This document shows positions 1-64,000 of a DNA stretch of 64,000 bases, in pieces. Made by a program: the position numbers and the translations under genes. Numbering within the stretch: position 1 is the stretch's first letter; each line of letters starts with the position of its first letter. This DNA comes from Silvimonas terrae (GTDB lineage Bacteria > Pseudomonadota > Gammaproteobacteria > Burkholderiales > Chitinibacteraceae), in NCBI RefSeq assembly GCF_014202765.1, contig NZ_JACHHN010000001.1, positions 871,735 to 935,734 on the forward strand, in the 5' to 3' direction. A model generated the notes under the pieces. It ran no database searches. It was not told where the DNA came from and saw only the letters and a program-made list of their open reading frames with translations.

Positions 1-44
1 ACCGGGTTGTATCTGGATTTCCAAGGGAAGAACCCCGAAAAAGA

Positions 45-73
45 AAACGGCGCGATGTTAGTTCGCGCCGTTT
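45..73 (-). terminator. Rho-independent terminator of the phosphate permease gene
   Basis: A perfect 10-bp stem (arms 45-54 and 64-73, 9-nt loop) lies 32 bases beyond the stop codon of the leftward phosphate permease gene. Read on the minus strand it is followed by a T-rich run (TTTTCTTTTT), as expected of an intrinsic terminator. The rest of 1-105 holds no gene that I can see. Confidence 0.85.
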
Positions 74-105
74 GATCTGTCAATTTTCGTAATCAGTGCA
101 ACCAA

Positions 106-1599
106 TTACTGAATGAAGCGGCTGGCCAGCCAGAACATGCCGGCGGCCAGGGCCATGGCGGCAGGCAGGGTCAACACCCAGGCCAGCAGAATATTGCGGA
201 TGGTCGCGCCTTGCAGGCCGCTGCGGTTGGCCAGCATGGTGCCCGCCACGCCGGAAGACAGGACGTGCGTCGTCGATACGGGCAGACCAAAGATATTGGC
301 AATGCCGATAGAAACGGCGGCGGTAATCTGGGCCGACAGGCCTTGCGCATAGGTCATGCCTTGCTTGCCGATCTTTTCACCCACGGTTTGTACCACGCGG
401 CGCCAGCCAATCATGGTGCCGACACCCAAGGCCAGTGCCACCGCCAGAATCACCCAGTAAGGCGAGTATTCGGTGGTCGCGGTCAGGTCTTTGCGCAGGC
501 GGGAGAGATCCGCTTTTTCGCCCGAACTGATGGATTTCATGCTGCCCACTTTCTTGGCGGTATCGTCCAGGCACAAGAGCGAGCGGCGCACGCGGTTGCG
601 TGCATCCGGCGTGATGTCGCGGTAAGACTGCACGCCATCGAGCGTGGACAACAGGTCGGCAATCATTGGCTCGGTCAGTGCCGGATCGCATTTGTAACGG
701 GCGGGCAGGTCACTGGTGGGCGCTTTGCCCAGCGCCAGATAATCACTGAGTTTGACCTGTTGCTCGTTCGCGGCGGCCGCATTGCGCTGATAGAACTGCC
801 GCAGGTGGATGGTGGCGTCCCGCGTGCGTTCGATCTGATACGCCGTGGCATCCAGGTCCACCACAAATTTGGCCGGCACAATGCCGATCAACACCAGCAT
901 GATCAGGCCAATGCCTTTCTGACCGTCGTTGGAACCGTGGGCGAAGCTCACGCCCAGCGCCGACAGAATCAACACAAGGCGGGTCCAGAACGGCGGATGT
1001 TTTTTGCCGTCAACGCCTTTGCGCTGTTCCGGCGTCTTGTGCATGCCCGAATCCGGGCGCAGTTTTTTCAGCACCAGCAGCAAGGTGCCGGCCAATACCA
1101 CACCGACAATGGGCGAGATGATCAGCGACATGCCGATTTCAACGGCCTTGCCCCAGTTGATCCCATCCTTGACCGAGGTGTGCGTCAGCCAGGCGTTGGT
1201 CAGGCCGACACCCAGAATGGAACCGATCAGCGTGTGGGAGCTGGAAGCCGGCAGGCCCAGGTACCAGGTGCCGAAGTTCCACAAGATGGCGGAAGCCAGC
1301 AGCGCAAACACCATGATCAGGCCGTGGCTGGTGCTGACGTTGATCAAGAGGTCTACCGGCAGCAGATGGACGATGGCATACGCCACGCCCAGCCCGCCCA
1401 GCAACACACCCGCAAAATTGAAAATACCCGAGAGCACCACCGCCAGATGCGGCGGCATGGATTTGGTGTAAATCACGGTAGCGACTGCATTGGCCGTATC
1501 GTGAAAACCATTGATAAATTCGAAAAAGAGGACAAACAACAGCGCCAGCGTCAGGCTGACAGCAACGTGCAACGGGATTCCGCTGAAAAGATCGGGCAT
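106..1599 (-). CDS. pit: PiT-family inorganic phosphate transporter
   Basis: A 497-residue inner-membrane permease that should import phosphate, probably as a metal-phosphate complex driven by the proton gradient. The two inverted halves of the PiT family are visible: the N-terminal signature GFHDTANAVAT (residues 31-41) and the C-terminal copy beginning GIANIFGLPVSTTH near residue 432. The motif GLPASSSHTLIG closes the first half. About ten hydrophobic segments are split by a long polar stretch (roughly residues 250-385), as in E. coli PitA. The ATG at 1597-1599 is the only start fitting the family. A -35/-10 pair lies just upstream and a terminator just downstream, so it looks monocistronic. 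No phoU-like gene is beside it here. The family call is firm; the ion coupling is inferred. Confidence 0.93.
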   Translation of the reverse strand: MPDLFSGIPLHVAVSLTLALLFVLFFEFINGFHDTANAVATVIYTKSMPPHLAVVLSGIFNFAGVLLGGLGVAYAIVHLLPVDLLINVSTSHGLIMVFALLASAILWNFGTWYLGLPASSSHTLIGSILGVGLTNAWLTHTSVKDGINWGKAVEIGMSLIISPIVGVVLAGTLLLVLKKLRPDSGMHKTPEQRKGVDGKKHPPFWTRLVLILSALGVSFAHGSNDGQKGIGLIMLVLIGIVPAKFVVDLDATAYQIERTRDATIHLRQFYQRNAAAANEQQVKLSDYLALGKAPTSDLPARYKCDPALTEPMIADLLSTLDGVQSYRDITPDARNRVRRSLLCLDDTAKKVGSMKSISSGEKADLSRLRKDLTATTEYSPYWVILAVALALGVGTMIGWRRVVQTVGEKIGKQGMTYAQGLSAQITAAVSIGIANIFGLPVSTTHVLSSGVAGTMLANRSGLQGATIRNILLAWVLTLPAAMALAAGMFWLASRFIQ

Positions 1600-1631
1600 T
1601 AGGTAGGGATTACAGAGGCAGGATGGCCGCG

Positions 1632-1660
1632 ATTATCCCAGCCCGCGTCTGTCGCGTAAA
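1632..1660 (-). promoter_or_regulatory. Probable sigma-70 promoter of pit
   Basis: On the minus strand, TTTACG (1655-1660) and GATAAT (1632-1637) are separated by exactly 17 bases. They lie 33 bases upstream of the pit ATG. The -10 matches the consensus at five of six positions and the -35 at four. Confidence 0.5.
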
Positions 1661-1704
1661 TCACATTCGGCATGTTTTTTTGACAGGCGTATTACAACGG
1701 AATA

Positions 1705-3201
1705 TCAGGACGAACAAGACACAGAAAGATCTGTGGCCCAGTCGGGCGCTGGTGCAGCATAAGCGGCAAATTCCGGGTTTTCGGTAAACGGTTGTGAAAG
1801 GCAGGCATGCAGTCGGCTGACTTCGCTGTAATCCCCTTGCTGGGCGAGGCGGATTGCCGTCTCCGCCATGTGATTTCGCAGCACATACAACGGGTTGGCG
1901 GCGCGCATGCGGCGGGCAATTTCATCCGGGCTCTGGCCAGTTTGCAGGCTGCGCGCCAGATAGAGCGCCAGCCAGGCGTCAAACGCCTCCCGATCCACAA
2001 AACGGTCACGCAGCGGGGATGCCAATGGCTGGTCATCGTGGGCCGCGGCCAGATCGCGCCAGAAGGTAGTCCAGTCGGTGCGGCTGGCATGCATCAGGTT
2101 CAGGAGGTCGGTCAGCAGGGTCCAGTCTTCATCTTGCCAGTCAGCCAGCCCCAGTTTGGCCTGGAACTGGTCGGCAAAGGCGCTTTCGAACAAGTCCTGG
2201 AAACGATGCAAGGCGGCAATAGCGGCCTCTTTATCCAGCAAGGGCAGCAAAGCTTGCGCCAGGGCGTTGAGGTTCCACAGCGCCACCTGCGGTTGCTGGT
2301 TGTAGGCGTAACGGCCGCTGTCGTCGCTGTGGTTGCAGATGTGGCGGGCGTCAAACCCATCCATAAAGCCAAACGGACCGTAATCGAGTGTCAGGCCCAG
2401 AATGGACATATTGTCGGTGTTCATCACGCCATGACAAAAGCCTACGGCCTGCCATTGCGCAACCATGCTGGCGGTTCGGGCAATCACCGCCTCCAGCAAA
2501 GCAAGCGCGGGTGAGGGCGCGTCTGCGCATTCCGGATAGAAATGCTGGATGGTCCAGTCGGTGAGGGTACGCAGATGCTCATGTTCATCATGATGGCTGT
2601 AGTACTCAAAGTGACCAAAACGCACGAAAGTGGGCGCGACGCGGGTGACCACGGCGGCGGTTTCCCGCGTTTCCCGCCAGACGGGTGTGGGCGAGGCGAC
2701 CAGGGCCAGTGCGCGGGTGGTGGGAATGCCCAGGCCATGCATGGCCTCAGAACACAGGTACTCACGGATGCTGGAGCGCAGCACCGCCCGCCCATCGGCG
2801 TGGCGTGACCACGGTGTCGGGCCTGCCCCCTTGAGCTGGATTTCCTGGATGTGCCCTTGTGCATCCGGCAGTTCTGCAATCAGGATGGCCCGGCCATCAC
2901 CCAGTTGCGAGACGTACACGCCAAACTGGTGGCCGCAATACACACTCGCCAACGGCATGGTGTTGTCCAGAATGCGGTTGCCGCCCAGATAATCATCAAT
3001 GCCGGCGTGGTCCTGGGGGTTGGCGTGCAGCCCCAGTTCTTTGGCCAATGCGCTGTTCCATGCCACCAGTTGCGGTGTCGCCAAAGGTGTGGGCGGCACG
3101 TGCGCAAAAAAGCGCGACGGCAGGGTGGCAAAGCGGGGCGAAAGGGGCGACTCGGCAAAGGCGTGGGGCACGGGCTGATCCTGACCGGTAGAGGTGATCA
3201 A
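1705..3201 (-). CDS. selO: SelO-type protein adenylyltransferase (YdiU/UPF0061)
   Basis: A 498-residue pseudokinase-fold enzyme. SelO proteins transfer AMP from ATP to Ser, Thr or Tyr of target proteins and are linked to redox stress. Family blocks are plain: the YLGGNRILDNTMPLASVY region, CGHQFGVYVSQLGDGRA, the LKGAGPTPWSRHADGRAVLR block and GVMNTDNMSILGLTLDYGPF, which carries the metal-binding Asn and Asp. The protein ends ...SCSS, the position where eukaryotic homologues carry selenocysteine. Length matches bacterial SelO (about 480-500). The first usable start is a TTG at 3199-3201 with no clear ribosome binding site, and there is no in-frame upstream ATG; an internal GTG about ten codons in is an alternative. 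The identity is secure, the start is not. Confidence 0.93.
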   Translation of the reverse strand: MITSTGQDQPVPHAFAESPLSPRFATLPSRFFAHVPPTPLATPQLVAWNSALAKELGLHANPQDHAGIDDYLGGNRILDNTMPLASVYCGHQFGVYVSQLGDGRAILIAELPDAQGHIQEIQLKGAGPTPWSRHADGRAVLRSSIREYLCSEAMHGLGIPTTRALALVASPTPVWRETRETAAVVTRVAPTFVRFGHFEYYSHHDEHEHLRTLTDWTIQHFYPECADAPSPALALLEAVIARTASMVAQWQAVGFCHGVMNTDNMSILGLTLDYGPFGFMDGFDARHICNHSDDSGRYAYNQQPQVALWNLNALAQALLPLLDKEAAIAALHRFQDLFESAFADQFQAKLGLADWQDEDWTLLTDLLNLMHASRTDWTTFWRDLAAAHDDQPLASPLRDRFVDREAFDAWLALYLARSLQTGQSPDEIARRMRAANPLYVLRNHMAETAIRLAQQGDYSEVSRLHACLSQPFTENPEFAAYAAPAPDWATDLSVSCSS

Positions 3202-3352
3202 TAGTTGAGTGATTCAATCGGGTATTCTATCAGAAATGGCCCAGAAAAACCGGCCAGGACCGGGTGGCCCGTAGCAGGAAGCTGCCGCAGCGGGTGCTGA
3301 CAGGGTAAACTCGCGGGCTGGCAAGCCGGTCATGGCAACAAGTGAGAACAGG

Positions 3353-3850
3353 ATGAGTGAAAAAATCCCCGTCACTGCGGCGATCCGCACCCTGCGGCAA
3401 CACAAGGCCGTCTACACCGAACACCTGTACGAGTACGAAGAAAAAGGCGGCACGGCGGTGTCTGCGCGCGAGTTGGGTGTAGCTGAACACGCGGTGATCA
3501 AAACGCTGATCATGGAAGACGAAGACAAGCAGCCGTTGATCATGCTGATGCACGGCGATTGCGAGGTCTCGACCAAGAACCTGGCACGGTTGCTACACAA
3601 AAAAACCATCCGGCCGTGTACACCGGAGATCGCCAACAAGCATTCTGGTTATATGGTGGGTGGCACGTCGCCGTTTGGCACGCGCAAGGCCATGCCGGTG
3701 TATATGGAGCGATCCATCACGGCGCTGGCGCAGATCTACATCAATGGTGGCAAACGCGGGTTTCTGGTTGCCCTTGCACCAGCCACGGTGGAGGCCATTC
3801 TCCAGCCGACGCTGGTCGACGTGGCGATTGGCCATGATGAAACCCACTGA
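3353..3850 (+). CDS. ybaK: YbaK/EbsC-family Cys-tRNA(Pro) deacylase
   Basis: A 165-residue aminoacyl-tRNA editing protein. YbaK hydrolyses Cys mischarged onto tRNA(Pro) in the cytoplasm, working with prolyl-tRNA synthetase. Typical blocks are present: ARELGVAEHAVIKTLI, the lysine-rich centre, GYMVGGTSPFGTRKAMPVYM and the closing ALAPATVEAIL. I prefer the ATG at 3353 (MSEKIPVTAAIR), which matches the usual betaproteobacterial N-terminus; an in-frame ATG at 3332 would add seven residues. It is transcribed divergently from selO and its stop is 27 bases before the next gene, so the two downstream genes probably share a message. Confidence 0.9.
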   Translation: MSEKIPVTAAIRTLRQHKAVYTEHLYEYEEKGGTAVSARELGVAEHAVIKTLIMEDEDKQPLIMLMHGDCEVSTKNLARLLHKKTIRPCTPEIANKHSGYMVGGTSPFGTRKAMPVYMERSITALAQIYINGGKRGFLVALAPATVEAILQPTLVDVAIGHDETH

Positions 3851-3877
3851 CGACAGCAAACATACGGAGCGACACCC

Positions 3878-4432
3878 ATGGGCAACCGCCTGAGCAAGAT
3901 CACCACGCGTACAGGGGATGACGGCACCACCGGTCTGGGCGACGGCTCACGCGTGAGCAAGGACGATTTGCGTATCCATGCCCTGGGCGAGGTGGATGAA
4001 CTGAACTCGCAACTGGGTGTGCTGCTGTGCGAAACCCTGCCCGCGGCGGTGCGTGACTGTCTGGTTCGGGTGCAGCACGATTTGTTCGACCTGGGCGGTG
4101 AGTTGTGTATTCCGGGGCACACCGCGATGACGCAAACACAATTGCTGCGCCTGGATGAAGCGCTGGCCGACTTCAACGCCGAACTACCGCCGCTTAAAGA
4201 GTTCATCCTGCCTGGCGGCACCCGCGCCGCAGCCCTGCTGCACGTAGGGCGCTGTGTTGCCCGCCGGGCAGAGCGCAGCCTGATTGCGCTACGCCGGGAA
4301 CAAGCAGTGGCGGATGCAGCGGTGCACTACCTCAACCGGCTTTCGGATCTGCTGTTTGTGCTGGCACGCGTTGCTAACCGGGCACAGGGTGAGGGCGATG
4401 TGTTGTGGCAGCCGGGTCTGAACGCACATTGA
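3878..4432 (+). CDS. PduO-type cob(I)yrinic acid a,c-diamide / cob(I)alamin adenosyltransferase
   Basis: A 184-residue enzyme that adenosylates cob(I)alamin using ATP, giving coenzyme B12. The N-terminal ATP-binding block TRTGDDGTTGLGDGSRVSK is diagnostic for the PduO type, as are HALGEVDELNSQLG and the C-terminal CVARRAERSL and LNRLSDLLFVLAR blocks. A ribosome binding site (ACGGAG) sits about nine bases ahead of the ATG. No cobalamin biosynthesis genes are nearby, which suggests B12 salvage, though the window shows only part of the genome. The functional call is strong; the metabolic role is inferred. Confidence 0.92.
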   Translation: MGNRLSKITTRTGDDGTTGLGDGSRVSKDDLRIHALGEVDELNSQLGVLLCETLPAAVRDCLVRVQHDLFDLGGELCIPGHTAMTQTQLLRLDEALADFNAELPPLKEFILPGGTRAAALLHVGRCVARRAERSLIALRREQAVADAAVHYLNRLSDLLFVLARVANRAQGEGDVLWQPGLNAH

Positions 4433-4509
4433 TCCGGCGTGACCTTGCGCCTCTCACCGTCCTGCGGGTTCCCCCGTTTTCAAATCTTCTGTTATTTGCC
4501 CATAAATGA

Positions 4510-6264
4510 ATGCGTAGCCTGAATCTATCTTCTTCCTCCCGTGCGGGTAGCGAACTACCGCACCGCTTGCCCGCTATCTCTGGCTGGTTGCTGCTGATCC
4601 TGTTGCTGGCCTGGCTCCTGCCAGGGCTGGTGGGCCACGAGCCATGGAAGCCGGATGAGGCCTATACCTTTGGTCTGGTCCAGCACGTGGCCAGAACCGG
4701 GGACTGGGTAGTGCCCACGCTGGCCGGCGAACCCTTCATGGAAAAGCCGCCCATTTTCTTTATCAGCGCGGCCTGGTTTCTGCGGGCGTTTGGGGACATC
4801 TTGTCGCCGCCTGACGCCGCGCGCCTTACCGCCGGCTTCTGGTTAGTACTGACCATGCTGGGCTCCGCGCTGGCCGCACGTCGTATCTATGGCGAAGGCG
4901 CGGGCCGCTGGGCCATATTGCTGCTATTGGGCTGCCTGGGCTTGCCGTTGCGTGGCCACCAGATGGTGACCGACCTGGCGCTCTTTGCCGGGGTGGCGTG
5001 GGGTATCTGTGGCATGACCTGGGCACCGGTACGGCCGCTGGCAGGCGGCCTTGCGCTGGGGCTGGGTGGCGCCGTGGCTTTTCTGGCCAAGGGCTTGCTT
5101 GGGCCCGGCTGCCTGGGATTGACGGCCGTGTTGTTGCCCCTGCTGGTGCCCGGTTACCGCAACGGCCGCTACGGCCTTGCGTTTGTGATTGCACTGATCG
5201 TGGGTTTGCCGCTGCCAGCGCTATGGGTAAGCCAGCTTTATGCGCGTGACCCGGCGTTGTTTGGCTTGTGGCTATCGATCAACAACTTTGGCCGCTTCAA
5301 TGGCACGGCCCATCTGGGGCCGACGGCAACGCGGTTCTTCTATCTGAAAACATTGCCGTGGTATGCCTTCCCGGCGTTGCCACTGGCGCTCTGGGGCTTT
5401 TGGCGCGCCTGGCGTGGCAAAGTGCAGTTGTCCGTTGCAATGGCCCCGGCTTTGCTGTTTTTCATGATCAACCTGTCGGTGCTGATCCTGGCCTCGGATG
5501 CACGTGAACTGTACGCCATGCCCTTGCTGGCCCCGCTGGTGTTGCTGGGGCTGGCCGGGCTGACCATGTATCGGGATCAGTCCCGTGGCTGGAGCAGCGT
5601 ATCGATTCTGGTTGCGTTGCTGGCTACGCTTTTACTGGCTGCGGGGGTGGTGTGTGGTTATGCACTGGCAACCGGGACACCGCCAGCGGTAGAGGCTTTG
5701 CTGACGCGCCGCACCTTTGCGGGCTGGACGCCTGCCTGGCATCCGGCCGCGTGGGTGGCTTGTGCCTTGCTGGTGGCCGTGGTGCTGGGCTTGTGGCGGA
5801 GAGTAGAGCGCAATACACCGGCCGGTTTTGTCTGGCGCTGGACCTTGCTGATTACGCTGATCTGGGGGGCGATTGCTACCTTGTGGTTGCCCGCACTGGA
5901 CTTTGGCATGCGCTATCGCGAAGTGTTTGTCGCGCTCAAGCCGGCGCTGGACAAACCTGTGGCACAGAACGAGTGCGTGGCGAGTGTCTGGCTGGGTGAG
6001 CCGCAACGTGCCTTGCTGGATTACTACGATGGCATGCGTACACGCCGTCTGGAAACCATGCCGGATGCCTGGTCTTGCCAGTGGCTGCTGGTACAAAGCC
6101 GTTCCGGGCAGTTACCAGCGATGGCCAAGGGCGTTGAGCCTGTGGCGGTGGCAAGTCGCCCCGGCGACGATACCGAGCGTTATATGCTGTACCACTTTGA
6201 TCAGCCGGTGCGGCAGTTATGGCCGGTGTCTGATCCATTGCCGGGAAAAAGCCAGGCGAAGTAA
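4510..6264 (+). CDS. GT39-type membrane glycosyltransferase (ArnT-like)
   Basis: A 584-residue polytopic membrane protein of the dolichyl-phosphate-mannosyltransferase / ArnT superfamily (GT-C fold). The N-terminal pattern is that of the family: a hydrophobic helix, then HEPWKPDEAYTFGLVQHV with the catalytic acidic residues in the first periplasmic loop, then GEPFMEKPPIFFISAAW. About a dozen hydrophobic segments follow, with a C-terminal soluble part from about residue 480. Enzymes of this kind move a sugar from a polyprenyl-phosphate donor onto lipid A, glycan or protein at the periplasmic face. The acceptor cannot be told from sequence. It converges on the arn operon and shares a terminator with it, and is clearly distinct from the arnT gene at 10990-12633. 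The start lacks a good ribosome binding site. Confidence 0.8.
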   Translation: MRSLNLSSSSRAGSELPHRLPAISGWLLLILLLAWLLPGLVGHEPWKPDEAYTFGLVQHVARTGDWVVPTLAGEPFMEKPPIFFISAAWFLRAFGDILSPPDAARLTAGFWLVLTMLGSALAARRIYGEGAGRWAILLLLGCLGLPLRGHQMVTDLALFAGVAWGICGMTWAPVRPLAGGLALGLGGAVAFLAKGLLGPGCLGLTAVLLPLLVPGYRNGRYGLAFVIALIVGLPLPALWVSQLYARDPALFGLWLSINNFGRFNGTAHLGPTATRFFYLKTLPWYAFPALPLALWGFWRAWRGKVQLSVAMAPALLFFMINLSVLILASDARELYAMPLLAPLVLLGLAGLTMYRDQSRGWSSVSILVALLATLLLAAGVVCGYALATGTPPAVEALLTRRTFAGWTPAWHPAAWVACALLVAVVLGLWRRVERNTPAGFVWRWTLLITLIWGAIATLWLPALDFGMRYREVFVALKPALDKPVAQNECVASVWLGEPQRALLDYYDGMRTRRLETMPDAWSCQWLLVQSRSGQLPAMAKGVEPVAVASRPGDDTERYMLYHFDQPVRQLWPVSDPLPGKSQAK

Positions 6265-6279
6265 TGCGGTGGTGCTGGC

Positions 6280-6315
6280 AATAAAAAACGGGAGGCGAGC
6301 CTCCCGTTTTTTATT
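6280..6315. terminator. Bidirectional intrinsic terminator between the GT39 gene and the arn operon
   Basis: A 17-bp perfect stem (arms 6280-6296 and 6299-6315) has a GC core flanked by A and T runs on both sides, so it can end transcription in either direction. It lies between the stop codons of two convergent transcription units. Confidence 0.9.
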
Positions 6316-6368
6316 GCCTTACTCACGCGGCATGCCGGCAAGCTATTGCAGGCATGCCGCAGAACAGA

Positions 6369-7412
6369 TCAGTCCACCAGTTCGCGGGCAGCGCCAACCT
6401 GGTTTTTGTACGCATCAAAAATACCCTTGAGTGCGTCAGCCATGCTGGTGGTCGGTGCCCAGTTCAGATCGGTCTTGGTGTTGTCGATCTTCGGCACGCG
6501 GTTTTGCACGTCTTGATAGCCCTTGCCGTAGTACTCACCCGACGTGGTTTCAACCACTTGCACCTTGGCGACGCCATCGGCGTATTCCGGATACTTTTTC
6601 GCCAGTTCGATCATCATGGAAGCCAGATCGCGGATGGAGTAGTTGTTGACCGGATTGCCGATGTTGTAAATCTGGCCCGATGCCTTGCCATCCTTGTTTT
6701 CGATGATCTTCATCAGCGCATCGATACCGTCATCAATGTAAGTGAAGGCACGCTTTTGATGGCCGCCGTCGACCAGCTTGATGGTCTCGCCACGGGCAAT
6801 GTGACCCAGGAACTGGGTAATCACGCGGCTGGAGCCTTCCTTCGGGGTGTGGATGTTATCCAGACCGGCACCAATCCAGTTGAACGGACGGAACAGTGTG
6901 TAGTTCAGACCTTGTTCCATGCCATAAGCGTGGATCACGCGATCCATCAACTGCTTGGAGCAGGAGTAGATCCAGCGCGGCTTGTTGATCGGGCCGCAGA
7001 TCAGTTCGGAGTTCTCCGGATCAAACTCGTCGTCATGGCACATGCCATAGACTTCCGAGGTGGACGGGAAGACCAGATGCTTCTTGTATTGCAGCGCCTG
7101 ACGCACGATCGGCAGGTTGGCTTCAAAGTCCAGCTCGAACACGCGCAGCGGATTGTTCACGTAGGTGGACGGGGTAGCAATGGCCACCAGCGGCAGCACC
7201 ACGTCACACTTCTTCACGTGATACTCGATCCATTCCTTGTTGATGGTGATATCACCTTCAAAGAAGTGGAAGCGCTTGTGATCCAGGAATTCACTGATCT
7301 TGTCAGTGAACATATCCATACCGAACACTTCCCAGTCGGTAGTCTCCAGAATGCGCTTGGTCAGGTGGTGGCCGATAAAACCGTTCACGCCCAGAATCAG
7401 CACTTTTTTCAT
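6369..7412 (-). CDS. arnA: UDP-glucuronate decarboxylase / UDP-4-keto-pentose synthase (stand-alone ArnA C-terminal half)
   Basis: A 347-residue short-chain dehydrogenase that oxidises and decarboxylates UDP-glucuronate to UDP-4-keto-arabinose using NAD, the first committed step to aminoarabinose. Visible are the NAD-binding GVNGFIGHHL (residues 8-17), PSTSEVYGM with the catalytic Ser and Glu, YSCSK with the Tyr and Lys, and GGHQKRAFTYIDDG containing the Arg equivalent to E. coli ArnA R619. In E. coli this is the C-terminal half of a 660-residue ArnA; here it is a separate gene, 88 bases downstream of the formyltransferase half. It is the last gene of the leftward arn operon and is followed by a terminator. 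Confidence 0.92.
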   Translation of the reverse strand: MKKVLILGVNGFIGHHLTKRILETTDWEVFGMDMFTDKISEFLDHKRFHFFEGDITINKEWIEYHVKKCDVVLPLVAIATPSTYVNNPLRVFELDFEANLPIVRQALQYKKHLVFPSTSEVYGMCHDDEFDPENSELICGPINKPRWIYSCSKQLMDRVIHAYGMEQGLNYTLFRPFNWIGAGLDNIHTPKEGSSRVITQFLGHIARGETIKLVDGGHQKRAFTYIDDGIDALMKIIENKDGKASGQIYNIGNPVNNYSIRDLASMMIELAKKYPEYADGVAKVQVVETTSGEYYGKGYQDVQNRVPKIDNTKTDLNWAPTTSMADALKGIFDAYKNQVGAARELVD

Positions 7413-7500
7413 CTTCTTTGTCCTTCTCAGGTGAAACCAGCAAATTAATCAATCAATTTAAAATCAGGGTCGACGCGCCATGGCGGCGACCGTTCACGCT

Positions 7501-8418
7501 TCAAACCAGCGGCAACGCCCCGCCCGCAATGCGGGTCAGGGTTTCAGCCGTCAGGGTCTGGCCGGCGAGTTCGGCATCAAATACACGCAGCACGCTACCA
7601 TCGGCACTGCGGGCAAACAGTCGGTCTGCTTCGCTGAACAGGGCCACCGGGCCGGTGGCGCCGTTGCCGGCAACAACACGGGTACGCCACAGGATCAAAC
7701 GACCATGCGGTGTGTCGGTAAACGCGCCTGGATACGGATGGGTGACGGCGCGGACCAGATTATGAACCTGCGTAGCCGACTGTTGCCAGTCTATCCGCCC
7801 GTCTTCCGCCTTGCGGCCACCAAAGTAGCCGCCCTGGCTGAGGTCTTGCTGCGTGAAAACAGCCGTGCCATCCAGTAAACCCGGCAGGGCGTTATACAGG
7901 CACTGTTCTGCTGCGACAGTGACCTTCACAAACACTTCTTCTGCCGTGTCATCGGGCAGGATGGGTACGGCTTGCTGCGCCACCAACGGGCCATTGTCCG
8001 GCTTGACGTTCATGACGTGCAAGGTGGCACCGGCTTCGGTTTCGCCCTTGATGATGGCCCAGTTCACCGGCACGCGGCCGCGATACTTGGGCAGCAGGGA
8101 GCCGTGCATATTGAACGCGCCACGTTTGACGGACTCCAGCAACGGGGCTTTCAGCATGTTGCGGTAGTAGAAACTGAACAAAAAGTCCGCGTTCAGCGCG
8201 GCAACCTGTTGTTCTACTTCTGGTGTGTTGGGGTTCTCTGGCGTGATGAACGGGATATCGTAATCCCGGCAGACCTGGGCCACGGAACCAAACCAGATGT
8301 TCTCGTTGGGGTTGTCTTCATGCGTGACCACCAGTGCGACATCGACACCGCGGGCCAGCAGCACCTTCAGGCAGCGCACGCCAACGTTGTGGTAAGCAAA
8401 AACAACGGCGCGACTCAT
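7501..8418 (-). CDS. arnA: UDP-4-amino-4-deoxy-L-arabinose formyltransferase (stand-alone ArnA N-terminal half)
   Basis: A 305-residue formyltransferase that should transfer a formyl group from N10-formyltetrahydrofolate to UDP-4-amino-4-deoxy-arabinose. The catalytic triad of the ArnA N-terminal domain is conserved: N103 and H105 within FNMHGSLLPKYRGR, and D141 in KPDNGPLVAQ. The protein ends after the OB-fold-like C-terminal subdomain (GGYFGGRKAEDGRIDW onwards), where E. coli ArnA would run on into the decarboxylase. Its ATG overlaps the arnC stop by four bases, indicating translational coupling. The paired decarboxylase is the next gene. Confidence 0.92.
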   Translation of the reverse strand: MSRAVVFAYHNVGVRCLKVLLARGVDVALVVTHEDNPNENIWFGSVAQVCRDYDIPFITPENPNTPEVEQQVAALNADFLFSFYYRNMLKAPLLESVKRGAFNMHGSLLPKYRGRVPVNWAIIKGETEAGATLHVMNVKPDNGPLVAQQAVPILPDDTAEEVFVKVTVAAEQCLYNALPGLLDGTAVFTQQDLSQGGYFGGRKAEDGRIDWQQSATQVHNLVRAVTHPYPGAFTDTPHGRLILWRTRVVAGNGATGPVALFSEADRLFARSADGSVLRVFDAELAGQTLTAETLTRIAGGALPLV

Positions 8419-9359
8419 GCCTCGTCCTTCTTTTCCAGAATGGCGCTGATCAGGTAACGCGGCCGCTGGCGAACTTCGTGGTAAATCCGGCCGATGTACT
8501 CACCCAGAATGCCGATGCCAAACAGCGTGATCCCGATCAGGAAGAAGGCAATGGCAAACAGCGTGAACAGACCGCCGACTTCCGGCCCGACGAAAATACG
8601 GCGACCGATCAGCACCAGCACCAGCACGGCAGAGAAAAACGAAATCACCATGCCCAGCATGGAGAACGCCTGCAGCGGCACAATAGAGAACCCGGTCATC
8701 AAGTCAAAATTCAACCGGATCAGGCTGTAGAGCGAATACTTGGACTCGCCTGCATGACGCTCTTCATGGCCGACAATCACTTCGGTCGGGTTTTGCGAGA
8801 ACGAATACGCCAGCGCCGGAATGAAGGTATGCATTTCCGCGCATTGGTTGATCAGGTCGATAATGCGGCGATCATAGGCGCGCAGCATGCAGCCCTGATC
8901 GGTCATCTTGATCTTGGTGAGCTTCTCGCGCAGGTGATTCATGGCGCGGCTGGCGACATGGCGCCAGACCGAGTCATTACGCTGGCGGCGGATGGAGCCC
9001 ACGTAATCGTGGCCCTTGTCCATTTCTGCCAGCAAGGTGCCGACGTCTTCCGGCGGGTTTTGCAGGTCGGCATCCATGGTGACAATGCGCAGGCCACGGG
9101 CGTTTTCAAAGCCGGCCAGAATGGCGCGGTGCTGGCCAAAGTTGCCGTTAAGCAAAATCACGCGCGTCACGTCCGGACGCTTTTCATACTGCGCAGCCAG
9201 CATGCCGGCAGAGCGATCGCGGCTGCCGTCATTCACAAACAGCACTTCATAACTTTTGCCCAGGGCATCCAGCGCCGGGTAGAGCCGGTCGAACAGGGCC
9301 TGTAGACCCGCTTCTTCGTTGTAGACAGGAATAACGACCGTAACTTCAGGTTGGCTCAT
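8415..9359 (-). CDS. arnC: Undecaprenyl-phosphate 4-deoxy-4-formamido-L-arabinose transferase
   Basis: A 314-residue GT2-family enzyme that moves formamido-arabinose from UDP onto undecaprenyl phosphate at the inner membrane. It starts MSQPEVTVVIPVYNEE, a standard GT-A opening, has the metal-binding MDADLQNPPED, and ends with two hydrophobic segments (around residues 225-295) and an RxRYLI-type tail, all typical of ArnC. It lies between arnB and the formyltransferase half of ArnA, with a 126-base gap behind arnB that contains only a short weak hairpin. Function follows from the family and its place in a complete-looking arn set. Confidence 0.93.
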   Translation of the reverse strand: MSQPEVTVVIPVYNEEAGLQALFDRLYPALDALGKSYEVLFVNDGSRDRSAGMLAAQYEKRPDVTRVILLNGNFGQHRAILAGFENARGLRIVTMDADLQNPPEDVGTLLAEMDKGHDYVGSIRRQRNDSVWRHVASRAMNHLREKLTKIKMTDQGCMLRAYDRRIIDLINQCAEMHTFIPALAYSFSQNPTEVIVGHEERHAGESKYSLYSLIRLNFDLMTGFSIVPLQAFSMLGMVISFFSAVLVLVLIGRRIFVGPEVGGLFTLFAIAFFLIGITLFGIGILGEYIGRIYHEVRQRPRYLISAILEKKDEA

Positions 9360-9485
9360 AAGGGTTTGGCTATCGTCGTAAGTGGAAGAGGCCGGGCGCT
9401 GCCCGACCTGGTTCCGGTTGATTGTATTGTTGTTATGTCGCAGTCATGCCCGTTTTGCACTGACTGACCGATATCCGCGCGGGGC

Positions 9486-10613
9486 TCAGCGCTTCAAGAC
9501 CGGTTTGAGCACGGTAGTGAGCGCGGCACACACGCGGTCTACATCTTCGTCTTTCATGCCCGGGAACAGCGGCAGGCTGACGGTGGACGCGCCCACGTGT
9601 TCGGCGTGCGGATACATGCCTTCTTTGTAACCGCGTTCACGGTACAGGGTGAACAGATGCAGGGCCGGGTAATGAATGCCGACACCAATGCCCTGGTCTT
9701 TCATGCGATCAATAAACTCGCCACGGCTGATGCTCATGTTCTTGAGCGGCAGCAGTGGCTGGAACATGTGCCAGTTGCTGTCGTCAGACTCGGGCGGCAG
9801 TTCCAGGCCCAAATCACGGTCGATCAGCTTGAAGTAGCGTCTGGCCAGTTCGGCGCGGCGCGCGTTGAACTCATCCAGACGCTTCAATTGCCCCAGGCCC
9901 ACTGCGGCGGAGACATCCGTGAGGTTGTACTTGCCGCCGGGCAGGTCGCAATCCATGGTGCCGTCCGGAAAGCGCGTCACGCCTTGCAGTCGCCATTTCA
10001 CGAACTCGCGCACTTCTTCGTCGGTATTCATGACCAGCGCACCGCCTTCGGTGGTGGTCATGTTCTTGTTCGGGTGGAACGAGATCGAACACAAGTCGCC
10101 AAAGCTGCCGACGCGCTGGCCGCCCCAGGTGGCGCCTTGCGATTGCGCTGCATCTTCCAGCACGCGCAGATTGTGTTTTTTGGCGATCGCATACAGGCGG
10201 TCACGATCGACTGGCAAACCGGCCAGATCCACCGGCAGGATGGCCTTGGTGCGCGGGGTGATCGCGGCTTCAACCTTGTCCAGATCAATATTGCGCGTGC
10301 GCGGATCAATATCCACCAGTACCGGCATGGCGCCGGCGTTGATGATGATGTTGGTGGTCGCCACCCAGGTCATCGGCGTGGTGATCACTTCATCGCCCGC
10401 GCCAATGTTCATCAGTCTGAGGGCGATTTCCATGGCGCCCGTCGCTGAATTGACCACGCGCACCGGCCGCCCGCCGAAATAAGCCGACAGCCCGGCTTCC
10501 AGCGCCTGCACTTTAGGGCCGCTGGTGATCCAGCCGCTGCGCAGCACGTTGGCGACGTCGGCAATGGTTTCTTCGTCGATGGTAGGGCGGGTAAACGGCA
10601 GAAAATCAGTCAT
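9486..10613 (-). CDS. arnB: UDP-4-amino-4-deoxy-L-arabinose aminotransferase
   Basis: A 375-residue PLP-dependent DegT/DnrJ/EryC1-family enzyme that transaminates the 4-keto sugar nucleotide with glutamate. The PLP lysine sits in SFHPNKNMTTTEGGALV. The cofactor pocket blocks DAAQSQGATW and TPMTWVATTNIIINAGA are present, and the overall length is that of E. coli ArnB. It is the third gene of the operon, starting eight bases after the SMR gene stop. There is nothing unusual in its sequence; the assignment is supported by the neighbouring arn genes. Confidence 0.94.
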   Translation of the reverse strand: MTDFLPFTRPTIDEETIADVANVLRSGWITSGPKVQALEAGLSAYFGGRPVRVVNSATGAMEIALRLMNIGAGDEVITTPMTWVATTNIIINAGAMPVLVDIDPRTRNIDLDKVEAAITPRTKAILPVDLAGLPVDRDRLYAIAKKHNLRVLEDAAQSQGATWGGQRVGSFGDLCSISFHPNKNMTTTEGGALVMNTDEEVREFVKWRLQGVTRFPDGTMDCDLPGGKYNLTDVSAAVGLGQLKRLDEFNARRAELARRYFKLIDRDLGLELPPESDDSNWHMFQPLLPLKNMSISRGEFIDRMKDQGIGVGIHYPALHLFTLYRERGYKEGMYPHAEHVGASTVSLPLFPGMKDEDVDRVCAALTTVLKPVLKR

Positions 10614-10621
10614 GGATGAAC

Positions 10622-10993
10622 TTAACTCCGGGCAATCAGGTAAACGCCAACAATGATGATGCCAATGCCAGCCACGCGCTGGGTAGACAGCGCCTCGCCA
10701 AATAACTGCCAGGCAAGGATGGCGTTGACAACGTAACCAATGGACAGCATCGGGTAGGCCACACTGACCTCAACCCGGGAGAGCGCCATGATCCATACCA
10801 CCACGCTGATCACGTAGCAGGACAAGCCGGTGATGATGTAGGGATTGGTCGCCAGCTGCCAGCCAATCGGCAGGGCATTGGCTGCAGAAAACTCAAAATG
10901 GCCGATATTGCGCACGCCGGCTTTCAGGGCCAGTTGGGCGCCGGCGTTGAGCAGCACGCCAATCAGGATCAATACGAATTCAAGTGCTTTCAT
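10622..10993 (-). CDS. SMR/EmrE-type subunit, probable aminoarabinose-lipid flippase (ArnE/ArnF-like)
   Basis: A 123-residue protein with four hydrophobic helices, the size and layout of the EamA/SMR superfamily. Blocks such as GVLLNAGAQLALKAGVR, RVEVSVAYPMLSIGYVVNA and GIGIIIVGVYLIAR resemble ArnE and ArnF, which in enterobacteria form a heterodimer that flips undecaprenyl-phosphate-aminoarabinose to the periplasm. Only one such subunit is encoded here, so it may act as a homodimer or pair with a product from elsewhere. It overlaps arnT by four bases and precedes arnB by eight, so it is translated with them. Confidence 0.8.
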   Translation of the reverse strand: MKALEFVLILIGVLLNAGAQLALKAGVRNIGHFEFSAANALPIGWQLATNPYIITGLSCYVISVVVWIMALSRVEVSVAYPMLSIGYVVNAILAWQLFGEALSTQRVAGIGIIIVGVYLIARS

Positions 10994-12633
10994 GGTCGGG
11001 TAATCACAAGGCGACGCGGGTCGCTGGTCAAAATGCTCATGGAGAGGCCCAGTTTTTGCAGCTTCTCATACGTGGTCTGGGTGACAACGGCCATGGGGGC
11101 CTGGTCGGTTTGCCAGCGGCGGGCAAATTCGTCCATATGGATGAGTTTGTCTGGCTCAGCTTTCTGGCCGGTTTCAAATTCATCTACATAATCCACAAAT
11201 TGCAGTGTGCGCTTGAGATAAAACGGCAAGCTTTGATCGTAGTACTCCACGGCATAGAGCGTGGTGCTGGGCGTGATATGGGGCTTCATCGCCTGCACGA
11301 GGTAATAGCTGGAGTTGGTGACCGCAAACGATTCATGCCCAAGCATGGGAATCTGAAAGCCAATCACGCTGCCAATCACCGTGGCGGCAATGGCCGCGCA
11401 TTTCTGGTTACGGCTGGCGAGCATCCACGTGGCAACGCCCGTGGCCAGCAAGACCATGCCGGCTGCCACCAGCCACCATGAATAGATGTGATTGATCTCT
11501 TGCGGCGTGCGTACGCTGCCGGTTTGCCCGAAGAAATACGCGCCAATGATCACCGCCAGACCCAGCAAGGCCACCCAGCCCAGGTGCCAGCGCACCGCGC
11601 GGGCCGAGAGCTTGTCCAGTACTTGCGCGGCCAGCATGGCCAGTGCCGGGAAAATCGGCAGGATATAAGACGGCAGCTTGGAGTCAGACTTGGAGAAAAA
11701 GGCAAAAATGAAAACCGCCCAGATCAGCAAGAAACGGTTGGCCTGAAACCGTTGGGTTTCATCTTTCTGCCAACCCAGCTTGAGCGCCTGCGGCAACAGC
11801 GACGTCCACGGCAGCATGCCGGCAATCAGGACCGGGATAAAATACCAGACCGGGCCCAGCCGATGATGCTCTGTCGTGGTAAAGCGCTGAAAGTGCTCAT
11901 GCACGAAGAAGAACCACAAGAACTCGGAATTGGCGCGGGAGACAAACCAGAACCACGGCACGGTAATGACCAGCATCACCAACAAACCCTTGCCAATATG
12001 CAGCCGCAGCCACAGGCGGGCATCACGCTGAATCAGGGAGTACAACACCAGCACCGCGCCCGGCAGCACAATGCCGATCAGGCCCTTGGACAAGATGGCC
12101 AGACCCATGGCGGCCCAGCAGGCCACCATCCAGTTGCGGTTTTCGTCTTCAGTGGCGTCTTTGCGCTGGGCCAGCATGAACGCACCCATGCCCAGCGACA
12201 TGAAAAAGCTCACGCCCATATCCAGCGTCAGAAAGTGACCATTGGCCATCCACCAGACGCAACTGGCCAGAATGGCGCCGGTCAGCCATGCCACGCGCTC
12301 GCCCCAGAAACGACGGGAGACAAGAAAAGCAAACAGGACACCCAGAAAGCCGGTCAGACCCGGCCAGAGGCGCGCGGCAAATTCATTTTCGCCCAGCAGT
12401 TTGAAGCTGGCGGCAGTACCCCAGTATTGCAGGGCCGGCTTTTCGAAATACTTGATGCCATTCAGGCGGGGCGTGACCCAGTCGCCAGAGACCGCCATCT
12501 CGCGGCCGATCTCGGCATAACGGCCTTCATCCGGCGTGATGACCTTGCGATAACCCAGTGTGCCGAACCACAGTACCGCAAACAGCACCACAATCAGGAC
12601 CCGGAAACCGGGACGGGAAAAGAAGGCGTTCAT
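10990..12633 (-). CDS. arnT: Lipid A 4-amino-4-deoxy-L-arabinose transferase
   Basis: A 547-residue inner-membrane GT83 enzyme that transfers aminoarabinose from undecaprenyl phosphate to lipid A phosphates on the periplasmic face, lowering affinity for polymyxin and cationic peptides. Family marks are the first periplasmic loop TPDEGRYAEIGREMAVSGDW with its essential acidic residues, then YFEKPALQYW, followed by a dozen hydrophobic helices and a soluble C-terminal part. It is the promoter-proximal gene of this operon, unlike the enterobacterial order where arnB leads. A PmrA-box-like site and a TACAAT hexamer stand directly upstream. Identity is firm from motifs and context. Confidence 0.93.
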   Translation of the reverse strand: MNAFFSRPGFRVLIVVLFAVLWFGTLGYRKVITPDEGRYAEIGREMAVSGDWVTPRLNGIKYFEKPALQYWGTAASFKLLGENEFAARLWPGLTGFLGVLFAFLVSRRFWGERVAWLTGAILASCVWWMANGHFLTLDMGVSFFMSLGMGAFMLAQRKDATEDENRNWMVACWAAMGLAILSKGLIGIVLPGAVLVLYSLIQRDARLWLRLHIGKGLLVMLVITVPWFWFVSRANSEFLWFFFVHEHFQRFTTTEHHRLGPVWYFIPVLIAGMLPWTSLLPQALKLGWQKDETQRFQANRFLLIWAVFIFAFFSKSDSKLPSYILPIFPALAMLAAQVLDKLSARAVRWHLGWVALLGLAVIIGAYFFGQTGSVRTPQEINHIYSWWLVAAGMVLLATGVATWMLASRNQKCAAIAATVIGSVIGFQIPMLGHESFAVTNSSYYLVQAMKPHITPSTTLYAVEYYDQSLPFYLKRTLQFVDYVDEFETGQKAEPDKLIHMDEFARRWQTDQAPMAVVTQTTYEKLQKLGLSMSILTSDPRRLVITRP

Positions 12634-12660
12634 CGGATCACGCTAGTATGAAAACGCGGC

Positions 12661-12666
12661 ATTGTA
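12661..12666 (-). promoter_or_regulatory. Candidate -10 element of the arn operon
   Basis: On the minus strand a TACAAT hexamer lies 28 bases upstream of the arnT ATG. No good -35 hexamer stands at the right distance, which is what an activator-dependent promoter would show. The PmrA-like box is centred about 33 bases further upstream. Confidence 0.4.
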
Positions 12667-12687
12667 CCTGAATGGCCGCCTGGAGGG

Positions 12688-12704
12688 CTTAGGGCAAGCT
12701 TAAG
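12688..12704 (-). promoter_or_regulatory. PmrA (BasR) box-like direct repeat upstream of arnT
   Basis: Read on the minus strand the site is CTTAAG, five bases, CCTAAG. This fits the PmrA consensus (a YTTAAK hexamer repeated after five bases) with a single mismatch in twelve positions. It sits where the -35 of the arnT promoter would be, centred roughly 42 bases upstream of the start point implied by the TACAAT at 12661-12666. That is the normal position for activation by PmrA of arn operons in enterobacteria. The regulator itself is not in the window. Confidence 0.5.
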
Positions 12705-12744
12705 CCGCCTGTTACAGACTTTTACGGGCGCTGCGGGCGATGCG

Positions 12745-13371
12745 TTATTTCTCTCGCCAGCCTTTGAGCAACACCAGTACAGCACCAGCGCCGCCGTCAA
12801 CCGGGCGTGCCTGGCTAAAGCCCAGCACTTCATCTCGCTGGGCCAGCCAGTTCTTCAGTTTGAGCTTGAGTACAGGCTCGCGGTTTTTCGAGCCCAGGCC
12901 CTTCCCGTGAATAATACGCACACAGCGCTTGTTGGTGCGCCGGCATTGCAGCAGAAACTCGGCCACCGCCAGCCGGGCGGTATCTGTGGTGTGCCCGTGC
13001 AGGTCCAGTTGTGCCTGGACCACCCATTCGCCACGCCGTAATTTGCGCAGGGTTTCCAGCTTCAGGCCGGGCCGGATGAACAAGAGTTCTTCGCCGCTTT
13101 CCAGTTCATCCCACGGCCACAGGTCAGACATGGCTTCGGCCATGACGGCGGCTTCATCTTTTTCACGCTGGCGCGGCCACGGGCTGGGTCGCGCGCGCGC
13201 ATGTTCCACAGTGGCGGGGCGATAAAGCGGCATAACGCCCTTGGTCGCCGCAATAAAGAGTTCGTGGTCTGTCGGTTCCGGTGGTTTGATCGGGGCCGGC
13301 TTGGGGGCGGCAGCGGCCTGTTTAAGCGTCTTTTTGATTTCCTTGAGGCGCTGTTTCGGGTCGGAACTCAT
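12745..13371 (-). CDS. Smr-domain protein
   Basis: A 208-residue protein with a C-terminal Smr domain, a fold related to the endonuclease domain of MutS2 and found in proteins that cut nucleic acid, including ribosome-rescue nucleases. Diagnostic are LDLHGHTTDTARLAV and VRIIHGKGLGSKN, followed by a conserved C-terminus rich in Ala, Gly and Val. The N-terminal half is charged and proline-rich (KQAAAAPKPAPIKPPEPTD). I start it at the ATG at 13369-13371 (MSSDPKQRLKEIKK); a longer reading from 13431 adds 20 residues without family support. It runs in the same direction as arnT but is separated by 111 bases that carry the arn promoter signals. Confidence 0.85.
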   Translation of the reverse strand: MSSDPKQRLKEIKKTLKQAAAAPKPAPIKPPEPTDHELFIAATKGVMPLYRPATVEHARARPSPWPRQREKDEAAVMAEAMSDLWPWDELESGEELLFIRPGLKLETLRKLRRGEWVVQAQLDLHGHTTDTARLAVAEFLLQCRRTNKRCVRIIHGKGLGSKNREPVLKLKLKNWLAQRDEVLGFSQARPVDGGAGAVLVLLKGWREK

Positions 13372-13556
13372 GGCTGGGCAGGTTGGAGCGGTAATGCCCG
13401 CAACATAACATGCGTATGGCGGTTGTGGCATCCGGCTGTAAGGCGTTGGGCCGGAAAGGCGAGAAAGCGCAAAGGCAATGGCGATATTCCCACCCGCGGG
13501 CAGAGCGCGCTGCTTTTAGTATTGGTGTTTTAGTTTTGTGTTCTGGAGTGTTGCCG

Positions 13557-13733
13557 ATGCCAAATCCTCAAACTGATCTGCCGCCGCAAACGCCGCCTGT
13601 GGCTGAAGATCCGCAGCGCCCCGGCCGGCAAGCGGTCAAAAAAGAAATCGTGAGCCCGCCGCCGGTGCGTGATCCGGCGCCATCCCCGGGCGATCAGCAG
13701 GGCATCTCCGTTGTGGTGCGCAGCTACGGTTGA
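13557..13733 (+). CDS. Small proline-rich hypothetical protein
   Basis: A 58-residue reading frame starting MPNPQTDLPPQTPP with a good ribosome binding site (GGAG at 13544-13547, nine bases before the ATG). Fourteen of 58 residues are proline, with Gln, Asp and Lys, and it has no hydrophobic segment, so the product is probably soluble and disordered. It is followed by a strong terminator, which supports a real transcription unit. I do not recognise a family. A longer reading from 13410 in the same frame lacks a credible start. Confidence 0.5.
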   Translation: MPNPQTDLPPQTPPVAEDPQRPGRQAVKKEIVSPPPVRDPAPSPGDQQGISVVVRSYG

Positions 13734-13775
13734 TCTGGCGTCACTACGCAACAACAAATCGACAAATCGACCAAT

Positions 13776-13807
13776 AAAAAAGCCGCATCCAGAGAGGCGG
13801 CTTTTTT
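13776..13807. terminator. Bidirectional terminator between the small ORF and trxB
   Basis: An 11-bp stem (arms 13776-13786 and 13797-13807) with an A run on one side and a T run on the other separates the convergent small ORF and trxB. Confidence 0.88.
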
Positions 13808-13830
13808 TAATGTGGTTCTGACAACAAGGC

Positions 13831-14829
<999 letters not shown>

Positions 14830-14979
14830 CTAATTCATTGGATCGGGTCGATCTAATCGAAATTGACTATGGCGCTGATTGCCCCGGCACAACGCCTTCA
14901 GGTGCAAAGAAGCGGGTTAACTACCGAGAGAGCTTGGGGCTGGCGATGGGCTTTTCCAGAGCGCAGCGTCCGCCGGCCT

Positions 14980-15009
14980 TTGTGACAAGGGCAAAATGCA
15001 CGTTATAGT
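14980..15009 (+). promoter_or_regulatory. Probable sigma-70 promoter of the MCE lipid-transport operon
   Basis: TTGTGA (14980-14985) and TATAGT (15004-15009) are spaced by 18 bases and stand 33 bases ahead of the MlaE-family start codon. Confidence 0.5.
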
Positions 15010-15042
15010 GACCGCTGTCTTTCATCGGGCTTTACATTTTTC

Positions 15043-15744
15043 ATGCTGCGCCGCCTGTTTTCCCCAGTGCTTGACCCGCTCTCCGGCTTGCGCCATGCGC
15101 CAGCCAGGCGCGTATTGCTCAAGCAAATCTATTTCACCGGTAATGAGGCGGCGCTGCTGGTTTTGCTGGTTGGCTTTGCGCTGGGCGGTATTGTGGTGGC
15201 GATGTTGCATGGCCAATACGGCCAAAGTCAGGAGGCCGCCCTCCGTCTGCTGGCGTCCTTGGGGTTCAAGGAGATCAGCCCGTTACTGGCCGCGATTATT
15301 CTGGTGGCGCGTTCATCCTCGGCGGTGGCGAGTGAACTGGCGACCATGCAGGTTCATGGCGAAATCCGCAGTCTCTATCGCATGGGGATTCCGCTGGGTG
15401 GCTATCTGATCATGCCGCGCGTGCTGGGCATGACCGTTGCCTGTGTTGGCCTGTCATTTTACCTGGCAGTCGCCGCACAACTGGGTGGTGCCTTGCTGGG
15501 GGCGGGGGCCGATGTGACTTATCAAGTGTCCGAATTGGACCGCATGCTCACCCTGGAACAGGTGCTGACCTGCATGGCCAAGGCGGCGCTGTTCGGTATG
15601 GGCACCAGTTTGCTGGCGTGCCATGTGGGCTTGCGGGTCGGGCCGTATGTCACGGATATCCCCAAGGCATCCTCCCGAGCGGTAGTGCGGGGGCTCAGTG
15701 CGATTTTTGTGCTGGATTTCATGTGGTCGCTATGGCTCTCCTGA
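15043..15744 (+). CDS. MlaE-family ABC transporter permease
   Basis: A 233-residue inner-membrane permease of the MlaE family, which couples to MCE proteins to move phospholipids or other lipids between the membranes. The family core is evident: FTGNEAALLVLLVGFALGG, then LLAAIILVARSSSAVASELA leading into MQVHGEIRSLYRMGIPLGGYL, and a final helix FVLDFMWSLWLS. Five or six hydrophobic segments are visible. It is slightly short compared with E. coli MlaE (260). It leads a four-gene plus-strand operon; the next gene starts 13 bases before its stop. In place of a normal ATPase the next gene encodes a degenerate one. Confidence 0.85.
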   Translation: MLRRLFSPVLDPLSGLRHAPARRVLLKQIYFTGNEAALLVLLVGFALGGIVVAMLHGQYGQSQEAALRLLASLGFKEISPLLAAIILVARSSSAVASELATMQVHGEIRSLYRMGIPLGGYLIMPRVLGMTVACVGLSFYLAVAAQLGGALLGAGADVTYQVSELDRMLTLEQVLTCMAKAALFGMGTSLLACHVGLRVGPYVTDIPKASSRAVVRGLSAIFVLDFMWSLWLS

Positions 15745-16304
15745 AACTGTCTGGCGGGATTGAGCAAACGCTGGAGCCGGGTCAGCGTTACTGGCTGATC
15801 TGCGGCAATGAACAACAAATGCAGCAACGCTTTGACGCGTGTGCCGAGGTGCTGAATCCGTTGGCGCCCGGGCAGATTGGCGCGCTGGAAGGCACTGGTG
15901 GTTTGTTAAGCAATTTGCGGGTGTGGGAGAACCTGGCCCTGCCGGCCTGGTATCATCGCCAACAATCGCTAGCCCAGCTAGAGGTCCGCTTCCAGGAAGC
16001 GTTTGCGCAATTGGGGCTGGAGGGCAAGGCGCTAACCCAGTTGGCCGCGGCCTTGCCCGCCAGTCTGGATCGGGAGCGCAAGCGGCAATTGGTGCTGGTG
16101 CGTGCCTATATGCAGGAGGCCAGGTATTTGCTGGCAGATCAAGACTGGTTTGGCTGGATAAGTCAGTCTGCGCCGCACGCCTGCAAAGATTTGTTTGAGC
16201 GCATGACATTGGCGGTGCCGCTGGTGGTGGTGGGCATTGGTGCCCCGGACCCGGCGCTGCATATGCAAGAGATTCTGCCATTGCCACAAACCGAAGTCTG
16301 GTGA
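15732..16304 (+). CDS. Degenerate ABC ATPase-like protein (pseudo-ATPase of the MCE operon)
   Basis: A 190-residue protein that lines up end to end with MlaF-type ATPases but has lost the catalytic motifs. The P-loop position (residues 24-31) reads CGNEQQMQ instead of a GxxGxGKT. The Q-loop region survives as GGLLSNLRVWENLALP. The signature LSGGM becomes SLDRER (111-116). The Walker B acidic pair becomes YLLADQD (132-138), and the switch histidine is missing (VVVGIGAP). It therefore should not hydrolyse ATP. The frame is intact and its start overlaps the permease gene, which argues for a maintained structural role rather than decay. A normal pseudogene would show frameshifts or stops; none are present. 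Confidence 0.75.
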   Translation: MALLKLSGGIEQTLEPGQRYWLICGNEQQMQQRFDACAEVLNPLAPGQIGALEGTGGLLSNLRVWENLALPAWYHRQQSLAQLEVRFQEAFAQLGLEGKALTQLAAALPASLDRERKRQLVLVRAYMQEARYLLADQDWFGWISQSAPHACKDLFERMTLAVPLVVVGIGAPDPALHMQEILPLPQTEVW

Positions 16305-16434
16305 AGTGCGCTGTGGCTGGTGCAGATATGCTGGCGTGTTTGGCAGAACTTCAGCATATATATAACTAAAAAGTAACACGGCCCGCCCTGATGGGGTGGG
16401 TCAAAACCGCTTGTTTTGATTGCCGGATCGATTG

Positions 16435-17412
16435 ATGCCCATTAAATATCTCAAGGACACCGATGCCCGTTTCCAGTGGCTGGGCTGGCGGGTCGGTGTG
16501 TTCATTGTTGCTGGTTTTCTGTGCTTTGTTGCGCTGGTGGTGTTGCTGGCCATTCGCCAGGGTTATTTCACACCCAAAACGCGGCTGTCTTTTGTCGCAG
16601 AAAGTGGCAACAGTATGAGCACTGGTATGCAAGTGCGTTTTTCCGGCTTCAAAATCGGCGTGGTGGATCGTGTTGCACTCAATGACCAAGCCAAAGTCGA
16701 CGTCGAACTGCTGGTGGAGAACCGCTATCTGAAATGGGTCAAGCCCGACTCGGTGGCGCTGTTGCAGCAAGATGGCTTTCTGGGCGACCACTATATAGAG
16801 ATCGCTGGCGGCACGGCCACGGCAGCCCCTATTCAGGAGGGTGGCAAGCTCGTCTTTGCGCCAGTGATGGGTCTGTCTGAAATTGCGGCAGACCTGCGCC
16901 AGCGGACGATTCCGGTGATCGATTCGATTCATGACACGCTTGATTATCTGAATGACCCCAAGGGGGACGTGCGTGGCACCGTGGCCAATCTGAACCAGTT
17001 CAGTGCTGAGCTGCGTGAAACCCGCAAAACACTGGATCAGGTGTTGCAGCATCTGGATCAAGTCGCCGCCAAAGACTTGCCCGCCACGCTGGATCAAGCC
17101 ACCCAGGCTGCCCGCCGCGCAGACCAGGTGCTGGCCCAGGCAGACCGGGCGGCTTCTGATGTGGCTACCCGCCTGCCGGGTATTCTGGATAATGCCAACC
17201 GCACCGCCAGTGAGGCCGCGGCGCTGGCGACGACCGCGCGCAAGGCGGTGGATGGCGTCGCGCCGCAATTGCCCTCCATTGTGCGTAATGCCGGGGATCT
17301 GGTGCAGAGTGGCGATGATCTGGTGAACGGCGCGCAACGCAGTTGGCCGTTCCGCAACTGGGTCAGTGCGCCGGATGCTTCGGCGCCGGTGCCGGAAAGC
17401 CGGGGGGAGTGA
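16435..17412 (+). CDS. MCE-domain (MlaD-like) lipid-binding protein
   Basis: A 325-residue protein with a single N-terminal membrane helix (about residues 20-42), an MCE domain (about 50-130, including MQVRFSGFKIGVVDRVAL and the DGFLGDHYIEIAGG block), and a long helical, Ala- and Gln-rich C-terminal part (about 150-300). MCE proteins form hexameric rings or tubes in the periplasm that carry lipids. The ATG at 16435 is chosen over a TTG at 16420. It follows the pseudo-ATPase by 130 bases and is followed two bases later by a lipoprotein gene, so the operon has the permease, ATPase-like, MCE and lipoprotein parts expected of such a transporter. Confidence 0.85.
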   Translation: MPIKYLKDTDARFQWLGWRVGVFIVAGFLCFVALVVLLAIRQGYFTPKTRLSFVAESGNSMSTGMQVRFSGFKIGVVDRVALNDQAKVDVELLVENRYLKWVKPDSVALLQQDGFLGDHYIEIAGGTATAAPIQEGGKLVFAPVMGLSEIAADLRQRTIPVIDSIHDTLDYLNDPKGDVRGTVANLNQFSAELRETRKTLDQVLQHLDQVAAKDLPATLDQATQAARRADQVLAQADRAASDVATRLPGILDNANRTASEAAALATTARKAVDGVAPQLPSIVRNAGDLVQSGDDLVNGAQRSWPFRNWVSAPDASAPVPESRGE

Positions 17413-17415
17413 GCC

Positions 17416-18237
17416 ATGCTGCGTCAGCATTTACTGTATTTATTGCTGTTGGCGGCTGGTGCCCTGGTGGCTTGTAGTTCCGCGCCGACGCCACCCACGC
17501 CGGCCATGACGGTCGCCACCCAGGCGCGCACTGCCATGGCTAGCGCTAACCGGGCGGGTCATCAACAGCGCTGGGAGGATGCGGCCGTGCAGTGGCAGAT
17601 TGCGCTGACGCTGTTCCAGTCGGCAGATGACTGGAACGGGCAGGGCGAGGCACGACTGGGGCTGGCGAATGCCCAGGCGCGTCTGCATCAATCGCAGCAG
17701 GTGATCTCCACGCTGAGCGCCATGAACTCGCCCTTGTTCAGCAAGGCGCAACGCGCTCAGGCCACTTATCAACTGGCCTTGCTGGCCATGCCTGATGCAC
17801 ATGCGGCCACCGCGTTATTGCAACAATCGCAAACCTTGTGTGGCGCTGATTGCGCCATCGCTCCGCAATTATCCAATCTGGCAGCCCGCATTCGTCTGCA
17901 GCAAGGCGATGCGGCCGGGGCTTTGCAGCTCGCCAATGCAGTGCTGGCGCAAGGCGATGCCCTGCCGGTTGCGGAACGGGCCCATGCGTTGCGGCTGATT
18001 GCACAGAGCCATCTAGTGCAAGGGCAGCCGGCGGCAGGCTGGCAAACCCTGCAGCAAGGGTTGGCGCTGGACCGCACTCTGGCCAACCCAGCCTGGCTGG
18101 CCGATGACTTTGCGCTGCAACTTGAGCTGGCGAGGGCGCTGGCAGATCAGTCTTTGCAGGCCGACGCGCAGGCACGCCTGACCAGCGTGTGTGCCACTAC
18201 GGATGCACCGGCCTGTACCGGGGTGCGGGCACCATAA
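17416..18237 (+). CDS. TPR-like lipoprotein of the MCE operon
   Basis: A 273-residue predicted lipoprotein: a hydrophobic signal segment ends in the lipobox LVAC with the acylated Cys at residue 20. The mature part is almost all helix, made of repeated Ala-, Leu- and Gln-rich stretches such as RWEDAAVQWQIALTLF and QGDAAGALQLANAVLAQGD that look like tetratricopeptide repeats. Other MCE operons often carry an auxiliary outer-membrane lipoprotein (PqiC type) at this position; this one is different in sequence, so an equivalent role is inferred from position only. It is the last gene of the operon. Confidence 0.65.
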   Translation: MLRQHLLYLLLLAAGALVACSSAPTPPTPAMTVATQARTAMASANRAGHQQRWEDAAVQWQIALTLFQSADDWNGQGEARLGLANAQARLHQSQQVISTLSAMNSPLFSKAQRAQATYQLALLAMPDAHAATALLQQSQTLCGADCAIAPQLSNLAARIRLQQGDAAGALQLANAVLAQGDALPVAERAHALRLIAQSHLVQGQPAAGWQTLQQGLALDRTLANPAWLADDFALQLELARALADQSLQADAQARLTSVCATTDAPACTGVRAP

Positions 18238-18269
18238 ATACGGGCTGCGTGTTTGTTGTTCCGGGCGAC

Positions 18270-18299
18270 TTGAGCGAGTTGTCACAATCAGGTTATAAT
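18270..18299 (+). promoter_or_regulatory. Strong sigma-70 promoter of rpsB-tsf
   Basis: TTGAGC (18270-18275) and a perfect TATAAT (18294-18299) are separated by 18 bases. Transcription would begin near 18306 and give a leader of about 125 nt before rpsB. Confidence 0.7.
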
Positions 18300-18332
18300 C
18301 TTGCGCTTTCGCATTTCGCGGAAATCTTCCCG

Positions 18333-18396
18333 GTCCGCCATTAAGGGTGCGCCACTCAGGGTCAATCAATTATCTGACCCGGCGTGCAACGCGGAC
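18333..18396 (+). promoter_or_regulatory. Structured rpsB leader, candidate S2 autoregulatory RNA
   Basis: Three nested stems can be drawn in the leader: GTCCGC (18333-18338) with GCGGAC (18391-18396), GCGCC with GGCGT inside it, and GGGTCA (18359-18364) with TGACCC (18375-18380). In E. coli the rpsB leader mediates repression by ribosomal protein S2. The same role is inferred here from position and foldability only. Confidence 0.45.
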
Positions 18397-18429
18397 GGTA
18401 GGCCATAACCCTTATCGGAGTTCAGTTTT

Positions 18430-19149
18430 ATGTCTATCAGCATGCGTCAGATGCTCGAAGCGGGCGTCCACTTTGGTCACCAAACCCGTTACTGGCATCC
18501 CAAGATGAGCCAGTACATTTTCGGTGCTCGCAACAAGATTCACATTATCAACCTGGAAAAGACCCTGCCGCTGTTCGAAGAGGCGCTGAAGTACGTGCGT
18601 CGTCTGTCGGCCAACAAGGGTACTGTCCTGTTTGTTGGTACCAAGCGCCAGGCTCGCGAAATCCTGGCTGAAGAAGCACAACGCGCCGGTATGCCGTTCG
18701 TTGATCACCGCTGGCTCGGCGGTATGCTGACGAACTTCAAGACCGTCAAGCAGTCCATCAAGCGTCTGGAAGACCTGACCGCTATTCTGGCTGATGAAAA
18801 CAACGGCTACGGCAAGAAAGAACTGCTGGACATCAAGCGCGAAGTTGAAAAGCTCGAGCGCTCGCTGGGCGGCATCAAGGATATGAAGGGTCTGCCGGAC
18901 GCGATCTTCGTGATCGACACTGGCTACCAGAAGGGTGCCATCGTTGAAGCCCAGAAGCTGGGTATTCCGGTGATCGGTGTTGTTGATACCAACAACAACC
19001 CGGAAGGCATCAACTTCATCATCCCGGGTAACGATGACTCCTCCCGCGCTATCCGTCTGTACGCCCGTGGCGTGGCTGATGCCGTGCTGGAAGGCCGTAA
19101 CCAGGCTGTGCAGGAAGTCGTGGAAGCTGCTGCTGAAGCGCAAGCGTAA
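18430..19149 (+). CDS. rpsB: 30S ribosomal protein S2
   Basis: A 239-residue S2 protein of the small ribosomal subunit. The opening [20 protein letters not shown], the block [18 protein letters not shown] and the C-terminal [14 protein letters not shown] are universal for bacterial S2. A GGAG ribosome binding site precedes the ATG. It is followed by tsf after a hairpin that should act as a partial terminator, the usual rpsB-tsf arrangement. Expression is probably driven by the promoter at 18270 and tuned by the structured leader. Confidence 0.98.
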
Positions 19150-19173
19150 TTTCAGCTCGCTAGAATCTGCATG

Positions 19174-19198
19174 AAAAAGGGGCGTTGCGCCCCTTTTT
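19174..19198 (+). terminator. Intercistronic hairpin between rpsB and tsf
   Basis: An 11-bp stem (arms 19174-19184 and 19188-19198) with a 3-nt loop ends in five T residues. It should cause partial termination, setting the ratio of S2 to EF-Ts messages. Confidence 0.75.
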
Positions 19199-19240
19199 CG
19201 CAAGTATCCAGAGACACATTCGAATTTCAGGAGAATCACT

Positions 19241-20116
19241 ATGGCGGAAATTACCGCAAAATTGGTCGGCGAACTGCGCGAACTGACCGGCATGGGCATG
19301 ATGGAATGCAAGAAGGCCCTGGTTGAAGCGGGTGGCGATATCAAGGCTGCTGAAGAAGCGCTGCGTATCAAGTCCGGCAACAAGGCTTCCAAGCTGGCCG
19401 GTCGTACCGCTGCTGAAGGCACCGTGGCTGCATTCATCTCCGGCGACAAGAAGCTGGGCGCGCTGATCGAAGTGAACTGCGAAACCGACTTTGTGGGCAA
19501 GGATGCCAACTTCCTGGCCTTTGCCGCGCTGGCCGTGAAAGCCGTTGCTGAATCCAACGTGACCGACGTTGAAGCCCTGGCGAACGTGACCGTTGACGGT
19601 GCTACCGTTGAAGAACACCGCAAGGCTGTGATCTCCAAGCTGGCAGAAAACATCACTCTGCGTCGCGCCGTGCGTTACGAAACCAACGGTCAACTGGCCG
19701 CTTACCTGCACGGCTCCAAGATCGGCGTGCTGGTGGCTCTGCAAGGTGGTGACGAGCAACTGGGTAAGGATATCGCCATGCACGTGGCCGCTTCCAAGCC
19801 GGTGTGTGTGTCCAAGGACCAGGTTCCGGCCGAATTGCTGGAATCCGAACGCAAGATCTACACCGCGCAAGCTGCTGAATCGGGCAAGCCGGCTGATATC
19901 GTTGCCAAGATGGTTGAAGGCCGCGTATCCAAGTACCTGGCTGAGGTGACCCTGCTGGGTCAGCCGTTCGTGAAGAATCCGGACCAGACCGTTGAAAAAC
20001 TGCTGGCCGAGAACAGCGCCAAGGTGGATGCATTCACCATGTTCGTGGTGGGTGAAGGGATCGAGAAGAAGGTTGTGGACTACGCCGCTGAAGTGGCTGC
20101 CGCTGCCAAGGTCTGA
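19241..20116 (+). CDS. tsf: Translation elongation factor Ts
   Basis: A 291-residue EF-Ts, the nucleotide exchange factor that recycles EF-Tu-GDP in the cytoplasm. The N-terminal UBA-like domain runs [20 protein letters not shown] to [14 protein letters not shown]. The EF-Tu contact block [12 protein letters not shown] is intact, and the length is typical. AGGAG precedes the ATG. It is preceded by rpsB and followed by a GC-rich hairpin and pyrH, matching the standard bacterial order. Confidence 0.98.
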
Positions 20117-20156
20117 TCGTCGCATCGCGCCCGGTTTTTCCCATGCTGTGCTATAA

Positions 20157-21077
<921 letters not shown>

Positions 21078-21195
21078 GTTACGTCGGGTCTTGGGCTGGA
21101 CCCATGGTTTTCTTGCCGGTCGTGATAAAATGCGGCCGGTTTTTGATTTGGCGTGACCCACTGCAATGCAGGCCACGCTTGATGAGGTTTGAATC

Positions 21196-21753
21196 ATGAT
21201 CGCTGACTTGAAGAAAGATACCGAAACCCGCATGCAGAAGACGCTCGAGGCGCTCAAGACCGACCTGATGAAGGTCCGTACCGGTCGCGCCCACACCGGC
21301 CTGCTGGATCATATTCAGGTGGATTACTACGGCTCTTTGGTGCCGGTAAACCAGGTGGCCAACGTGTCCCTGTCCGATGCCCGGACCATTGCTGTGCAGC
21401 CGTACGAAAAGACCATGGTTGGCAAGGTGGAAAAGGCCATTCGTGACTCTGACCTGGGGTTGAATCCGGCCACCAATGGCGACCAGATCCGCGTGCCGAT
21501 GCCCATGCTCACCGAAGAGCGCCGCAAAGACCTGATCAAGGTGGTACGCACCGAAGCCGAAGGCGCTCGCGTATCGACCCGCAATATCCGTCGCGATGCC
21601 AATAACGACCTGAAAAACCTGCTCAAGGACAAGGAAATCTCCGAAGACGAAGAGCGTCGTGGCCAGGAAGAAGTGCAAAAGCTGACTGACAAATACATCG
21701 CCGAGGTCGACAAGGCCCTGGCTGAAAAAGAAAAAGAACTGCTGACGGTTTAA
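21196..21753 (+). CDS. frr: Ribosome recycling factor
   Basis: A 185-residue factor that splits the post-termination ribosome together with EF-G. The three-helix body is recognisable from [20 protein letters not shown], the hinge [14 protein letters not shown] and [20 protein letters not shown], and the length equals E. coli Frr. It starts 118 bases after pyrH and precedes uppS by 47 bases, again the standard order. Confidence 0.98.
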
Positions 21754-21800
21754 GTCTGCGTTGCTGCGGTCGTTGTCGAAAGTCCTCAAAGAGGTGACGG

Positions 21801-22571
21801 GTGAGTATTTTTCGTAGTTCCACGCTGGAAACCCCGGACGAGCTGTCTGGCGTACCCGGCCACGTTGCAATCATCATGGATGGCAACGGGCGCTGGGCCA
21901 AACAGCGCCTGATGCCCCGCGTGTTCGGCCACAAAAAAGGGGTCGATGCGTTACGGGCGACGGTCAAAGCGTGTGACAAGCTGGGCATCCGGTATCTCAC
22001 CGTATTTGCCTTCAGTAGCGAAAACTGGCGCCGCCCGGCCGACGAAGTCTCTTTTCTGATGGGCTTGTTTCTCAAGGTGCTGCAATCCGAGGTGGATCGC
22101 ATGCACGAGAACGGCATTCGCCTGAAGATCGTGGGTGACCGCAGCCATTTTGCGCCCGAGTTGGTGCAATGGATTGAATCTGCTGAAGCACGCACTGCCG
22201 GCAATGCCGGCGTCACGCTATCTATTGCTGCGGATTACGGTGGCCGCTGGGATATCTTGCAGGCGACCGAATGCATGCTGCGGGATCGCCCGGAGCTGGC
22301 GGGGGCGCGGATAGAAGAATCTGATCTGGCGCCGTATCTCGCCATGGCTTATGCGCCGGAGCCTGATCTGTTTATCCGCACCGGCGGCGAGCGTCGCATC
22401 AGTAACTTCCTGTTGTGGCAGCTGGCCTACGCCGAACTCTATTTCACCGACATGCTCTGGCCTGACTTCGATTACGACGCCATGGCCCAGGCCGTGGCCT
22501 GGTATCAGGGGCGTGAGCGCCGGTTTGGCCGGATCAGCGAACAACTGCACCCACAAAGCGCGGCGTCCTGA
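21801..22571 (+). CDS. uppS: Undecaprenyl diphosphate synthase
   Basis: A 256-residue cis-prenyltransferase that extends farnesyl diphosphate with isopentenyl units to give the C55 lipid carrier for peptidoglycan, LPS and the aminoarabinose pathway seen earlier in the window. Signatures are [16 protein letters not shown] with the catalytic Asp, [13 protein letters not shown], and the C-terminal [15 protein letters not shown]. The start is a GTG with GAGG seven bases upstream. The next gene, cdsA, begins two bases after its stop. Confidence 0.97.
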
Positions 22572-22572
22572 A

Positions 22573-23379
22573 ATGCTGATTACCCGAGTTCTGACTGCAC
22601 TGGTTTTGATACCGCTGGTTTTGTGTGCGCTTTATTTGCTGCCCCATTCTGGCTGGGTGGTGTTTGCCGCGCTGGTCACCGCACTGGGCGCGTGGGAGTG
22701 GGGTGGTTTATGCAAGCTGGGCTCCGCCGGCCGCATTGCCCTTGGTGTCACAGTGGGTGTGCTGGTTGAGTTGCTGGCGCCGCCTGAGTTCTTTGTGTTC
22801 CGTGAACCGTGGGTCTGGCCGGTGCTTGCCGTGGCGACGGTGTTCTGGGTTGTTGTCGCCCCGTTGTGGCTCAAGTTTCGCTGGAATCTGCAAAGCACCG
22901 CGCTCAAGGGCTGTCTGCCTGGCATTTTGTTGCTGGTCGCTGCAGGTATTGCGCTGGCCGCGTTGCGGGCGCAGGCTGGTGCTTCCGGCTTGCTCGCCGT
23001 CATGGTCGTGGCCTGGGTTGCAGATACGGCGGCGTATTTTTCCGGCAAGGCCTTTGGCAAGCACAAGCTGGCCCCCGCCATTAGCCCGGGAAAAACCTGG
23101 GAAGGCGTAGCTGGCGCGTTGATTGCAGTGGGTATCTACGTCGTGGTCATGGGGCATGTCGCCGGAATTGTCTGGTGGAAAATGCTGCTGGCAGGTTGGT
23201 GTCTGACCGCCGTGTCCATTGTGGGTGACCTGATGGAGTCCCTGTTCAAGCGCCAGGCCGGCATCAAGGATAGTAGTCAGTTGCTGCCAGGTCATGGTGG
23301 TGTGCTGGATCGCGTAGATAGCCTGATTGCCTTGCTGCCTGTGGCGGCGCTGGCGTGGCCCTGGCTGATTCAGGCATGA
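22573..23379 (+). CDS. cdsA: Phosphatidate cytidylyltransferase
   Basis: A 268-residue inner-membrane enzyme that makes CDP-diacylglycerol from phosphatidate and CTP for phospholipid synthesis. The C-terminal family signature, SLFKRQAGIKDSSQLLPGHG followed by GVLDRVDS, is complete. Seven or eight hydrophobic segments precede it. The ATG at 22573 follows uppS directly, so the two are probably translationally coupled. Confidence 0.96.
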   Translation: MLITRVLTALVLIPLVLCALYLLPHSGWVVFAALVTALGAWEWGGLCKLGSAGRIALGVTVGVLVELLAPPEFFVFREPWVWPVLAVATVFWVVVAPLWLKFRWNLQSTALKGCLPGILLLVAAGIALAALRAQAGASGLLAVMVVAWVADTAAYFSGKAFGKHKLAPAISPGKTWEGVAGALIAVGIYVVVMGHVAGIVWWKMLLAGWCLTAVSIVGDLMESLFKRQAGIKDSSQLLPGHGGVLDRVDSLIALLPVAALAWPWLIQA

Positions 23380-23439
23380 TTCCGGCCGCTGTGCCGGCAT
23401 GCTGATTAATCTCGACAAAACGAATTTCGGGCAGTAACC

Positions 23440-24645
23440 ATGAGCGCAATCCAAACGCTGACCGTGCTGGGCTCCACCGGTAGCATCGGGGTGAGTACCC
23501 TTGACGTGGTCGCCCGTCATGCTGGCCAGTTCCGTGTTTACGCACTGACCGGCGCCACCCAGCTCGACAAACTGGCGGAGCAATGCCGTCAGCACACGCC
23601 GCGTTATGCCGTAGTGCTGGATGAACAATCCGCCGAAACGCTGCGTGGCCTCCTGAGGGCCGCCGGTAGCGAGACCGAAGTCTTGTGTGGCGAGGCCGCA
23701 CTGGAGCAGGTTGCCATCGCGCCAGAGGTCACCATGGTGATGGCCGCGATTGTCGGTGCGGCAGGGATGCGCCCGACTCTGGCGGCGGCTCGCGCCGCCA
23801 AGCGTGTGTTGCTGGCCAATAAAGAAACGCTGGTGCTGGCGGGCAAGCTTTTTATGGATGCCGTCAACGCCAGCGGCGCCGAGCTGCTGCCAATCGACAG
23901 CGAACACAACGCCATCTTCCAGGTGCTGCCCCGCGCACATCGGGAGCATCCTTATCGCGGCACGCTGGCTCAGGCTGGCGTCAAGCGCATTCTGTTGACC
24001 GCTTCAGGTGGCCCGTTCCGCACCCGCCCGGTAGAGACCCTCTCCAGTGTGACGCCGGAAGAAGCCGTCAAGCACCCCAACTGGTCGATGGGGCGCAAGA
24101 TTTCCGTCGATTCCGCCACCATGATGAACAAGGGGCTGGAGGTCATTGAGGCGCACTGGCTGTTCAACGCCGGGCCCGATGAAATCACCGTGGTTGTGCA
24201 CCCGCAAAGCATCATCCACTCCATGGTTGAATACGCTGACGGCTCCGTGCTGGCCCAACTGGGCACGCCGGATATGCGCACCCCGATTGCCTATGGCCTG
24301 TCTTATCCGCAGCGCGTTGAATCGGGTGTCAAGTCGCTGGATCTCTTTAGTGTGGGTCGGCTGGACTTTGAAGCGCCCGATCTGGTGCGCACACCGTGTC
24401 TGCGCCTTGCCTTCGAAGCCCTGCGGGCAGGCGGGGCGGCAACGGCTGTGCTCAATGCAGCGAACGAGGTCGCAGTGGCCGCATTTCTGGATCGCCAGCT
24501 TGGCTACACGCAAATTCCGGTGCTGATTGAAGAAGTGCTGGCCACTTGCGTCGGTGATTGCAAGGCAGATTCGCTCGACGCCCTGCAGCAGGCTGACGGC
24601 CTGGCGCGCGTGACCGCACAACGCTGGCTGGAAGCACAAAGCTGA
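23440..24645 (+). CDS. dxr: 1-deoxy-D-xylulose 5-phosphate reductoisomerase
   Basis: A 401-residue enzyme of the methylerythritol phosphate isoprenoid route, converting DXP to MEP with NADPH. The N-terminal nucleotide-binding [19 protein letters not shown], the [13 protein letters not shown] metal and substrate site, TASGGPFR and the flexible loop region [20 protein letters not shown] are all intact. It supplies precursors for uppS two genes upstream. It is followed four bases later by rseP. Confidence 0.97.
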
Positions 24646-24649
24646 CCTC

Positions 24650-25999
24650 ATGAGCGTATTGATCTCTGTGCTCGCCTTTGTGGTGACGATCGGCATTCTG
24701 GTGACCTTTCATGAACTGGGTCATTACTGGGTGGCGCGTCGTTGCGGTATCAAAGTTCTGACGTTCTCTATCGGGTTTGGCAAAAAGCTGCTGTCCTGGC
24801 AGCGGGGCGAAACCACCTGGCAACTGGCTGCCGTGCCGCTAGGCGGCTATGTGCGCATGCTCGATGAGCGTGAACGCCCGGTCGAACCGGAAGATTTGCC
24901 GCGTTCGTTCAATCAGCAACATCCACTCAAGAAAATGGCAGTGGCGGTGGCGGGACCCGCAGCCAATCTGCTGTTGGCCCTGTTGTTTTACTGGGTGCTG
25001 TTTATTTCTGGCGTGACCACCTTGCGACCGGTGCTGGCCGATGTCACGCAAGGTTCGCCCGCGCAGCAGATTGGCTTGCGTGCCGGTGATCGTATTGACG
25101 CCATTGACAACAAACCGGTTAAAACCTGGGATGATCTGGCCGAATTCCTGATTGATGCTGCCAGCAGGCATGAGCCCTTTGAGCTGGCCGTACATAGCCA
25201 GTCTGGTGATGCCACGATTGCCGTGGACCCCACGCGGACCAGTCTGGGCGAAATAGACGCAGGTCTGATTGACCGTTTTGGTATTTCACCCTTGCCCATT
25301 ACCAACGTCATCGGCCAGGTCGCCCCCGATAGTGCCGCTGCGACTGCGGACATCAAACCAGGCGACCGGATTATCTCGGTCAATGGCAAGCCGGTGCAAA
25401 GCTGGAGCGTGCTGCAGCAGGCTGTCATGCGTTACCCTGTGGTGCCGGTCAGCCTGGTGCTGGAGCGGCACGGACAAACGCTGAACAAAACCGTGACGCC
25501 ACATGAAGTGGTGGTCAAGGGTGAACATATCGGACAATTGGGGCTGGCGCCAAAGCTGGATGAGGCGCGCTGGAATGCGCAACAAATGCAGTTGCGCTAC
25601 GGCCCGCTAGCAGCTATTGGTGCCGCCTGGAACAAGGTGATTGATACGGTCAAGTTCACCCTGCAGATGTTTGGTCGCATGATTGTGGGCCACGTCTCTG
25701 TCAAGCAGATAGGGGGTCCGGTTACCCTGGCAGACATGGCCGGGCGATCGGCCCAGATGGGGTTCTTGCCCTTCCTTGAAACACTGGCCCGAATCAGCCT
25801 TTCCCTGGCTGTTTTGAACCTGCTACCTGTGCCGCTGCTGGATGGCGGTCATTTGCTGTATCATACCGCCGAACTGGTGACCGGACGGCCGGTCCCTGAG
25901 CGGGTACAAGCGTTCGGCATGCGGTTGGGCCTTGCGTTTATTGCCGGGTTAATGGCGCTAGCGCTATATAACGATTTCTTCCGACTTATCTCTGGTTGA
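24650..25999 (+). CDS. rseP: RIP metalloprotease RseP
   Basis: A 449-residue site-2 protease in the inner membrane that cleaves anti-sigma factors and leftover signal peptides. The zinc motif HELGH lies in the first membrane helix (VTFHELGHYWVARR), two PDZ domains occupy about residues 110-300, and the second active-site block LNLLPVPLLDGGHLLYH carries the third zinc ligand. Length equals E. coli RseP (450). It sits between dxr and bamA, the conserved order. Confidence 0.96.
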   Translation: MSVLISVLAFVVTIGILVTFHELGHYWVARRCGIKVLTFSIGFGKKLLSWQRGETTWQLAAVPLGGYVRMLDERERPVEPEDLPRSFNQQHPLKKMAVAVAGPAANLLLALLFYWVLFISGVTTLRPVLADVTQGSPAQQIGLRAGDRIDAIDNKPVKTWDDLAEFLIDAASRHEPFELAVHSQSGDATIAVDPTRTSLGEIDAGLIDRFGISPLPITNVIGQVAPDSAAATADIKPGDRIISVNGKPVQSWSVLQQAVMRYPVVPVSLVLERHGQTLNKTVTPHEVVVKGEHIGQLGLAPKLDEARWNAQQMQLRYGPLAAIGAAWNKVIDTVKFTLQMFGRMIVGHVSVKQIGGPVTLADMAGRSAQMGFLPFLETLARISLSLAVLNLLPVPLLDGGHLLYHTAELVTGRPVPERVQAFGMRLGLAFIAGLMALALYNDFFRLISG

Positions 26000-26025
26000 T
26001 TACTGCCAGTTTCCGATCCGACACA

Positions 26026-28314
26026 ATGAAATTAAAACCGCTTTCCTTGATGCTTGGCGCAGCATTGTCTTTCAGTGCACTCCCTGTCTGGGCCATCGAT
26101 GCTTTTGTGGTGAAGGATATCCGGGTAGAGGGCCTGCAGCGGACTGACGCTGGCACGGTGTTCAACTACCTGCCCGTGAAAGTGGGCGAGAACCTGGATG
26201 ACAGCAAGGCGCAACAGGCCATCAAGGCACTGTACGCCACCGGCTTTTTCAACGATGTCCGCCTGGAGCGCAGCGGTGATGTCCTGATCGTGACCGTGGA
26301 TGAACGTCCGACGATTGCACAGATCAACATCAACGGCGCCAAGTTGATGGACAAAGACCAGATCAAGACTGCGCTCAAGAGCCAGAACTTTACGGAAGGG
26401 CGTATTTTTGATCAGGGCGTGCTTGATGCCGCCGTGCAGGAACTCAAGCAGCAATATTATTCGCGCGGCCGTTACTCCGTGCAGATCAAGACCTCGCAGA
26501 CCCGTCTTGAACGCAACCGTGTCGGTATCCAGTTTGATATCTCTGAAGGCGCAACTGCGGTGATCCAGCAGGTGAACCTGGTCGGCTCGCATGTCTTCAA
26601 GGAAAGCAAGCTGCTGGACGAGATGAGCATGTCCACGCCGGGCTGGTTTAGCTGGTACACCCGTGACGATCAGTACTCCCGCCAGAAAATGACGGCTGAC
26701 CTGGAAACCCTGCGCTCCTACTATATGGATCGCGGGTATCTGGAGTACAACATTGACTCCACCCAGGTGGCGATTGGCGAAGACAAAGAAACCGTCTTCC
26801 TGACCATCAACATGACCGAAGGCCCGCAATACACGGTCAGCGATATCAAGTTTGCCGGCGAAAGCACGCTCTCGCAGGCCGAGCTTGAAAAAATGGTCAA
26901 CATCAAGCCGGGCGAAATCTTCAATCGCTCCAAGCTGAACAAGGCCACGACAACGATCTCGGGCAAACTGGGCAACGATGGTTATGCTTTTGCCAACGTC
27001 AACGCCGTGCCGGAAGTCGACAAGGTTAACCACACCGTCGCGTTTACCTTCTATGTTGACCCGGGCCGCAAGGTGTACGTGCGCAACATCAACATCACCG
27101 GCAACACCATGACCCGTGATGAAGTGGTGCGTCGTGAACTGCGTCAGCTGGAATCTGCGCCGTACGATGCCTCCAAGGTCGATCGTTCCAAGCAGCGTCT
27201 GAACCAGCTCGATTACTTCCAGGAAGTTACCATTGACACGCCACCGGTGCCCGAGTCGCCGGACCAGGTGGATATGAACGTCAAGGTCACTGAAAAGAAA
27301 ACCGGCCAGTTCAACATCGGCGCCGGTTACGGTCAGTCTGAAGGCGTGGTGCTGATTGCTTCGGTGTCGCAGACCAACTTCCTGGGTAGCGGCAAGGCGT
27401 TCTCCGCAGAATTCAACAACAGCTCCGCCCAGCGCGTGTACTCGCTGGGTCTGAGTGATCCGTACGCTACGCCGGACGGGATCTCCATGGGCTGGAACTT
27501 CTACAAGCGCGATACCGATCCGTCTTACAACAGCCTGGGTAACTACACCACCAGCGGCTGGGGTGGCGCGCTGAACTTCGGCCTGCCAGTCACCGAGTTC
27601 AACTCGATTGGCATGGGTCTGGCCTATGACAACCTTGAGATCATCACCAATGCGAACACGCCGAAATACGTGAACGAGTTTGTGAATGAATTCGGTGCCA
27701 AGACGGGCACGTTCAGCGTGAACACCAAGTTTGGCCGTGACACGCGTGACAGTGCCTCTTACCCGACCAAGGGCTGGAACTTCAGCACCTCGGCCGAAGC
27801 GGCCATCCCGTCGTCCGACCTCAAGTACTATCGTCTGGGCCTCAATAGCCAGTACTGGATTCCGTTTGGCGATGAGGGCACCGCGCTGGAATGGAACCTG
27901 CAAGGCGGGTATGGTGGCACCTATGGTAATACCACCTATCCGTTCTACAAGAACTATTATGCCGGTGGCGTGAACTCGGTACGCGGCTTCTCCTACGGTA
28001 CGATTGGTCCCAAGGATGAGAACGGCGACGGCATGGGGGGCAACCGCATGTTGACCAACAGTCTGGAACTGTTCTTCCCGATGCCGGGCCTGAAGAACGA
28101 CAAGAGCACGCGTTTGTCCCTGTTCATTGACTCTGGTCTGGTGCGTGGCCCGACAGATGACGTGCCAGCGGGCAGCATGCGTTACTCCACGGGCGCGTCG
28201 TTCTCGTGGGTGTCGCCGATTGGTCCGTTGAAGTTCTCGCTGGCCAAGGCGCTGAAGAAAGACGAGTCCGACAAGTTGGAATCCTTCCAGTTCCAGCTCG
28301 GGAATATCTTCTGA
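26026..28314 (+). CDS. bamA: Outer membrane protein assembly factor BamA
   Basis: A 762-residue outer-membrane protein, the core of the BAM complex that inserts beta-barrel proteins. A signal peptide (MKLKPLSLMLGAALSFSALPVWA is the region, cleavage expected after about residue 23) is followed by five POTRA domains to about residue 420 and a 16-strand barrel. The barrel contains the conserved VRGF motif (SVRGFSYGTIGP) and ends in a C-terminal Phe. I use the ATG at 26026; the TTG at 25996 would spoil the signal peptide. skp follows after 25 bases. Confidence 0.97.
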   Translation: MKLKPLSLMLGAALSFSALPVWAIDAFVVKDIRVEGLQRTDAGTVFNYLPVKVGENLDDSKAQQAIKALYATGFFNDVRLERSGDVLIVTVDERPTIAQININGAKLMDKDQIKTALKSQNFTEGRIFDQGVLDAAVQELKQQYYSRGRYSVQIKTSQTRLERNRVGIQFDISEGATAVIQQVNLVGSHVFKESKLLDEMSMSTPGWFSWYTRDDQYSRQKMTADLETLRSYYMDRGYLEYNIDSTQVAIGEDKETVFLTINMTEGPQYTVSDIKFAGESTLSQAELEKMVNIKPGEIFNRSKLNKATTTISGKLGNDGYAFANVNAVPEVDKVNHTVAFTFYVDPGRKVYVRNINITGNTMTRDEVVRRELRQLESAPYDASKVDRSKQRLNQLDYFQEVTIDTPPVPESPDQVDMNVKVTEKKTGQFNIGAGYGQSEGVVLIASVSQTNFLGSGKAFSAEFNNSSAQRVYSLGLSDPYATPDGISMGWNFYKRDTDPSYNSLGNYTTSGWGGALNFGLPVTEFNSIGMGLAYDNLEIITNANTPKYVNEFVNEFGAKTGTFSVNTKFGRDTRDSASYPTKGWNFSTSAEAAIPSSDLKYYRLGLNSQYWIPFGDEGTALEWNLQGGYGGTYGNTTYPFYKNYYAGGVNSVRGFSYGTIGPKDENGDGMGGNRMLTNSLELFFPMPGLKNDKSTRLSLFIDSGLVRGPTDDVPAGSMRYSTGASFSWVSPIGPLKFSLAKALKKDESDKLESFQFQLGNIF

Positions 28315-28339
28315 TTTCGGGTTTGAACGAGGTTAAAGC

Positions 28340-28843
28340 ATGAAATTTGCACAACTGCCTGGTATCTTTCTGTGTGTGCTGTTGCTGGTTTGCGGTGTGG
28401 CCAGCGCGGCCGATCCGTCGCTGAAAATCGGCTTTGTGGACGTGGACCGTATTTTGCGGGACTCAGCCCCGGCGCAACGCGCGACCAAACGGCTGGAGAA
28501 AGAGTTCGAAGGCCGTCGTGCCGATGTGCAGAAGATCGCCGATCAAGGCAAATCCTTGCAACTGGTGCTTGATAAAGGTGGTCTGACCGACGCAGATCGC
28601 AAAGATAAAGAGCGCCAGCTGGTCAAGCTCAACCTGGATTACCAGCGCATGTCGCGTGAACTCAATGAAGATCTGAATTCGCGCCGCAATGAAGAACTGG
28701 CCGGCATTCAAGAGCGCGTCAACAACGCGGTGCAACAGATCGCGCAAGCCGAGAAATTCGATCTGATCTTGCAGGAAGCGGCTTTCCACAGTCCGCGTAT
28801 CGATATCACTGACAAGGTGCTGAAGGCCTTGTCAGACAAGTAA
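28340..28843 (+). CDS. skp: Periplasmic chaperone Skp/OmpH
   Basis: A 167-residue periplasmic chaperone for unfolded outer-membrane proteins. It has a signal peptide ending near VASA (about residue 23), the N-terminal strand KIGFVDVDRILRDSAPAQRA, and a long charged coiled-coil stretch rich in Lys, Glu and Arg that forms the tentacles of the trimer. It lies between bamA, whose clients it guards, and lpxD. Confidence 0.95.
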   Translation: MKFAQLPGIFLCVLLLVCGVASAADPSLKIGFVDVDRILRDSAPAQRATKRLEKEFEGRRADVQKIADQGKSLQLVLDKGGLTDADRKDKERQLVKLNLDYQRMSRELNEDLNSRRNEELAGIQERVNNAVQQIAQAEKFDLILQEAAFHSPRIDITDKVLKALSDK

Positions 28844-28854
28844 GTGACCTGACT

Positions 28855-29889
28855 ATGCGTTTGTCCCAACTGGTAGCAAAACTTGGTGGTGAACTCTGTG
28901 GTGCGGATAGTGAGGTAACGCGTGTTTCCTCACTGGAAGGGGCTACACCGGACGCCCTGACGTTTTTGAACAACCCCAAGTTCAAAGATCTGCTGACGGA
29001 TTGCAAAGCCGCGTGTGTATTGCTCAAGCCGGCCGATGCCGAGGGCGTGACCACGCCGCATATCCTCACCGATAACCCGTATCTGTATTACGCGCGTGCC
29101 GCTGCCTTGCTGCACCCGGCACCGGCAGTCCGTGCCGGTGTGCATCCGGCTGCGTATGTTGACCCGACCGCCATTGTCGCGGCAGATGCCGAAGTCGGCC
29201 CCAATGCCACGGTGTGTGCTGGCGCGGTGATCGGCCCTGGTGCCGTGATCATGCCGCAGGCCTACGTCGGTGAACGCGCCCAGGTCGGCGCGGGTGCGCG
29301 CATGTACCCGCAGTCTTGCCTGATGGCGGAATGCATTATTGGCGAGCGCGTCATCTTGCATCCGGGCGCAGTGATCGGCGCCGATGGCTTTGGCAATGCC
29401 TGGGCCGGTGACCACTGGGAAAAAATTCCGCAAATTGGCCGTGCCATTATTGGCGATGACGTTGAGATTGGCGCCAATACCACGATTGATCGCGGCGCGC
29501 TGGAAGACACCATTGTCGCCAATGGCGCACGCATCGATAACCTGATCATGATTGGTCATAACTGCCAGATTGGTGAACATGCCGCCATGGCATCGTGTGT
29601 CGGCATCGCCGGTTCCACACGCATCGGCGCACGCTGTCAGATTGGCGGCGCGGCCATGATTGGCGGTCACCTGGAAATAGCGGACGGCACGATCATTCTG
29701 GCCGCCACCGCCGTGACCAAAAGTATCCGTGAGCCTGGTGTCTATGGCGGCCCGATCCCCGCGGCCCCACAAGACCAATGGGCCAAAAATGCCGTGCATT
29801 TGCGGCGCCTTGATGTCACGAACAGCAAGGTCAAACAACTCGAGAAACAGGTCGCTGCCTTGCTGGCAGGCGGCACGCAGGAGGAATAA
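28855..29889 (+). CDS. lpxD: UDP-3-O-(3-hydroxyacyl)glucosamine N-acyltransferase
   Basis: A 344-residue acyltransferase that adds the N-linked hydroxyacyl chain in lipid A synthesis. An N-terminal uridine-binding domain (to about residue 100) is followed by a left-handed beta helix of hexapeptide repeats, including [10 protein letters not shown] and the catalytic-histidine block [11 protein letters not shown], and by a short C-terminal helix. The stop TAA shares its last base with the ATG of fabZ, so the two are coupled. Confidence 0.96.
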
Positions 29890-30341
29890 TGAGCGAGACG
29901 ATGGACATCAACGAGATCGTCAAGTATTTGCCACACCGATACCCGTTCTTGCTGATCGACCGCGTGGTTGATCTGGAACTGGGCAAGTCGATCAAGGCAA
30001 TCAAGAACGTAACGATCAATGAGCCGTTCTTTCAGGGTCATTTTCCGCAATACCCGGTCATGCCTGGCGTGTTGATCATGGAAGCACTGGCCCAGGCCGC
30101 TGGCGTCCTGTCGTTCAAGTCTGAAGGCCGCATGCCCACAGATGGCACGCTCTATTTCTTTGCCGGTATCGACAATGCCCGTTTCAAGCGTCAGGTATTG
30201 CCTGGCGATCAACTGACCTTGTGTGTGGAGATGGTGGCGCAAAAACGCGGCATCTACAAATATCAGGCCAAGGCCTACGTGGGCGAAGAACTTGCCGCGG
30301 AAGCTGACCTGATGTGTGCTGAACGCAAAGTCAACAAATAA
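29889..30341 (+). CDS. fabZ: (3R)-hydroxyacyl-ACP dehydratase
   Basis: A 150-residue hot-dog-fold enzyme of fatty acid elongation. The catalytic His is in [13 protein letters not shown], and the catalytic Glu in [13 protein letters not shown] after the conserved [13 protein letters not shown] loop. It competes with the lipid A enzymes for hydroxyacyl-ACP, and its usual place between lpxD and lpxA is kept. Confidence 0.96.
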
Positions 30342-30402
30342 GCTGACCAGCACGACCAGCGCGCCGCCGTGCATTGCGGCGCGGCAGTAACCGTGTAAAA
30401 CC

Positions 30403-30431
30403 GGCGGGCCAGCAGCCCGCCAGAATTTTTT
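30403..30431 (+). terminator. Hairpin with T run between fabZ and lpxA
   Basis: A 7-bp GC stem (30403-30409 with 30415-30421, 5-nt loop) is followed by AGAATTTTTT. A second GC-rich palindrome lies just upstream (about 30361-30385). It resembles a weak terminator and may reduce read-through into lpxA. Confidence 0.45.
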
Positions 30432-30446
30432 CCAGGATCGACGGAT

Positions 30447-31223
30447 ATGGCAAACATCCATCCGACAGCGGTAGTAGACCCCAAGGCAAAGTTGCATGAC
30501 AGCGTTATCGTTGGCCCCTATGCCGTGATCGGGCCGGATGTCACCATTGGCGCTGATACCGTGGTCGATGCGCATGTGGTCATTTCGGGTGTCACCACCA
30601 TTGGCGAGCGCAACCGGTTTTACTCGTTTGGCAGCATTGGTTGTGATCCGCAGGACAAAAAGTATAAAGGCGAGCCCACGCGGCTGGTGATCGGCAATGG
30701 CAATGCGTTCTTCCAGAACGTCACGGTCTCGACCGGTACCGTGCAGGACGAGAGTTTAACCAGCATTGGCGACGACAACTGGATCATGGCCTACGTGCAC
30801 ATTGCCCACGATTGCCGCATTGGCAGTGGCACCATTTTTGCCAATAATGTCACGCTGGCTGGCCACGTCTACGTCGATGATTTTGCCTTTCTGGGCGGGT
30901 TTACCACCGTGCACCAGTTCTGCAAGATTGGCGCGTACGCCATGTCGGCGTTTACTGCCGCCATCTCGCAAGATGTTCCGCCCTTTGTGGTGGCTGCGGG
31001 TAACCGCGCCAAACCGGCCGGCGTGCATAGCGAAGGCATGCGCCGTCACGGGTTTACCGCCGAACAGATTGCCCAGGTTAAAAAAGCCTACCGTGTGTTA
31101 TACCGGCAGAGTCTTTCGCTGGATGAATCGCTGGCCGCGCTGGACGAACTGGCAGCAAGCTCCGCAGATGTCGCCCGTTTCGCCGGTTTTATCCGGACGA
31201 GCGAGCGCGGTTTTATCCGCTAA
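30447..31223 (+). CDS. lpxA: UDP-N-acetylglucosamine O-acyltransferase
   Basis: A 258-residue trimeric acyltransferase that performs the first step of lipid A synthesis. Hexapeptide repeats fill residues 1-190, with the catalytic His in AYVHIAHDCRIGSG. A helical C-terminal domain follows (from about residue 195). Length and blocks match E. coli LpxA (262). A good AGGATCG-type ribosome binding site precedes it. lpxB follows after 60 bases. Confidence 0.96.
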   Translation: MANIHPTAVVDPKAKLHDSVIVGPYAVIGPDVTIGADTVVDAHVVISGVTTIGERNRFYSFGSIGCDPQDKKYKGEPTRLVIGNGNAFFQNVTVSTGTVQDESLTSIGDDNWIMAYVHIAHDCRIGSGTIFANNVTLAGHVYVDDFAFLGGFTTVHQFCKIGAYAMSAFTAAISQDVPPFVVAAGNRAKPAGVHSEGMRRHGFTAEQIAQVKKAYRVLYRQSLSLDESLAALDELAASSADVARFAGFIRTSERGFIR

Positions 31224-31283
31224 GCCCATGACCGGTCGTTTTCAGGCTTTTTCCCAACCCTTAATCCAGATACTGTCGAGCCG

Positions 31284-32462
31284 ATGATTGATCGACTCTT
31301 TCCCCAGACCGGTAGCGGCCCGCGCATTGCCATTGTCGCAGGTGAAGCCTCGGGCGATTTACTGGGCGCCCAGCTCATTGAAGCGCTGCAGCGCTTGATT
31401 CCCGACGCCCGCTTTTCCGGTATTGCCGGCCCCAAAATGAAAGCCCTGGGCGCGCATTCCGTCGTTCCCATGGAAAAACTGGCGGTACGCGGGTATGTCG
31501 AGGTGATTCGCCATTTGCCCGCGTTGTTGCGCATCCGGCGACAACTCAAGCAGGCCATCCTGCGCGAGCGCCCGGACCTTGTGATCGGCATTGATGCCCC
31601 GGACTTCAACCTTGGGCTGGAAGCCACCGCCAAGGCGGCCGGCATCACCACCATCCATTACGTCAGCCCCTCGATCTGGGCCTGGCGTAGCGAACGGCTC
31701 AAAAAGATTGCCAAAGCCGTATCCCACGTGCTGCTGCTGTTTCCGTTTGAAGAACCGCTTTACCGGCAAGCCGGCGTGCCTGCCACGTATGTGGGGCACC
31801 CCCTGGCAGACATGTTTCCGCTGGAACCCAAGCGGGAGGTCTATCGGGAGCAACTGGGCGTGAGTGACAAGGCGTTGGCATTTGCCATGCTGCCAGGTAG
31901 TCGCCAGAGCGAACTGGAACTGCACGCCACCTTGTTTATCGAAACCGCCAAACAACTGGCGGAACGTTACCCGAACGCCGTCTTCCTGGTGCCGTTTATT
32001 ACCCGGGAAACGCGGGATATGTTTGAAGTGCGCATGTGGCAATTGGGTGCACAAGAATTGCCATTCCGCCTGATGTTTGGTCACGCGCACGATGCCATGC
32101 TGGCCTCGGACGCCATCATCGTGGCTTCTGGCACGGCAGCGCTGGAAGCCATGCTGGCCAAGCGTCCGCTGGTGGTGACCTACAAGCTGTCCAGCATGAC
32201 CTATCGCATGGTCAAGAAAAAGATCAAGACGCCGTATGTGAGCTTGCCCAATGCGCTGGCTGGCGGTTTTGTGGTGCCCGAATTGTTGCAACACGAAGCC
32301 ACTGTGGAAAACCTGCTGCAGGCCGTCACCAATATGGTCGATGACAAACGCTTTGGCGCGCGGCTAGACCAATGTTTCACCGGGTTCCATGAGCAACTGC
32401 GTTGCAATGCGGCGGAACGCGCCGCACAAGTTGTCGTGTCCTTGCTGAACAAGCGGAGATAA
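31284..32462 (+). CDS. lpxB: Lipid A disaccharide synthase
   Basis: A 392-residue GT19 enzyme on the inner-membrane surface that condenses UDP-diacylglucosamine with lipid X. Recognised blocks are [17 protein letters not shown], the [13 protein letters not shown] core, [29 protein letters not shown] and [22 protein letters not shown]. It completes the lpxD-fabZ-lpxA-lpxB set and is followed two bases later by rnhB. Confidence 0.96.
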
Positions 32463-32464
32463 AC

Positions 32465-33043
32465 ATGCTGGTCTGCGGGGTAGATGAAGCCGGGCGTGGC
32501 CCGCTGGCGGGGTCCGTATACGCCGCAGCGGTGATCTTGCCGGACGATCACGGCCTGATCGGGCTGGACGATTCCAAAAAATTGTCTGAAAAACAACGCG
32601 AGCGCCTGTTTCCACAAATCAAGGAACGAGCGCTGGCGTGGTCGATTGCATTTGCCACGCATGAAGAAATCGACCAGATCAACATTCTGCAAGCCACCAT
32701 GCTGGCCATGCAGCGCGCGGTGGCGGGCTTGCAGACCGTACCGGACAAGGCCCTGATTGATGGCAACCGGGCGCCCAAACTGGCCTGCGCCGTAGAAACC
32801 GTAGTGGGCGGAGACGCGCTGCATGCCTGCATTTCAGCCGCATCCGTCCTGGCCAAAGTAGCGCGGGACCATGAAGTCGCAGAATACGAAACCCGCTGGC
32901 CGGGTTACGGGTTTGCCCAGCACAAAGGCTATCCCACTGCGGCGCATCTGGCCGCACTCAAAGCTCTGGGGCCGTGCCCGATTCACCGCATGAGCTTCGG
33001 CCCGGTACGACAAGCCGTGGCGCAAATGCCGCTGTGGGATTGA
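32465..33043 (+). CDS. rnhB: Ribonuclease HII
   Basis: A 192-residue nuclease that cuts the RNA strand of RNA-DNA hybrids and single ribonucleotides in DNA. The active-site acids are seen in [13 protein letters not shown], in ALIDGN, and in the [13 protein letters not shown] block. I start it at the ATG at 32465, directly after lpxB; a longer frame from 32402 overlaps lpxB without support. It ends the 15-kb block of conserved genes. Confidence 0.95.
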
Positions 33044-33094
33044 TTGGCGGTTGTCGCCTCCTTGCACTGCAACTAAACTGCGGAACGGGAGGCG

Positions 33095-33109
33095 TATTCA
33101 TAATGAATA
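33095..33109. repeat. 15-bp perfect palindrome upstream of motA
   Basis: TATTCAT, one base, ATGAATA forms a perfect AT-rich palindrome about 120 bases ahead of motA. It could be an operator. The rest of 33044-33230 holds no gene and no convincing sigma-28 promoter. Confidence 0.35.
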
Positions 33110-33230
33110 TTCCGGGTCATCCGGGACGCTACATACGCTGATTGAACACAATATGGGTATTGGTGCGATGCCAATGCCAGAGTGATGCTCCCTCCAATAA
33201 CAGAGCGGTAATACCGGGAAAACACGGCGC

Positions 33231-34091
33231 ATGTTTGTCATTATTGGTTACATATTCATGGTCGCTTGTATTTTCGGCGCCTATGCGGTGCACGGCGGCG
33301 AACTGGCCGTGCTGTGGCAACCGACCGAAATCGTCATTATTTTTGGTGGCGGGATCGGTGCCTTGATCGTTGGCTACGGTGGCAAGCCCATGAAAGCCAC
33401 CCTCAAGGCCGCACCCTCGATTTTCAAAGGCTCACCGTACAACAAAAATTTCTTCATGGATTTGTTTGCGCTGCAGTTCGAGATTTTGACCAAGATCCGC
33501 AAGGAAGGTCTGATGTCGATCGAAGCGGATGTGGATGATCCGCACAGCAGCGCCGTGTTCAGCAAATACCCCAAAGTGGCGCACGATCATCACCTGATCG
33601 AATTCATGACCGATTACCTGCGGCTGATGGTCGGCGGCAACCTCAATGCGTTTGAAATTGAAAACCTGATGGATGTGGAAATCGATACCCACCATCACGA
33701 GGCCGCCGTGCCCTCGACCGTGATTGCCAAACTGGCCGACGGCTTGCCGGCGTTTGGTATCGTGGCGGCGGTGATGGGGGTGGTGCACACCATGGGTTCA
33801 TTGCATCTGCCTCCGTCTGAGCTGGGTAAGCTGATCGGCGCGGCGCTGGTGGGGACCTTTATGGGTATTTTGCTGGCATACGGTTTTGTGGGTCCGATTG
33901 CCTCGGTGCTGGAAGCGCGGGCGGCGGCGGCCACCCAGGCCTTCAACGCCGTGAAAACGACCTTGCTGGCCAGCCTGAATGGCTATGCGCCGCAAGTGGC
34001 GGTGGAGTTTGGCCGCAAGGCGGTCGAGAGCACAGAGCGCCCCAGCTTCAAGGAGCTGGAAGATTACGTGAAGAACGCCAAGGCCAAATAA
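33231..34091 (+). CDS. motA: Flagellar motor stator protein MotA
   Basis: A 286-residue inner-membrane stator subunit that with MotB forms the proton channel driving flagellar rotation. Four hydrophobic segments lie at about residues 1-20, 28-50, 165-190 and 200-225. A charged cytoplasmic loop in between contacts the rotor, and the LADGLPAFGIVAAVMGVVHT block with the conserved Pro precedes helix three. Length matches E. coli MotA (295). motB follows after 154 bases that contain a long inverted repeat. Confidence 0.95.
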   Translation: MFVIIGYIFMVACIFGAYAVHGGELAVLWQPTEIVIIFGGGIGALIVGYGGKPMKATLKAAPSIFKGSPYNKNFFMDLFALQFEILTKIRKEGLMSIEADVDDPHSSAVFSKYPKVAHDHHLIEFMTDYLRLMVGGNLNAFEIENLMDVEIDTHHHEAAVPSTVIAKLADGLPAFGIVAAVMGVVHTMGSLHLPPSELGKLIGAALVGTFMGILLAYGFVGPIASVLEARAAAATQAFNAVKTTLLASLNGYAPQVAVEFGRKAVESTERPSFKELEDYVKNAKAK

Positions 34092-34194
34092 TCGTGGTGA
34101 AGAAAGCCCCGCAGGCTGCGTTGTGCTCACTTGCCGTACTGGAAGTACTGTCTGCGCTTCGCACGCCTTGCCCGCGGGACTTTCTTCGGCACGA
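34092..34194. repeat. Long imperfect inverted repeat between motA and motB
   Basis: Arms at 34092-34112 and 34174-34194 pair over TCGTG/CACGA, GAAGAAAG/CTTTCTTC and CCGC/GCGG with short mismatched gaps. The roughly 60-base centre holds a small palindrome (GTACT, GGA, AGTAC) and two related direct copies of a GCGyTTsGCnC...CTTGCC pattern. It fills nearly the whole intergenic gap and could fold as a long RNA hairpin. It looks like a dispersed intergenic repeat; copy number cannot be judged from this window. Confidence 0.6.
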
Positions 34195-34245
34195 TAGCTG
34201 CACTGTTTTGTGCCCCCGTTGAACCCGATTTTCTGAGCACATGCC

Positions 34246-35172
34246 ATGAGCGACGACTCGCAACGCCCCATCGTAGTCAAGCGCATCAAGAAGGGCGGCC
34301 ATGGCCATCATGGCGGCGCCTGGAAGATCGCGTACGCCGACTTTATGACGGCCATGATGGCGTTCTTTCTGCTGATGTGGCTGTTGGGCTCCGTGTCCAA
34401 GGGCAACCTCAAGGGGATTGCTGATTATTTCTCCAACCCGCTCAAGATTGCCCGTCGGGGCGGCGAGGGCGCGGGCGATGCTGATTCGCTGATCAAGGGC
34501 GGCGGTAAGGATTTGACCCAGCAAGTGGGGCAGATGAAAAAAGGCGCCGTCCAGGAAGATGAACAAGCCAAGGACCGGCGACGTCTGAGCGAGCTGAAAA
34601 AGAAATTTGAAGCGCTGATGGACGACAAGGCCAAATCCAACAGCAAGTTGGCCCAATACAAGAAACAACTCAAGCTGGACATGGTGGCAGACGGCTTGCG
34701 CATCCAGATTGTGGATGACCAGAACCGGCCCATGTTCAAGTCTGGCTCTAGCGAACTGGAGCCGTATGCCAAAGATATTCTGGATGAAATCGGCAAGCTG
34801 CTGAACGACGTCCCCAATGATCTCTCGCTGTCTGGCCACACTGATGCGCAACCCTTTGCCTCGGGGCAGCGCGGGTATTCCAACTGGGAGCTTTCCTCTG
34901 ACCGGGCCAATGCCTCGCGGCGCGAGTTGCTGGCAGGAGGCGGGCTGTCTACCGACAAGATTTTGCGGGTGAATGGCTTTGCCGAGCAGGTACCGCTGGA
35001 TACCGCCAATATCTATGCGCCAGTCAATCGTCGTATCAGCATTGTGGTGCTGAACAAGGAAGCCGAAGCCGAAATTCGCCGGCAGGCTGGTATTGACCAG
35101 GAAGCCAAAGCCATTCCAGCGTCTGAGGTGGCTGCCAAAGTGGGCGGCAAGGTGGCGTCCGGGGCGAATTAA
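34246..35172 (+). CDS. motB: Flagellar motor stator protein MotB
   Basis: A 308-residue stator subunit anchored to peptidoglycan. The single N-terminal helix carries the essential proton-binding Asp in IAYADFMTAMMAFFLLMWLL. A linker and plug region (about 60-140) is followed by an OmpA-like peptidoglycan-binding domain, with SLSGHTDAQPFASG and SNWELSSDRANASRR. The stop shares its last base with the next ATG, so a methyltransferase gene is translationally coupled to it. Confidence 0.95.
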   Translation: MSDDSQRPIVVKRIKKGGHGHHGGAWKIAYADFMTAMMAFFLLMWLLGSVSKGNLKGIADYFSNPLKIARRGGEGAGDADSLIKGGGKDLTQQVGQMKKGAVQEDEQAKDRRRLSELKKKFEALMDDKAKSNSKLAQYKKQLKLDMVADGLRIQIVDDQNRPMFKSGSSELEPYAKDILDEIGKLLNDVPNDLSLSGHTDAQPFASGQRGYSNWELSSDRANASRRELLAGGGLSTDKILRVNGFAEQVPLDTANIYAPVNRRISIVVLNKEAEAEIRRQAGIDQEAKAIPASEVAAKVGGKVASGAN

Positions 35173-35894
35173 TGCCGCAGCCGCTGCGTTTTGTCTTGTT
35201 GCAGGTACTGGCGGTCGCCGTCATGGCGCTGCTGTGGTGGTTCATGCCGGCAACCCCGGTGTGGGCGCTGGCACTGGCTGGCGGCGTAACGGCTGCATTC
35301 GTCGCCTGGTTCTGGCACGACGGTCACTGGTGGAGTTTCATCCACTTGTGTTTTCCTGCCGCCATTCTGGCCGCCTTGAGCTGGCAAGTGCCACCATGGC
35401 TGTGGCTGGTCGCATTTGTGTTGTTGTTCCTGGTTTCTGCCGGCGCAGTTCAAAGCCGGGTACCTCTGTATCTGAGTAACCCGCGTGCGTTGGCCTTGTT
35501 GTCGCAGGAAATCCCGTCCCATGCACATGTCATCGATCTGGGTGGGGGCACGGGGACGGTGCTGGCGTGGCTGGGTAAACACCGGCCCGATGTGACGGTC
35601 ACCGGGGTGGAAATGGCCTGGTTACCCTGGTTGATCGGGCGCTGGCGACTGGGTGCCCAGGCGGACTGGCGCCGCGCTGATGCGTTTACCCAGAATCTGG
35701 CCGGGTTTGATGTGGTCTATGCTTACTTGTCACCTGAACCCATGCCGCGCCTGTGGCAGAAGGTCAAGGCAGAGTGCCGGCCTGATTGCCGGTTGATCAG
35801 CAACAGCTTTGGCGTGCCCGGGCAGACACCGGACAAAACCATCGATATTGGCGACTGGAAACACAGCAAGCTTTTGATATGGCAGTCAATCTAG
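35172..35894 (+). CDS. Membrane-anchored class I SAM-dependent methyltransferase
   Basis: A 240-residue protein in two parts. The first 95 residues are mainly Trp-rich hydrophobic segments, about four membrane helices. The rest is a class I methyltransferase-like fold with the SAM-binding HVIDLGGGTGTVLAWLG (about residue 117 onward), the acidic VTGVEMAW and an ADAFTQNLAGFDVVYAYLSP block. The substrate is unknown. It overlaps motB by one base at its start and the following HDOD gene by 16 bases at its end, which places it in the motAB transcription unit. I do not recognise a named family. Confidence 0.7.
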   Translation: MPQPLRFVLLQVLAVAVMALLWWFMPATPVWALALAGGVTAAFVAWFWHDGHWWSFIHLCFPAAILAALSWQVPPWLWLVAFVLLFLVSAGAVQSRVPLYLSNPRALALLSQEIPSHAHVIDLGGGTGTVLAWLGKHRPDVTVTGVEMAWLPWLIGRWRLGAQADWRRADAFTQNLAGFDVVYAYLSPEPMPRLWQKVKAECRPDCRLISNSFGVPGQTPDKTIDIGDWKHSKLLIWQSI

Positions 35895-37261
35895 CCCCCT
35901 CATTTGCACCATGGATTGCGCAGTGGACCAACCGCCCGCTGCCCATGCTGCAAGCCAGCAAGGATTTGTTGCTGCCGATGCTGCGCCGGCCGGACCGGGT
36001 GCGGCCGGCTGATCTGGTCGACATCGTATTGCGTGATCCGCTGTTGACCGCGCAGGTGCTACGCACCGTCAATCATCGCGAACGCACCAGTCTGTCGGCG
36101 GATGTGGTTTCGGTCGAAAACTGCCTGGCGCTTTACGGCATCACCCCGTTCCTGGAGCGCTTTGCCAACGGCCCGGTGGCGGAAGCCAGCCTGCTGCCCG
36201 ATCGCCCGCACGCGGTGGCTGACTTGCATGCGGCGGTGACCAATCTGCGTTTTGCGGCCAGGCTGGCACGCGAATACGCCAGTCAGCGCTTTGATGCCAA
36301 ACTCGACGAAATTTTCATCGCTGCGGTGTTGTCGGGTTTGCCGACGCTGCTGGGCATCCTCTCGACCGATCAATCTGGCGCGGCCAGCGCCGAGAACGCC
36401 GCCTGTGACATGCTCGGTGCCTGGCATTTTCCGGAGCCCCTGGTGCAGCTACAGGCGGGCAGCCACGTGGAAACCCCACGTCAGTCCATGCAAGTGGCCG
36501 TGCTGAAAATGGCGCGTGCGCTGGAGTTCGGCTGGTGGCAACCGGAGGTCGAAGTTGCGCTGCAAGTCATTGCAGACGTACTGCAAAGCCCGCTGGATGA
36601 ATGCTGGAACCTGACGACCGCAGCCATCCTGAAGTTTGTGCGCAAGGAAACCGCACGTAGCGGGCGCTTGCAGGCGGCCTATGCCTTGCCCATGTTGCCG
36701 GGCCCCTGGGAACCCGTTGCTCCACCGGAGCCCGCCGCACCACCTGTTCCCCCGGCCAATCGCTTTGCTGAACGGCTGCATGCGCTGAATGATGCCGCAC
36801 ACCAGGGGGCAAATGCCTCTCAACTGATTGAACTGGCATTGCGCGTGTTTACCGAAGGTATGGGCATTCAGCGCGCGGCCTTCATGGTGTACTCAGCGCA
36901 AGACAGTCTGTTGCGAACCCGTTTTATCCAAAGCCCGGATGCACAAGACCGGCTGAATGATTTTTCGCTGCCGATGGACAACGTCCACCTGTTTGCGCGC
37001 TTGATGACCAAGCCGCAAGCGGTCTGGCTGAACGAGCACACCCGTATCAATCTGCAAAAACTGTTGCCGGGCACCTGGCTACAGCGGTTTGGGGCGGGGG
37101 ATTTCTGTGCCATGTCCATTTTCATGAACGAGCGTCCGGTTGGTTTGTTTGTCGGTCAGCGCACCTCCCTGACGCCGCTGGACGAAGCCACCTTTACCCA
37201 GTTCAAACAGGTTTGTTTGCTGGTCAGCCGTGCGCTGGCCGAGCGTAACAACCGCGCCTGA
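35879..37261 (+). CDS. HDOD-GAF signalling protein
   Basis: A 460-residue cytoplasmic protein with an N-terminal HDOD domain (about residues 18-215: PLPMLQASKDLLLPML, DIVLRDPLLTAQVLRTVN, SVENCLALYGITPF) and a C-terminal GAF-like domain (about 320-455: LRVFTEGMGIQRAAFMVYS, then CAMSIFMNERPVGLFVGQRT). HDOD proteins lack the metal residues of HD phosphodiesterases and usually act as signalling scaffolds in motility, biofilm and c-di-GMP circuits. Its ATG lies inside the methyltransferase gene. The GAF part resembles that of the larger protein at 54197-56305. The ligand and partner are unknown. Confidence 0.78.
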   Translation: MAVNLAPSFAPWIAQWTNRPLPMLQASKDLLLPMLRRPDRVRPADLVDIVLRDPLLTAQVLRTVNHRERTSLSADVVSVENCLALYGITPFLERFANGPVAEASLLPDRPHAVADLHAAVTNLRFAARLAREYASQRFDAKLDEIFIAAVLSGLPTLLGILSTDQSGAASAENAACDMLGAWHFPEPLVQLQAGSHVETPRQSMQVAVLKMARALEFGWWQPEVEVALQVIADVLQSPLDECWNLTTAAILKFVRKETARSGRLQAAYALPMLPGPWEPVAPPEPAAPPVPPANRFAERLHALNDAAHQGANASQLIELALRVFTEGMGIQRAAFMVYSAQDSLLRTRFIQSPDAQDRLNDFSLPMDNVHLFARLMTKPQAVWLNEHTRINLQKLLPGTWLQRFGAGDFCAMSIFMNERPVGLFVGQRTSLTPLDEATFTQFKQVCLLVSRALAERNNRA

Positions 37262-37279
37262 TTTTTTCCCGAGAGTGGT

Positions 37280-38056
37280 ATGGAAGTGATTCATTCGCCG
37301 CAGAACGCGTTGTACAAGCTTTGCCATAAACTGGCGACGCATCGGCGGGACCGTCTCAAGCAAAAGAAAACCCTGCTCGATGGCGCGCACCTCGTTGCTG
37401 CCGCGCTGGATGCGGGCTGGGTGATCGAAAAACTGTTGATCACGCCAGACGGTGCCGGTAATCCTGAGGTAGCGGGTTTGATCAAAGCCTGTGACGTGCC
37501 GGCAACGGTGCTGGAAGCCACGTTGTTCAAGTCTCTGTCTGAATTGCCCAGCCCCACCGGCGTGATGGCGCTGGTGAGTATTCCCGATAGCCAGACAGCC
37601 CGGCAGCACGGTTTGTGCCTGTTACTTGATGGCGTCCAGGACCCTGGCAATGTCGGTTCCATTTTGCGCACCGCTGCGGCCGCCGGGGTAGACCAGGTCT
37701 TGTTGTCTGATCATTGCGCTGACCTGTGGTCACCCAAAGTCTTGCGTGCCGGCATGGGCGCACACTTTGTCCTTGATCTGGTAGAACGTGCGGACCTGGC
37801 GCAGTTTGCCGATGGCTTTGCCGGCCCGGTGGCTGCGCTGATGCTGGACGACGCGCAAGACCTCTATGCCGCTACGCTCACTGGTAATCTGGCCCTCGTC
37901 ATGGGATCGGAAGGACAGGGTGTGTCTGCCGACATGGCTGCCCGCGCCACCCTGCGGCTGACGATCCCCATGCACCCGGGGATTGAATCGCTCAACGTGG
38001 GCGCTGCTGCCGCCATATGCCTGTACGAGCGCGTGCGGCAAGCGCGCACGGCCTGA
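37280..38056 (+). CDS. SpoU/TrmH-family RNA 2'-O-methyltransferase
   Basis: A 258-residue SPOUT methyltransferase for rRNA or tRNA. A small N-terminal substrate-binding domain (about residues 1-95) is followed by the knotted catalytic domain with LDGVQDPGNVGSILRTAAAA, the AMP-like site LALVMGSEGQGVS and the closing IPMHPGIESLNVGAAAAICL. These are the three canonical SpoU motifs. The exact target nucleotide cannot be told. It starts 18 bases after the HDOD gene. Confidence 0.9.
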   Translation: MEVIHSPQNALYKLCHKLATHRRDRLKQKKTLLDGAHLVAAALDAGWVIEKLLITPDGAGNPEVAGLIKACDVPATVLEATLFKSLSELPSPTGVMALVSIPDSQTARQHGLCLLLDGVQDPGNVGSILRTAAAAGVDQVLLSDHCADLWSPKVLRAGMGAHFVLDLVERADLAQFADGFAGPVAALMLDDAQDLYAATLTGNLALVMGSEGQGVSADMAARATLRLTIPMHPGIESLNVGAAAAICLYERVRQARTA

Positions 38057-38117
38057 GCCGCCGACAGCCTATAATCAGACTATCCTCTGAGCCGCAACTG
38101 CGCTGTGGAACCCGCCC

Positions 38118-38615
38118 ATGTCTAATTTCCCCGACGGTCTTTTTTTTGAAATGCGCCTGCCACTGACCTGGCAGAACGAACCCACCCAACATCCTCTGGA
38201 AGCCCAGCGTTACCTGGAGGTGCTGGAGGCCATGGACCAGCACCCGCATGAAGAGCGTGAGGTTTCTCAGGTGGAATCCCGGCTTGATCTGCAATTATTG
38301 TGGCTGGCGCGTTTGCTGACCCCGCAAAAGCCGTCAGAACGGGACGGGTTGATCGGCATTGAACACGTGCAATGGGCGCAGTCCGAACCCTTGGCCGTGG
38401 GCCAGACTGGTTACGTGGGCTTGATGTTAAGCGCCAGCCTGCCTTACCTGATGAGCTTGCCCGCCCAGGTGGAACAGGTCGAGGCCGATGGCCAGGCGCA
38501 CATTATTCTGGCGAAATGGGATTACCCCACGCCGGGCCTGAAAGAAGTCTTTGAACGGACGGTTTTCCGTCATCACCGCGAATTCATTCGCCGCAATCGT
38601 GGAGCAGATTCTTGA
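38118..38615 (+). CDS. Small conserved protein, possibly atypical PilZ-like
   Basis: A 165-residue soluble protein starting MSNFPDGLFFEMRLPLTWQ, with a mixed helix and strand pattern (QVESRLDLQLLWLARLL, then VGYVGLMLSASLPYLMSLP-like strands). Its layout recalls atypical PilZ-type proteins that pair a short strand-rich domain with helices, but the RxxxR and DxSxxG motifs of true c-di-GMP-binding PilZ domains are absent. It ends where ung begins (overlap of four bases). The family call is tentative; the gene itself is well supported by coding length and tight spacing. Confidence 0.45.
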   Translation: MSNFPDGLFFEMRLPLTWQNEPTQHPLEAQRYLEVLEAMDQHPHEEREVSQVESRLDLQLLWLARLLTPQKPSERDGLIGIEHVQWAQSEPLAVGQTGYVGLMLSASLPYLMSLPAQVEQVEADGQAHIILAKWDYPTPGLKEVFERTVFRHHREFIRRNRGADS

Positions 38616-39289
38616 TTTTTGATGCGATTCCAGCCGCCTGGCAACCGTTGTTGTCGGCGTTGCGCCAAAACCCCGCACTGACTGGCCTTGATGCGTTTCT
38701 GACCGCCGAAGCGGCTGCCGGCAAAGTGATTTATCCGCCGCGTGCCCACTGGTTTGCCGCACTGGCGCATGTCGCCCCGGCCGATGTCAAAGTGGTGATT
38801 TTGGGGCAAGACCCGTATCACGGCGCAGGTCAGGCGCATGGGCTGAGTTTTTCAGTACCCCCGGGCATCAAAAAGCCACCCTCACTGAACAATATCTGGA
38901 AAGAAATTGCGCGCGATCTGGGGCTGACGCCACCGCAAGATGGTTCACTGACGGGTTGGGCCGATCAGGGCGTGTTGCTGCTTAACACCGTACTGACGGT
39001 AGAGGCTGATTGCGCAGCATCGCACGCCAAACGTGGCTGGGAAGTCCTCACTGACGAGATCATCCGGCAACTGGCCGCGCAAGAATCCGGCATTGTTTTC
39101 ATGCTCTGGGGTAGTCACGCGCAAAAGAAAGCCGCATTGATAGACCGCAACAAACACCTGGTGCTGGAGTCCGTCCACCCATCGCCTTTGTCGGCGCACC
39201 GGGGATTTATCGGCAACGGGCATTTCTCGGCCGCCAACCAGTATTTGCAAACGCAGCACCGGCCGGTCATTGACTGGGCCAAGGCCTGA
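38612..39289 (+). CDS. ung: Uracil-DNA glycosylase
   Basis: A 225-residue family 1 enzyme that removes uracil from DNA. The catalytic Asp is in VVILGQDPYHGAGQAHG, the DNA-intercalating loop and His are in HPSPLSAHRGF, and GVLLLNTVLTVE is also typical. The start is a TTG overlapping the upstream stop in a TTGA arrangement, with GGAG seven bases upstream. No ATG fits. Length matches E. coli Ung (229). Confidence 0.95.
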   Translation: MIFDAIPAAWQPLLSALRQNPALTGLDAFLTAEAAAGKVIYPPRAHWFAALAHVAPADVKVVILGQDPYHGAGQAHGLSFSVPPGIKKPPSLNNIWKEIARDLGLTPPQDGSLTGWADQGVLLLNTVLTVEADCAASHAKRGWEVLTDEIIRQLAAQESGIVFMLWGSHAQKKAALIDRNKHLVLESVHPSPLSAHRGFIGNGHFSAANQYLQTQHRPVIDWAKA

Positions 39290-39387
39290 TACATACACAA
39301 CGCCACATCACAGAAAAAGCCGCCCACCAGACCGGAAACACCGGCGCAAACGGCTTCAGAGCAACCGCAGCGGAACGAAACCCGATC

Positions 39388-40272
39388 ATGTCTTCCCTTC
39401 TTGCCTTCGATATTGGCGGCACGCAGATCAAGTACGGCCTCGTCGGGCCGGACGGCGTGGTCAGCCAGGTTCAGACTGTGCCCACGCCTGCAATGCAGGG
39501 TGGGCCCCATGTGCTTGATTTCTTGTGCACGCTGGCCGCGCCGCTGGTTGCGGATCACGCCCCCGCGGGCATCGCCATCAGCACGCTCGGACTGGTTGAT
39601 CCGGAGACGGGCGTGATCCTCGGCGCCGCTGAGGCCATCCCGGGTTATCCGGGCTGTTCTCCCAAAACCGTTCTGGCAAACGCATTTGGCCTGCCGGTGA
39701 CGGTCGAAAACGACGTCAATTGTGTCGCGCTGGCCGAGGGCTGGACTGGGGCCGCGCAAGGCTGCGCCCATTTTATTGCGTTGACGGTGGGTACGGGCAT
39801 TGGCGGCGGCATTGTCATCAACCATGCCTTGTACCGTGGGGCGCGGGCAGCAGCCGGGGAATGGGGCTATATGCGCATCGACGGCAAAATGTGGGAGCAG
39901 CATGCTTCGACATCTGCCCTGGTGCGTGCGATTGAAGCCGCCACGGGTGAGGGCGGCTGGAGTGGCGAGCGCATCATGACGGCCTACGACGGTGGGGATG
40001 CCGTGGTTTGTGCCGTCGTTGCCCAGTGGCGTGAACTGTTGGCGACCGGCATTGCCAACCTGATATACGCTTTCAACCCGCAGCGGGTAGTGGTGGGAGG
40101 TGGCATCAGTGCCCGGGGTGAGCGCTTCCGGCAAGAACTCAGTACGGCGATTGATGACGTGCTGGAGCCGGATTTTCGCGGCACCACCGCCATTTGCCTC
40201 GCCAGTGCCGGCAACCATGCCGGCATGATCGGCGCAGCCCGCAACTGGTGGCTGGCCCACGCCGCCGTCTGA
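39388..40272 (+). CDS. ROK-family sugar kinase without the zinc site
   Basis: A 294-residue ROK protein. The ATP-binding FDIGGTQIKYG is at residues 7-17, the catalytic Asp is D109 in VENDVNCVALAE, and the phosphate loop is TVGTGIGGGIV (133-143). The usual ROK zinc motif (CxCGxxGCxE) is absent and the zinc His is replaced in GEWGYM (157-162). This matches the beta-glucoside kinase BglK branch, which I recall as also lacking zinc. Its partner 41 bases downstream is a GH9 hydrolase, so the substrate is probably glucose, glucosamine or a phosphorylatable disaccharide released from a beta-linked glucan or chitosan-type oligosaccharide. There is no DNA-binding domain, so it is not a NagC-type repressor. 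Confidence 0.8.
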   Translation: MSSLLAFDIGGTQIKYGLVGPDGVVSQVQTVPTPAMQGGPHVLDFLCTLAAPLVADHAPAGIAISTLGLVDPETGVILGAAEAIPGYPGCSPKTVLANAFGLPVTVENDVNCVALAEGWTGAAQGCAHFIALTVGTGIGGGIVINHALYRGARAAAGEWGYMRIDGKMWEQHASTSALVRAIEAATGEGGWSGERIMTAYDGGDAVVCAVVAQWRELLATGIANLIYAFNPQRVVVGGGISARGERFRQELSTAIDDVLEPDFRGTTAICLASAGNHAGMIGAARNWWLAHAAV

Positions 40273-40313
40273 AACCGCACCGCACCCAGCCCGCAGAGGC
40301 AACCGGAGACGAA

Positions 40314-42002
40314 ATGAAAATCCTGTTCAACCACATTGGTTTCACCCCGCAGGCGCGCAAGCTGGCGACCATTGAAGCACCCGCCAGCGCGGCGCTGCTG
40401 ACCTTTAGCCTGTATGACGCCTCAACCCGCCAGAAAGTGTTGAGCGGCCCGGTTACGGCCAGCGGCACGGTCGATAACTGGAAAAACCGCCATTTCTGGC
40501 AAGCCGATTTTTCTGCGCAGACTGACGTGGGCGAGTATTTCATTGTGGTCGATGGCGTTCAGCCACCGCTGGTGTCGCACACCTTTGCGATCGATGCGGA
40601 CTTGTTTGCCGGCCAGATGCTCTCTGACATTGTTCACTACCTCAAAGGCCAGCGTTGCACCGGGCTGTACGACAACGCCGATCGCAGCCGCCCCAAATTT
40701 GGCAGTGACGAGCGCCGGGATGTCCACGGCGGCTGGTTTGATGCCTCGGGCGATTGCTCCAAATACCTGTCGCATCTGTCCGTTGCCAACTTCATGAACC
40801 CGCAGCAAACACCGCAAGTGGTGTGGAATCTGCTCGACGGCCACGCCCAACTGCCGCCGCAACTGAAATGGTTCAATGAACGCATGGTCGATGAAGCCTT
40901 GCATGGCGCGGATTTTCTGGTGCGCATGCAAGACCCGGCCGGCTTCTTCTACATGACGCTGTTCGATAAATGGTCCAAGGACGAAAACCAGCGTGACCTG
41001 TGTGCGTATGCCACGCAGCAGGGCATCAAGTCTGACCGCTATCAGGCCGCGTTCCGGCAGGGTGGCGGCATGACCATTGCGGCGCTGGCCCGCGCCAGCC
41101 AGTTGGGCCGTGATGGTGAATTCACGCGTGACCAATATCTGGGCGCGGCGCAAACCGGTTTTGCCCACCTGCAAGAACACAATCTGCGCTATCTGGACGA
41201 TGGTGTGGAAAACATCATCGACGATTATTGCGCCTTGCTGGCGGCTACCGAGTTGCTGGCCGTGACGGGAGAGGGTGCGTACGCGGATGCCGCCGTGCGC
41301 CGGGTCAATAACCTGCTGGTACGCCAGCATGACGACGGCTGGTTCCGGGCGGATGAAACCGGCGCGCGCTCGTTCTTTCATGCGGCAGATGCCGGCCTGC
41401 CGGAAATCGCCCTGATGCGTTATCTGGAAATCGTGCCTGCCAGCCCGTTGGCCGGTAGAATTCGTGCGGCGCTACGCTTGGCGTTTGAATATGCCTTGCG
41501 CATTACTGGGGAAGAAGTGAACAATCCGTTCGGCTACCCGCGCCAGTATGTCTTGCAGCCGGGCAAGCCTGGACAGACACAGTTCTTCATTCCGCATGAC
41601 AATGGCACGGGCTACTGGTGGCAAGGCGAAAACGCCCGGTTGGGCTCGATTGCCGCTGCTGCGGCGCGCGCCAGCCAGCTGTTTACGGAAGAGGCCGCCT
41701 TCTCTGTCGCCCTGGGCCATTATGCCCAGGCTGCGCTGGACTGGATTCTGGGCCACAATCCGTTTGATAGCTGCATGTTGCAAGGCTGGGGCCGCAATAA
41801 CCCGCGTTACGAGCCTGGCTACTACAATGCGCCAGGCGGGGTGTGTAATGGCATCACCAGTGGGCTTGAGGATGAAACGGACATCGATTTCAGAAAGTCC
41901 GAGGTCGCGACCATGGCAAATAGCTGGCGCTGGACCGAACAATGGATGCCGCATGGTGCCTGGCTTTTCCTGGCGCTGTGCAGTCGAATCAACAAGGAGT
42001 AA
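40314..42002 (+). CDS. Cytoplasmic GH9-family glycoside hydrolase
   Basis: A 562-residue enzyme with an N-terminal Ig-like CelD_N domain (about 1-95) and a GH9 (alpha/alpha)6 barrel. Catalytic aspartates D143 and D147 lie in HGGWFDASGDCSKYL, one residue longer than the common DAGD. The acid Glu is E530 in FRKSEVATMANS, matching the second half of the GH9 signature. There is no signal peptide, so it acts inside the cell on imported oligosaccharides. GH9 enzymes of this cytoplasmic kind include endo/exo-glucanases and the exo-beta-glucosaminidases of vibrios. The start at 40314 has GGAG five bases upstream. It lies between a ROK kinase and hldD. Confidence 0.85.
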   Translation: MKILFNHIGFTPQARKLATIEAPASAALLTFSLYDASTRQKVLSGPVTASGTVDNWKNRHFWQADFSAQTDVGEYFIVVDGVQPPLVSHTFAIDADLFAGQMLSDIVHYLKGQRCTGLYDNADRSRPKFGSDERRDVHGGWFDASGDCSKYLSHLSVANFMNPQQTPQVVWNLLDGHAQLPPQLKWFNERMVDEALHGADFLVRMQDPAGFFYMTLFDKWSKDENQRDLCAYATQQGIKSDRYQAAFRQGGGMTIAALARASQLGRDGEFTRDQYLGAAQTGFAHLQEHNLRYLDDGVENIIDDYCALLAATELLAVTGEGAYADAAVRRVNNLLVRQHDDGWFRADETGARSFFHAADAGLPEIALMRYLEIVPASPLAGRIRAALRLAFEYALRITGEEVNNPFGYPRQYVLQPGKPGQTQFFIPHDNGTGYWWQGENARLGSIAAAAARASQLFTEEAAFSVALGHYAQAALDWILGHNPFDSCMLQGWGRNNPRYEPGYYNAPGGVCNGITSGLEDETDIDFRKSEVATMANSWRWTEQWMPHGAWLFLALCSRINKE

Positions 42003-42005
42003 GCA

Positions 42006-43007
42006 ATGACCATCGTGGTTACCGGCGCTGCCGGTTTTATCGGTTCCAATATCGTCAAGGCGCTGAATGCGCGCGGCGAAACCGACATCATCGCCGTGGA
42101 CAACCTCACGCGGGGCGACAAGTTCCGCAATCTGGTCGATTGCCAGATTTCGCACTACGTCGACAAAAACGAGTTTATTGCCGAACTGGCCAGCGGCCGC
42201 TGGGATGGCCAGATTACCGCCATCCTGCATCAGGGCGCGTGTTCTGACACCATGGAACACAATGGCAAGTACATGATGGAAAACAACTATCAGTACACGC
42301 TCGGTCTGTTTGAGTGGTGCCAGGCTGAAGAAGTCCAGTTCATTTATGCCTCCAGCGCGGCCACCTATGGTGCCGGCAGCAACGGGTTCCATGAAGACCC
42401 GGAGTGCGAGTCGCCGCTGAACGTGTACGGTTACTCCAAGCTCCTGTTTGATCAGGTGCTGCGTCAGCGCTGGGATGATCTGTCTGCCCAGGCCGTCGGT
42501 TTCCGTTACTTCAATGTCTACGGCGATCGCGAATGGCACAAGGAACGCATGGCATCTGTCGCCTTCCATCACTACAACCAGTATCGCCAGAACGGCAAGG
42601 TCAAACTGTTTGGTGAGTACGGCGGCTACCCGGCCGGTGGTCACACCCGTGACTTCGTGTCGGTGGAAGATGTCGTCAAGGTCAACCTGTGGTTCCTGGA
42701 TAACGCAGAAGTTTGCGGCGTGTACAACGTCGGCACGGGGCGCGCGCAGCCTTTCAACGACGTGGCGACCACGGTGATCAACACCTTCCGCCAGCAAGAA
42801 GGCAAATCAGTGCTGACCCTGGAGCAGATTCTGGCCGAAGGCTTGCTGGAGTACACCGAATTCCCGGACGCGCTCAAAGGCAAATACCAAAGCTTTACCG
42901 AGGCCGACCTGACGCTGCTGCGGGAAGCGGGCTATGAAGAGCCATTCATGACCGTGGAAGAAGGCGTACAACGCTACGTGGAAACGCTGCTCAAGCGTGG
43001 TGCCTGA
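42006..43007 (+). CDS. hldD: ADP-L-glycero-D-manno-heptose 6-epimerase
   Basis: A 333-residue short-chain dehydrogenase that makes the ADP-heptose precursor of the LPS inner core. The NADP-binding [18 protein letters not shown], the specific [20 protein letters not shown] block, the YGYSK Tyr-Lys pair and the [13 protein letters not shown] segment identify it clearly. It begins three bases after the GH9 gene and ends at a terminator, so it appears to be the last gene of a kinase-hydrolase-epimerase unit, an unusual setting. Confidence 0.95.
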
Positions 43008-43028
43008 TGAACCGGCCTGTGTTTTGAG

Positions 43029-43061
43029 AAAAAAGCCGCATCTGGTGATGCGGCTTTTTTT
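43029..43061. terminator. Bidirectional terminator between hldD and the AraC gene
   Basis: A 14-bp perfect stem (43029-43042 with 43047-43060, 4-nt loop) is flanked by A and T runs and lies between two convergent genes. The last T residues overlap the AraC stop codon region. Confidence 0.88.
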
Positions 43062-43980
43062 ATGGGCTGGCGTGACTGGCCACGCCGGCGCGGACCAGTG
43101 CCGATTGTGTGGCCGGCGCATCCTCCTGCATCACGCGGCGCAGATGGTAGCGCTTGCGGAATGCTGCCGGGGACATGGCCTTGGCCAGACCAAATTGCTT
43201 GTAGAAGTGGCTGGGGCTGGGAAAACCACTTTCTTCTGCCACCAACTGGATGGGCATTTGCGAGGTAATCAACAGGTTGCAGGCGTGGCCAATCCGCAAT
43301 TGCGCCAGGAGGCCGGTCATGCTGTCCTGCAATTGCTCCCGCAACAGGCGTTTGATGGTGGCTTCACTACTGCGCGTGACGGTGGCCAGATCCGCCAGGG
43401 TGACCGGCTCCCGATAGTGTTCATGCAGCCAGGCCAGTGCGGTTTCGACACGTTTGTCCTGGTATTCTGGCGTTGGGGCTCCGCCAATCAAGCGTGCTTC
43501 ATGATCCCGTGGCAATTGGTCGAGAATCTGCAGCAGCCGACTGAGCCGATCCAGTCCACGGCTTTGGTGTAACGCGTCAAACAGCGGTACCAGCTTGCGC
43601 GTACAGGCCTCGCTGATCACCACGCCTTGCTGCACCTTGCGCAGCCAGTCGGCAAAGCCGATCAACTCTGGCAAGCCGCCCGTAGCCAGTTGTTCCAGCC
43701 ACTCTCGCGTGAAGAAAATGACCTGGACCTCATGGCACTGGCCGTCGGCACGGCTTTGCGCCTGCCAGGTGTGCGCTTGATTGGGGGCGACCAGCGTCAG
43801 GTCCAGCTCACCAAACGGGGCTACGTCTCCACCGACATAGCGCATGCCGCGGGCGCGACGCGTCAATGTCAGTTCGTACTCCGGGTGATAGTGCCAGGCA
43901 AAGGGAACCCGTTCTACCAGCAAATGCTGGTAATGCCAGCGCTGCCCGAAGGTTTGTCCCACCATTTCGCGTATAAGCAT
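43060..43980 (-). CDS. AraC-family transcriptional regulator with cupin sensor
   Basis: A 306-residue regulator. The N-terminal half has a cupin pattern (FAWHYHPEYELTLTRRARGM, then DLTLVAPNQAHTWQ) that usually binds a small ligand such as a sugar. The C-terminal half carries two helix-turn-helix motifs: VTLADLATVTRSSEATIKRLL, near residue 195, and LVAEESGFPSPSHFYKQFG, near 245. It faces away from the HAD phosphatase gene, with 122 bases between their starts, so it may control that gene or the ROK-GH9 unit on its other side. The ligand is unknown. Confidence 0.88.
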   Translation of the reverse strand: MLIREMVGQTFGQRWHYQHLLVERVPFAWHYHPEYELTLTRRARGMRYVGGDVAPFGELDLTLVAPNQAHTWQAQSRADGQCHEVQVIFFTREWLEQLATGGLPELIGFADWLRKVQQGVVISEACTRKLVPLFDALHQSRGLDRLSRLLQILDQLPRDHEARLIGGAPTPEYQDKRVETALAWLHEHYREPVTLADLATVTRSSEATIKRLLREQLQDSMTGLLAQLRIGHACNLLITSQMPIQLVAEESGFPSPSHFYKQFGLAKAMSPAAFRKRYHLRRVMQEDAPATQSALVRAGVASHASP

Positions 43981-44102
43981 ACGGGTTAAACCTTAGGGGT
44001 TGGTTTGAGCTAATCCTGTAGAAATTTGCACCATAACAGAACGCAAGTCTAGCCCCAGCGCCTAAGATAGAGTCATCTCCACCCAAAGCTCACGAGGCTG
44101 AT

Positions 44103-44774
44103 ATGCAGCAACACCGCGCACAGGCGTTCCTGTTCGACATGGACGGCACCCTGATTGATTCTCACATTCTGGTGGAGCGGGTCTGGGAGGCGTGGTGCGC
44201 GCGCTGCGACCTGAACCTGGACGACATCCGCCAGTACACCCACGGCGTACGTACGGAAGACACCGTGCGCATGGTGGCACCCCACCTGGATGTGGTGGCA
44301 GAAGTGGCCTGGATGGAAGAAATCGAAACCGATACGACCGGTGGCATTGCACCGGTGCCCGGTGCCGATACCTTCTTGCAACAGATGCCGGCTGGTCGCT
44401 GGGCCGTCGTCACCTCCGCCTCGCGCCCGGTCCTGGATGTGCGCTTTGCAGCTTGCAATATGCAGTTACCAGATGTGGTGGTGACCTCTGAAGAGGTTGA
44501 TCGCGGCAAGCCTGCACCTGATCCGTATTTGCTGGCGGCAAAGCGCCTGGGCGTTGATCCACGCCAATGCATTGTGTTTGAAGACGCCCCGGCGGGCATG
44601 GCCTCGGCGCTGGCTGCCGGTTGCAAGGTGGTGCTGGTGGGTGATTTCATCTCGGACGAACCCGGCGTGATTGGCCATATCACCGACTTTGCCCAGCTTG
44701 AGTTCTCCGTCGATGGTGATTTGGTGTTGAGCGCGCCGGCACCGGTGCTCAAGGGTTTGCGGGCCATTGCCTAG
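44103..44774 (+). CDS. HAD-family sugar-phosphatase-like hydrolase
   Basis: A 223-residue HAD hydrolase of the beta-phosphoglucomutase-like group. The nucleophile motif FLFDMDGTLIDS is near the N-terminus, followed by a helical cap (about 20-85), the Thr/Ser motif VVTSASRP, the Lys motif GKPAPDPYLLAAKRL and the acidic motif CIVFEDAPAGMASALAAG. Relatives dephosphorylate small sugar phosphates or glycerol phosphates. It is divergent from the AraC gene and is followed by a terminator. Confidence 0.85.
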   Translation: MQQHRAQAFLFDMDGTLIDSHILVERVWEAWCARCDLNLDDIRQYTHGVRTEDTVRMVAPHLDVVAEVAWMEEIETDTTGGIAPVPGADTFLQQMPAGRWAVVTSASRPVLDVRFAACNMQLPDVVVTSEEVDRGKPAPDPYLLAAKRLGVDPRQCIVFEDAPAGMASALAAGCKVVLVGDFISDEPGVIGHITDFAQLEFSVDGDLVLSAPAPVLKGLRAIA

Positions 44775-44800
44775 TGACTTGCCTGGGCGGTTTCGGCATC

Positions 44801-44830
44801 AAAGGGGGCTGCGTGAAGTCCCCTTTTTAT
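44801..44830 (+). terminator. Terminator of the HAD phosphatase gene
   Basis: AAAGGGG (44801-44807) pairs with CCCCTTT (44820-44826) around a 12-nt loop, followed by TTAT, 27 bases after the stop codon. Confidence 0.65.
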
Positions 44831-44832
44831 TT

Positions 44833-44857
44833 GATCCCGATGCTCCGATCCCGATGC
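44833..44857. repeat. Short tandem direct repeat
   Basis: GATCCCGATGC occurs at 44833-44843 and again at 44847-44857, separated by three bases. It lies at the left edge of the repeat-rich stretch before cysM. Confidence 0.6.
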
Positions 44858-44860
44858 GGG

Positions 44861-45052
44861 CATTCCAGCCAGAATGACGAAGTGGTCGTGTGAGAAGGGG
44901 GAGCCGGCATCTTCTTGGCTCGTCATTCCTGCGAAAGCAGGAATCCAGTACGCCCGCCACAGGCGGGCTTTTGCGGGCAAACCATGTTCAGTGCCTGCGG
45001 CACATACCGTTTACACCTGGATTCCGGCTCAGGGCCGGAATGACGAAGTGGT
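44861..45052. repeat. Cluster of palindromic ATTCC...GGAAT intergenic repeats
   Basis: Two perfect stem-loops share one design. ATTCCTGC, GAAA, GCAGGAAT sits at 44925-44944 inside a CGTCATTCC...GGAATCCAGT context. ATTCCGGC, TCAGG, GCCGGAAT sits at 45021-45041 in the opposite orientation, followed by GACGAAGTGG. A partial third copy, with the same GAATGACGAAGTGG tail, is at 44861-44886. A hairpin GCCCGCC, ACA, GGCGGGC followed by TTTT (44952-44972) lies between them. These look like the short mobile palindromes found in many proteobacterial intergenic regions. Apart from them, 44831-45140 holds no gene; the 91-codon frame across it is an accident of the repeats. Confidence 0.75.
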
Positions 45053-45144
45053 GATGTGCCTGGAAAAGATGTTGCATCTGACGAGCCCGGACTTACACAC
45101 CGCATACCCAACGAACCGATGCCGGTGTGACCCCATGATGAGGG

Positions 45145-45150
45145 TATAAT
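45145..45150 (+). promoter_or_regulatory. Candidate -10 element of cysM
   Basis: A perfect TATAAT lies 22 bases upstream of the cysM ATG. No good -35 hexamer stands 16-18 bases before it, so the promoter may need an activator or be weak. Confidence 0.4.
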
Positions 45151-45172
45151 TGCCCCATCACTGGAGTGCTGC

Positions 45173-46051
45173 ATGTTCAAATATCTAGAAGATTTCGTCG
45201 GGAACACCCCGCTGGTCCGACTCAAGCGCCTGCCGGGCAACACCAGCAACATCGTTCTTGTGAAGCTGGAAGGCAACAATCCGGCCGGTTCGGTGAAAGA
45301 CCGTCCGGCGCTATCCATGATCCGCCACGCGCAAGAACGCGGCACCATCAAGCCAGGCGATCGCCTGATCGAAGCCACCTCTGGTAATACCGGCATTGCA
45401 CTGGCTATGGCCGCCGCCATGATGGGTTACCGCATGACGCTGATCATGGCCAAAAGCTCCAGCGTCGAACGCGTACAGACCATGAAGGCATTTGGCGCTG
45501 AAGTGATCCTGGCCGAGTCTATGGAAGGCTCGCGCGATCTGGCCGCAGAGATGGTTGCCAGGGGCGAGGGCGTGATGCTGGATCAGTTTGCCAATCCGGA
45601 TAACCCGCTGGCGCATTACGAAACCACCGGCCCGGAAATCTGGCGTGATACCGACGGCAAGATCACCCATTTTGTGTCCAGCATGGGCACCACCGGCACG
45701 GTGATGGGCACGCAGCGTTACTTGAAAGAACAAAACAAGGGCATCCAGATTGTGGGCGTACAGCCTACGGATGGCGCCTCTATTGCCGGCATTCGCAAAT
45801 GGCCGGCCGAATACGTACCTGCCATCTGCGACTGGAGCAAGCTTGATCGCGTGATGGAAGTTACCCAACTGGAAGCGGAAGAGATGACTCGCCGCCTGGC
45901 GCGCGAAGAAGGGATTTTTGCCGGCGTTTCGTCGGGTGGTGCACTGGCCGCGGCACTCCGGTTGTCGGCCGAGGTCGAAAACGCGGTAATCGTGTCTATT
46001 GTCTGCGATCGTGGTGACCGTTATCTCTCCACCGGGGTATTCCCCGCATGA
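45173..46051 (+). CDS. cysM: Cysteine synthase B (O-acetylserine sulfhydrylase)
   Basis: A 292-residue PLP enzyme that makes cysteine from O-acetylserine and sulfide or thiosulfate. The PLP lysine is K42 in NPAGSVKDRP. SGNTGIALA and the phosphate-binding SMGTTGTVMGTQRYL are intact, and the shorter length and EGNNPAGSVKDRPA wording favour CysM over CysK. GGAG precedes the ATG. It heads a run of eight plus-strand genes ending with cysS, which also uses cysteine. Confidence 0.93.
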   Translation: MFKYLEDFVGNTPLVRLKRLPGNTSNIVLVKLEGNNPAGSVKDRPALSMIRHAQERGTIKPGDRLIEATSGNTGIALAMAAAMMGYRMTLIMAKSSSVERVQTMKAFGAEVILAESMEGSRDLAAEMVARGEGVMLDQFANPDNPLAHYETTGPEIWRDTDGKITHFVSSMGTTGTVMGTQRYLKEQNKGIQIVGVQPTDGASIAGIRKWPAEYVPAICDWSKLDRVMEVTQLEAEEMTRRLAREEGIFAGVSSGGALAAALRLSAEVENAVIVSIVCDRGDRYLSTGVFPA

Positions 46052-46097
46052 GCCGTGATATCAAAGTCCGCGGGCGTTTGCGCCAGAAGGGGGTGTG

Positions 46098-46943
46098 ATG
46101 GTTCCGGTTGATCTGCATTGTCACTCCAACTTCTCGGACGGCCTGCTGCCGCCCAAAGAAGTGGCCCGCAAGGCGGCCGAGCGCGGCTGCAAACTGTTTG
46201 CCCTGACAGATCATGACGATACCCGTGGCGTGGCACTGGCCGCAGAAGAAGCGGCCAGTCACGGCATGCGTTTTCTCAATGGCGTCGAGATTTCCGCCAG
46301 TTGGGGCAAGTACACCTTGCACATCGTCGGGCTGGATGTTGATCCGGCCAACCCGCAATTCATGACCGGTCTTGCCAGCGTGCGCGCCGGGCGTGATGCA
46401 CGGGCGCAGGCCATGAGTGACTCACTGGCGCGGGTAGGGCTGGATAACGTGCTGGCGGGGGCACGTAAATATGCCGAAAACCCGGAAATGATCAGCCGCA
46501 CCCACTTTGCCCGGTATCTGGTTGAAATTGGCGCAGCCAAAGACACCAAGTCCGTATTCAAGAAATTTCTGGTGCGGGGCAAACCGGGCTACGTGGATCA
46601 CGAATGGGCACGCATGCACGAGGCCATCGAGTGGATTCGCGCCGCTGGTGGCGTCGCCGTACTGGCGCATCCGGGCCGCTATGAAATGGGCAACGAGACC
46701 ATGCGCGTGTTGTTGACTGAGTTCCGCCGCCTGGGGGGCGAGGCCATTGAGGTGGTTTCTGGCAGCCACGGCGCGGCAGAAGTCGGGCGCTTTGGACGCT
46801 TGTCGCAAGAGTTTGGTTTTCTGGCCTCCTGCGGCACGGATTATCACGCCACGGGTGAGGGCGCGCGTGAACCGGGCTTGAACCCGGATTTGCCCATCGG
46901 TTGCGTGCCGGTGTGGGAGCGCTGGTTGCCGGAGGCCGCATGA
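46098..46943 (+). CDS. rnm: PHP-domain 3',5'-nucleoside bisphosphate phosphatase / RNase AM (YciV)
   Basis: A 281-residue PHP-fold metalloenzyme. The metal ligands are in VDLHCHSNFSDG, FALTDHDDTRG, GVEIS and the C-terminal CGTDYHATGEG. Relatives hydrolyse pAp-type 3',5'-bisphosphates (shown for a Chromobacterium homologue, from memory) and trim 5' ends of RNA (E. coli YciV/RNase AM). The ATG at 46098 has AAGGGGG just upstream. As in E. coli, yciO lies close downstream, but a RibD_C gene is placed between them, starting inside the stop codon. Confidence 0.9.
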   Translation: MVPVDLHCHSNFSDGLLPPKEVARKAAERGCKLFALTDHDDTRGVALAAEEAASHGMRFLNGVEISASWGKYTLHIVGLDVDPANPQFMTGLASVRAGRDARAQAMSDSLARVGLDNVLAGARKYAENPEMISRTHFARYLVEIGAAKDTKSVFKKFLVRGKPGYVDHEWARMHEAIEWIRAAGGVAVLAHPGRYEMGNETMRVLLTEFRRLGGEAIEVVSGSHGAAEVGRFGRLSQEFGFLASCGTDYHATGEGAREPGLNPDLPIGCVPVWERWLPEAA

Positions 46944-47470
46944 GCACGGTGGTGCTGTATGCGGCGATTTCGCTGGATGGCAAACTGGCCCGGCCGGATG
47001 GTGCGCTGGACTGGCTGCCGCAAATCCAGCCAGAAGGTGAGGACTACGGTTACGGCGAGTTTTACGCGGGGGTCGATGCCCTTGTCATGGGTCGCAAAAC
47101 CTTTGACCAGGTGCTCACCTTTGGCTCCTGGCCGCATACAGACCGGCCATGCTACGTGTTCAGTCATCACACCTTGCCCACTCTGCCGATCTCCAGCTCC
47201 ATCCAGCGCGTGTGTGAGCCGGTGCCAGACTGGCTGGCGCAGATGGAGCGCGCAGGTTTTGAGCGCATCTGGCTGGTCGGTGGCGGCCAGCTGGCGGCAG
47301 ATTTCTTCACGGCTGGCCGGGTTGATGAACTGATCCTGACCCTGGTGCCCGAGGTATTGGGCGAGGGGATTGCGCTCTTTGCCGGCCCGGCTGCGTCGTC
47401 CTGGCAACTTGTACAACAGCAAAGTCTCGCTGGCGGGCTGATCCAGTTACACTACCAGCGCAAAAGCTGA
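46940..47470 (+). CDS. RibD C-terminal / dihydrofolate-reductase-like protein
   Basis: A 176-residue protein of the RibD_C (DHFR-like) family: STVVLYAAISLDGKLARPDG at the start, ALVMGRKTFDQVLTF in the middle, then IWLVGGGQLAADFF and LILTLVPEVLGEGIALF. The fold binds NADPH, and members reduce pterin or flavin-type substrates; the real substrate is not known. It overlaps the PHP gene by four bases, so it is coupled to it. Confidence 0.82.
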   Translation: MSTVVLYAAISLDGKLARPDGALDWLPQIQPEGEDYGYGEFYAGVDALVMGRKTFDQVLTFGSWPHTDRPCYVFSHHTLPTLPISSSIQRVCEPVPDWLAQMERAGFERIWLVGGGQLAADFFTAGRVDELILTLVPEVLGEGIALFAGPAASSWQLVQQQSLAGGLIQLHYQRKS

Positions 47471-47506
47471 CTTGCGTCGCTGGCACCCCGACCTCACATT
47501 GCATAC

Positions 47507-48130
47507 ATGGCCCAATTCTTTTCAGTACACCCGGAAAACCCGCAACCCCGTCTGATCAAACAAGCCGCCGACATTGTGCGCAAGGGCGGTCTGATCGCAT
47601 ACCCGACAGACTCCTGCTACGCGCTGGGCTGCCGGCTGGATGACAAAGACGCGCTGGAGCGTATCCGCCGCATCCGCCAACTGGATGACAAGCACCATTT
47701 CACGCTGGTCTGCCACGATTTATCGCAGCTGGGCACCTACGCCCGTGTCGATAACCGGACCTACCGCATGCTCAAGAGCGCAACGCCGGGTAGCTACACG
47801 TTCATTTTGCAAGCCACCAAAGAAACCCCGCGCCGGGTGTGGAACCCCAAAAAGCAAACGATTGGGTTGCGGGTGCCGCAGCACCCGGTGGCACTGGCTT
47901 TGCTTGAAGAAATGGGCGAACCCTTGTTGTCATCCACACTGATTTTGCCAGGCGACGAGTTTGCACTGACCGATGTCTGGGATATCCGGGACCGGCTGCA
48001 ACATGATGTTGATCTGGTCATTGATGGCGGTTATTGCGGGATTGAACCTTCCACCGTGGTAGACCTCTCTGGTGAAGCGCCTGTGGTATTGCGAGTGGGG
48101 CAAGGTGATCCAGCCCCGTTTGGTGGCTGA
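47507..48130 (+). CDS. yciO: YciO-type YrdC/Sua5-domain protein
   Basis: A 207-residue YrdC-fold protein. GGLIAYPTDSCYALGCRL is the nucleotide and threonine site signature, followed by KHHFTLVCHDLSQLGTYA, PGSYTFILQATKETPRR and the KKQTIGLRVPQHPV block. YciO is the paralogue of TsaC, which makes threonylcarbamoyl-adenylate for tRNA t6A. The wording and length fit YciO better than TsaC, so a minor or different role is likely. It is 36 bases downstream of the RibD_C gene. Confidence 0.88.
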   Translation: MAQFFSVHPENPQPRLIKQAADIVRKGGLIAYPTDSCYALGCRLDDKDALERIRRIRQLDDKHHFTLVCHDLSQLGTYARVDNRTYRMLKSATPGSYTFILQATKETPRRVWNPKKQTIGLRVPQHPVALALLEEMGEPLLSSTLILPGDEFALTDVWDIRDRLQHDVDLVIDGGYCGIEPSTVVDLSGEAPVVLRVGQGDPAPFGG

Positions 48131-48274
48131 CAAATACACAGCGGGCGCGTTGCGCTTTGTGTGCGATGATGCGGCGCGGCGCCGCATGCCGTCACCCCTC
48201 TGCAAACATGCACGGCAAATGAACGTCATACCGCCAGCGCGATAGTGCTGGCGTACTTAACTGGTCAGGGCTTC

Positions 48275-48931
48275 ATGGACATTTCTTCTTTCATTCAGAA
48301 CATCTGCATTTATGCGCTGCCGGTGCTGTTTGCCATTACGCTGCATGAAGCCGCGCACGCTTATGCCGCGCGCCATTTTGGTGATCCTACGGCCTATTTG
48401 ATGGGGCGCATGACGCTGAACCCGATCAAGCATATCGACCCGCTGGGCACCATTGCCTTGCCGTTGTTGTGCCTCTTGTTGCCGGGCAGCTTTTTGTTTG
48501 GCTGGGCCAAGCCCGTGCCCGTCAATTTTGGCGATTTGCGCAACCCGAAAAAAGACATGCGCTGGGTAGCACTGGCCGGCCCTGCCGCCAACCTGATCAT
48601 GATGCTGCTGTGGACGGTGGTGCTGGGCTTGTTGCTGCACGCCGCAGAAGGTGATTTTGCCTATCCCCTGCGGCAGATGGCGCAGGCTGGGGTGCAGATC
48701 AATATCGTGCTGATGATCCTGAACCTGATCCCCATTCCGCCACTGGATGGTGGCCGCGTGCTGATCTCGCTGTTGCCGGTAAACGCCGCGCGCCAGGTCG
48801 CCCGGATCGAGCCCTATGGCATGATCGTGCTGCTGGTTCTGATGTTCACCAAGGTGTTGTTCTTCATCATGGCGCCGTTTATGGGCGTGTTTTATCTGCT
48901 GGTGAACAACATCCTGCGTCTGTTTGCCTGA
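48275..48931 (+). CDS. M50-family site-2 protease, short form
   Basis: A 218-residue membrane zinc metalloprotease. The HEAAH motif is in FAITLHEAAHAYAARHFGD, and the second zinc site is LNLIPIPPLDGGRVLISLLP. Six hydrophobic segments are visible. It lacks PDZ and CBS domains, unlike RseP at 24650. The ATG at 48275 with an upstream AGGG is chosen over a start 30 bases earlier. Substrates are unknown. It sits between yciO and trpS, an order I recall as common in this class. Confidence 0.88.
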   Translation: MDISSFIQNICIYALPVLFAITLHEAAHAYAARHFGDPTAYLMGRMTLNPIKHIDPLGTIALPLLCLLLPGSFLFGWAKPVPVNFGDLRNPKKDMRWVALAGPAANLIMMLLWTVVLGLLLHAAEGDFAYPLRQMAQAGVQINIVLMILNLIPIPPLDGGRVLISLLPVNAARQVARIEPYGMIVLLVLMFTKVLFFIMAPFMGVFYLLVNNILRLFA

Positions 48932-48992
48932 TTTTTGCCACAGCGCGCAGAAACAGCTAATAATAAAACCACTTTGAATTCAAGGATTTGAA

Positions 48993-50195
48993 ATGTTTCC
49001 CGATCGTGTTCTGTCTGGCATGCGCCCGACCGGCAAGCTGCACCTGGGGCACTACCACGGCGTGCTCAAGAACTGGGTCAGGCTGCAAAGCGAATACGAA
49101 TGCTTTTTCATGGTGGCAGACCTGCATGCGCTGACCACGGCGTATGACGACGTATCCGTCATTGAAAAAAGCGTTTGGGACATGGTGATCGACTGGATTG
49201 CCGCCGGGGTAGACCCCGCACAAGCCACCATTTTTATCCAGAGCCGGGTGCCGGAACACGCAGAACTGCACCTGCTGTTGTCCATGATCACGCCGCTGCC
49301 GTGGCTGGAACGCGTACCCACCTACAAGGACCAGATTGAAAAACTGGCCAGCAAAGACCTGGGGACTTACGGTTTTCTGGGTTACCCCTTGCTGCAATCG
49401 GCTGACATTCTGTTGTACCGCGGCACCCTGGTGCCTGTGGGCGAAGACCAGGTGCCACACGTGGAAATTACCCGTGAAATTGCACGGCGTTTCAACCACA
49501 TGTTTGGCAAAGAACCTAATTTTGCCGAGAAGGCCGAAGCCGCCATCAAGAAAATGGGCGGCAAAAAAGGCAAACTGTACGAAGAATTGCGCACGCGTTA
49601 CCAGCAAGAGGGCGACGTGGAGGCGCTGGAATCCGCCCGCGCCATGCTGGCAGATACCCAGAACCTGAGTCACGGCGACCGTGAGCGTTTGTTTGGTTTT
49701 CTGGAAGGCGGCGGCAAGATGATTTTGCCGGAATCCCAACCGCTGTTGACGTCTGCCTCCCGCATGCCGGGGCTGGATGGTGCCAAGATGTCCAAGTCTT
49801 ATGGCAATACCATCAGCCTGCGCGAAGACCCGGAAACCGTTACCCGTAAAATCCGCCAGATGCCGACTGATCCGGCCCGCGTGCGGCGGACCGACGTGGG
49901 CAACCCGGAAAAATGCCCGGTATGGCAATTGCATCAGGTGTACTCAACCGAAGATACCCGTGACTGGGTGGTGCAAGGCTGCACCACCGCCGGCATTGGC
50001 TGTATTGAATGCAAGCAGCCAGTGATTGATGGCGTGCTGGCAGAACAAAAGCCGATGTTTGAACGCGCCCAACCGTATCTGGAAGACCCGACCCTGGTCC
50101 GTAACCTGGTGGCCGACGGCTGCGAGCGTGCGCGTGACCTGGCGCGTGAGACCATGCGGGATGTACGCGAAGCCATGGGTCTGGCTTACGACTGA
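48993..50195 (+). CDS. trpS: Tryptophanyl-tRNA synthetase
   Basis: A 400-residue class I synthetase charging tRNA(Trp). The HIGH-type motif is GKLHLGHYHG and the KMSKS loop is GAKMSKSYGNTI. At 400 residues it is longer than E. coli TrpS (334); the additional length comes mainly from a charged stretch around residues 170-230 (FAEKAEAAIKKMGGKKGK) as seen in some other betaproteobacterial enzymes. It precedes scpA by 24 bases. Confidence 0.95.
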   Translation: MFPDRVLSGMRPTGKLHLGHYHGVLKNWVRLQSEYECFFMVADLHALTTAYDDVSVIEKSVWDMVIDWIAAGVDPAQATIFIQSRVPEHAELHLLLSMITPLPWLERVPTYKDQIEKLASKDLGTYGFLGYPLLQSADILLYRGTLVPVGEDQVPHVEITREIARRFNHMFGKEPNFAEKAEAAIKKMGGKKGKLYEELRTRYQQEGDVEALESARAMLADTQNLSHGDRERLFGFLEGGGKMILPESQPLLTSASRMPGLDGAKMSKSYGNTISLREDPETVTRKIRQMPTDPARVRRTDVGNPEKCPVWQLHQVYSTEDTRDWVVQGCTTAGIGCIECKQPVIDGVLAEQKPMFERAQPYLEDPTLVRNLVADGCERARDLARETMRDVREAMGLAYD

Positions 50196-50219
50196 TTGTC
50201 CACTGGTTCTGGCCACCTC

Positions 50220-51101
50220 ATGAACGCTGTTGTTCCTTCGCCCGCTGAAGCCACCGTCGCCCTTGATCCCGCTACCGCCGTAGTGGCGGAGGCAGCGGTG
50301 CTGGCGCACGTCTTTGGCGAGGCCGTCACCGAATACCCGCAAGATTTATACATTCCGCCCGATGCCTTGCGTGTGTTGCTGGATGCGTTTGAAGGGCCGC
50401 TGGATCTGTTGCTGTACCTGATCCGCAAGCAAAACATCGATATCCTTGATATCCCCATGGCGCGGGTGACGGCGCAGTACATGGAATACGTCGATGTCAT
50501 GCGGGTAGACCGGCTGGAACTGGCGGCCGAGTACCTCCTGATGGCGGCCATGCTGATCGAGATCAAATCCCGCTTGTTACTGCCCAAACCGGCGGTCGAT
50601 GGCGAGGGTGACGAGATTGATCCACGGGCTGAATTGGTGCGCCGCTTGCTGGAATACGAACAAGTCAAACTGGCCGCCTATGAACTGGACCAGTTGCCGC
50701 AAGCTGGCCGGGATTTTCAACTGGTCACTGTGCTGTTCGAAAAAGACATGGTGGTGCGTCTGCCCGACGTGCGCCCGGAAGACCTCAAAACGGCCTGGCT
50801 GGCCATTCTGGCGCGGGCCAAACGTAACAAGAGTCATACCGTCAAACCGGATGAACTCTCTGTACGCGAACAAATGACGCACATCCTCAAGTTTCTGCAA
50901 GACGGCCGTTATGCCCGTTTTGAGAGCCTGTTTGACACCACGCGCGGTGTGCCCTTGCTGGTGGTGACGTTTATTGCTGTGCTGGAACTGGTGAAAGAAA
51001 AGTACATTCACGTGAATCAGGACGAAGGTTTTGCGCCGATTTACGTGTGCCTTGCCGGCGCATCCGCCGCCGACGTCATGCCCTTGCCCCCTGAAGCCTG
51101 A
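50220..51101 (+). CDS. scpA: Chromosome segregation and condensation protein ScpA
   Basis: A 293-residue kleisin that bridges the Smc dimer. The N-terminal Smc-binding helices are recognisable by [20 protein letters not shown], the middle by [18 protein letters not shown], and the C-terminal winged helix by [18 protein letters not shown]. An N-terminal extension of about 40 residues rich in Ala and Val precedes the domain. The ATG at 50220 is used; a TTG 24 bases earlier is possible. scpB follows after five bases. Confidence 0.93.
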
Positions 51102-51106
51102 ACCTG

Positions 51107-51688
51107 ATGAGCGCGCCTGAAACCGAAGCCGGCCTGTACGATCGGGCCCATATGCAAAAGGTCCTGGAAACTGCCTTGCTGGTGGCACCAGAGCCCTTGT
51201 CACTGAATACGCTCAAAACCTTGTTTGCCGAGGATATCTCTGGTCAGCTGATCAACAGTCTGCTGGAGGAAATCCAGCAATCCTGGCATGGTCGGGGCGT
51301 GGAATTGATCAAGCTGGCGTCGGGTTGGCGGTTCCGGGCGCGGCTGGAAATGCAGCCCTATCTGGAACGACTGAACCCGGAGAAACCGCCGCGCTACTCC
51401 CGTGCGGTCATGGAAACGCTGGCCATTGTCGCCTACAAGCAGCCGGTGACCCGCGGGGATATTGAAGAGATTCGTGGTGTGACTGTTTCCAGCCAGATCA
51501 TCCAGACGCTGAAAGAACGCGGCTGGCTGGACGTCATCGGCCACAAGGAAGTCCCGGGCCGGCCAGAGCTTCTGGGCACGACGCGGCAGTTTCTGGATGA
51601 CCTGGGGTTGGCGAGCCTGTCGACACTGCCACCTTTGCAAGAGCTGGGTAACCTGATCTTGCCGGAAGCAGACGCTGCCCAGTCCTGA
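51107..51688 (+). CDS. scpB: Chromosome segregation and condensation protein ScpB
   Basis: A 193-residue protein with two winged-helix domains that binds ScpA in the Smc condensin complex. Conserved segments are [39 protein letters not shown] and [20 protein letters not shown] with [18 protein letters not shown]. It lies directly behind scpA as in most bacteria. Confidence 0.93.
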
Positions 51689-51740
51689 TTCTGCGGCGCT
51701 CTGTTAAAATGCCCCCTTTGCCCCTCACTTTGGTAAAACC

Positions 51741-53111
51741 ATGTTGAATGTCTACAACACACTCGCACGCGAGAAACAGGAATTCGTCCCCATCACCCCA
51801 GGCCTGGTAAAGATGTACGTCTGTGGCATGACGGTGTACGACTACTGTCACCTCGGCCACGGGCGGGTGATGGTGGTGTTCGATATGGTCTCCCGCTGGC
51901 TCAAGATTTCCGGGTATGAGGTCGACTACGTTCGCAACATCACCGACATTGATGACAAGATCATCAAACGCGCCGCAGAAAATGGCGAGACCATTGGCGA
52001 ATTGACCGCGCGTTTTATCGATGCCATGAATGAGGACGCAGATGCGCTGGGTGTACAGCGCCCGACGCACGCCCCCAAGGCCACGGACCACGTAGACGGC
52101 ATGCTCAATATTATCGGCACGCTGGTCAACAAGGGTCTGGCCTACCCGGCGCCTAACGGCGACGTGTATTACGCCGTGGGCAAGTTCCCCGGCTATGGCA
52201 AGCTCTCTGGCAAGTCGCTGGACGATCTGCGGGCGGGCGAGCGGGTTGAGGTTGATCCCAACAAGCAGCATCCAATGGACTTTGTGCTGTGGAAGGCCGC
52301 CAAACCCGGTGAACCGGCGTGGCCGTCGCTGTGGGGCGCTGGCCGTCCAGGCTGGCATATTGAATGCTCGGCCATGAGTTGCCATCATCTGGGCGAGCAT
52401 TTCGACATTCATGGCGGTGGCGAAGACCTGCAGTTTCCGCACCATGAAAACGAAATCGCCCAGTCGGAAGGCGCGCACGATCACCAGTATGTGAACTACT
52501 GGCTGCACAATGGTTTCATCCGGGTGGATGACGAGAAAATGTCCAAATCCCTGGGCAATTTCTTCACCATCCGCGACATCCTGCAAAAGTACGATGCAGA
52601 AGTGGTGCGCTTTTTCATCCTGCGCGCCCACTACCGCTCGCCACTGAACTACAGCGATGCCCATCTGGATGACGCCAGAAACTCGCTCAACCGCCTGTAC
52701 ACCACGCTCAAGAACGTGGCGCCCGCGCAGGTGACGCTGGATTGGTCGCAAGGCTACGCCGCACGGCTCAAAGCAGCTATGGATGATGACTTTGGGACGA
52801 CCGAGGCCGTTGCCGTGTTGTTTGAACTGGCGCACGAAGCCAACAAACAGCAGTCGGCGCAACTGGCTGGTGAACTCAAAGCGCTGGCTGGCGTGTTGGG
52901 TTTGCTGGAGCGCGATGCCCAGGCTTACTTGCAGGCGGGTTCGCAAGAGGGTGAACTGACCGCAGAGGCGATTGATGATCTGATCGCCCAGCGCAAAGCA
53001 GCGCGTGCGGCCAGGAACTTTGCCGAGTCTGATCGTATTCGCGATTTGCTGACGGCAGGCGGTGTCGTGCTGGAAGACGGCCCGCAGGGAACGACCTGGC
53101 GTCGCGCCTGA
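51741..53111 (+). CDS. cysS: Cysteinyl-tRNA synthetase
   Basis: A 456-residue class I synthetase. The zinc and HIGH region is [17 protein letters not shown], the second zinc ligands lie in [20 protein letters not shown], and the KMSKS loop is [16 protein letters not shown]. Length is that of E. coli CysS (461). A terminator follows 19 bases after the stop, ending the gene run that began with cysM. Confidence 0.97.
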
Positions 53112-53130
53112 TCCGCGATCGCCACATCAC

Positions 53131-53158
53131 AAAGCCGACCCGTTGGGTCGGCTTTTTT
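53131..53158 (+). terminator. Terminator after cysS
   Basis: An 11-bp stem (AAAGCCGACCC at 53131-53141 with 53145-53155) and 3-nt loop end in six T residues. Confidence 0.9.
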
Positions 53159-53179
53159 CATGGCTGCGCCGGAGGCCTG

Positions 53180-53225
53180 CCTGGCCTGGTTGGTGTTTTT
53201 CTGCCATTTCAAACGCCAGGCCAGG
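53180..53225. repeat. 10-bp inverted repeat upstream of the enoyl-CoA isomerase-like gene
   Basis: CCTGGCCTGG (53180-53189) is matched by CCAGGCCAGG (53216-53225) around a 26-base centre. It lies in the 205-base gap after cysS, before a GATAAT hexamer at 53261-53266. It may be an operator or a chance palindrome. Confidence 0.4.
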
Positions 53226-53316
53226 GGAAAACCAGGGCACGCTGCCACAGGGCCCTTCGGGATAATGGATTGCATCCTAAACCCGTTGGCAAAAACCAGA
53301 ACACTCAGGAGCGAAC

Positions 53317-54063
53317 ATGCTGGAAGTGATTGCGCACGAAGGTGGTATCCGCGAACTACGCCTTGCGCGCCCGCCGGTCAACGCGCTGGGCCCGGATTTG
53401 CTGCGCGCGCTACGTCAGCAGCTGCAAGTCGCGGTGGATGATGAAGTGGCGGGGGTCGTGCTGTCTGGTGCGCCGGGGATGTTCTCTGCCGGGCTGGATG
53501 TGCCGTCTTTACTCAAGCTCGACCGTACCGGGTTAACCGCGGCAATGGATGATTTCTTTGGTCTGTTTGCCGCCCTGGCCGCCAGCCCCGTCCCCGTTGT
53601 GTCCGCGATTACCGGCCATAGCCCGGCTGGCGGTGCGGTGTTATCCATTTTTTGCGACTACCGCATCATGGCTGAAGGCGAGTTTCGTATTGGGCTTAAC
53701 GAGGTACAGGTCGGGCTGGTCGCGCCAGAATGCGTGCAAAACGTCCTGCGTCGGTTAGTGGGCGATTATCGGGCCGAACGCCTGCTGGTGGCCGGCAGCA
53801 TGATCACAGCCAGCGAAGCGCTGGCTTTTGGTATGGTCGATGAACTCAAGCCTGCCGCCGAGGTCATCCCGGTTGCGGTTGCCTGGTTACAGGCACTTGG
53901 CCGTTTGCCACGCCAGGCTATGCTGAAGACACGTCATATCGCGCGCGCCGGATTACGCGCCCCGTTTGAGGCTGGCTTTGATCTGGAAGCGTTCGTGGCG
54001 GAGTGGTATTTGCCGGAAACCCAGGCTGTACTGGAAGCCTTGGTTGCCCGGCTTAAAAAATAA
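53317..54063 (+). CDS. Enoyl-CoA hydratase/isomerase family protein, ECI1-like
   Basis: A 248-residue crotonase-fold protein. The oxyanion-hole segments are MFSAGLDVPSLL and the GHSPAGGAVLSIFCDYRIMA block. The stretch FRIGLNEVQVGLVAPECV resembles delta3,delta2-enoyl-CoA isomerases (ECI1), whose single catalytic Glu lies in this NEVQ context, more than hydratases, which need two. It would move double bonds during beta-oxidation of unsaturated fatty acids. It stands alone, with AGGAG before the ATG and no other fatty-acid gene near. Confidence 0.8.
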   Translation: MLEVIAHEGGIRELRLARPPVNALGPDLLRALRQQLQVAVDDEVAGVVLSGAPGMFSAGLDVPSLLKLDRTGLTAAMDDFFGLFAALAASPVPVVSAITGHSPAGGAVLSIFCDYRIMAEGEFRIGLNEVQVGLVAPECVQNVLRRLVGDYRAERLLVAGSMITASEALAFGMVDELKPAAEVIPVAVAWLQALGRLPRQAMLKTRHIARAGLRAPFEAGFDLEAFVAEWYLPETQAVLEALVARLKK

Positions 54064-54196
54064 TCAAGTCAACCCCACGGTTCAGATGCAAGAATCGACC
54101 GCTTGTAAGGAATTTGCTTTCAAACTGTCTTTTTGTGTGTTGATTTTCTGCCTGGCTTAAAGTGCCTCGCTATGATGAAGGCATGGGGGATAAAGC

Positions 54197-56305
54197 ATGC
54201 CAGCAACATTCAAGAATCGTTTTCAGCTTCTGCGCATTCTGGGCGAAGGCGCACAAGGCCGTATCTGGCTGGCGCACGACACGCAGGCCGGGCGTGATGT
54301 TGCCGTGCGCCTGGGCGCTAAAGGGGATGAAGAAGCCGTAGGGCTGCAGCATCCTGGTCTAGTCACCTTGCTGGAACAGGTAGAGGCAGAAGACCAGCCC
54401 GCGCTGGTGTATGAGTATGTACAGGGTACGCGGCTGGACGGCCAGTATTTTACCGTGGCCACGGCGGTGGATTTGTTGATTGACCTGCTGGATGCGCTGG
54501 CGGCCCTGCACGCAGCCGGCCTCACACATGGCCACGTGCATGCGCATAACGTGGTCATGGATGCGCAGCACCGCCCGCGCTTGATGGATGTGGGTAACGG
54601 TCGGGGAAGTGCACCGGCAGATGTTCAGGCTGCAGGGCAGTTGTTTTACAATATGCTGACTGAGCGGCCCGCGCCGGGCGCACCGGCCAGTGCCAGCAAA
54701 CGGGCGGAACTGGATGCCCGGCTCGACCCCATCATTGCCAATACCCAGCAGGCCAAACCGCCGGCCGCAGACGCATTGCGTGACGCCCTGCGGGACTGGC
54801 GCGGCGACATGAACACCAAGGTGATCGACGCCACCACGGGTACACTGGATTTTCTGTTGCGGCGCATGCGTCACACCAATGATTTTCCGGCGTTATCCCA
54901 GGCCATTAGCGCCATTAACAAGATCAACCAGGGCGATTCAGAACGCCTGCAGGTCTTGTCCAGCGTGATCCTCAATGATTTTTCCCTGGTCAACAAACTG
55001 CTGCGCATCGTTAATTCCGCCAGCTATGGCCAGTATGGCGGCACCATCAGCACCATCTCCCGTGCGATTGTCATCCTGGGCTTTGACACGATTCGCAATC
55101 TGGCGACCACGCTGCTGTTGTTTGAACATATGAACAACAAGTCGCATGCTGCGCAGCTGCGGGAAGGGGTGTTGCAGGCGTTTTATGGTGGTTTGCTGGC
55201 GCGGCAGATTGCGCTGGAATGCGGCTCGCGCGAGGCGGAAGAGTCGTTGATTTGTGGCATGTTCAACCACCTTGGGCGCTTGCTGACCATTTATTATTTT
55301 CCGGAAGAATTCCGGGAAATCTCTCGCCGCATTTTCAGCGGTACCAGCGAAACCTCCGCCGTCATTGCCGTGCTGGGTTTGTCCTGGGACGAACTGGGCA
55401 TGGGGGTGGCGCGTAGCTGGTTGTTCCCGGACCGGATCATCAACGCCATGCGGCCTTTGCCAGAAGGCATGGTGCGTGAGCCGGCCAGCGCCAACGAGCG
55501 CCTGCGGGCCCACGCCAATCTGAGTGCACGCCTTGTGCCGTTAGTGGGGCAGCCACCCTCCAGACTGGCCGAACCCACCCGCTTGTTTGCGCCTGCCACG
55601 GGCCTGGATGTACGGGATATCCAGCGTGTCATGAAGGCTGCAGCGACGGCTTTGCATGGCTACCTGGGTGCGATCGGGATTGATCTGCGTTCCAGTGTGT
55701 TTTTGCAGACCCTGCTGCGAGACGGCACCGAACATGGCCAGCAAGATGCGCTGGAAGATCTGGTACTGGCGACACCGCCTCAAACGGGGAGTGATGCCGC
55801 CTCTGTGTTGTCGGCGGGGGTACAGGACATTACCCAGTCACTGGTCAGCAACTTCAATCTGAACGATGTGTTGCGCATGATTCTGGAGGCGATGTATCGC
55901 GGGGTGGGCTTTGACCGCGTGTTGTTCTGTACGCGGGATGCCAAAAAACCGGTGGTGCAGGCGCGTTTTGGTTTCGGTAGCGATATTGCCGCCGTCGCCC
56001 CCGTATTCCAGGTCGACATGACCGGTAAAGATGATGTGTTTCAGGCTGCGCTGGAGCGCAATCTGGATGTGCTGATCGAGGATGTCGATGCGCCCAGTAT
56101 TGCGTTGCATGTGCCGGCCTGGTATCGGCAACAGGTGGGCGCGGGCACGTTTGTGCTGTTCCCGCTCAAGGTGGGCGAGCGCATGATCGGCTTCTTTTAT
56201 GGGGACAAACAAGAAGCCGGCTCACTCAAAATTGAACCAAACGCGCTTAATCTATTGAAAACATTGCGCAATCAGGCGGTGCTGGCGATACGCACGCGGC
56301 AATGA
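54197..56305 (+). CDS. Pseudokinase-HDOD-GAF signalling protein
   Basis: A 702-residue multidomain protein. Residues 1-205 follow the Ser/Thr kinase fold, with a glycine loop GEGAQGRIWLAHD (16-28), but the catalytic Lys is R38 (VAVR) and the HRD catalytic loop reads HGHVHAHN (111-118), so the base Asp is lost. Only the metal Asp of DFG remains (D131, DVG). Residues about 210-410 are an HDOD domain (VILNDFSLVNKLLRIVNSA, AIVILGFDTIRNLATTLLLF), and about 545-700 a GAF domain (YRGVGFDRVLFCTRD onward). It is probably a signalling scaffold sensing a ligand through GAF. A TATGAT hexamer lies 21 bases upstream. It resembles the smaller HDOD-GAF protein at 35879 in its second half. Confidence 0.8.
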   Translation: MPATFKNRFQLLRILGEGAQGRIWLAHDTQAGRDVAVRLGAKGDEEAVGLQHPGLVTLLEQVEAEDQPALVYEYVQGTRLDGQYFTVATAVDLLIDLLDALAALHAAGLTHGHVHAHNVVMDAQHRPRLMDVGNGRGSAPADVQAAGQLFYNMLTERPAPGAPASASKRAELDARLDPIIANTQQAKPPAADALRDALRDWRGDMNTKVIDATTGTLDFLLRRMRHTNDFPALSQAISAINKINQGDSERLQVLSSVILNDFSLVNKLLRIVNSASYGQYGGTISTISRAIVILGFDTIRNLATTLLLFEHMNNKSHAAQLREGVLQAFYGGLLARQIALECGSREAEESLICGMFNHLGRLLTIYYFPEEFREISRRIFSGTSETSAVIAVLGLSWDELGMGVARSWLFPDRIINAMRPLPEGMVREPASANERLRAHANLSARLVPLVGQPPSRLAEPTRLFAPATGLDVRDIQRVMKAAATALHGYLGAIGIDLRSSVFLQTLLRDGTEHGQQDALEDLVLATPPQTGSDAASVLSAGVQDITQSLVSNFNLNDVLRMILEAMYRGVGFDRVLFCTRDAKKPVVQARFGFGSDIAAVAPVFQVDMTGKDDVFQAALERNLDVLIEDVDAPSIALHVPAWYRQQVGAGTFVLFPLKVGERMIGFFYGDKQEAGSLKIEPNALNLLKTLRNQAVLAIRTRQ

Positions 56306-56332
56306 AATGTGGACCAGGCAAGGTGTGGATGT

Positions 56333-56364
56333 AAAAAAACCGGGTGAGCTCACCCGGTTTTTTT
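56333..56364. terminator. Bidirectional terminator between the pseudokinase gene and oppF
   Basis: A 32-base perfect palindrome (16-bp arms meeting at 56348/56349) has seven A and seven T residues at its ends. It serves the two convergent genes. Confidence 0.9.
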
Positions 56365-56384
56365 TGTTGGGGGCTACTGCTGGA

Positions 56385-57374
56385 TCAAACCAGCAAGCAA
56401 GCCGCCTCGCCGCCACTGGCCACCTCATGCAACTGCGGTGGCGTCTGCGCGCATTGCGCTTGAACTTTAGGGCAGCGGGTACGGAACACACAGCCAGACG
56501 GCGGATTGATGGGCGAGGGCAGTTCACCGCTCAGAATCTGGATCACCTTGTTCTGCTCGGCTTTCGGGTCCGGCAGCGGAATGGCCGACATCAGCGCTTG
56601 CGTGTACGGATGCGTGGGCTGATCGTACAAGGCGCGCTTGCTGGCCAGTTCCATTACGTGGCCCAGATACATCACCAGCACACGATCGCTGATGTGTTTC
56701 ACCACCGCCAGATCATGCGCGATGAAGATGAGCGAGAGGCCCATTTCACGTTGCAACTCTTTGAGCAAGTTGATGATCTGTGCCTGGATCGACACGTCCA
56801 GCGCCGAGACGGGTTCATCACAAATGACCAGTTTCGGTTCCAGAATCAGCGCCCGGGCAATGCCAATACGCTGCGCCTGACCGCCAGAGAATTCGTGCGG
56901 GTAGCGGTTGATCTGCTGTTCACGCAGACCCACACGCACCATCATCTTTTTGACGCGCTCCATCACCTCGGCTTTGGACAGCTCCGGGCGGTGGGTGCGC
57001 AGCGGCTCGCCAATGATCTGCGCCACGGTCATGCGCGGGTTGAGCGAGGCCAGCGGGTCCTGGAAGATCATCTGGATGTCTTTGCGCGCAGCTTGCCATT
57101 GGGCGTGGCTGGCACCGCGCATTTCCTTGCCCATCCAGACAATGCTGCCGTCGGTAGCAGGGATCAGGTTGAGCATGGCACGGGATAGCGTGGACTTGCC
57201 GCAACCCGACTCACCAACGATGCCCAGCGTTTCGCCCTCAAACAGATCAAACGACACGCCGTCCACGGCTTTGAGCGTGCGTGGGGCTTGCCACGGCCAG
57301 GTATTGCCCTGGCGCACCTTGAAGTGCACCTTGACGTCCCGGACCGACAAAATGGGTTTACGGTTTTCAGACAT
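56385..57374 (-). CDS. oppF: Oligopeptide ABC transporter ATP-binding protein OppF
   Basis: A 329-residue ABC ATPase. The P-loop is GIVGESGCGKSTLSR, the signature HEFSGGQAQRIGIARAL, and Walker B KLVICDEPVSALD. The C-terminal oligopeptide-transporter extension with its Cys cluster (GCVFRTRCPKVQAQC) probably binds an iron-sulfur cluster. I start it at the ATG at 57372-57374, which overlaps oppD by eight bases and has AAGGAG upstream; a longer frame from 57431 lies wholly in oppD. It is the last gene of the operon. Confidence 0.93.
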   Translation of the reverse strand: MSENRKPILSVRDVKVHFKVRQGNTWPWQAPRTLKAVDGVSFDLFEGETLGIVGESGCGKSTLSRAMLNLIPATDGSIVWMGKEMRGASHAQWQAARKDIQMIFQDPLASLNPRMTVAQIIGEPLRTHRPELSKAEVMERVKKMMVRVGLREQQINRYPHEFSGGQAQRIGIARALILEPKLVICDEPVSALDVSIQAQIINLLKELQREMGLSLIFIAHDLAVVKHISDRVLVMYLGHVMELASKRALYDQPTHPYTQALMSAIPLPDPKAEQNKVIQILSGELPSPINPPSGCVFRTRCPKVQAQCAQTPPQLHEVASGGEAACLLV

Positions 57375-58371
57375 GGGCCGGCTCCTTGTGTTTGAGCGCA
57401 ATGACTTCGGCCCCGGCTTTGTGGCAAGCACGCAAAACTTGCGGTTGATCAGCGGCCGCTACCAGCGGCGGCATCTCGGTAGCGCAACGCGCATCGGCCA
57501 ATGAGCAACGTTCGCTGAACGGGCAGCCGGCTGGCATGTGCGCCATATTGGGCGGATTGCCCGGAATGGAGACCAGTTCCGTGCCTTCATGATCAAGGCG
57601 TGGCAGTGCGTTCAAAAGGCCAATGGTGTACGGATGGGTGGGGCGATAGAAAATATCGTCTGCCGTGCCGTATTCCATGGTGCGGCCGCCATACATCACC
57701 ATGACCTTGTCGCACACGCCGGCCACGACACCCAGATCGTGGGTGATCATGATGATGGCGGTGCCAAAGTCGCGCTGCAGGTCTTTCAGCAGGCTGATGA
57801 TCTGCGCCTGAACAGTAACGTCCAGCGCAGTGGTGGGCTCATCGGCCACCAGGATTTCTGGCTCGCACAACAGCGCCATGGCAATCATCACGCGTTGGCG
57901 CATGCCGCCCGAGAACTCGTGCGGGTACATGTTCACGCGGCGTGCCGCTTCCGGGATCTTGACCGCTTCCAGCAGCTCAATCGCCCGGGTGCGCGCAGCC
58001 TTGCGGCTCATGCCCTTATGCAGTTCCAGCACCTCCGTCATCTGCCGTTCAACGGTCAGATACGGGTTAAGCGAGGTCATCGGGTCCTGGAAGATCATGG
58101 AAATACGATCGCCGCGGATGCCGTTGAGTTGCTTTGGCGTCATTGCCAGCAGGTTCTTGCCCTCAAACAGCGCTTCACCGGTGGTCTGGCCGTTTTTGGC
58201 GAGCAAACCCATCAGGGCCAGAACGGTCTGGCTTTTGCCAGAGCCGGATTCACCGACGATGCCAATGGTTTTACCGCGTTCCAGCTCAAAATTGACGCCG
58301 TTGACCGCACTGATCACGCCGTCGGGCGTACTGAAACGCACGCCCAGATTCTTGACTTCTAACAGACTCAT
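57367..58371 (-). CDS. oppD: Oligopeptide ABC transporter ATP-binding protein OppD
   Basis: A 334-residue ABC ATPase partner of OppF. Motifs are GIVGESGSGKSQTVLALMG (Walker A), MIFQDPMTSLNP (Q-loop), HEFSGGMRQRVMIAMAL (signature) and EILVADEPTTALD (Walker B). The Cys-containing C-terminal extension is present (GCPFSERCSLADARC). It starts eight bases after oppC. Confidence 0.94.
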   Translation of the reverse strand: MSLLEVKNLGVRFSTPDGVISAVNGVNFELERGKTIGIVGESGSGKSQTVLALMGLLAKNGQTTGEALFEGKNLLAMTPKQLNGIRGDRISMIFQDPMTSLNPYLTVERQMTEVLELHKGMSRKAARTRAIELLEAVKIPEAARRVNMYPHEFSGGMRQRVMIAMALLCEPEILVADEPTTALDVTVQAQIISLLKDLQRDFGTAIIMITHDLGVVAGVCDKVMVMYGGRTMEYGTADDIFYRPTHPYTIGLLNALPRLDHEGTELVSIPGNPPNMAHMPAGCPFSERCSLADARCATEMPPLVAAADQPQVLRACHKAGAEVIALKHKEPAHV

Positions 58372-58379
58372 GGCGGACC

Positions 58380-59294
58380 TCAGCGATCTTTCGGGTCAAA
58401 TGCGTCACGCAGACCGTCGCCAATATAATTGACGCAAGACATGGTGAGGCACAGGAACAGGGATGGGAACAGCAACATCCACGGCGTGGCATCCATCTTG
58501 CCAACCGAGTCGCCAATCAGGGCGCCCCAGCTGGTCATGGGTTCTTGCACGCCAAGGCCCAGGAAAGACAGCACGGATTCGGTCAGGATCACGCCCGGTA
58601 CGGTGACCGTGGTGTAGATCGCCACAATGCCCAGGAGGTTAGGCACGATGTGACTGAAAATGATCCGCGAAGTCGGCACGCCAATCGCGTGGGCGGCTTC
58701 GACAAACTCACGCGATTTCAGCGTCAGCGTCTGCCCGCGCACCACACGCGCGGTATCCAGCCAGGAGAACACGGCAATGGTGATGATCACCAGATAAAAC
58801 TCGCGGCCAAACAGCGTCATCATCAGGATGGCGATAACCAGATACGGCACGGCGTACATCATGTCGACAATCCGCATCATGACCGAATCCGTCTTGCCGC
58901 CCAGAAAGCCCGCGATAGCCCCCCAGGCGATGCCAATCGCCACGCTGGCCAGCGTACCCAACAGGCCCACCAGCAGCGAAATCCGGCCCCCGATCAGCGT
59001 GCGCACCAGAATGTCCCGGCCCAGCTCATCAGTGCCAAACCAGTGGGTGCCAGCCCAGGTCGGGGGCATGCTGATCGCGGCCCAGTCGGTATCGTCAAAA
59101 GCATTGGGCAACAGCATCGGCCCGAAAATACAGGCCAGGGTAATCAATACCATCAACACGGTGCTGATCACTGCCGCCTTGTTGCGGGAAAAACGGCGGC
59201 GGGCGTCAGCCCAGGGGCTGCGCCCCTGTACGCTGGCCAGCGGCAGGTCACTGATCGCGCCGGCCACCGCAAGTTGTTTGCGTCGGAAGAACAT
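58380..59294 (-). CDS. oppC: Oligopeptide ABC transporter permease OppC
   Basis: A 304-residue inner-membrane permease with an N-terminal cytoplasmic tail, one helix (about 37-60), a periplasmic loop containing HWFGTDELGRDILVR (a hallmark of OppC/DppC), and five further helices. The EAA coupling loop reads EAAHAIGVPTSRIIFSHIVP. It lies nine bases after oppB. Confidence 0.94.
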   Translation of the reverse strand: MFFRRKQLAVAGAISDLPLASVQGRSPWADARRRFSRNKAAVISTVLMVLITLACIFGPMLLPNAFDDTDWAAISMPPTWAGTHWFGTDELGRDILVRTLIGGRISLLVGLLGTLASVAIGIAWGAIAGFLGGKTDSVMMRIVDMMYAVPYLVIAILMMTLFGREFYLVIITIAVFSWLDTARVVRGQTLTLKSREFVEAAHAIGVPTSRIIFSHIVPNLLGIVAIYTTVTVPGVILTESVLSFLGLGVQEPMTSWGALIGDSVGKMDATPWMLLFPSLFLCLTMSCVNYIGDGLRDAFDPKDR

Positions 59295-59303
59295 GGGGCA
59301 ACC

Positions 59304-60239
59304 TCAGTAACGGATGCGGGGATCGAGCACTGCGTAGATCAGGTCGACCAGCAAGTTGAACAGCACGGCCATCACCGTGATCAGAACCACGAGGCCCAGC
59401 ACCAGGGTGTAATCCCGGTTGGATGCGCCATTGACGATCAGTTTTCCAAGACCTGGCAGCGCAAACACGGTCTCAGTGACCACGGCGGCAGTAATGGAAC
59501 TGATGGCCAGAGGGCCCAGTACCGATGCCACCGGAATCAGCGCAGGTTTGAGCGCATGACGGAACACAATGGTGCGCAGCGGCAAGCCTTTGGCGCGTGC
59601 TGTACGAATGAAGTTGCTTGTCATCGTTTCGACAAGACCGGCGCGCATAATGCGGCCGATGGTCGCCACGTTGATAATGGTCAGCAAGGCGATAGGTAGA
59701 ACCATATACCTTACAGAGCCATCCCAGCCGCCGGCCGGTAAATAGCCGTTGCCATCCGGGTGTTTGAGCCAGATTGCAAAAATCAGGATCAGGATCGGCC
59801 CCAGTACAAACGACGGAACGGTGTTGCCGATGTTGCCTAAAAACATCACCACATAGTCGACCATGCTGTTCTGGCGCAACGCCGCAGCAATGCCCAGACC
59901 CACACCGACAACCAGCGCAATGATCATGGATGTGCCGCCAATGGACAGCGAAACAGGCAAGGCCTGCGCGACCAGTGCGTTGACGCTCCAGTCCGCATAG
60001 CGGAAAGAGGCACCCAGATCGCCGTGCAGCAGATCTTTCAGGTAGTAGGCGTACTGCTTCCAGAGCGGTTGATCCAGGTGGTACTTGGCCTGCAAATTGG
60101 CCAGCACCGCCGGAGAAACCTGACGCTCGCTATCGAAAGGGCCACCAGGGGTGAGGTGGAGCATCACATAGCAAAGCGTGACGACGGCCAGAATTGTGGG
60201 GATCGCCCACAACATGCGCCGGAATATATATGACCACAT
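59304..60239 (-). CDS. oppB: Oligopeptide ABC transporter permease OppB
   Basis: A 311-residue permease. It opens with the first helix (MWSYIFRRMLWAIPTILAVV), then the GGPFDSERQVSP loop, five more helices, and the EAA-type loop RTARAKGLPLRTIVFRHALKP. The ATG at 60237-60239 is preferred to a TTG 27 bases earlier, which would read through a polar stretch. A hairpin separates it from oppA. Confidence 0.93.
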   Translation of the reverse strand: MWSYIFRRMLWAIPTILAVVTLCYVMLHLTPGGPFDSERQVSPAVLANLQAKYHLDQPLWKQYAYYLKDLLHGDLGASFRYADWSVNALVAQALPVSLSIGGTSMIIALVVGVGLGIAAALRQNSMVDYVVMFLGNIGNTVPSFVLGPILILIFAIWLKHPDGNGYLPAGGWDGSVRYMVLPIALLTIINVATIGRIMRAGLVETMTSNFIRTARAKGLPLRTIVFRHALKPALIPVASVLGPLAISSITAAVVTETVFALPGLGKLIVNGASNRDYTLVLGLVVLITVMAVLFNLLVDLIYAVLDPRIRY

Positions 60240-60264
60240 TTGGTTTTCTTCCCAACCGAACGAC

Positions 60265-60292
60265 AAAAAGGCGCGCCCCTCAGGGCCGCGCC
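60265..60292 (-). terminator. Attenuating hairpin between oppA and oppB
   Basis: On the minus strand a GC-rich stem, GGCGCGGCCC with GGGGCGCGCC (one mismatch, TGA loop), is followed by TTTTTGT. It should stop a fraction of transcripts after oppA, giving more binding protein than permease, a common scheme in ABC operons. The 159 bases between oppA and oppB contain nothing else I can identify. Confidence 0.65.
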
Positions 60293-60398
60293 ATTATTCC
60301 AGAGAATCAAGCGTCAGGCGTGCGGTCGTGACTGTTGGGCGAAGACGGGAAATACCGTATTGCGCCATCACGACCGCCGTTTTTGACGGATGAGCCGG

Positions 60399-62015
60399 TT
60401 AGTGCTTGATGATGTAGAAATCCTGGGTCAGGTAATCGTCAAGATAGTTGGTGTTGGTGTAACCACCGACATAAGACTTCACGAGGCGCGCCTTGGAATA
60501 CTGGAACATCGGGATGACCGCGTAGTCTTCCATTGCTGTTTCCATGGCCTTGCTATACGCGGCGGTGCGCTTGGCACTGTCGGTTTGCTGATTGCCTTCG
60601 GCAATCAGGCCATCCACCGTCTTGCTGCAGTAGAAGGTGTCGTTCTGGGCGCTGCCACAACGCACCAGATCCAGGAAGGTGGTGGCGTCGTTGTAATCGG
60701 CAATCCAGGCATTGCGGGCCAGTTGGTAGGCGCCGTCATGACGGGTTTTCACGAACACCTTGAACTCCTGGTTTTCCATGCTGGTCGCCAGACCCAGCTT
60801 GGTTTTCCATTCCGATGCCAAAAAGAGCGAAATCTTCTTGTGCATTTCGTTGGTGTTGTAGGTGATCTTCAGATTCAGCGGCTTCTTGCCCGGACCGTAA
60901 CCGGCATCAGACAGCAGCTTTTTGGCTTCCGCCACGCGTTGCGCCATCGGCTCTTTGGTCCAGGCGTAGGTGGTCGGCGTACCGGCGATGGTGCCCTTCA
61001 CAAACAGGCTATAAGCCGGTGTTTCACCGTTGCCGGTGACCTTTTGCGTGAGGATATCGCGGTCAATCACCATAGACAGCGCCTGACGTACGCGCTTGTC
61101 CTGGAATTCTGGCAGCTTGTTGTTCAGGTTGAAGTAGTACACGCCCAGCCACGGGGTATTGCGCAGTTCGTTACCAAATTGCGACTTGAGCGAAGCGTAG
61201 ATGCCGGTCGGGATTTCATCCGTCCAGTCCATTTCGCCCGACTTGTACATCTTGAGCGCGGTATCGTCGCTTTCGACCGGGTTGTAGGTCACTTTGGTGA
61301 CTACAACGGATTTGGCGTTCCAGTAGTTGGGGTTCTTGACCAGCACAACACGGTTGTTGGGTACCCATTCGGACAGCATATACGCGCCGTTAGAGACCAT
61401 CTTGCCCGGCTTGACCCAGTCTTTGCCGTTCTTTTCGATGGCGTCTTTTTTCAGCGGCGCCATATTGCCCATGGCGGCCAGACCCGGGAAGAACGGTACA
61501 ACGTCAGTGGTTTTGACTTCCAGGGTGTACTTGTCGAGCGCCTTCACACCCAGCTCTTTGGGTTGCTTCTTGCCGTTGACGATGTCTTTGGCGTTCAGGA
61601 TGAACTCATGCAGGATGGTGTACTTGGAGCCGGTTTTCGGGTCCACGGTGCGTTGCCAGGAATACACAAAATCATCGGCGCTAATCGGGCTGCCGTCAGA
61701 GAACCTGGCATCTTTACGCAGTTTGAAGACCCAGGTGCGCGGGTCGGTCTGCTTCCAGCTTTCTGCAACGCCCGGCTGAATGCTGCCGTCGGCGCCGTTG
61801 CGGGTCAGACCCTCAAACAGATCGCTGTCGATGTAGTTGGCTGGCTTGGTTTCATACAGGGACGGATCGAGCGAATCGGGTTCCGTGCCATTATGACGAA
61901 CCAGCTCCTGTTTGTCTGCCAGTTTGACGCCTGCCGGCACGTTCGCGGCCAGTGCGGTCAGGCTGGACAGCCCGAGTGTTGCGGCAAGGGCCGCTGCAAT
62001 GATTTTGCGATTCAT
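60399..62015 (-). CDS. oppA: Oligopeptide-binding periplasmic protein OppA
   Basis: A 538-residue family 5 solute-binding protein with a signal peptide (about residues 1-23, ending TALA). The mature part follows E. coli OppA closely: LVRHNGTEPDSLDPSLYE, YIDSDLFEGLTRN, GVAESWKQTDPRTWVFKLRK, and the end VKSYVGGYTNTNYLDDYLTQ. This supports oligopeptides rather than dipeptides or nickel. AGGAG lies nine bases before the ATG at 62013-62015. It follows the porin gene in the same direction, with a stem-loop between them. Confidence 0.94.
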   Translation of the reverse strand: MNRKIIAAALAATLGLSSLTALAANVPAGVKLADKQELVRHNGTEPDSLDPSLYETKPANYIDSDLFEGLTRNGADGSIQPGVAESWKQTDPRTWVFKLRKDARFSDGSPISADDFVYSWQRTVDPKTGSKYTILHEFILNAKDIVNGKKQPKELGVKALDKYTLEVKTTDVVPFFPGLAAMGNMAPLKKDAIEKNGKDWVKPGKMVSNGAYMLSEWVPNNRVVLVKNPNYWNAKSVVVTKVTYNPVESDDTALKMYKSGEMDWTDEIPTGIYASLKSQFGNELRNTPWLGVYYFNLNNKLPEFQDKRVRQALSMVIDRDILTQKVTGNGETPAYSLFVKGTIAGTPTTYAWTKEPMAQRVAEAKKLLSDAGYGPGKKPLNLKITYNTNEMHKKISLFLASEWKTKLGLATSMENQEFKVFVKTRHDGAYQLARNAWIADYNDATTFLDLVRCGSAQNDTFYCSKTVDGLIAEGNQQTDSAKRTAAYSKAMETAMEDYAVIPMFQYSKARLVKSYVGGYTNTNYLDDYLTQDFYIIKH

Positions 62016-62115
62016 AAAGTGCAACTCCTGACCAATCGTGTTGGCGTTTTTGATTCGTTGTTTCGCTGGCGCGCGGGTGGGGCGCAAGCGAACGCCTGTA
62101 TCTGATAACTTCGTT

Positions 62116-62145
62116 GTTGCCGCCAGCACAAAAGCTGACGGCAAC
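62116..62145 (-). other. Stem-loop between porin and oppA
   Basis: Twelve-base arms (62116-62127 and 62134-62145, one mismatch) enclose a 6-nt loop, 11 bases after the porin stop. There is no T run on the minus strand, so it may stabilise the 3' end of the porin message or act as a weak terminator. Confidence 0.5.
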
Positions 62146-62156
62146 GGTTGCGTATT

Positions 62157-63227
62157 CTAGAACAATTCGATCAGACCAAAGCTGATAACTTTGCTATCCC
62201 CGGTTTTTGTTGCGGACCAGCCATCTGTGCCGGCGGAGCTTTGAAAGCCATTCTGATCACGGTTGCGAATCCACGCCGCTTCGACATAGGCCAGCGAGTG
62301 TTTGGTCAGGTTGTAATCCGTGCCGACTTCCAGTTGATCTGCCGCGGCCAGCTTGGGGCCTTGATCAAATTTGCCGGCAAACTGGCGCACATAACCGGCG
62401 CGCGGCGTCCATGGGCCGGCGCTGTATTGAGCCATCAGCAACATGCTGTCGCGCTTCATGCGGGTGGCGCCGGCATTGAACGCCGGTGCACTGGCCAGGT
62501 CTTGTTGTTCGTGCTGGTAAAGGCCGCCCAGAATCAGGTTTTTTACCGGATAAACCTGCGCGCCCAGCATGTATGAATACATGCTCTTGCCGCCTGCAGC
62601 GACCGGCGAGTACCAGCTGCCCTCAATGGGGTCGCCCAGATCACGCCCGGCATTGCCAAAGCGCTGGTAGATGCCGTACAGCGCGAACATCTCCTGGCTG
62701 TATTTGGCCGATACCGCGTAGCCATGATATTGCTGACGCTCACCGTCCTTGAACTGATAGTCGCCTTTGATGACGAGACCGCCCAGATTGGGAGTGGCGT
62801 AAAACACCGAATTGGTCGGGAATGACAGATACGTGCCGTCTTTGAAGGTGCTCACCAGTGTGGTGTTGGATTCAAACAGATCGAAATCATCCATCAATTG
62901 CGAATACGTGGATTTGGCCTTGCCGGAACGGAATGTGCCGTAGCGCTCATCGGTCAAACCAATCCAGGCTTCGCGGCTACCCCAGGTGGTCATGTACTGG
63001 TAGATATTCCAGATGGCCTGGCTGCCGTTATCCAGTTTGTCGGCGCCCTTGAAGCCAATCCGGGTGCCAATGTCCTGGTAGTAGAGGTGATTGCCAATGC
63101 TGCCGCCATTGTTGCCATAGTCGATGGAACCTTGGGCAATACCATAGAGGGTGGCGTCTGCGTGGGCTGGCAGGGTGGCAATCGTGCCAAGGCTGGCCAG
63201 CATTGCGCCGATCATGCGTTTTTTCAT
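62157..63227 (-). CDS. Gram-negative porin
   Basis: A 356-residue outer-membrane protein of the betaproteobacterial trimeric porin type. The signal peptide ends at LPAHA (about residue 24), the mature start DATLYGIAQGSIDYG is typical, the IGFKGADKLDNGSQAIWNI block is the first strand pair, and the C-terminus is a Phe. The sequence alternates polar and aromatic residues as in 16-strand barrels. The ATG at 63225-63227 is chosen; two in-frame ATGs 12 and 33 bases upstream would lengthen the signal region. It precedes oppA, so a role in peptide entry is suggested by context. Confidence 0.88.
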   Translation of the reverse strand: MKKRMIGAMLASLGTIATLPAHADATLYGIAQGSIDYGNNGGSIGNHLYYQDIGTRIGFKGADKLDNGSQAIWNIYQYMTTWGSREAWIGLTDERYGTFRSGKAKSTYSQLMDDFDLFESNTTLVSTFKDGTYLSFPTNSVFYATPNLGGLVIKGDYQFKDGERQQYHGYAVSAKYSQEMFALYGIYQRFGNAGRDLGDPIEGSWYSPVAAGGKSMYSYMLGAQVYPVKNLILGGLYQHEQQDLASAPAFNAGATRMKRDSMLLMAQYSAGPWTPRAGYVRQFAGKFDQGPKLAAADQLEVGTDYNLTKHSLAYVEAAWIRNRDQNGFQSSAGTDGWSATKTGDSKVISFGLIELF

Positions 63228-63657
63228 GCTCAATCTCATCGTGCTGTTGTGTTGGTGCAAATAATCTTTTCACGAGAGATAAGGCGTGCTCTGCTGCAAA
63301 AAATCCGTCTTGCAATGCCATTTCAGAAATTGATGCAAATAAATTTGAGAGTGCTTTTTAAATTATTTCATCAGAATTTCATTGCACCATGGGCTCAAAG
63401 CGCTAGTGATGTTCTGGCTTCTTTCTATCCCGTTGTTTTTGCTTTAAAAGCCAATATTTCAAAGTCTTTCTGGCGTTATTTGTGTAATCAATGAGTCAAA
63501 TAAATATGAGAAACATCGATCTATAGGGATTGCCCTGTTTTTGGGCGCAAAGCTGTTCTGTGGCAAATGTGTATCGGATTGGTGGGGTCGCACGGGGTTT
63601 GATTGATGCAAAGCAATGATTCTTCCGTTGAATAAGCGCTTGCAAAAGGGCGGGTAT
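63228..63657. other. AT-rich non-coding region upstream of the porin gene
   Basis: This 430-base stretch is visibly richer in A and T than its surroundings (notably 63290-63510) and contains no plausible gene. It must hold the porin promoter and probably its control sites, as porin genes often have long regulated upstream regions. I could not pick a clear -35/-10 pair. Confidence 0.5.
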
Positions 63658-63689
63658 AAAAAATCCGGCCATCTTGCGATGGCCGGATT
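63658..63689 (-). terminator. Terminator of gnd
   Basis: A 12-bp perfect stem (63662-63673 with 63678-63689, 4-nt loop) is followed on the minus strand by TTTTTT, 45 bases after the gnd stop. Confidence 0.9.
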
Positions 63690-63734
63690 CTGTTGTTGTT
63701 GCCGCTCAAGATCACGGCAAGAACAGATTGACGC

Positions 63735-64000
63735 TTAGAACCACTCGGCGTGGAAGATACCTTCCTTATCGGTGCGCTCGAAGGTATGAGCGCCGAAGTA
63801 GTCGCGCTGGGCCTGAATCAGGTTGGCCGGCAGGCGTTCAGCGCGGTAGCTGTCGTAGTAGCTGATGGCAGAGCCGAAGGTCGGCACGGCGATACCAGCC
63901 TGAACGGCAGCAGCAACCACTTCACGCAGGGCAGCCTGGTACTCATTGGCGACGCCAGCGAAGTACGGGTCCAGCAGCAGGTTGGTCAGGCTCGGGTTGG
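63735..64000 (-). CDS. gnd: 6-phosphogluconate dehydrogenase, C-terminal part
   Basis: The window ends inside this gene; only about 87 C-terminal residues are visible. The block [20 protein letters not shown] followed by [12 protein letters not shown] is the hallmark C-terminus of the decarboxylating enzyme of the pentose phosphate pathway (NADP-linked, gnd). The stop codon is at 63735-63737. The start and the catalytic domain lie beyond the right edge. Confidence 0.93.

Follow-up and report, generated by a model that had tools for sequence, protein, structure and literature searches.

MlaFEDB of E. coli combines an MlaE permease and an MCE protein with MlaF, a subunit of ABC fold that has a coupling-helix segment. 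Mpc of Brucella, a proposed trans-envelope bridge, consists of a permease bearing a STAS domain, an ABC ATPase homologous to MlaF, a long MCE protein and a PqiC-like lipoprotein (PMC12436622). PqiABC and LetAB are MCE conduits whose membrane protein, PqiA or LetA, has no ATPase domain and is not an MlaE permease with an ABC subunit (PMC12436622). V. parvula MlaEFD has a long MlaD, which ends in a beta barrel and is proposed to span the envelope with neither MlaA nor MlaC, together with an MlaF described as close to that of model diderms (PMC10665443). That phylogenomic study found MlaF by the PRK11831 profile and synteny, and the excerpt of it holds no mention of degenerate MlaF members (PMC10665443).

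We analysed an operon that shares features with each of these systems. It lies in a 64,000-nucleotide stretch of the Silvimonas terrae genome (the window), with the following features:

13831..14784: trxB-like neighbour gene, named by eye
15043..15744, + strand: MlaE-family permease, 233 aa, without STAS domain (Pfam MlaE, E 6e-39; tree; coupling-helix positions)
15732..16304, + strand: ABC subunit at the MlaF position (F), 190 aa, a predicted pseudo-ATPase, or dead F (alignment, profile, fold)
15801..15824, + strand: former Walker A position, CGNEQQMQ (aligned to intact MlaF of the same genome)
15897..15956, + strand: coupling-helix segment GGLLSNLRVWENLALPAWYH, the conservation peak of the dead-F family
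16062..16079, + strand: former ABC signature, SLDRER (aligned to intact MlaF of the same genome)
16125..16145, + strand: former Walker B, YLLADQD, catalytic Glu lost (aligned to intact MlaF of the same genome)
16435..17412, + strand: MCE protein of the long kind (Pfam MlaD, E 2.9e-11; orthologues beside dead F)
17416..18237, + strand: TPR-fold lipoprotein, 273 aa, with a probable lipid-modified Cys20
18430..19149: rpsB-like neighbour gene, named by eye

The four genes (permease, F, long MCE protein, lipoprotein) correspond to those of Mpc. Unlike Mpc, the operon has no STAS domain on its permease (Pfam finds MlaE only) and no MlaF-homologous ATPase with its motifs intact, and its lipoprotein, with a TPR fold and no Pfam match, is not PqiC-like. 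Compared with MlaFEDB, the window F lacks nucleotide motifs, the MCE protein is long, a TPR lipoprotein is present, and neither MlaB nor MlaC is found in the operon, where the gaps to the trxB-like and rpsB-like neighbours are too short for further genes. V. parvula MlaEFD shares the long MCE protein and differs in its MlaF and its barrel. No PqiA/LetA membrane protein occurs in the operon, whose membrane protein is MlaE by Pfam.

The F frame begins within the permease gene, overlapping it by 13 bases, and the MCE and TPR-like lipoprotein genes follow in the operon, just as the initial annotation described. The MCE reading frame is open from a TTG at 16420, and the ATG at 16435 matches the starts of relatives; the protein matches TIGR00996 (E 2e-17, residues 27-290) under the model cut-off. 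NCBIfam MlaE models match the permease, likewise all under their cut-offs. Scans gave no informative promoter or terminator signal, with three promoter-like sites against 1.3 expected and five terminator-like sites against 4.1 expected. The window lipoprotein matches no Pfam family and no TPR model, while TPR Pfam models match 27 of 35 relatives; its structure model (pLDDT 95.9) has TPR proteins such as LGN as its nearest PDB folds, with PilW further down. Cys20 is present in all 35 aligned relatives (of 54 distinct sequences; L068 was left out for its wrong frame), a conservation that arises partly by construction because a lipobox was required in their selection.

The subunit at the MlaF position

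Aligned to an intact MlaF of the same genome, the window F has other residues in place of Walker A, Q, the signature, the Walker B Glu and His, which bears out the initial reading of its P-loop, signature, Walker B and switch His. Judged by its sequence, neither binding nor hydrolysis of ATP would be expected. ABC exporters with a degenerate nucleotide site still have one of their two sites active. They share with F the loss of catalytic residues in a nucleotide-binding domain (NBD) (PMC7756269); here, unlike in those exporters, Walker A, the signature and the Walker B Glu are all missing from the operon's only F. Among the literature matches listed, all from open-licence papers, none describes a dead MlaF in an MlaE or MCE system, in line with the annotation's remark that it knew of none.

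Profile and fold comparison both predict that F adopts the ABC fold of an NBD, the outcome on which the annotation's reading depended, and together they rule out a chance resemblance. Which ATPase is nearest is another matter. MacB, FtsE, LolD and YbbA rank level with or above MlaF by family profile, fold and NCBIfam, and MlaF is absent among the 50 matches listed by VIA-align, which is no evidence against it. The NCBIfam models listed for the window F (8) all fell short of their cut-offs, as did the best 25 of 109 matches for the corresponding subunit of locus L115. The label "MlaF-like" thus reflects operon position and coupling segment and does not depend on MlaF as the closest ATPase.

Conservation and graded loss of the ATPase motifs

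Dead F was matched in 35 of 37 Chitinibacteraceae genomes. The two without it (G009 and G034) belong to one genus and also lack this kind of permease; the remaining three of that genus's five genomes have both. F stands between MlaE and MCE genes in 30 of 30 loci tested in the family, and the lipoprotein gene is present in 29 of these within the stretch fetched. A system found in so many genomes is not an artefact of one assembly.

F could instead be a recently decayed pseudogene, still open by chance, and the rates lend this some colour. Against three Silvimonas relatives its dN/dS is 0.13, 0.16 and 0.22 (dS 1.27-1.65, near saturation), compared with 0.03-0.06 for MlaE and 0.03-0.09 for MCE; dS over all these comparisons is 0.85 to 1.65, near saturation. 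F therefore evolves several times faster than its partners, and its role may be slight. Yet every ratio for F is below 0.25, the protein has invariant residues, and all 35 orthologues read, from 11 genera, have open frames that lack Walker A, so that the intact relatives by which the initial annotation would have recognised recent decay are missing (0 of 35). F is under purifying selection. Orthologues and dN/dS together rule out a recent pseudogene, and we give chance survival of the frame only a vanishingly small probability.

The same gene set occurs in Chitinimonas, in Gallionellaceae (Sideroxydans, Gallionella) and other families of the order, in metagenome-assembled genomes titled Nitrospirae and in one record titled Verrucomicrobiaceae. 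A draw of 399 genomes from the order gave 31 with a match at E <=1e-15 and 30 loci at E <=4e-31, in six families (f1, f14, f21, f24, f33, f51). Among 274 genomes of the class only the S. terrae genome scored below 1e-40, and among 145 of the phylum of dead-F genome G328 only G328 did. The system is therefore rare overall, yet near-universal in Chitinibacteraceae.

The loss is graded. We aligned 142 non-redundant F proteins encoded beside an MlaE or MCE gene: 33 are canonical, 11 keep Walker A without a canonical signature and 98 lack Walker A, class counts that are not frequencies because the proteins were gathered mostly with dead-F queries. Searches with MlaE, blind to F, gave the same grades. 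In the phylum of dead-F genome G327, 15 matches fell at E <=4e-49, and all 14 readable F among them lack Walker A; the next 14 loci (L277-L290) keep Walker A, have no canonical signature and carry Asp in place of the catalytic Glu (DDP). The 19 weakest of the 49 matches in this search came without a locus, and the stretches fetched for L275 and L291 contained no F. In the order, dead F accompanied MlaE in 24 of 24 readable cases at E <=7e-34, and in the next five matches (L059-L063) F was intact; L057, on a 6.6-kb contig, had no readable F. The window permease belongs to an MlaE clade paired with a degenerate ATPase in every case read.

Trees were built from 135 permeases thinned at 80% identity, one quick (77 rows) and one careful (74 rows). 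In the careful tree the 27 permeases with an intact ATPase form one clade (100/100) and the main dead clade comprises 34 rows (98/97). Presence or absence of Walker A requires three changes on it, at least two of them forced by starred branches, which leaves a single origin of all the losses unsupported. Walker A probably disappeared on more than one occasion, inside a branch that already had no normal ATPase; this order of loss is read from an unrooted tree whose deepest split is weak (72/39). Three long rows (L159, L120, L055) were excluded from the careful tree, so L120, the Verrucomicrobiaceae record, is placed by the quick tree only; the intact row L121, a neighbouring system, was excluded from the quick tree. 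The dead-F system is an old lineage trait, present in more than one phylum and accompanied by a second, half-degenerate grade.

Contact with the permease and candidate energy sources

We compared mean column information between 56 dead and 22 intact F, excluding L121 and the 12 of the 98 F without Walker A that lie outside the main dead set. From intact to dead, information falls from 3.67 to 1.14 bits at Walker A, 4.32 to 1.43 at Q, 4.22 to 1.82 at the signature, 3.53 to 2.04 at Walker B and 4.32 to 0.72 at His. The 15-column coupling segment shows no fall (3.19 to 3.37 bits), and the best 15-column window of dead F overlaps it.

In a cryo-EM study, MlaE R142, S131, Q128, E127 and M135 are reported in contact with MlaF E112, R157, L96, R52 and Y108 (PMC7784689). 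Dead F proteins show strong conservation at four of the five MlaF positions. L96 persists in 30 of 36 and R157 in 35 of 36; Leu stands at position 108 in 35 of 36, and Tyr, a residue new to the site, at position 112 in 31 of 36. The fifth position, R52 next to Walker A, has been lost. In MlaE, all 36 permeases have Glu at position 128 and Tyr at position 142, and 29 of 36 retain M135; Gly replaces E127 in 29 of 36, and S131 is variable. R142 and E112 are paired in 10 of 27 intact systems; in 31 of 36 dead ones the pair is Tyr-Tyr. These positions and the coupling segment indicate that what evolution has preserved is the contact with the permease, in a variant particular to the dead systems.

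A pocket stripped of its motifs in a fold that persists might also serve a sensor, with dead F binding a different ligand or protein and gating MlaE. The aromatic residues W65, W73 and Y74 and the histidine H75 of the window F are conserved, and at two Gallionellaceae-type loci a cyclase-like gene, identified by eye, lies inside the operon. Outside the coupling segment, however, there is little conservation in the dead-F family, as expected of a scaffold and not of a ligand site, and we consider a regulatory F unlikely.

The permease could instead borrow its engine: an intact MlaF of another Mla or Mpc system would drive it, with dead F as regulator or assembly factor. Shared ATPases occur in mycobacterial Mce systems. 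The S. terrae genome itself has two intact MlaF-type ATPases, one in an mlaFEDC-like set on another contig (L078; MlaC named by eye) and one beside a STAS-MlaE-like permease, MCE protein and lipoprotein (L079), a four-gene arrangement similar to Brucella Mpc (some domains named by eye). Of 20 dead-F genomes checked, 19 encode another MlaE, and many dead-F cells therefore probably contain an intact MlaF; in G327, G329 and G330 one lies beside another MlaE. But both intact ATPases of S. terrae adjoin permeases of their own, which belong to a different clade, and in G328, which could be an incomplete or contaminated genome, the dead-F MlaE is the sole one. Dead F, having kept the coupling segment, should sit where an NBD binds each permease; to engage, a borrowed MlaF would need to push F off a site that selection preserves for it. 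Nor would a mixed dimer, to judge by the motifs, hold any complete ATP site, because Walker A and signature are both gone from F. On these grounds we hold a borrowed engine to be quite unlikely. Of the two alternatives in the initial annotation, the ATP-independent conduit fits better and the borrowed ATPase with a pseudo-subunit partner is weakened.

A proton-driven version of the system is conceivable. MlaE Glu98 (window numbering) is present in 36 of 36 permeases of the dead clade against 63% in intact systems, yet a search for a proton relay or charged residue unique to the dead MlaE clade found none.

A proposed ATP-free lipid conduit

We favour, with moderate confidence, the reading of the dead-F system as an MCE lipid transporter that derives from an ABC system and runs without ATP. 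Its inner-membrane complex would comprise two MlaE, two dead F and probably six long MCE proteins, the MCE proteins making a periplasmic needle that docks on the outer-membrane TPR lipoprotein, which would receive it. The former ATPase would persist as a cytoplasmic clamp on the MlaE dimer, its groove still gripping the MlaE coupling helix and keeping the permease in a single, probably open, conformation in which lipids could move down their own gradient. Here we infer the stoichiometry, the clamp role, the lipid substrate, the direction and the absence of another energy source; direction, substrate and complex are deduced from homology.

Conduits of the MCE type that have no ATPase are already known from PqiA and LetA (PMC12436622). 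In E. coli Mla, spontaneous transfer from MlaD to MlaC reportedly needs no ATP and is prevented by ATP hydrolysis (review, PMC10212509). Because hydrolysis is reported to block this transfer, a complex without an ATPase would be predicted to default to passive phospholipid flow from inner to outer membrane. We tentatively propose, at somewhat less than even chances, that such complexes make up a third energy class of MCE machines, ABC-derived and ATP-free. Their ATPase would have been disabled stepwise (signature and catalytic Glu, then Walker A), more than once, in an old MlaE branch, because an idle F locks the permease as a passive inner-to-outer phospholipid conduit, the reverse of ATP-driven Mla.

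The retention of the ATPase part with loss of the residues for ATP use, in several distant bacterial groups, suggests that dead-F machines carry lipids between inner and outer membrane with no use of ATP. This bears on two open questions, the phospholipid route to the outer membrane and the role of ATP in Mla. Intact, half-degenerate and dead MlaE complexes form a natural series, in which a direct comparison of lipid direction and rate would show what ATP adds. Genomic counts of "MlaEFD" may include systems unable to use ATP. If the proposal is true, an ABC permease has been retained for a very long time with its NBD turned into a structural clamp.

Gene order and spacing in dead-F operons

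In the window genome, the ABC subunit at the MlaF position (F), which lacks Walker A and is hereafter called dead, is separated from the MCE gene by a 130-base spacer (16305-16434). A terminator scan placed a single weak terminator-like site inside this spacer, at 16394-16412. In contrast, the F and MCE genes of the Chitinimonas loci overlap or almost adjoin.

Two Gallionellaceae-type loci, L065 and L066, run in the order F, MCE, lipoprotein, large cyclase-like membrane protein and then MlaE, so that F and the permease are not adjacent. The cyclase-like gene was identified by eye as CHASE2-type. The regions noted are:
L065, 5185-6978 (reverse-complement coordinates)
L066, 5630-7429

MlaE systems sharing a genome with dead F

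Silvimonas terrae itself holds both the dead-F system and a second operon with an intact ATPase, which resembles the Brucella Mpc system, its gene names being assigned partly by eye:
L079, contig C7, STAS-MlaE-like permease, intact ATPase, MCE protein, lipoprotein

Locus L120 comes from Verrucomicrobiaceae bacterium E54 (G328). Its dead-F MlaE was the only one detected in a search of that record, which may reflect horizontal transfer, contamination or incompleteness.

Grades of F degeneration

The F alignment showed that Walker A is retained by the F subunits of a set of MCE operons in the phylum of G327, which is titled Nitrospirae (L144-L146, L148, L150, L151, L153, L155, L157 and L277-L290). 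In these proteins the signature position reads LSLGE, LNLDQ, LNQGE, IGxNA or similar, and Walker B reads DDP. This half-degenerate set is a second grade, and its members may bind ATP without hydrolysing it.

Further MCE-linked F proteins without Walker A came from the G328 phylum and the class (L189, L193, L196, L198, L207; L160, L175, L177, L178; L159, L161). The placement of L159 is from the quick tree of 77 permeases only. In the careful, unrooted MlaE tree, L160, L175, L177 and L178 do not belong to the main dead clade, so Walker A may have been lost repeatedly from MCE-linked F proteins.
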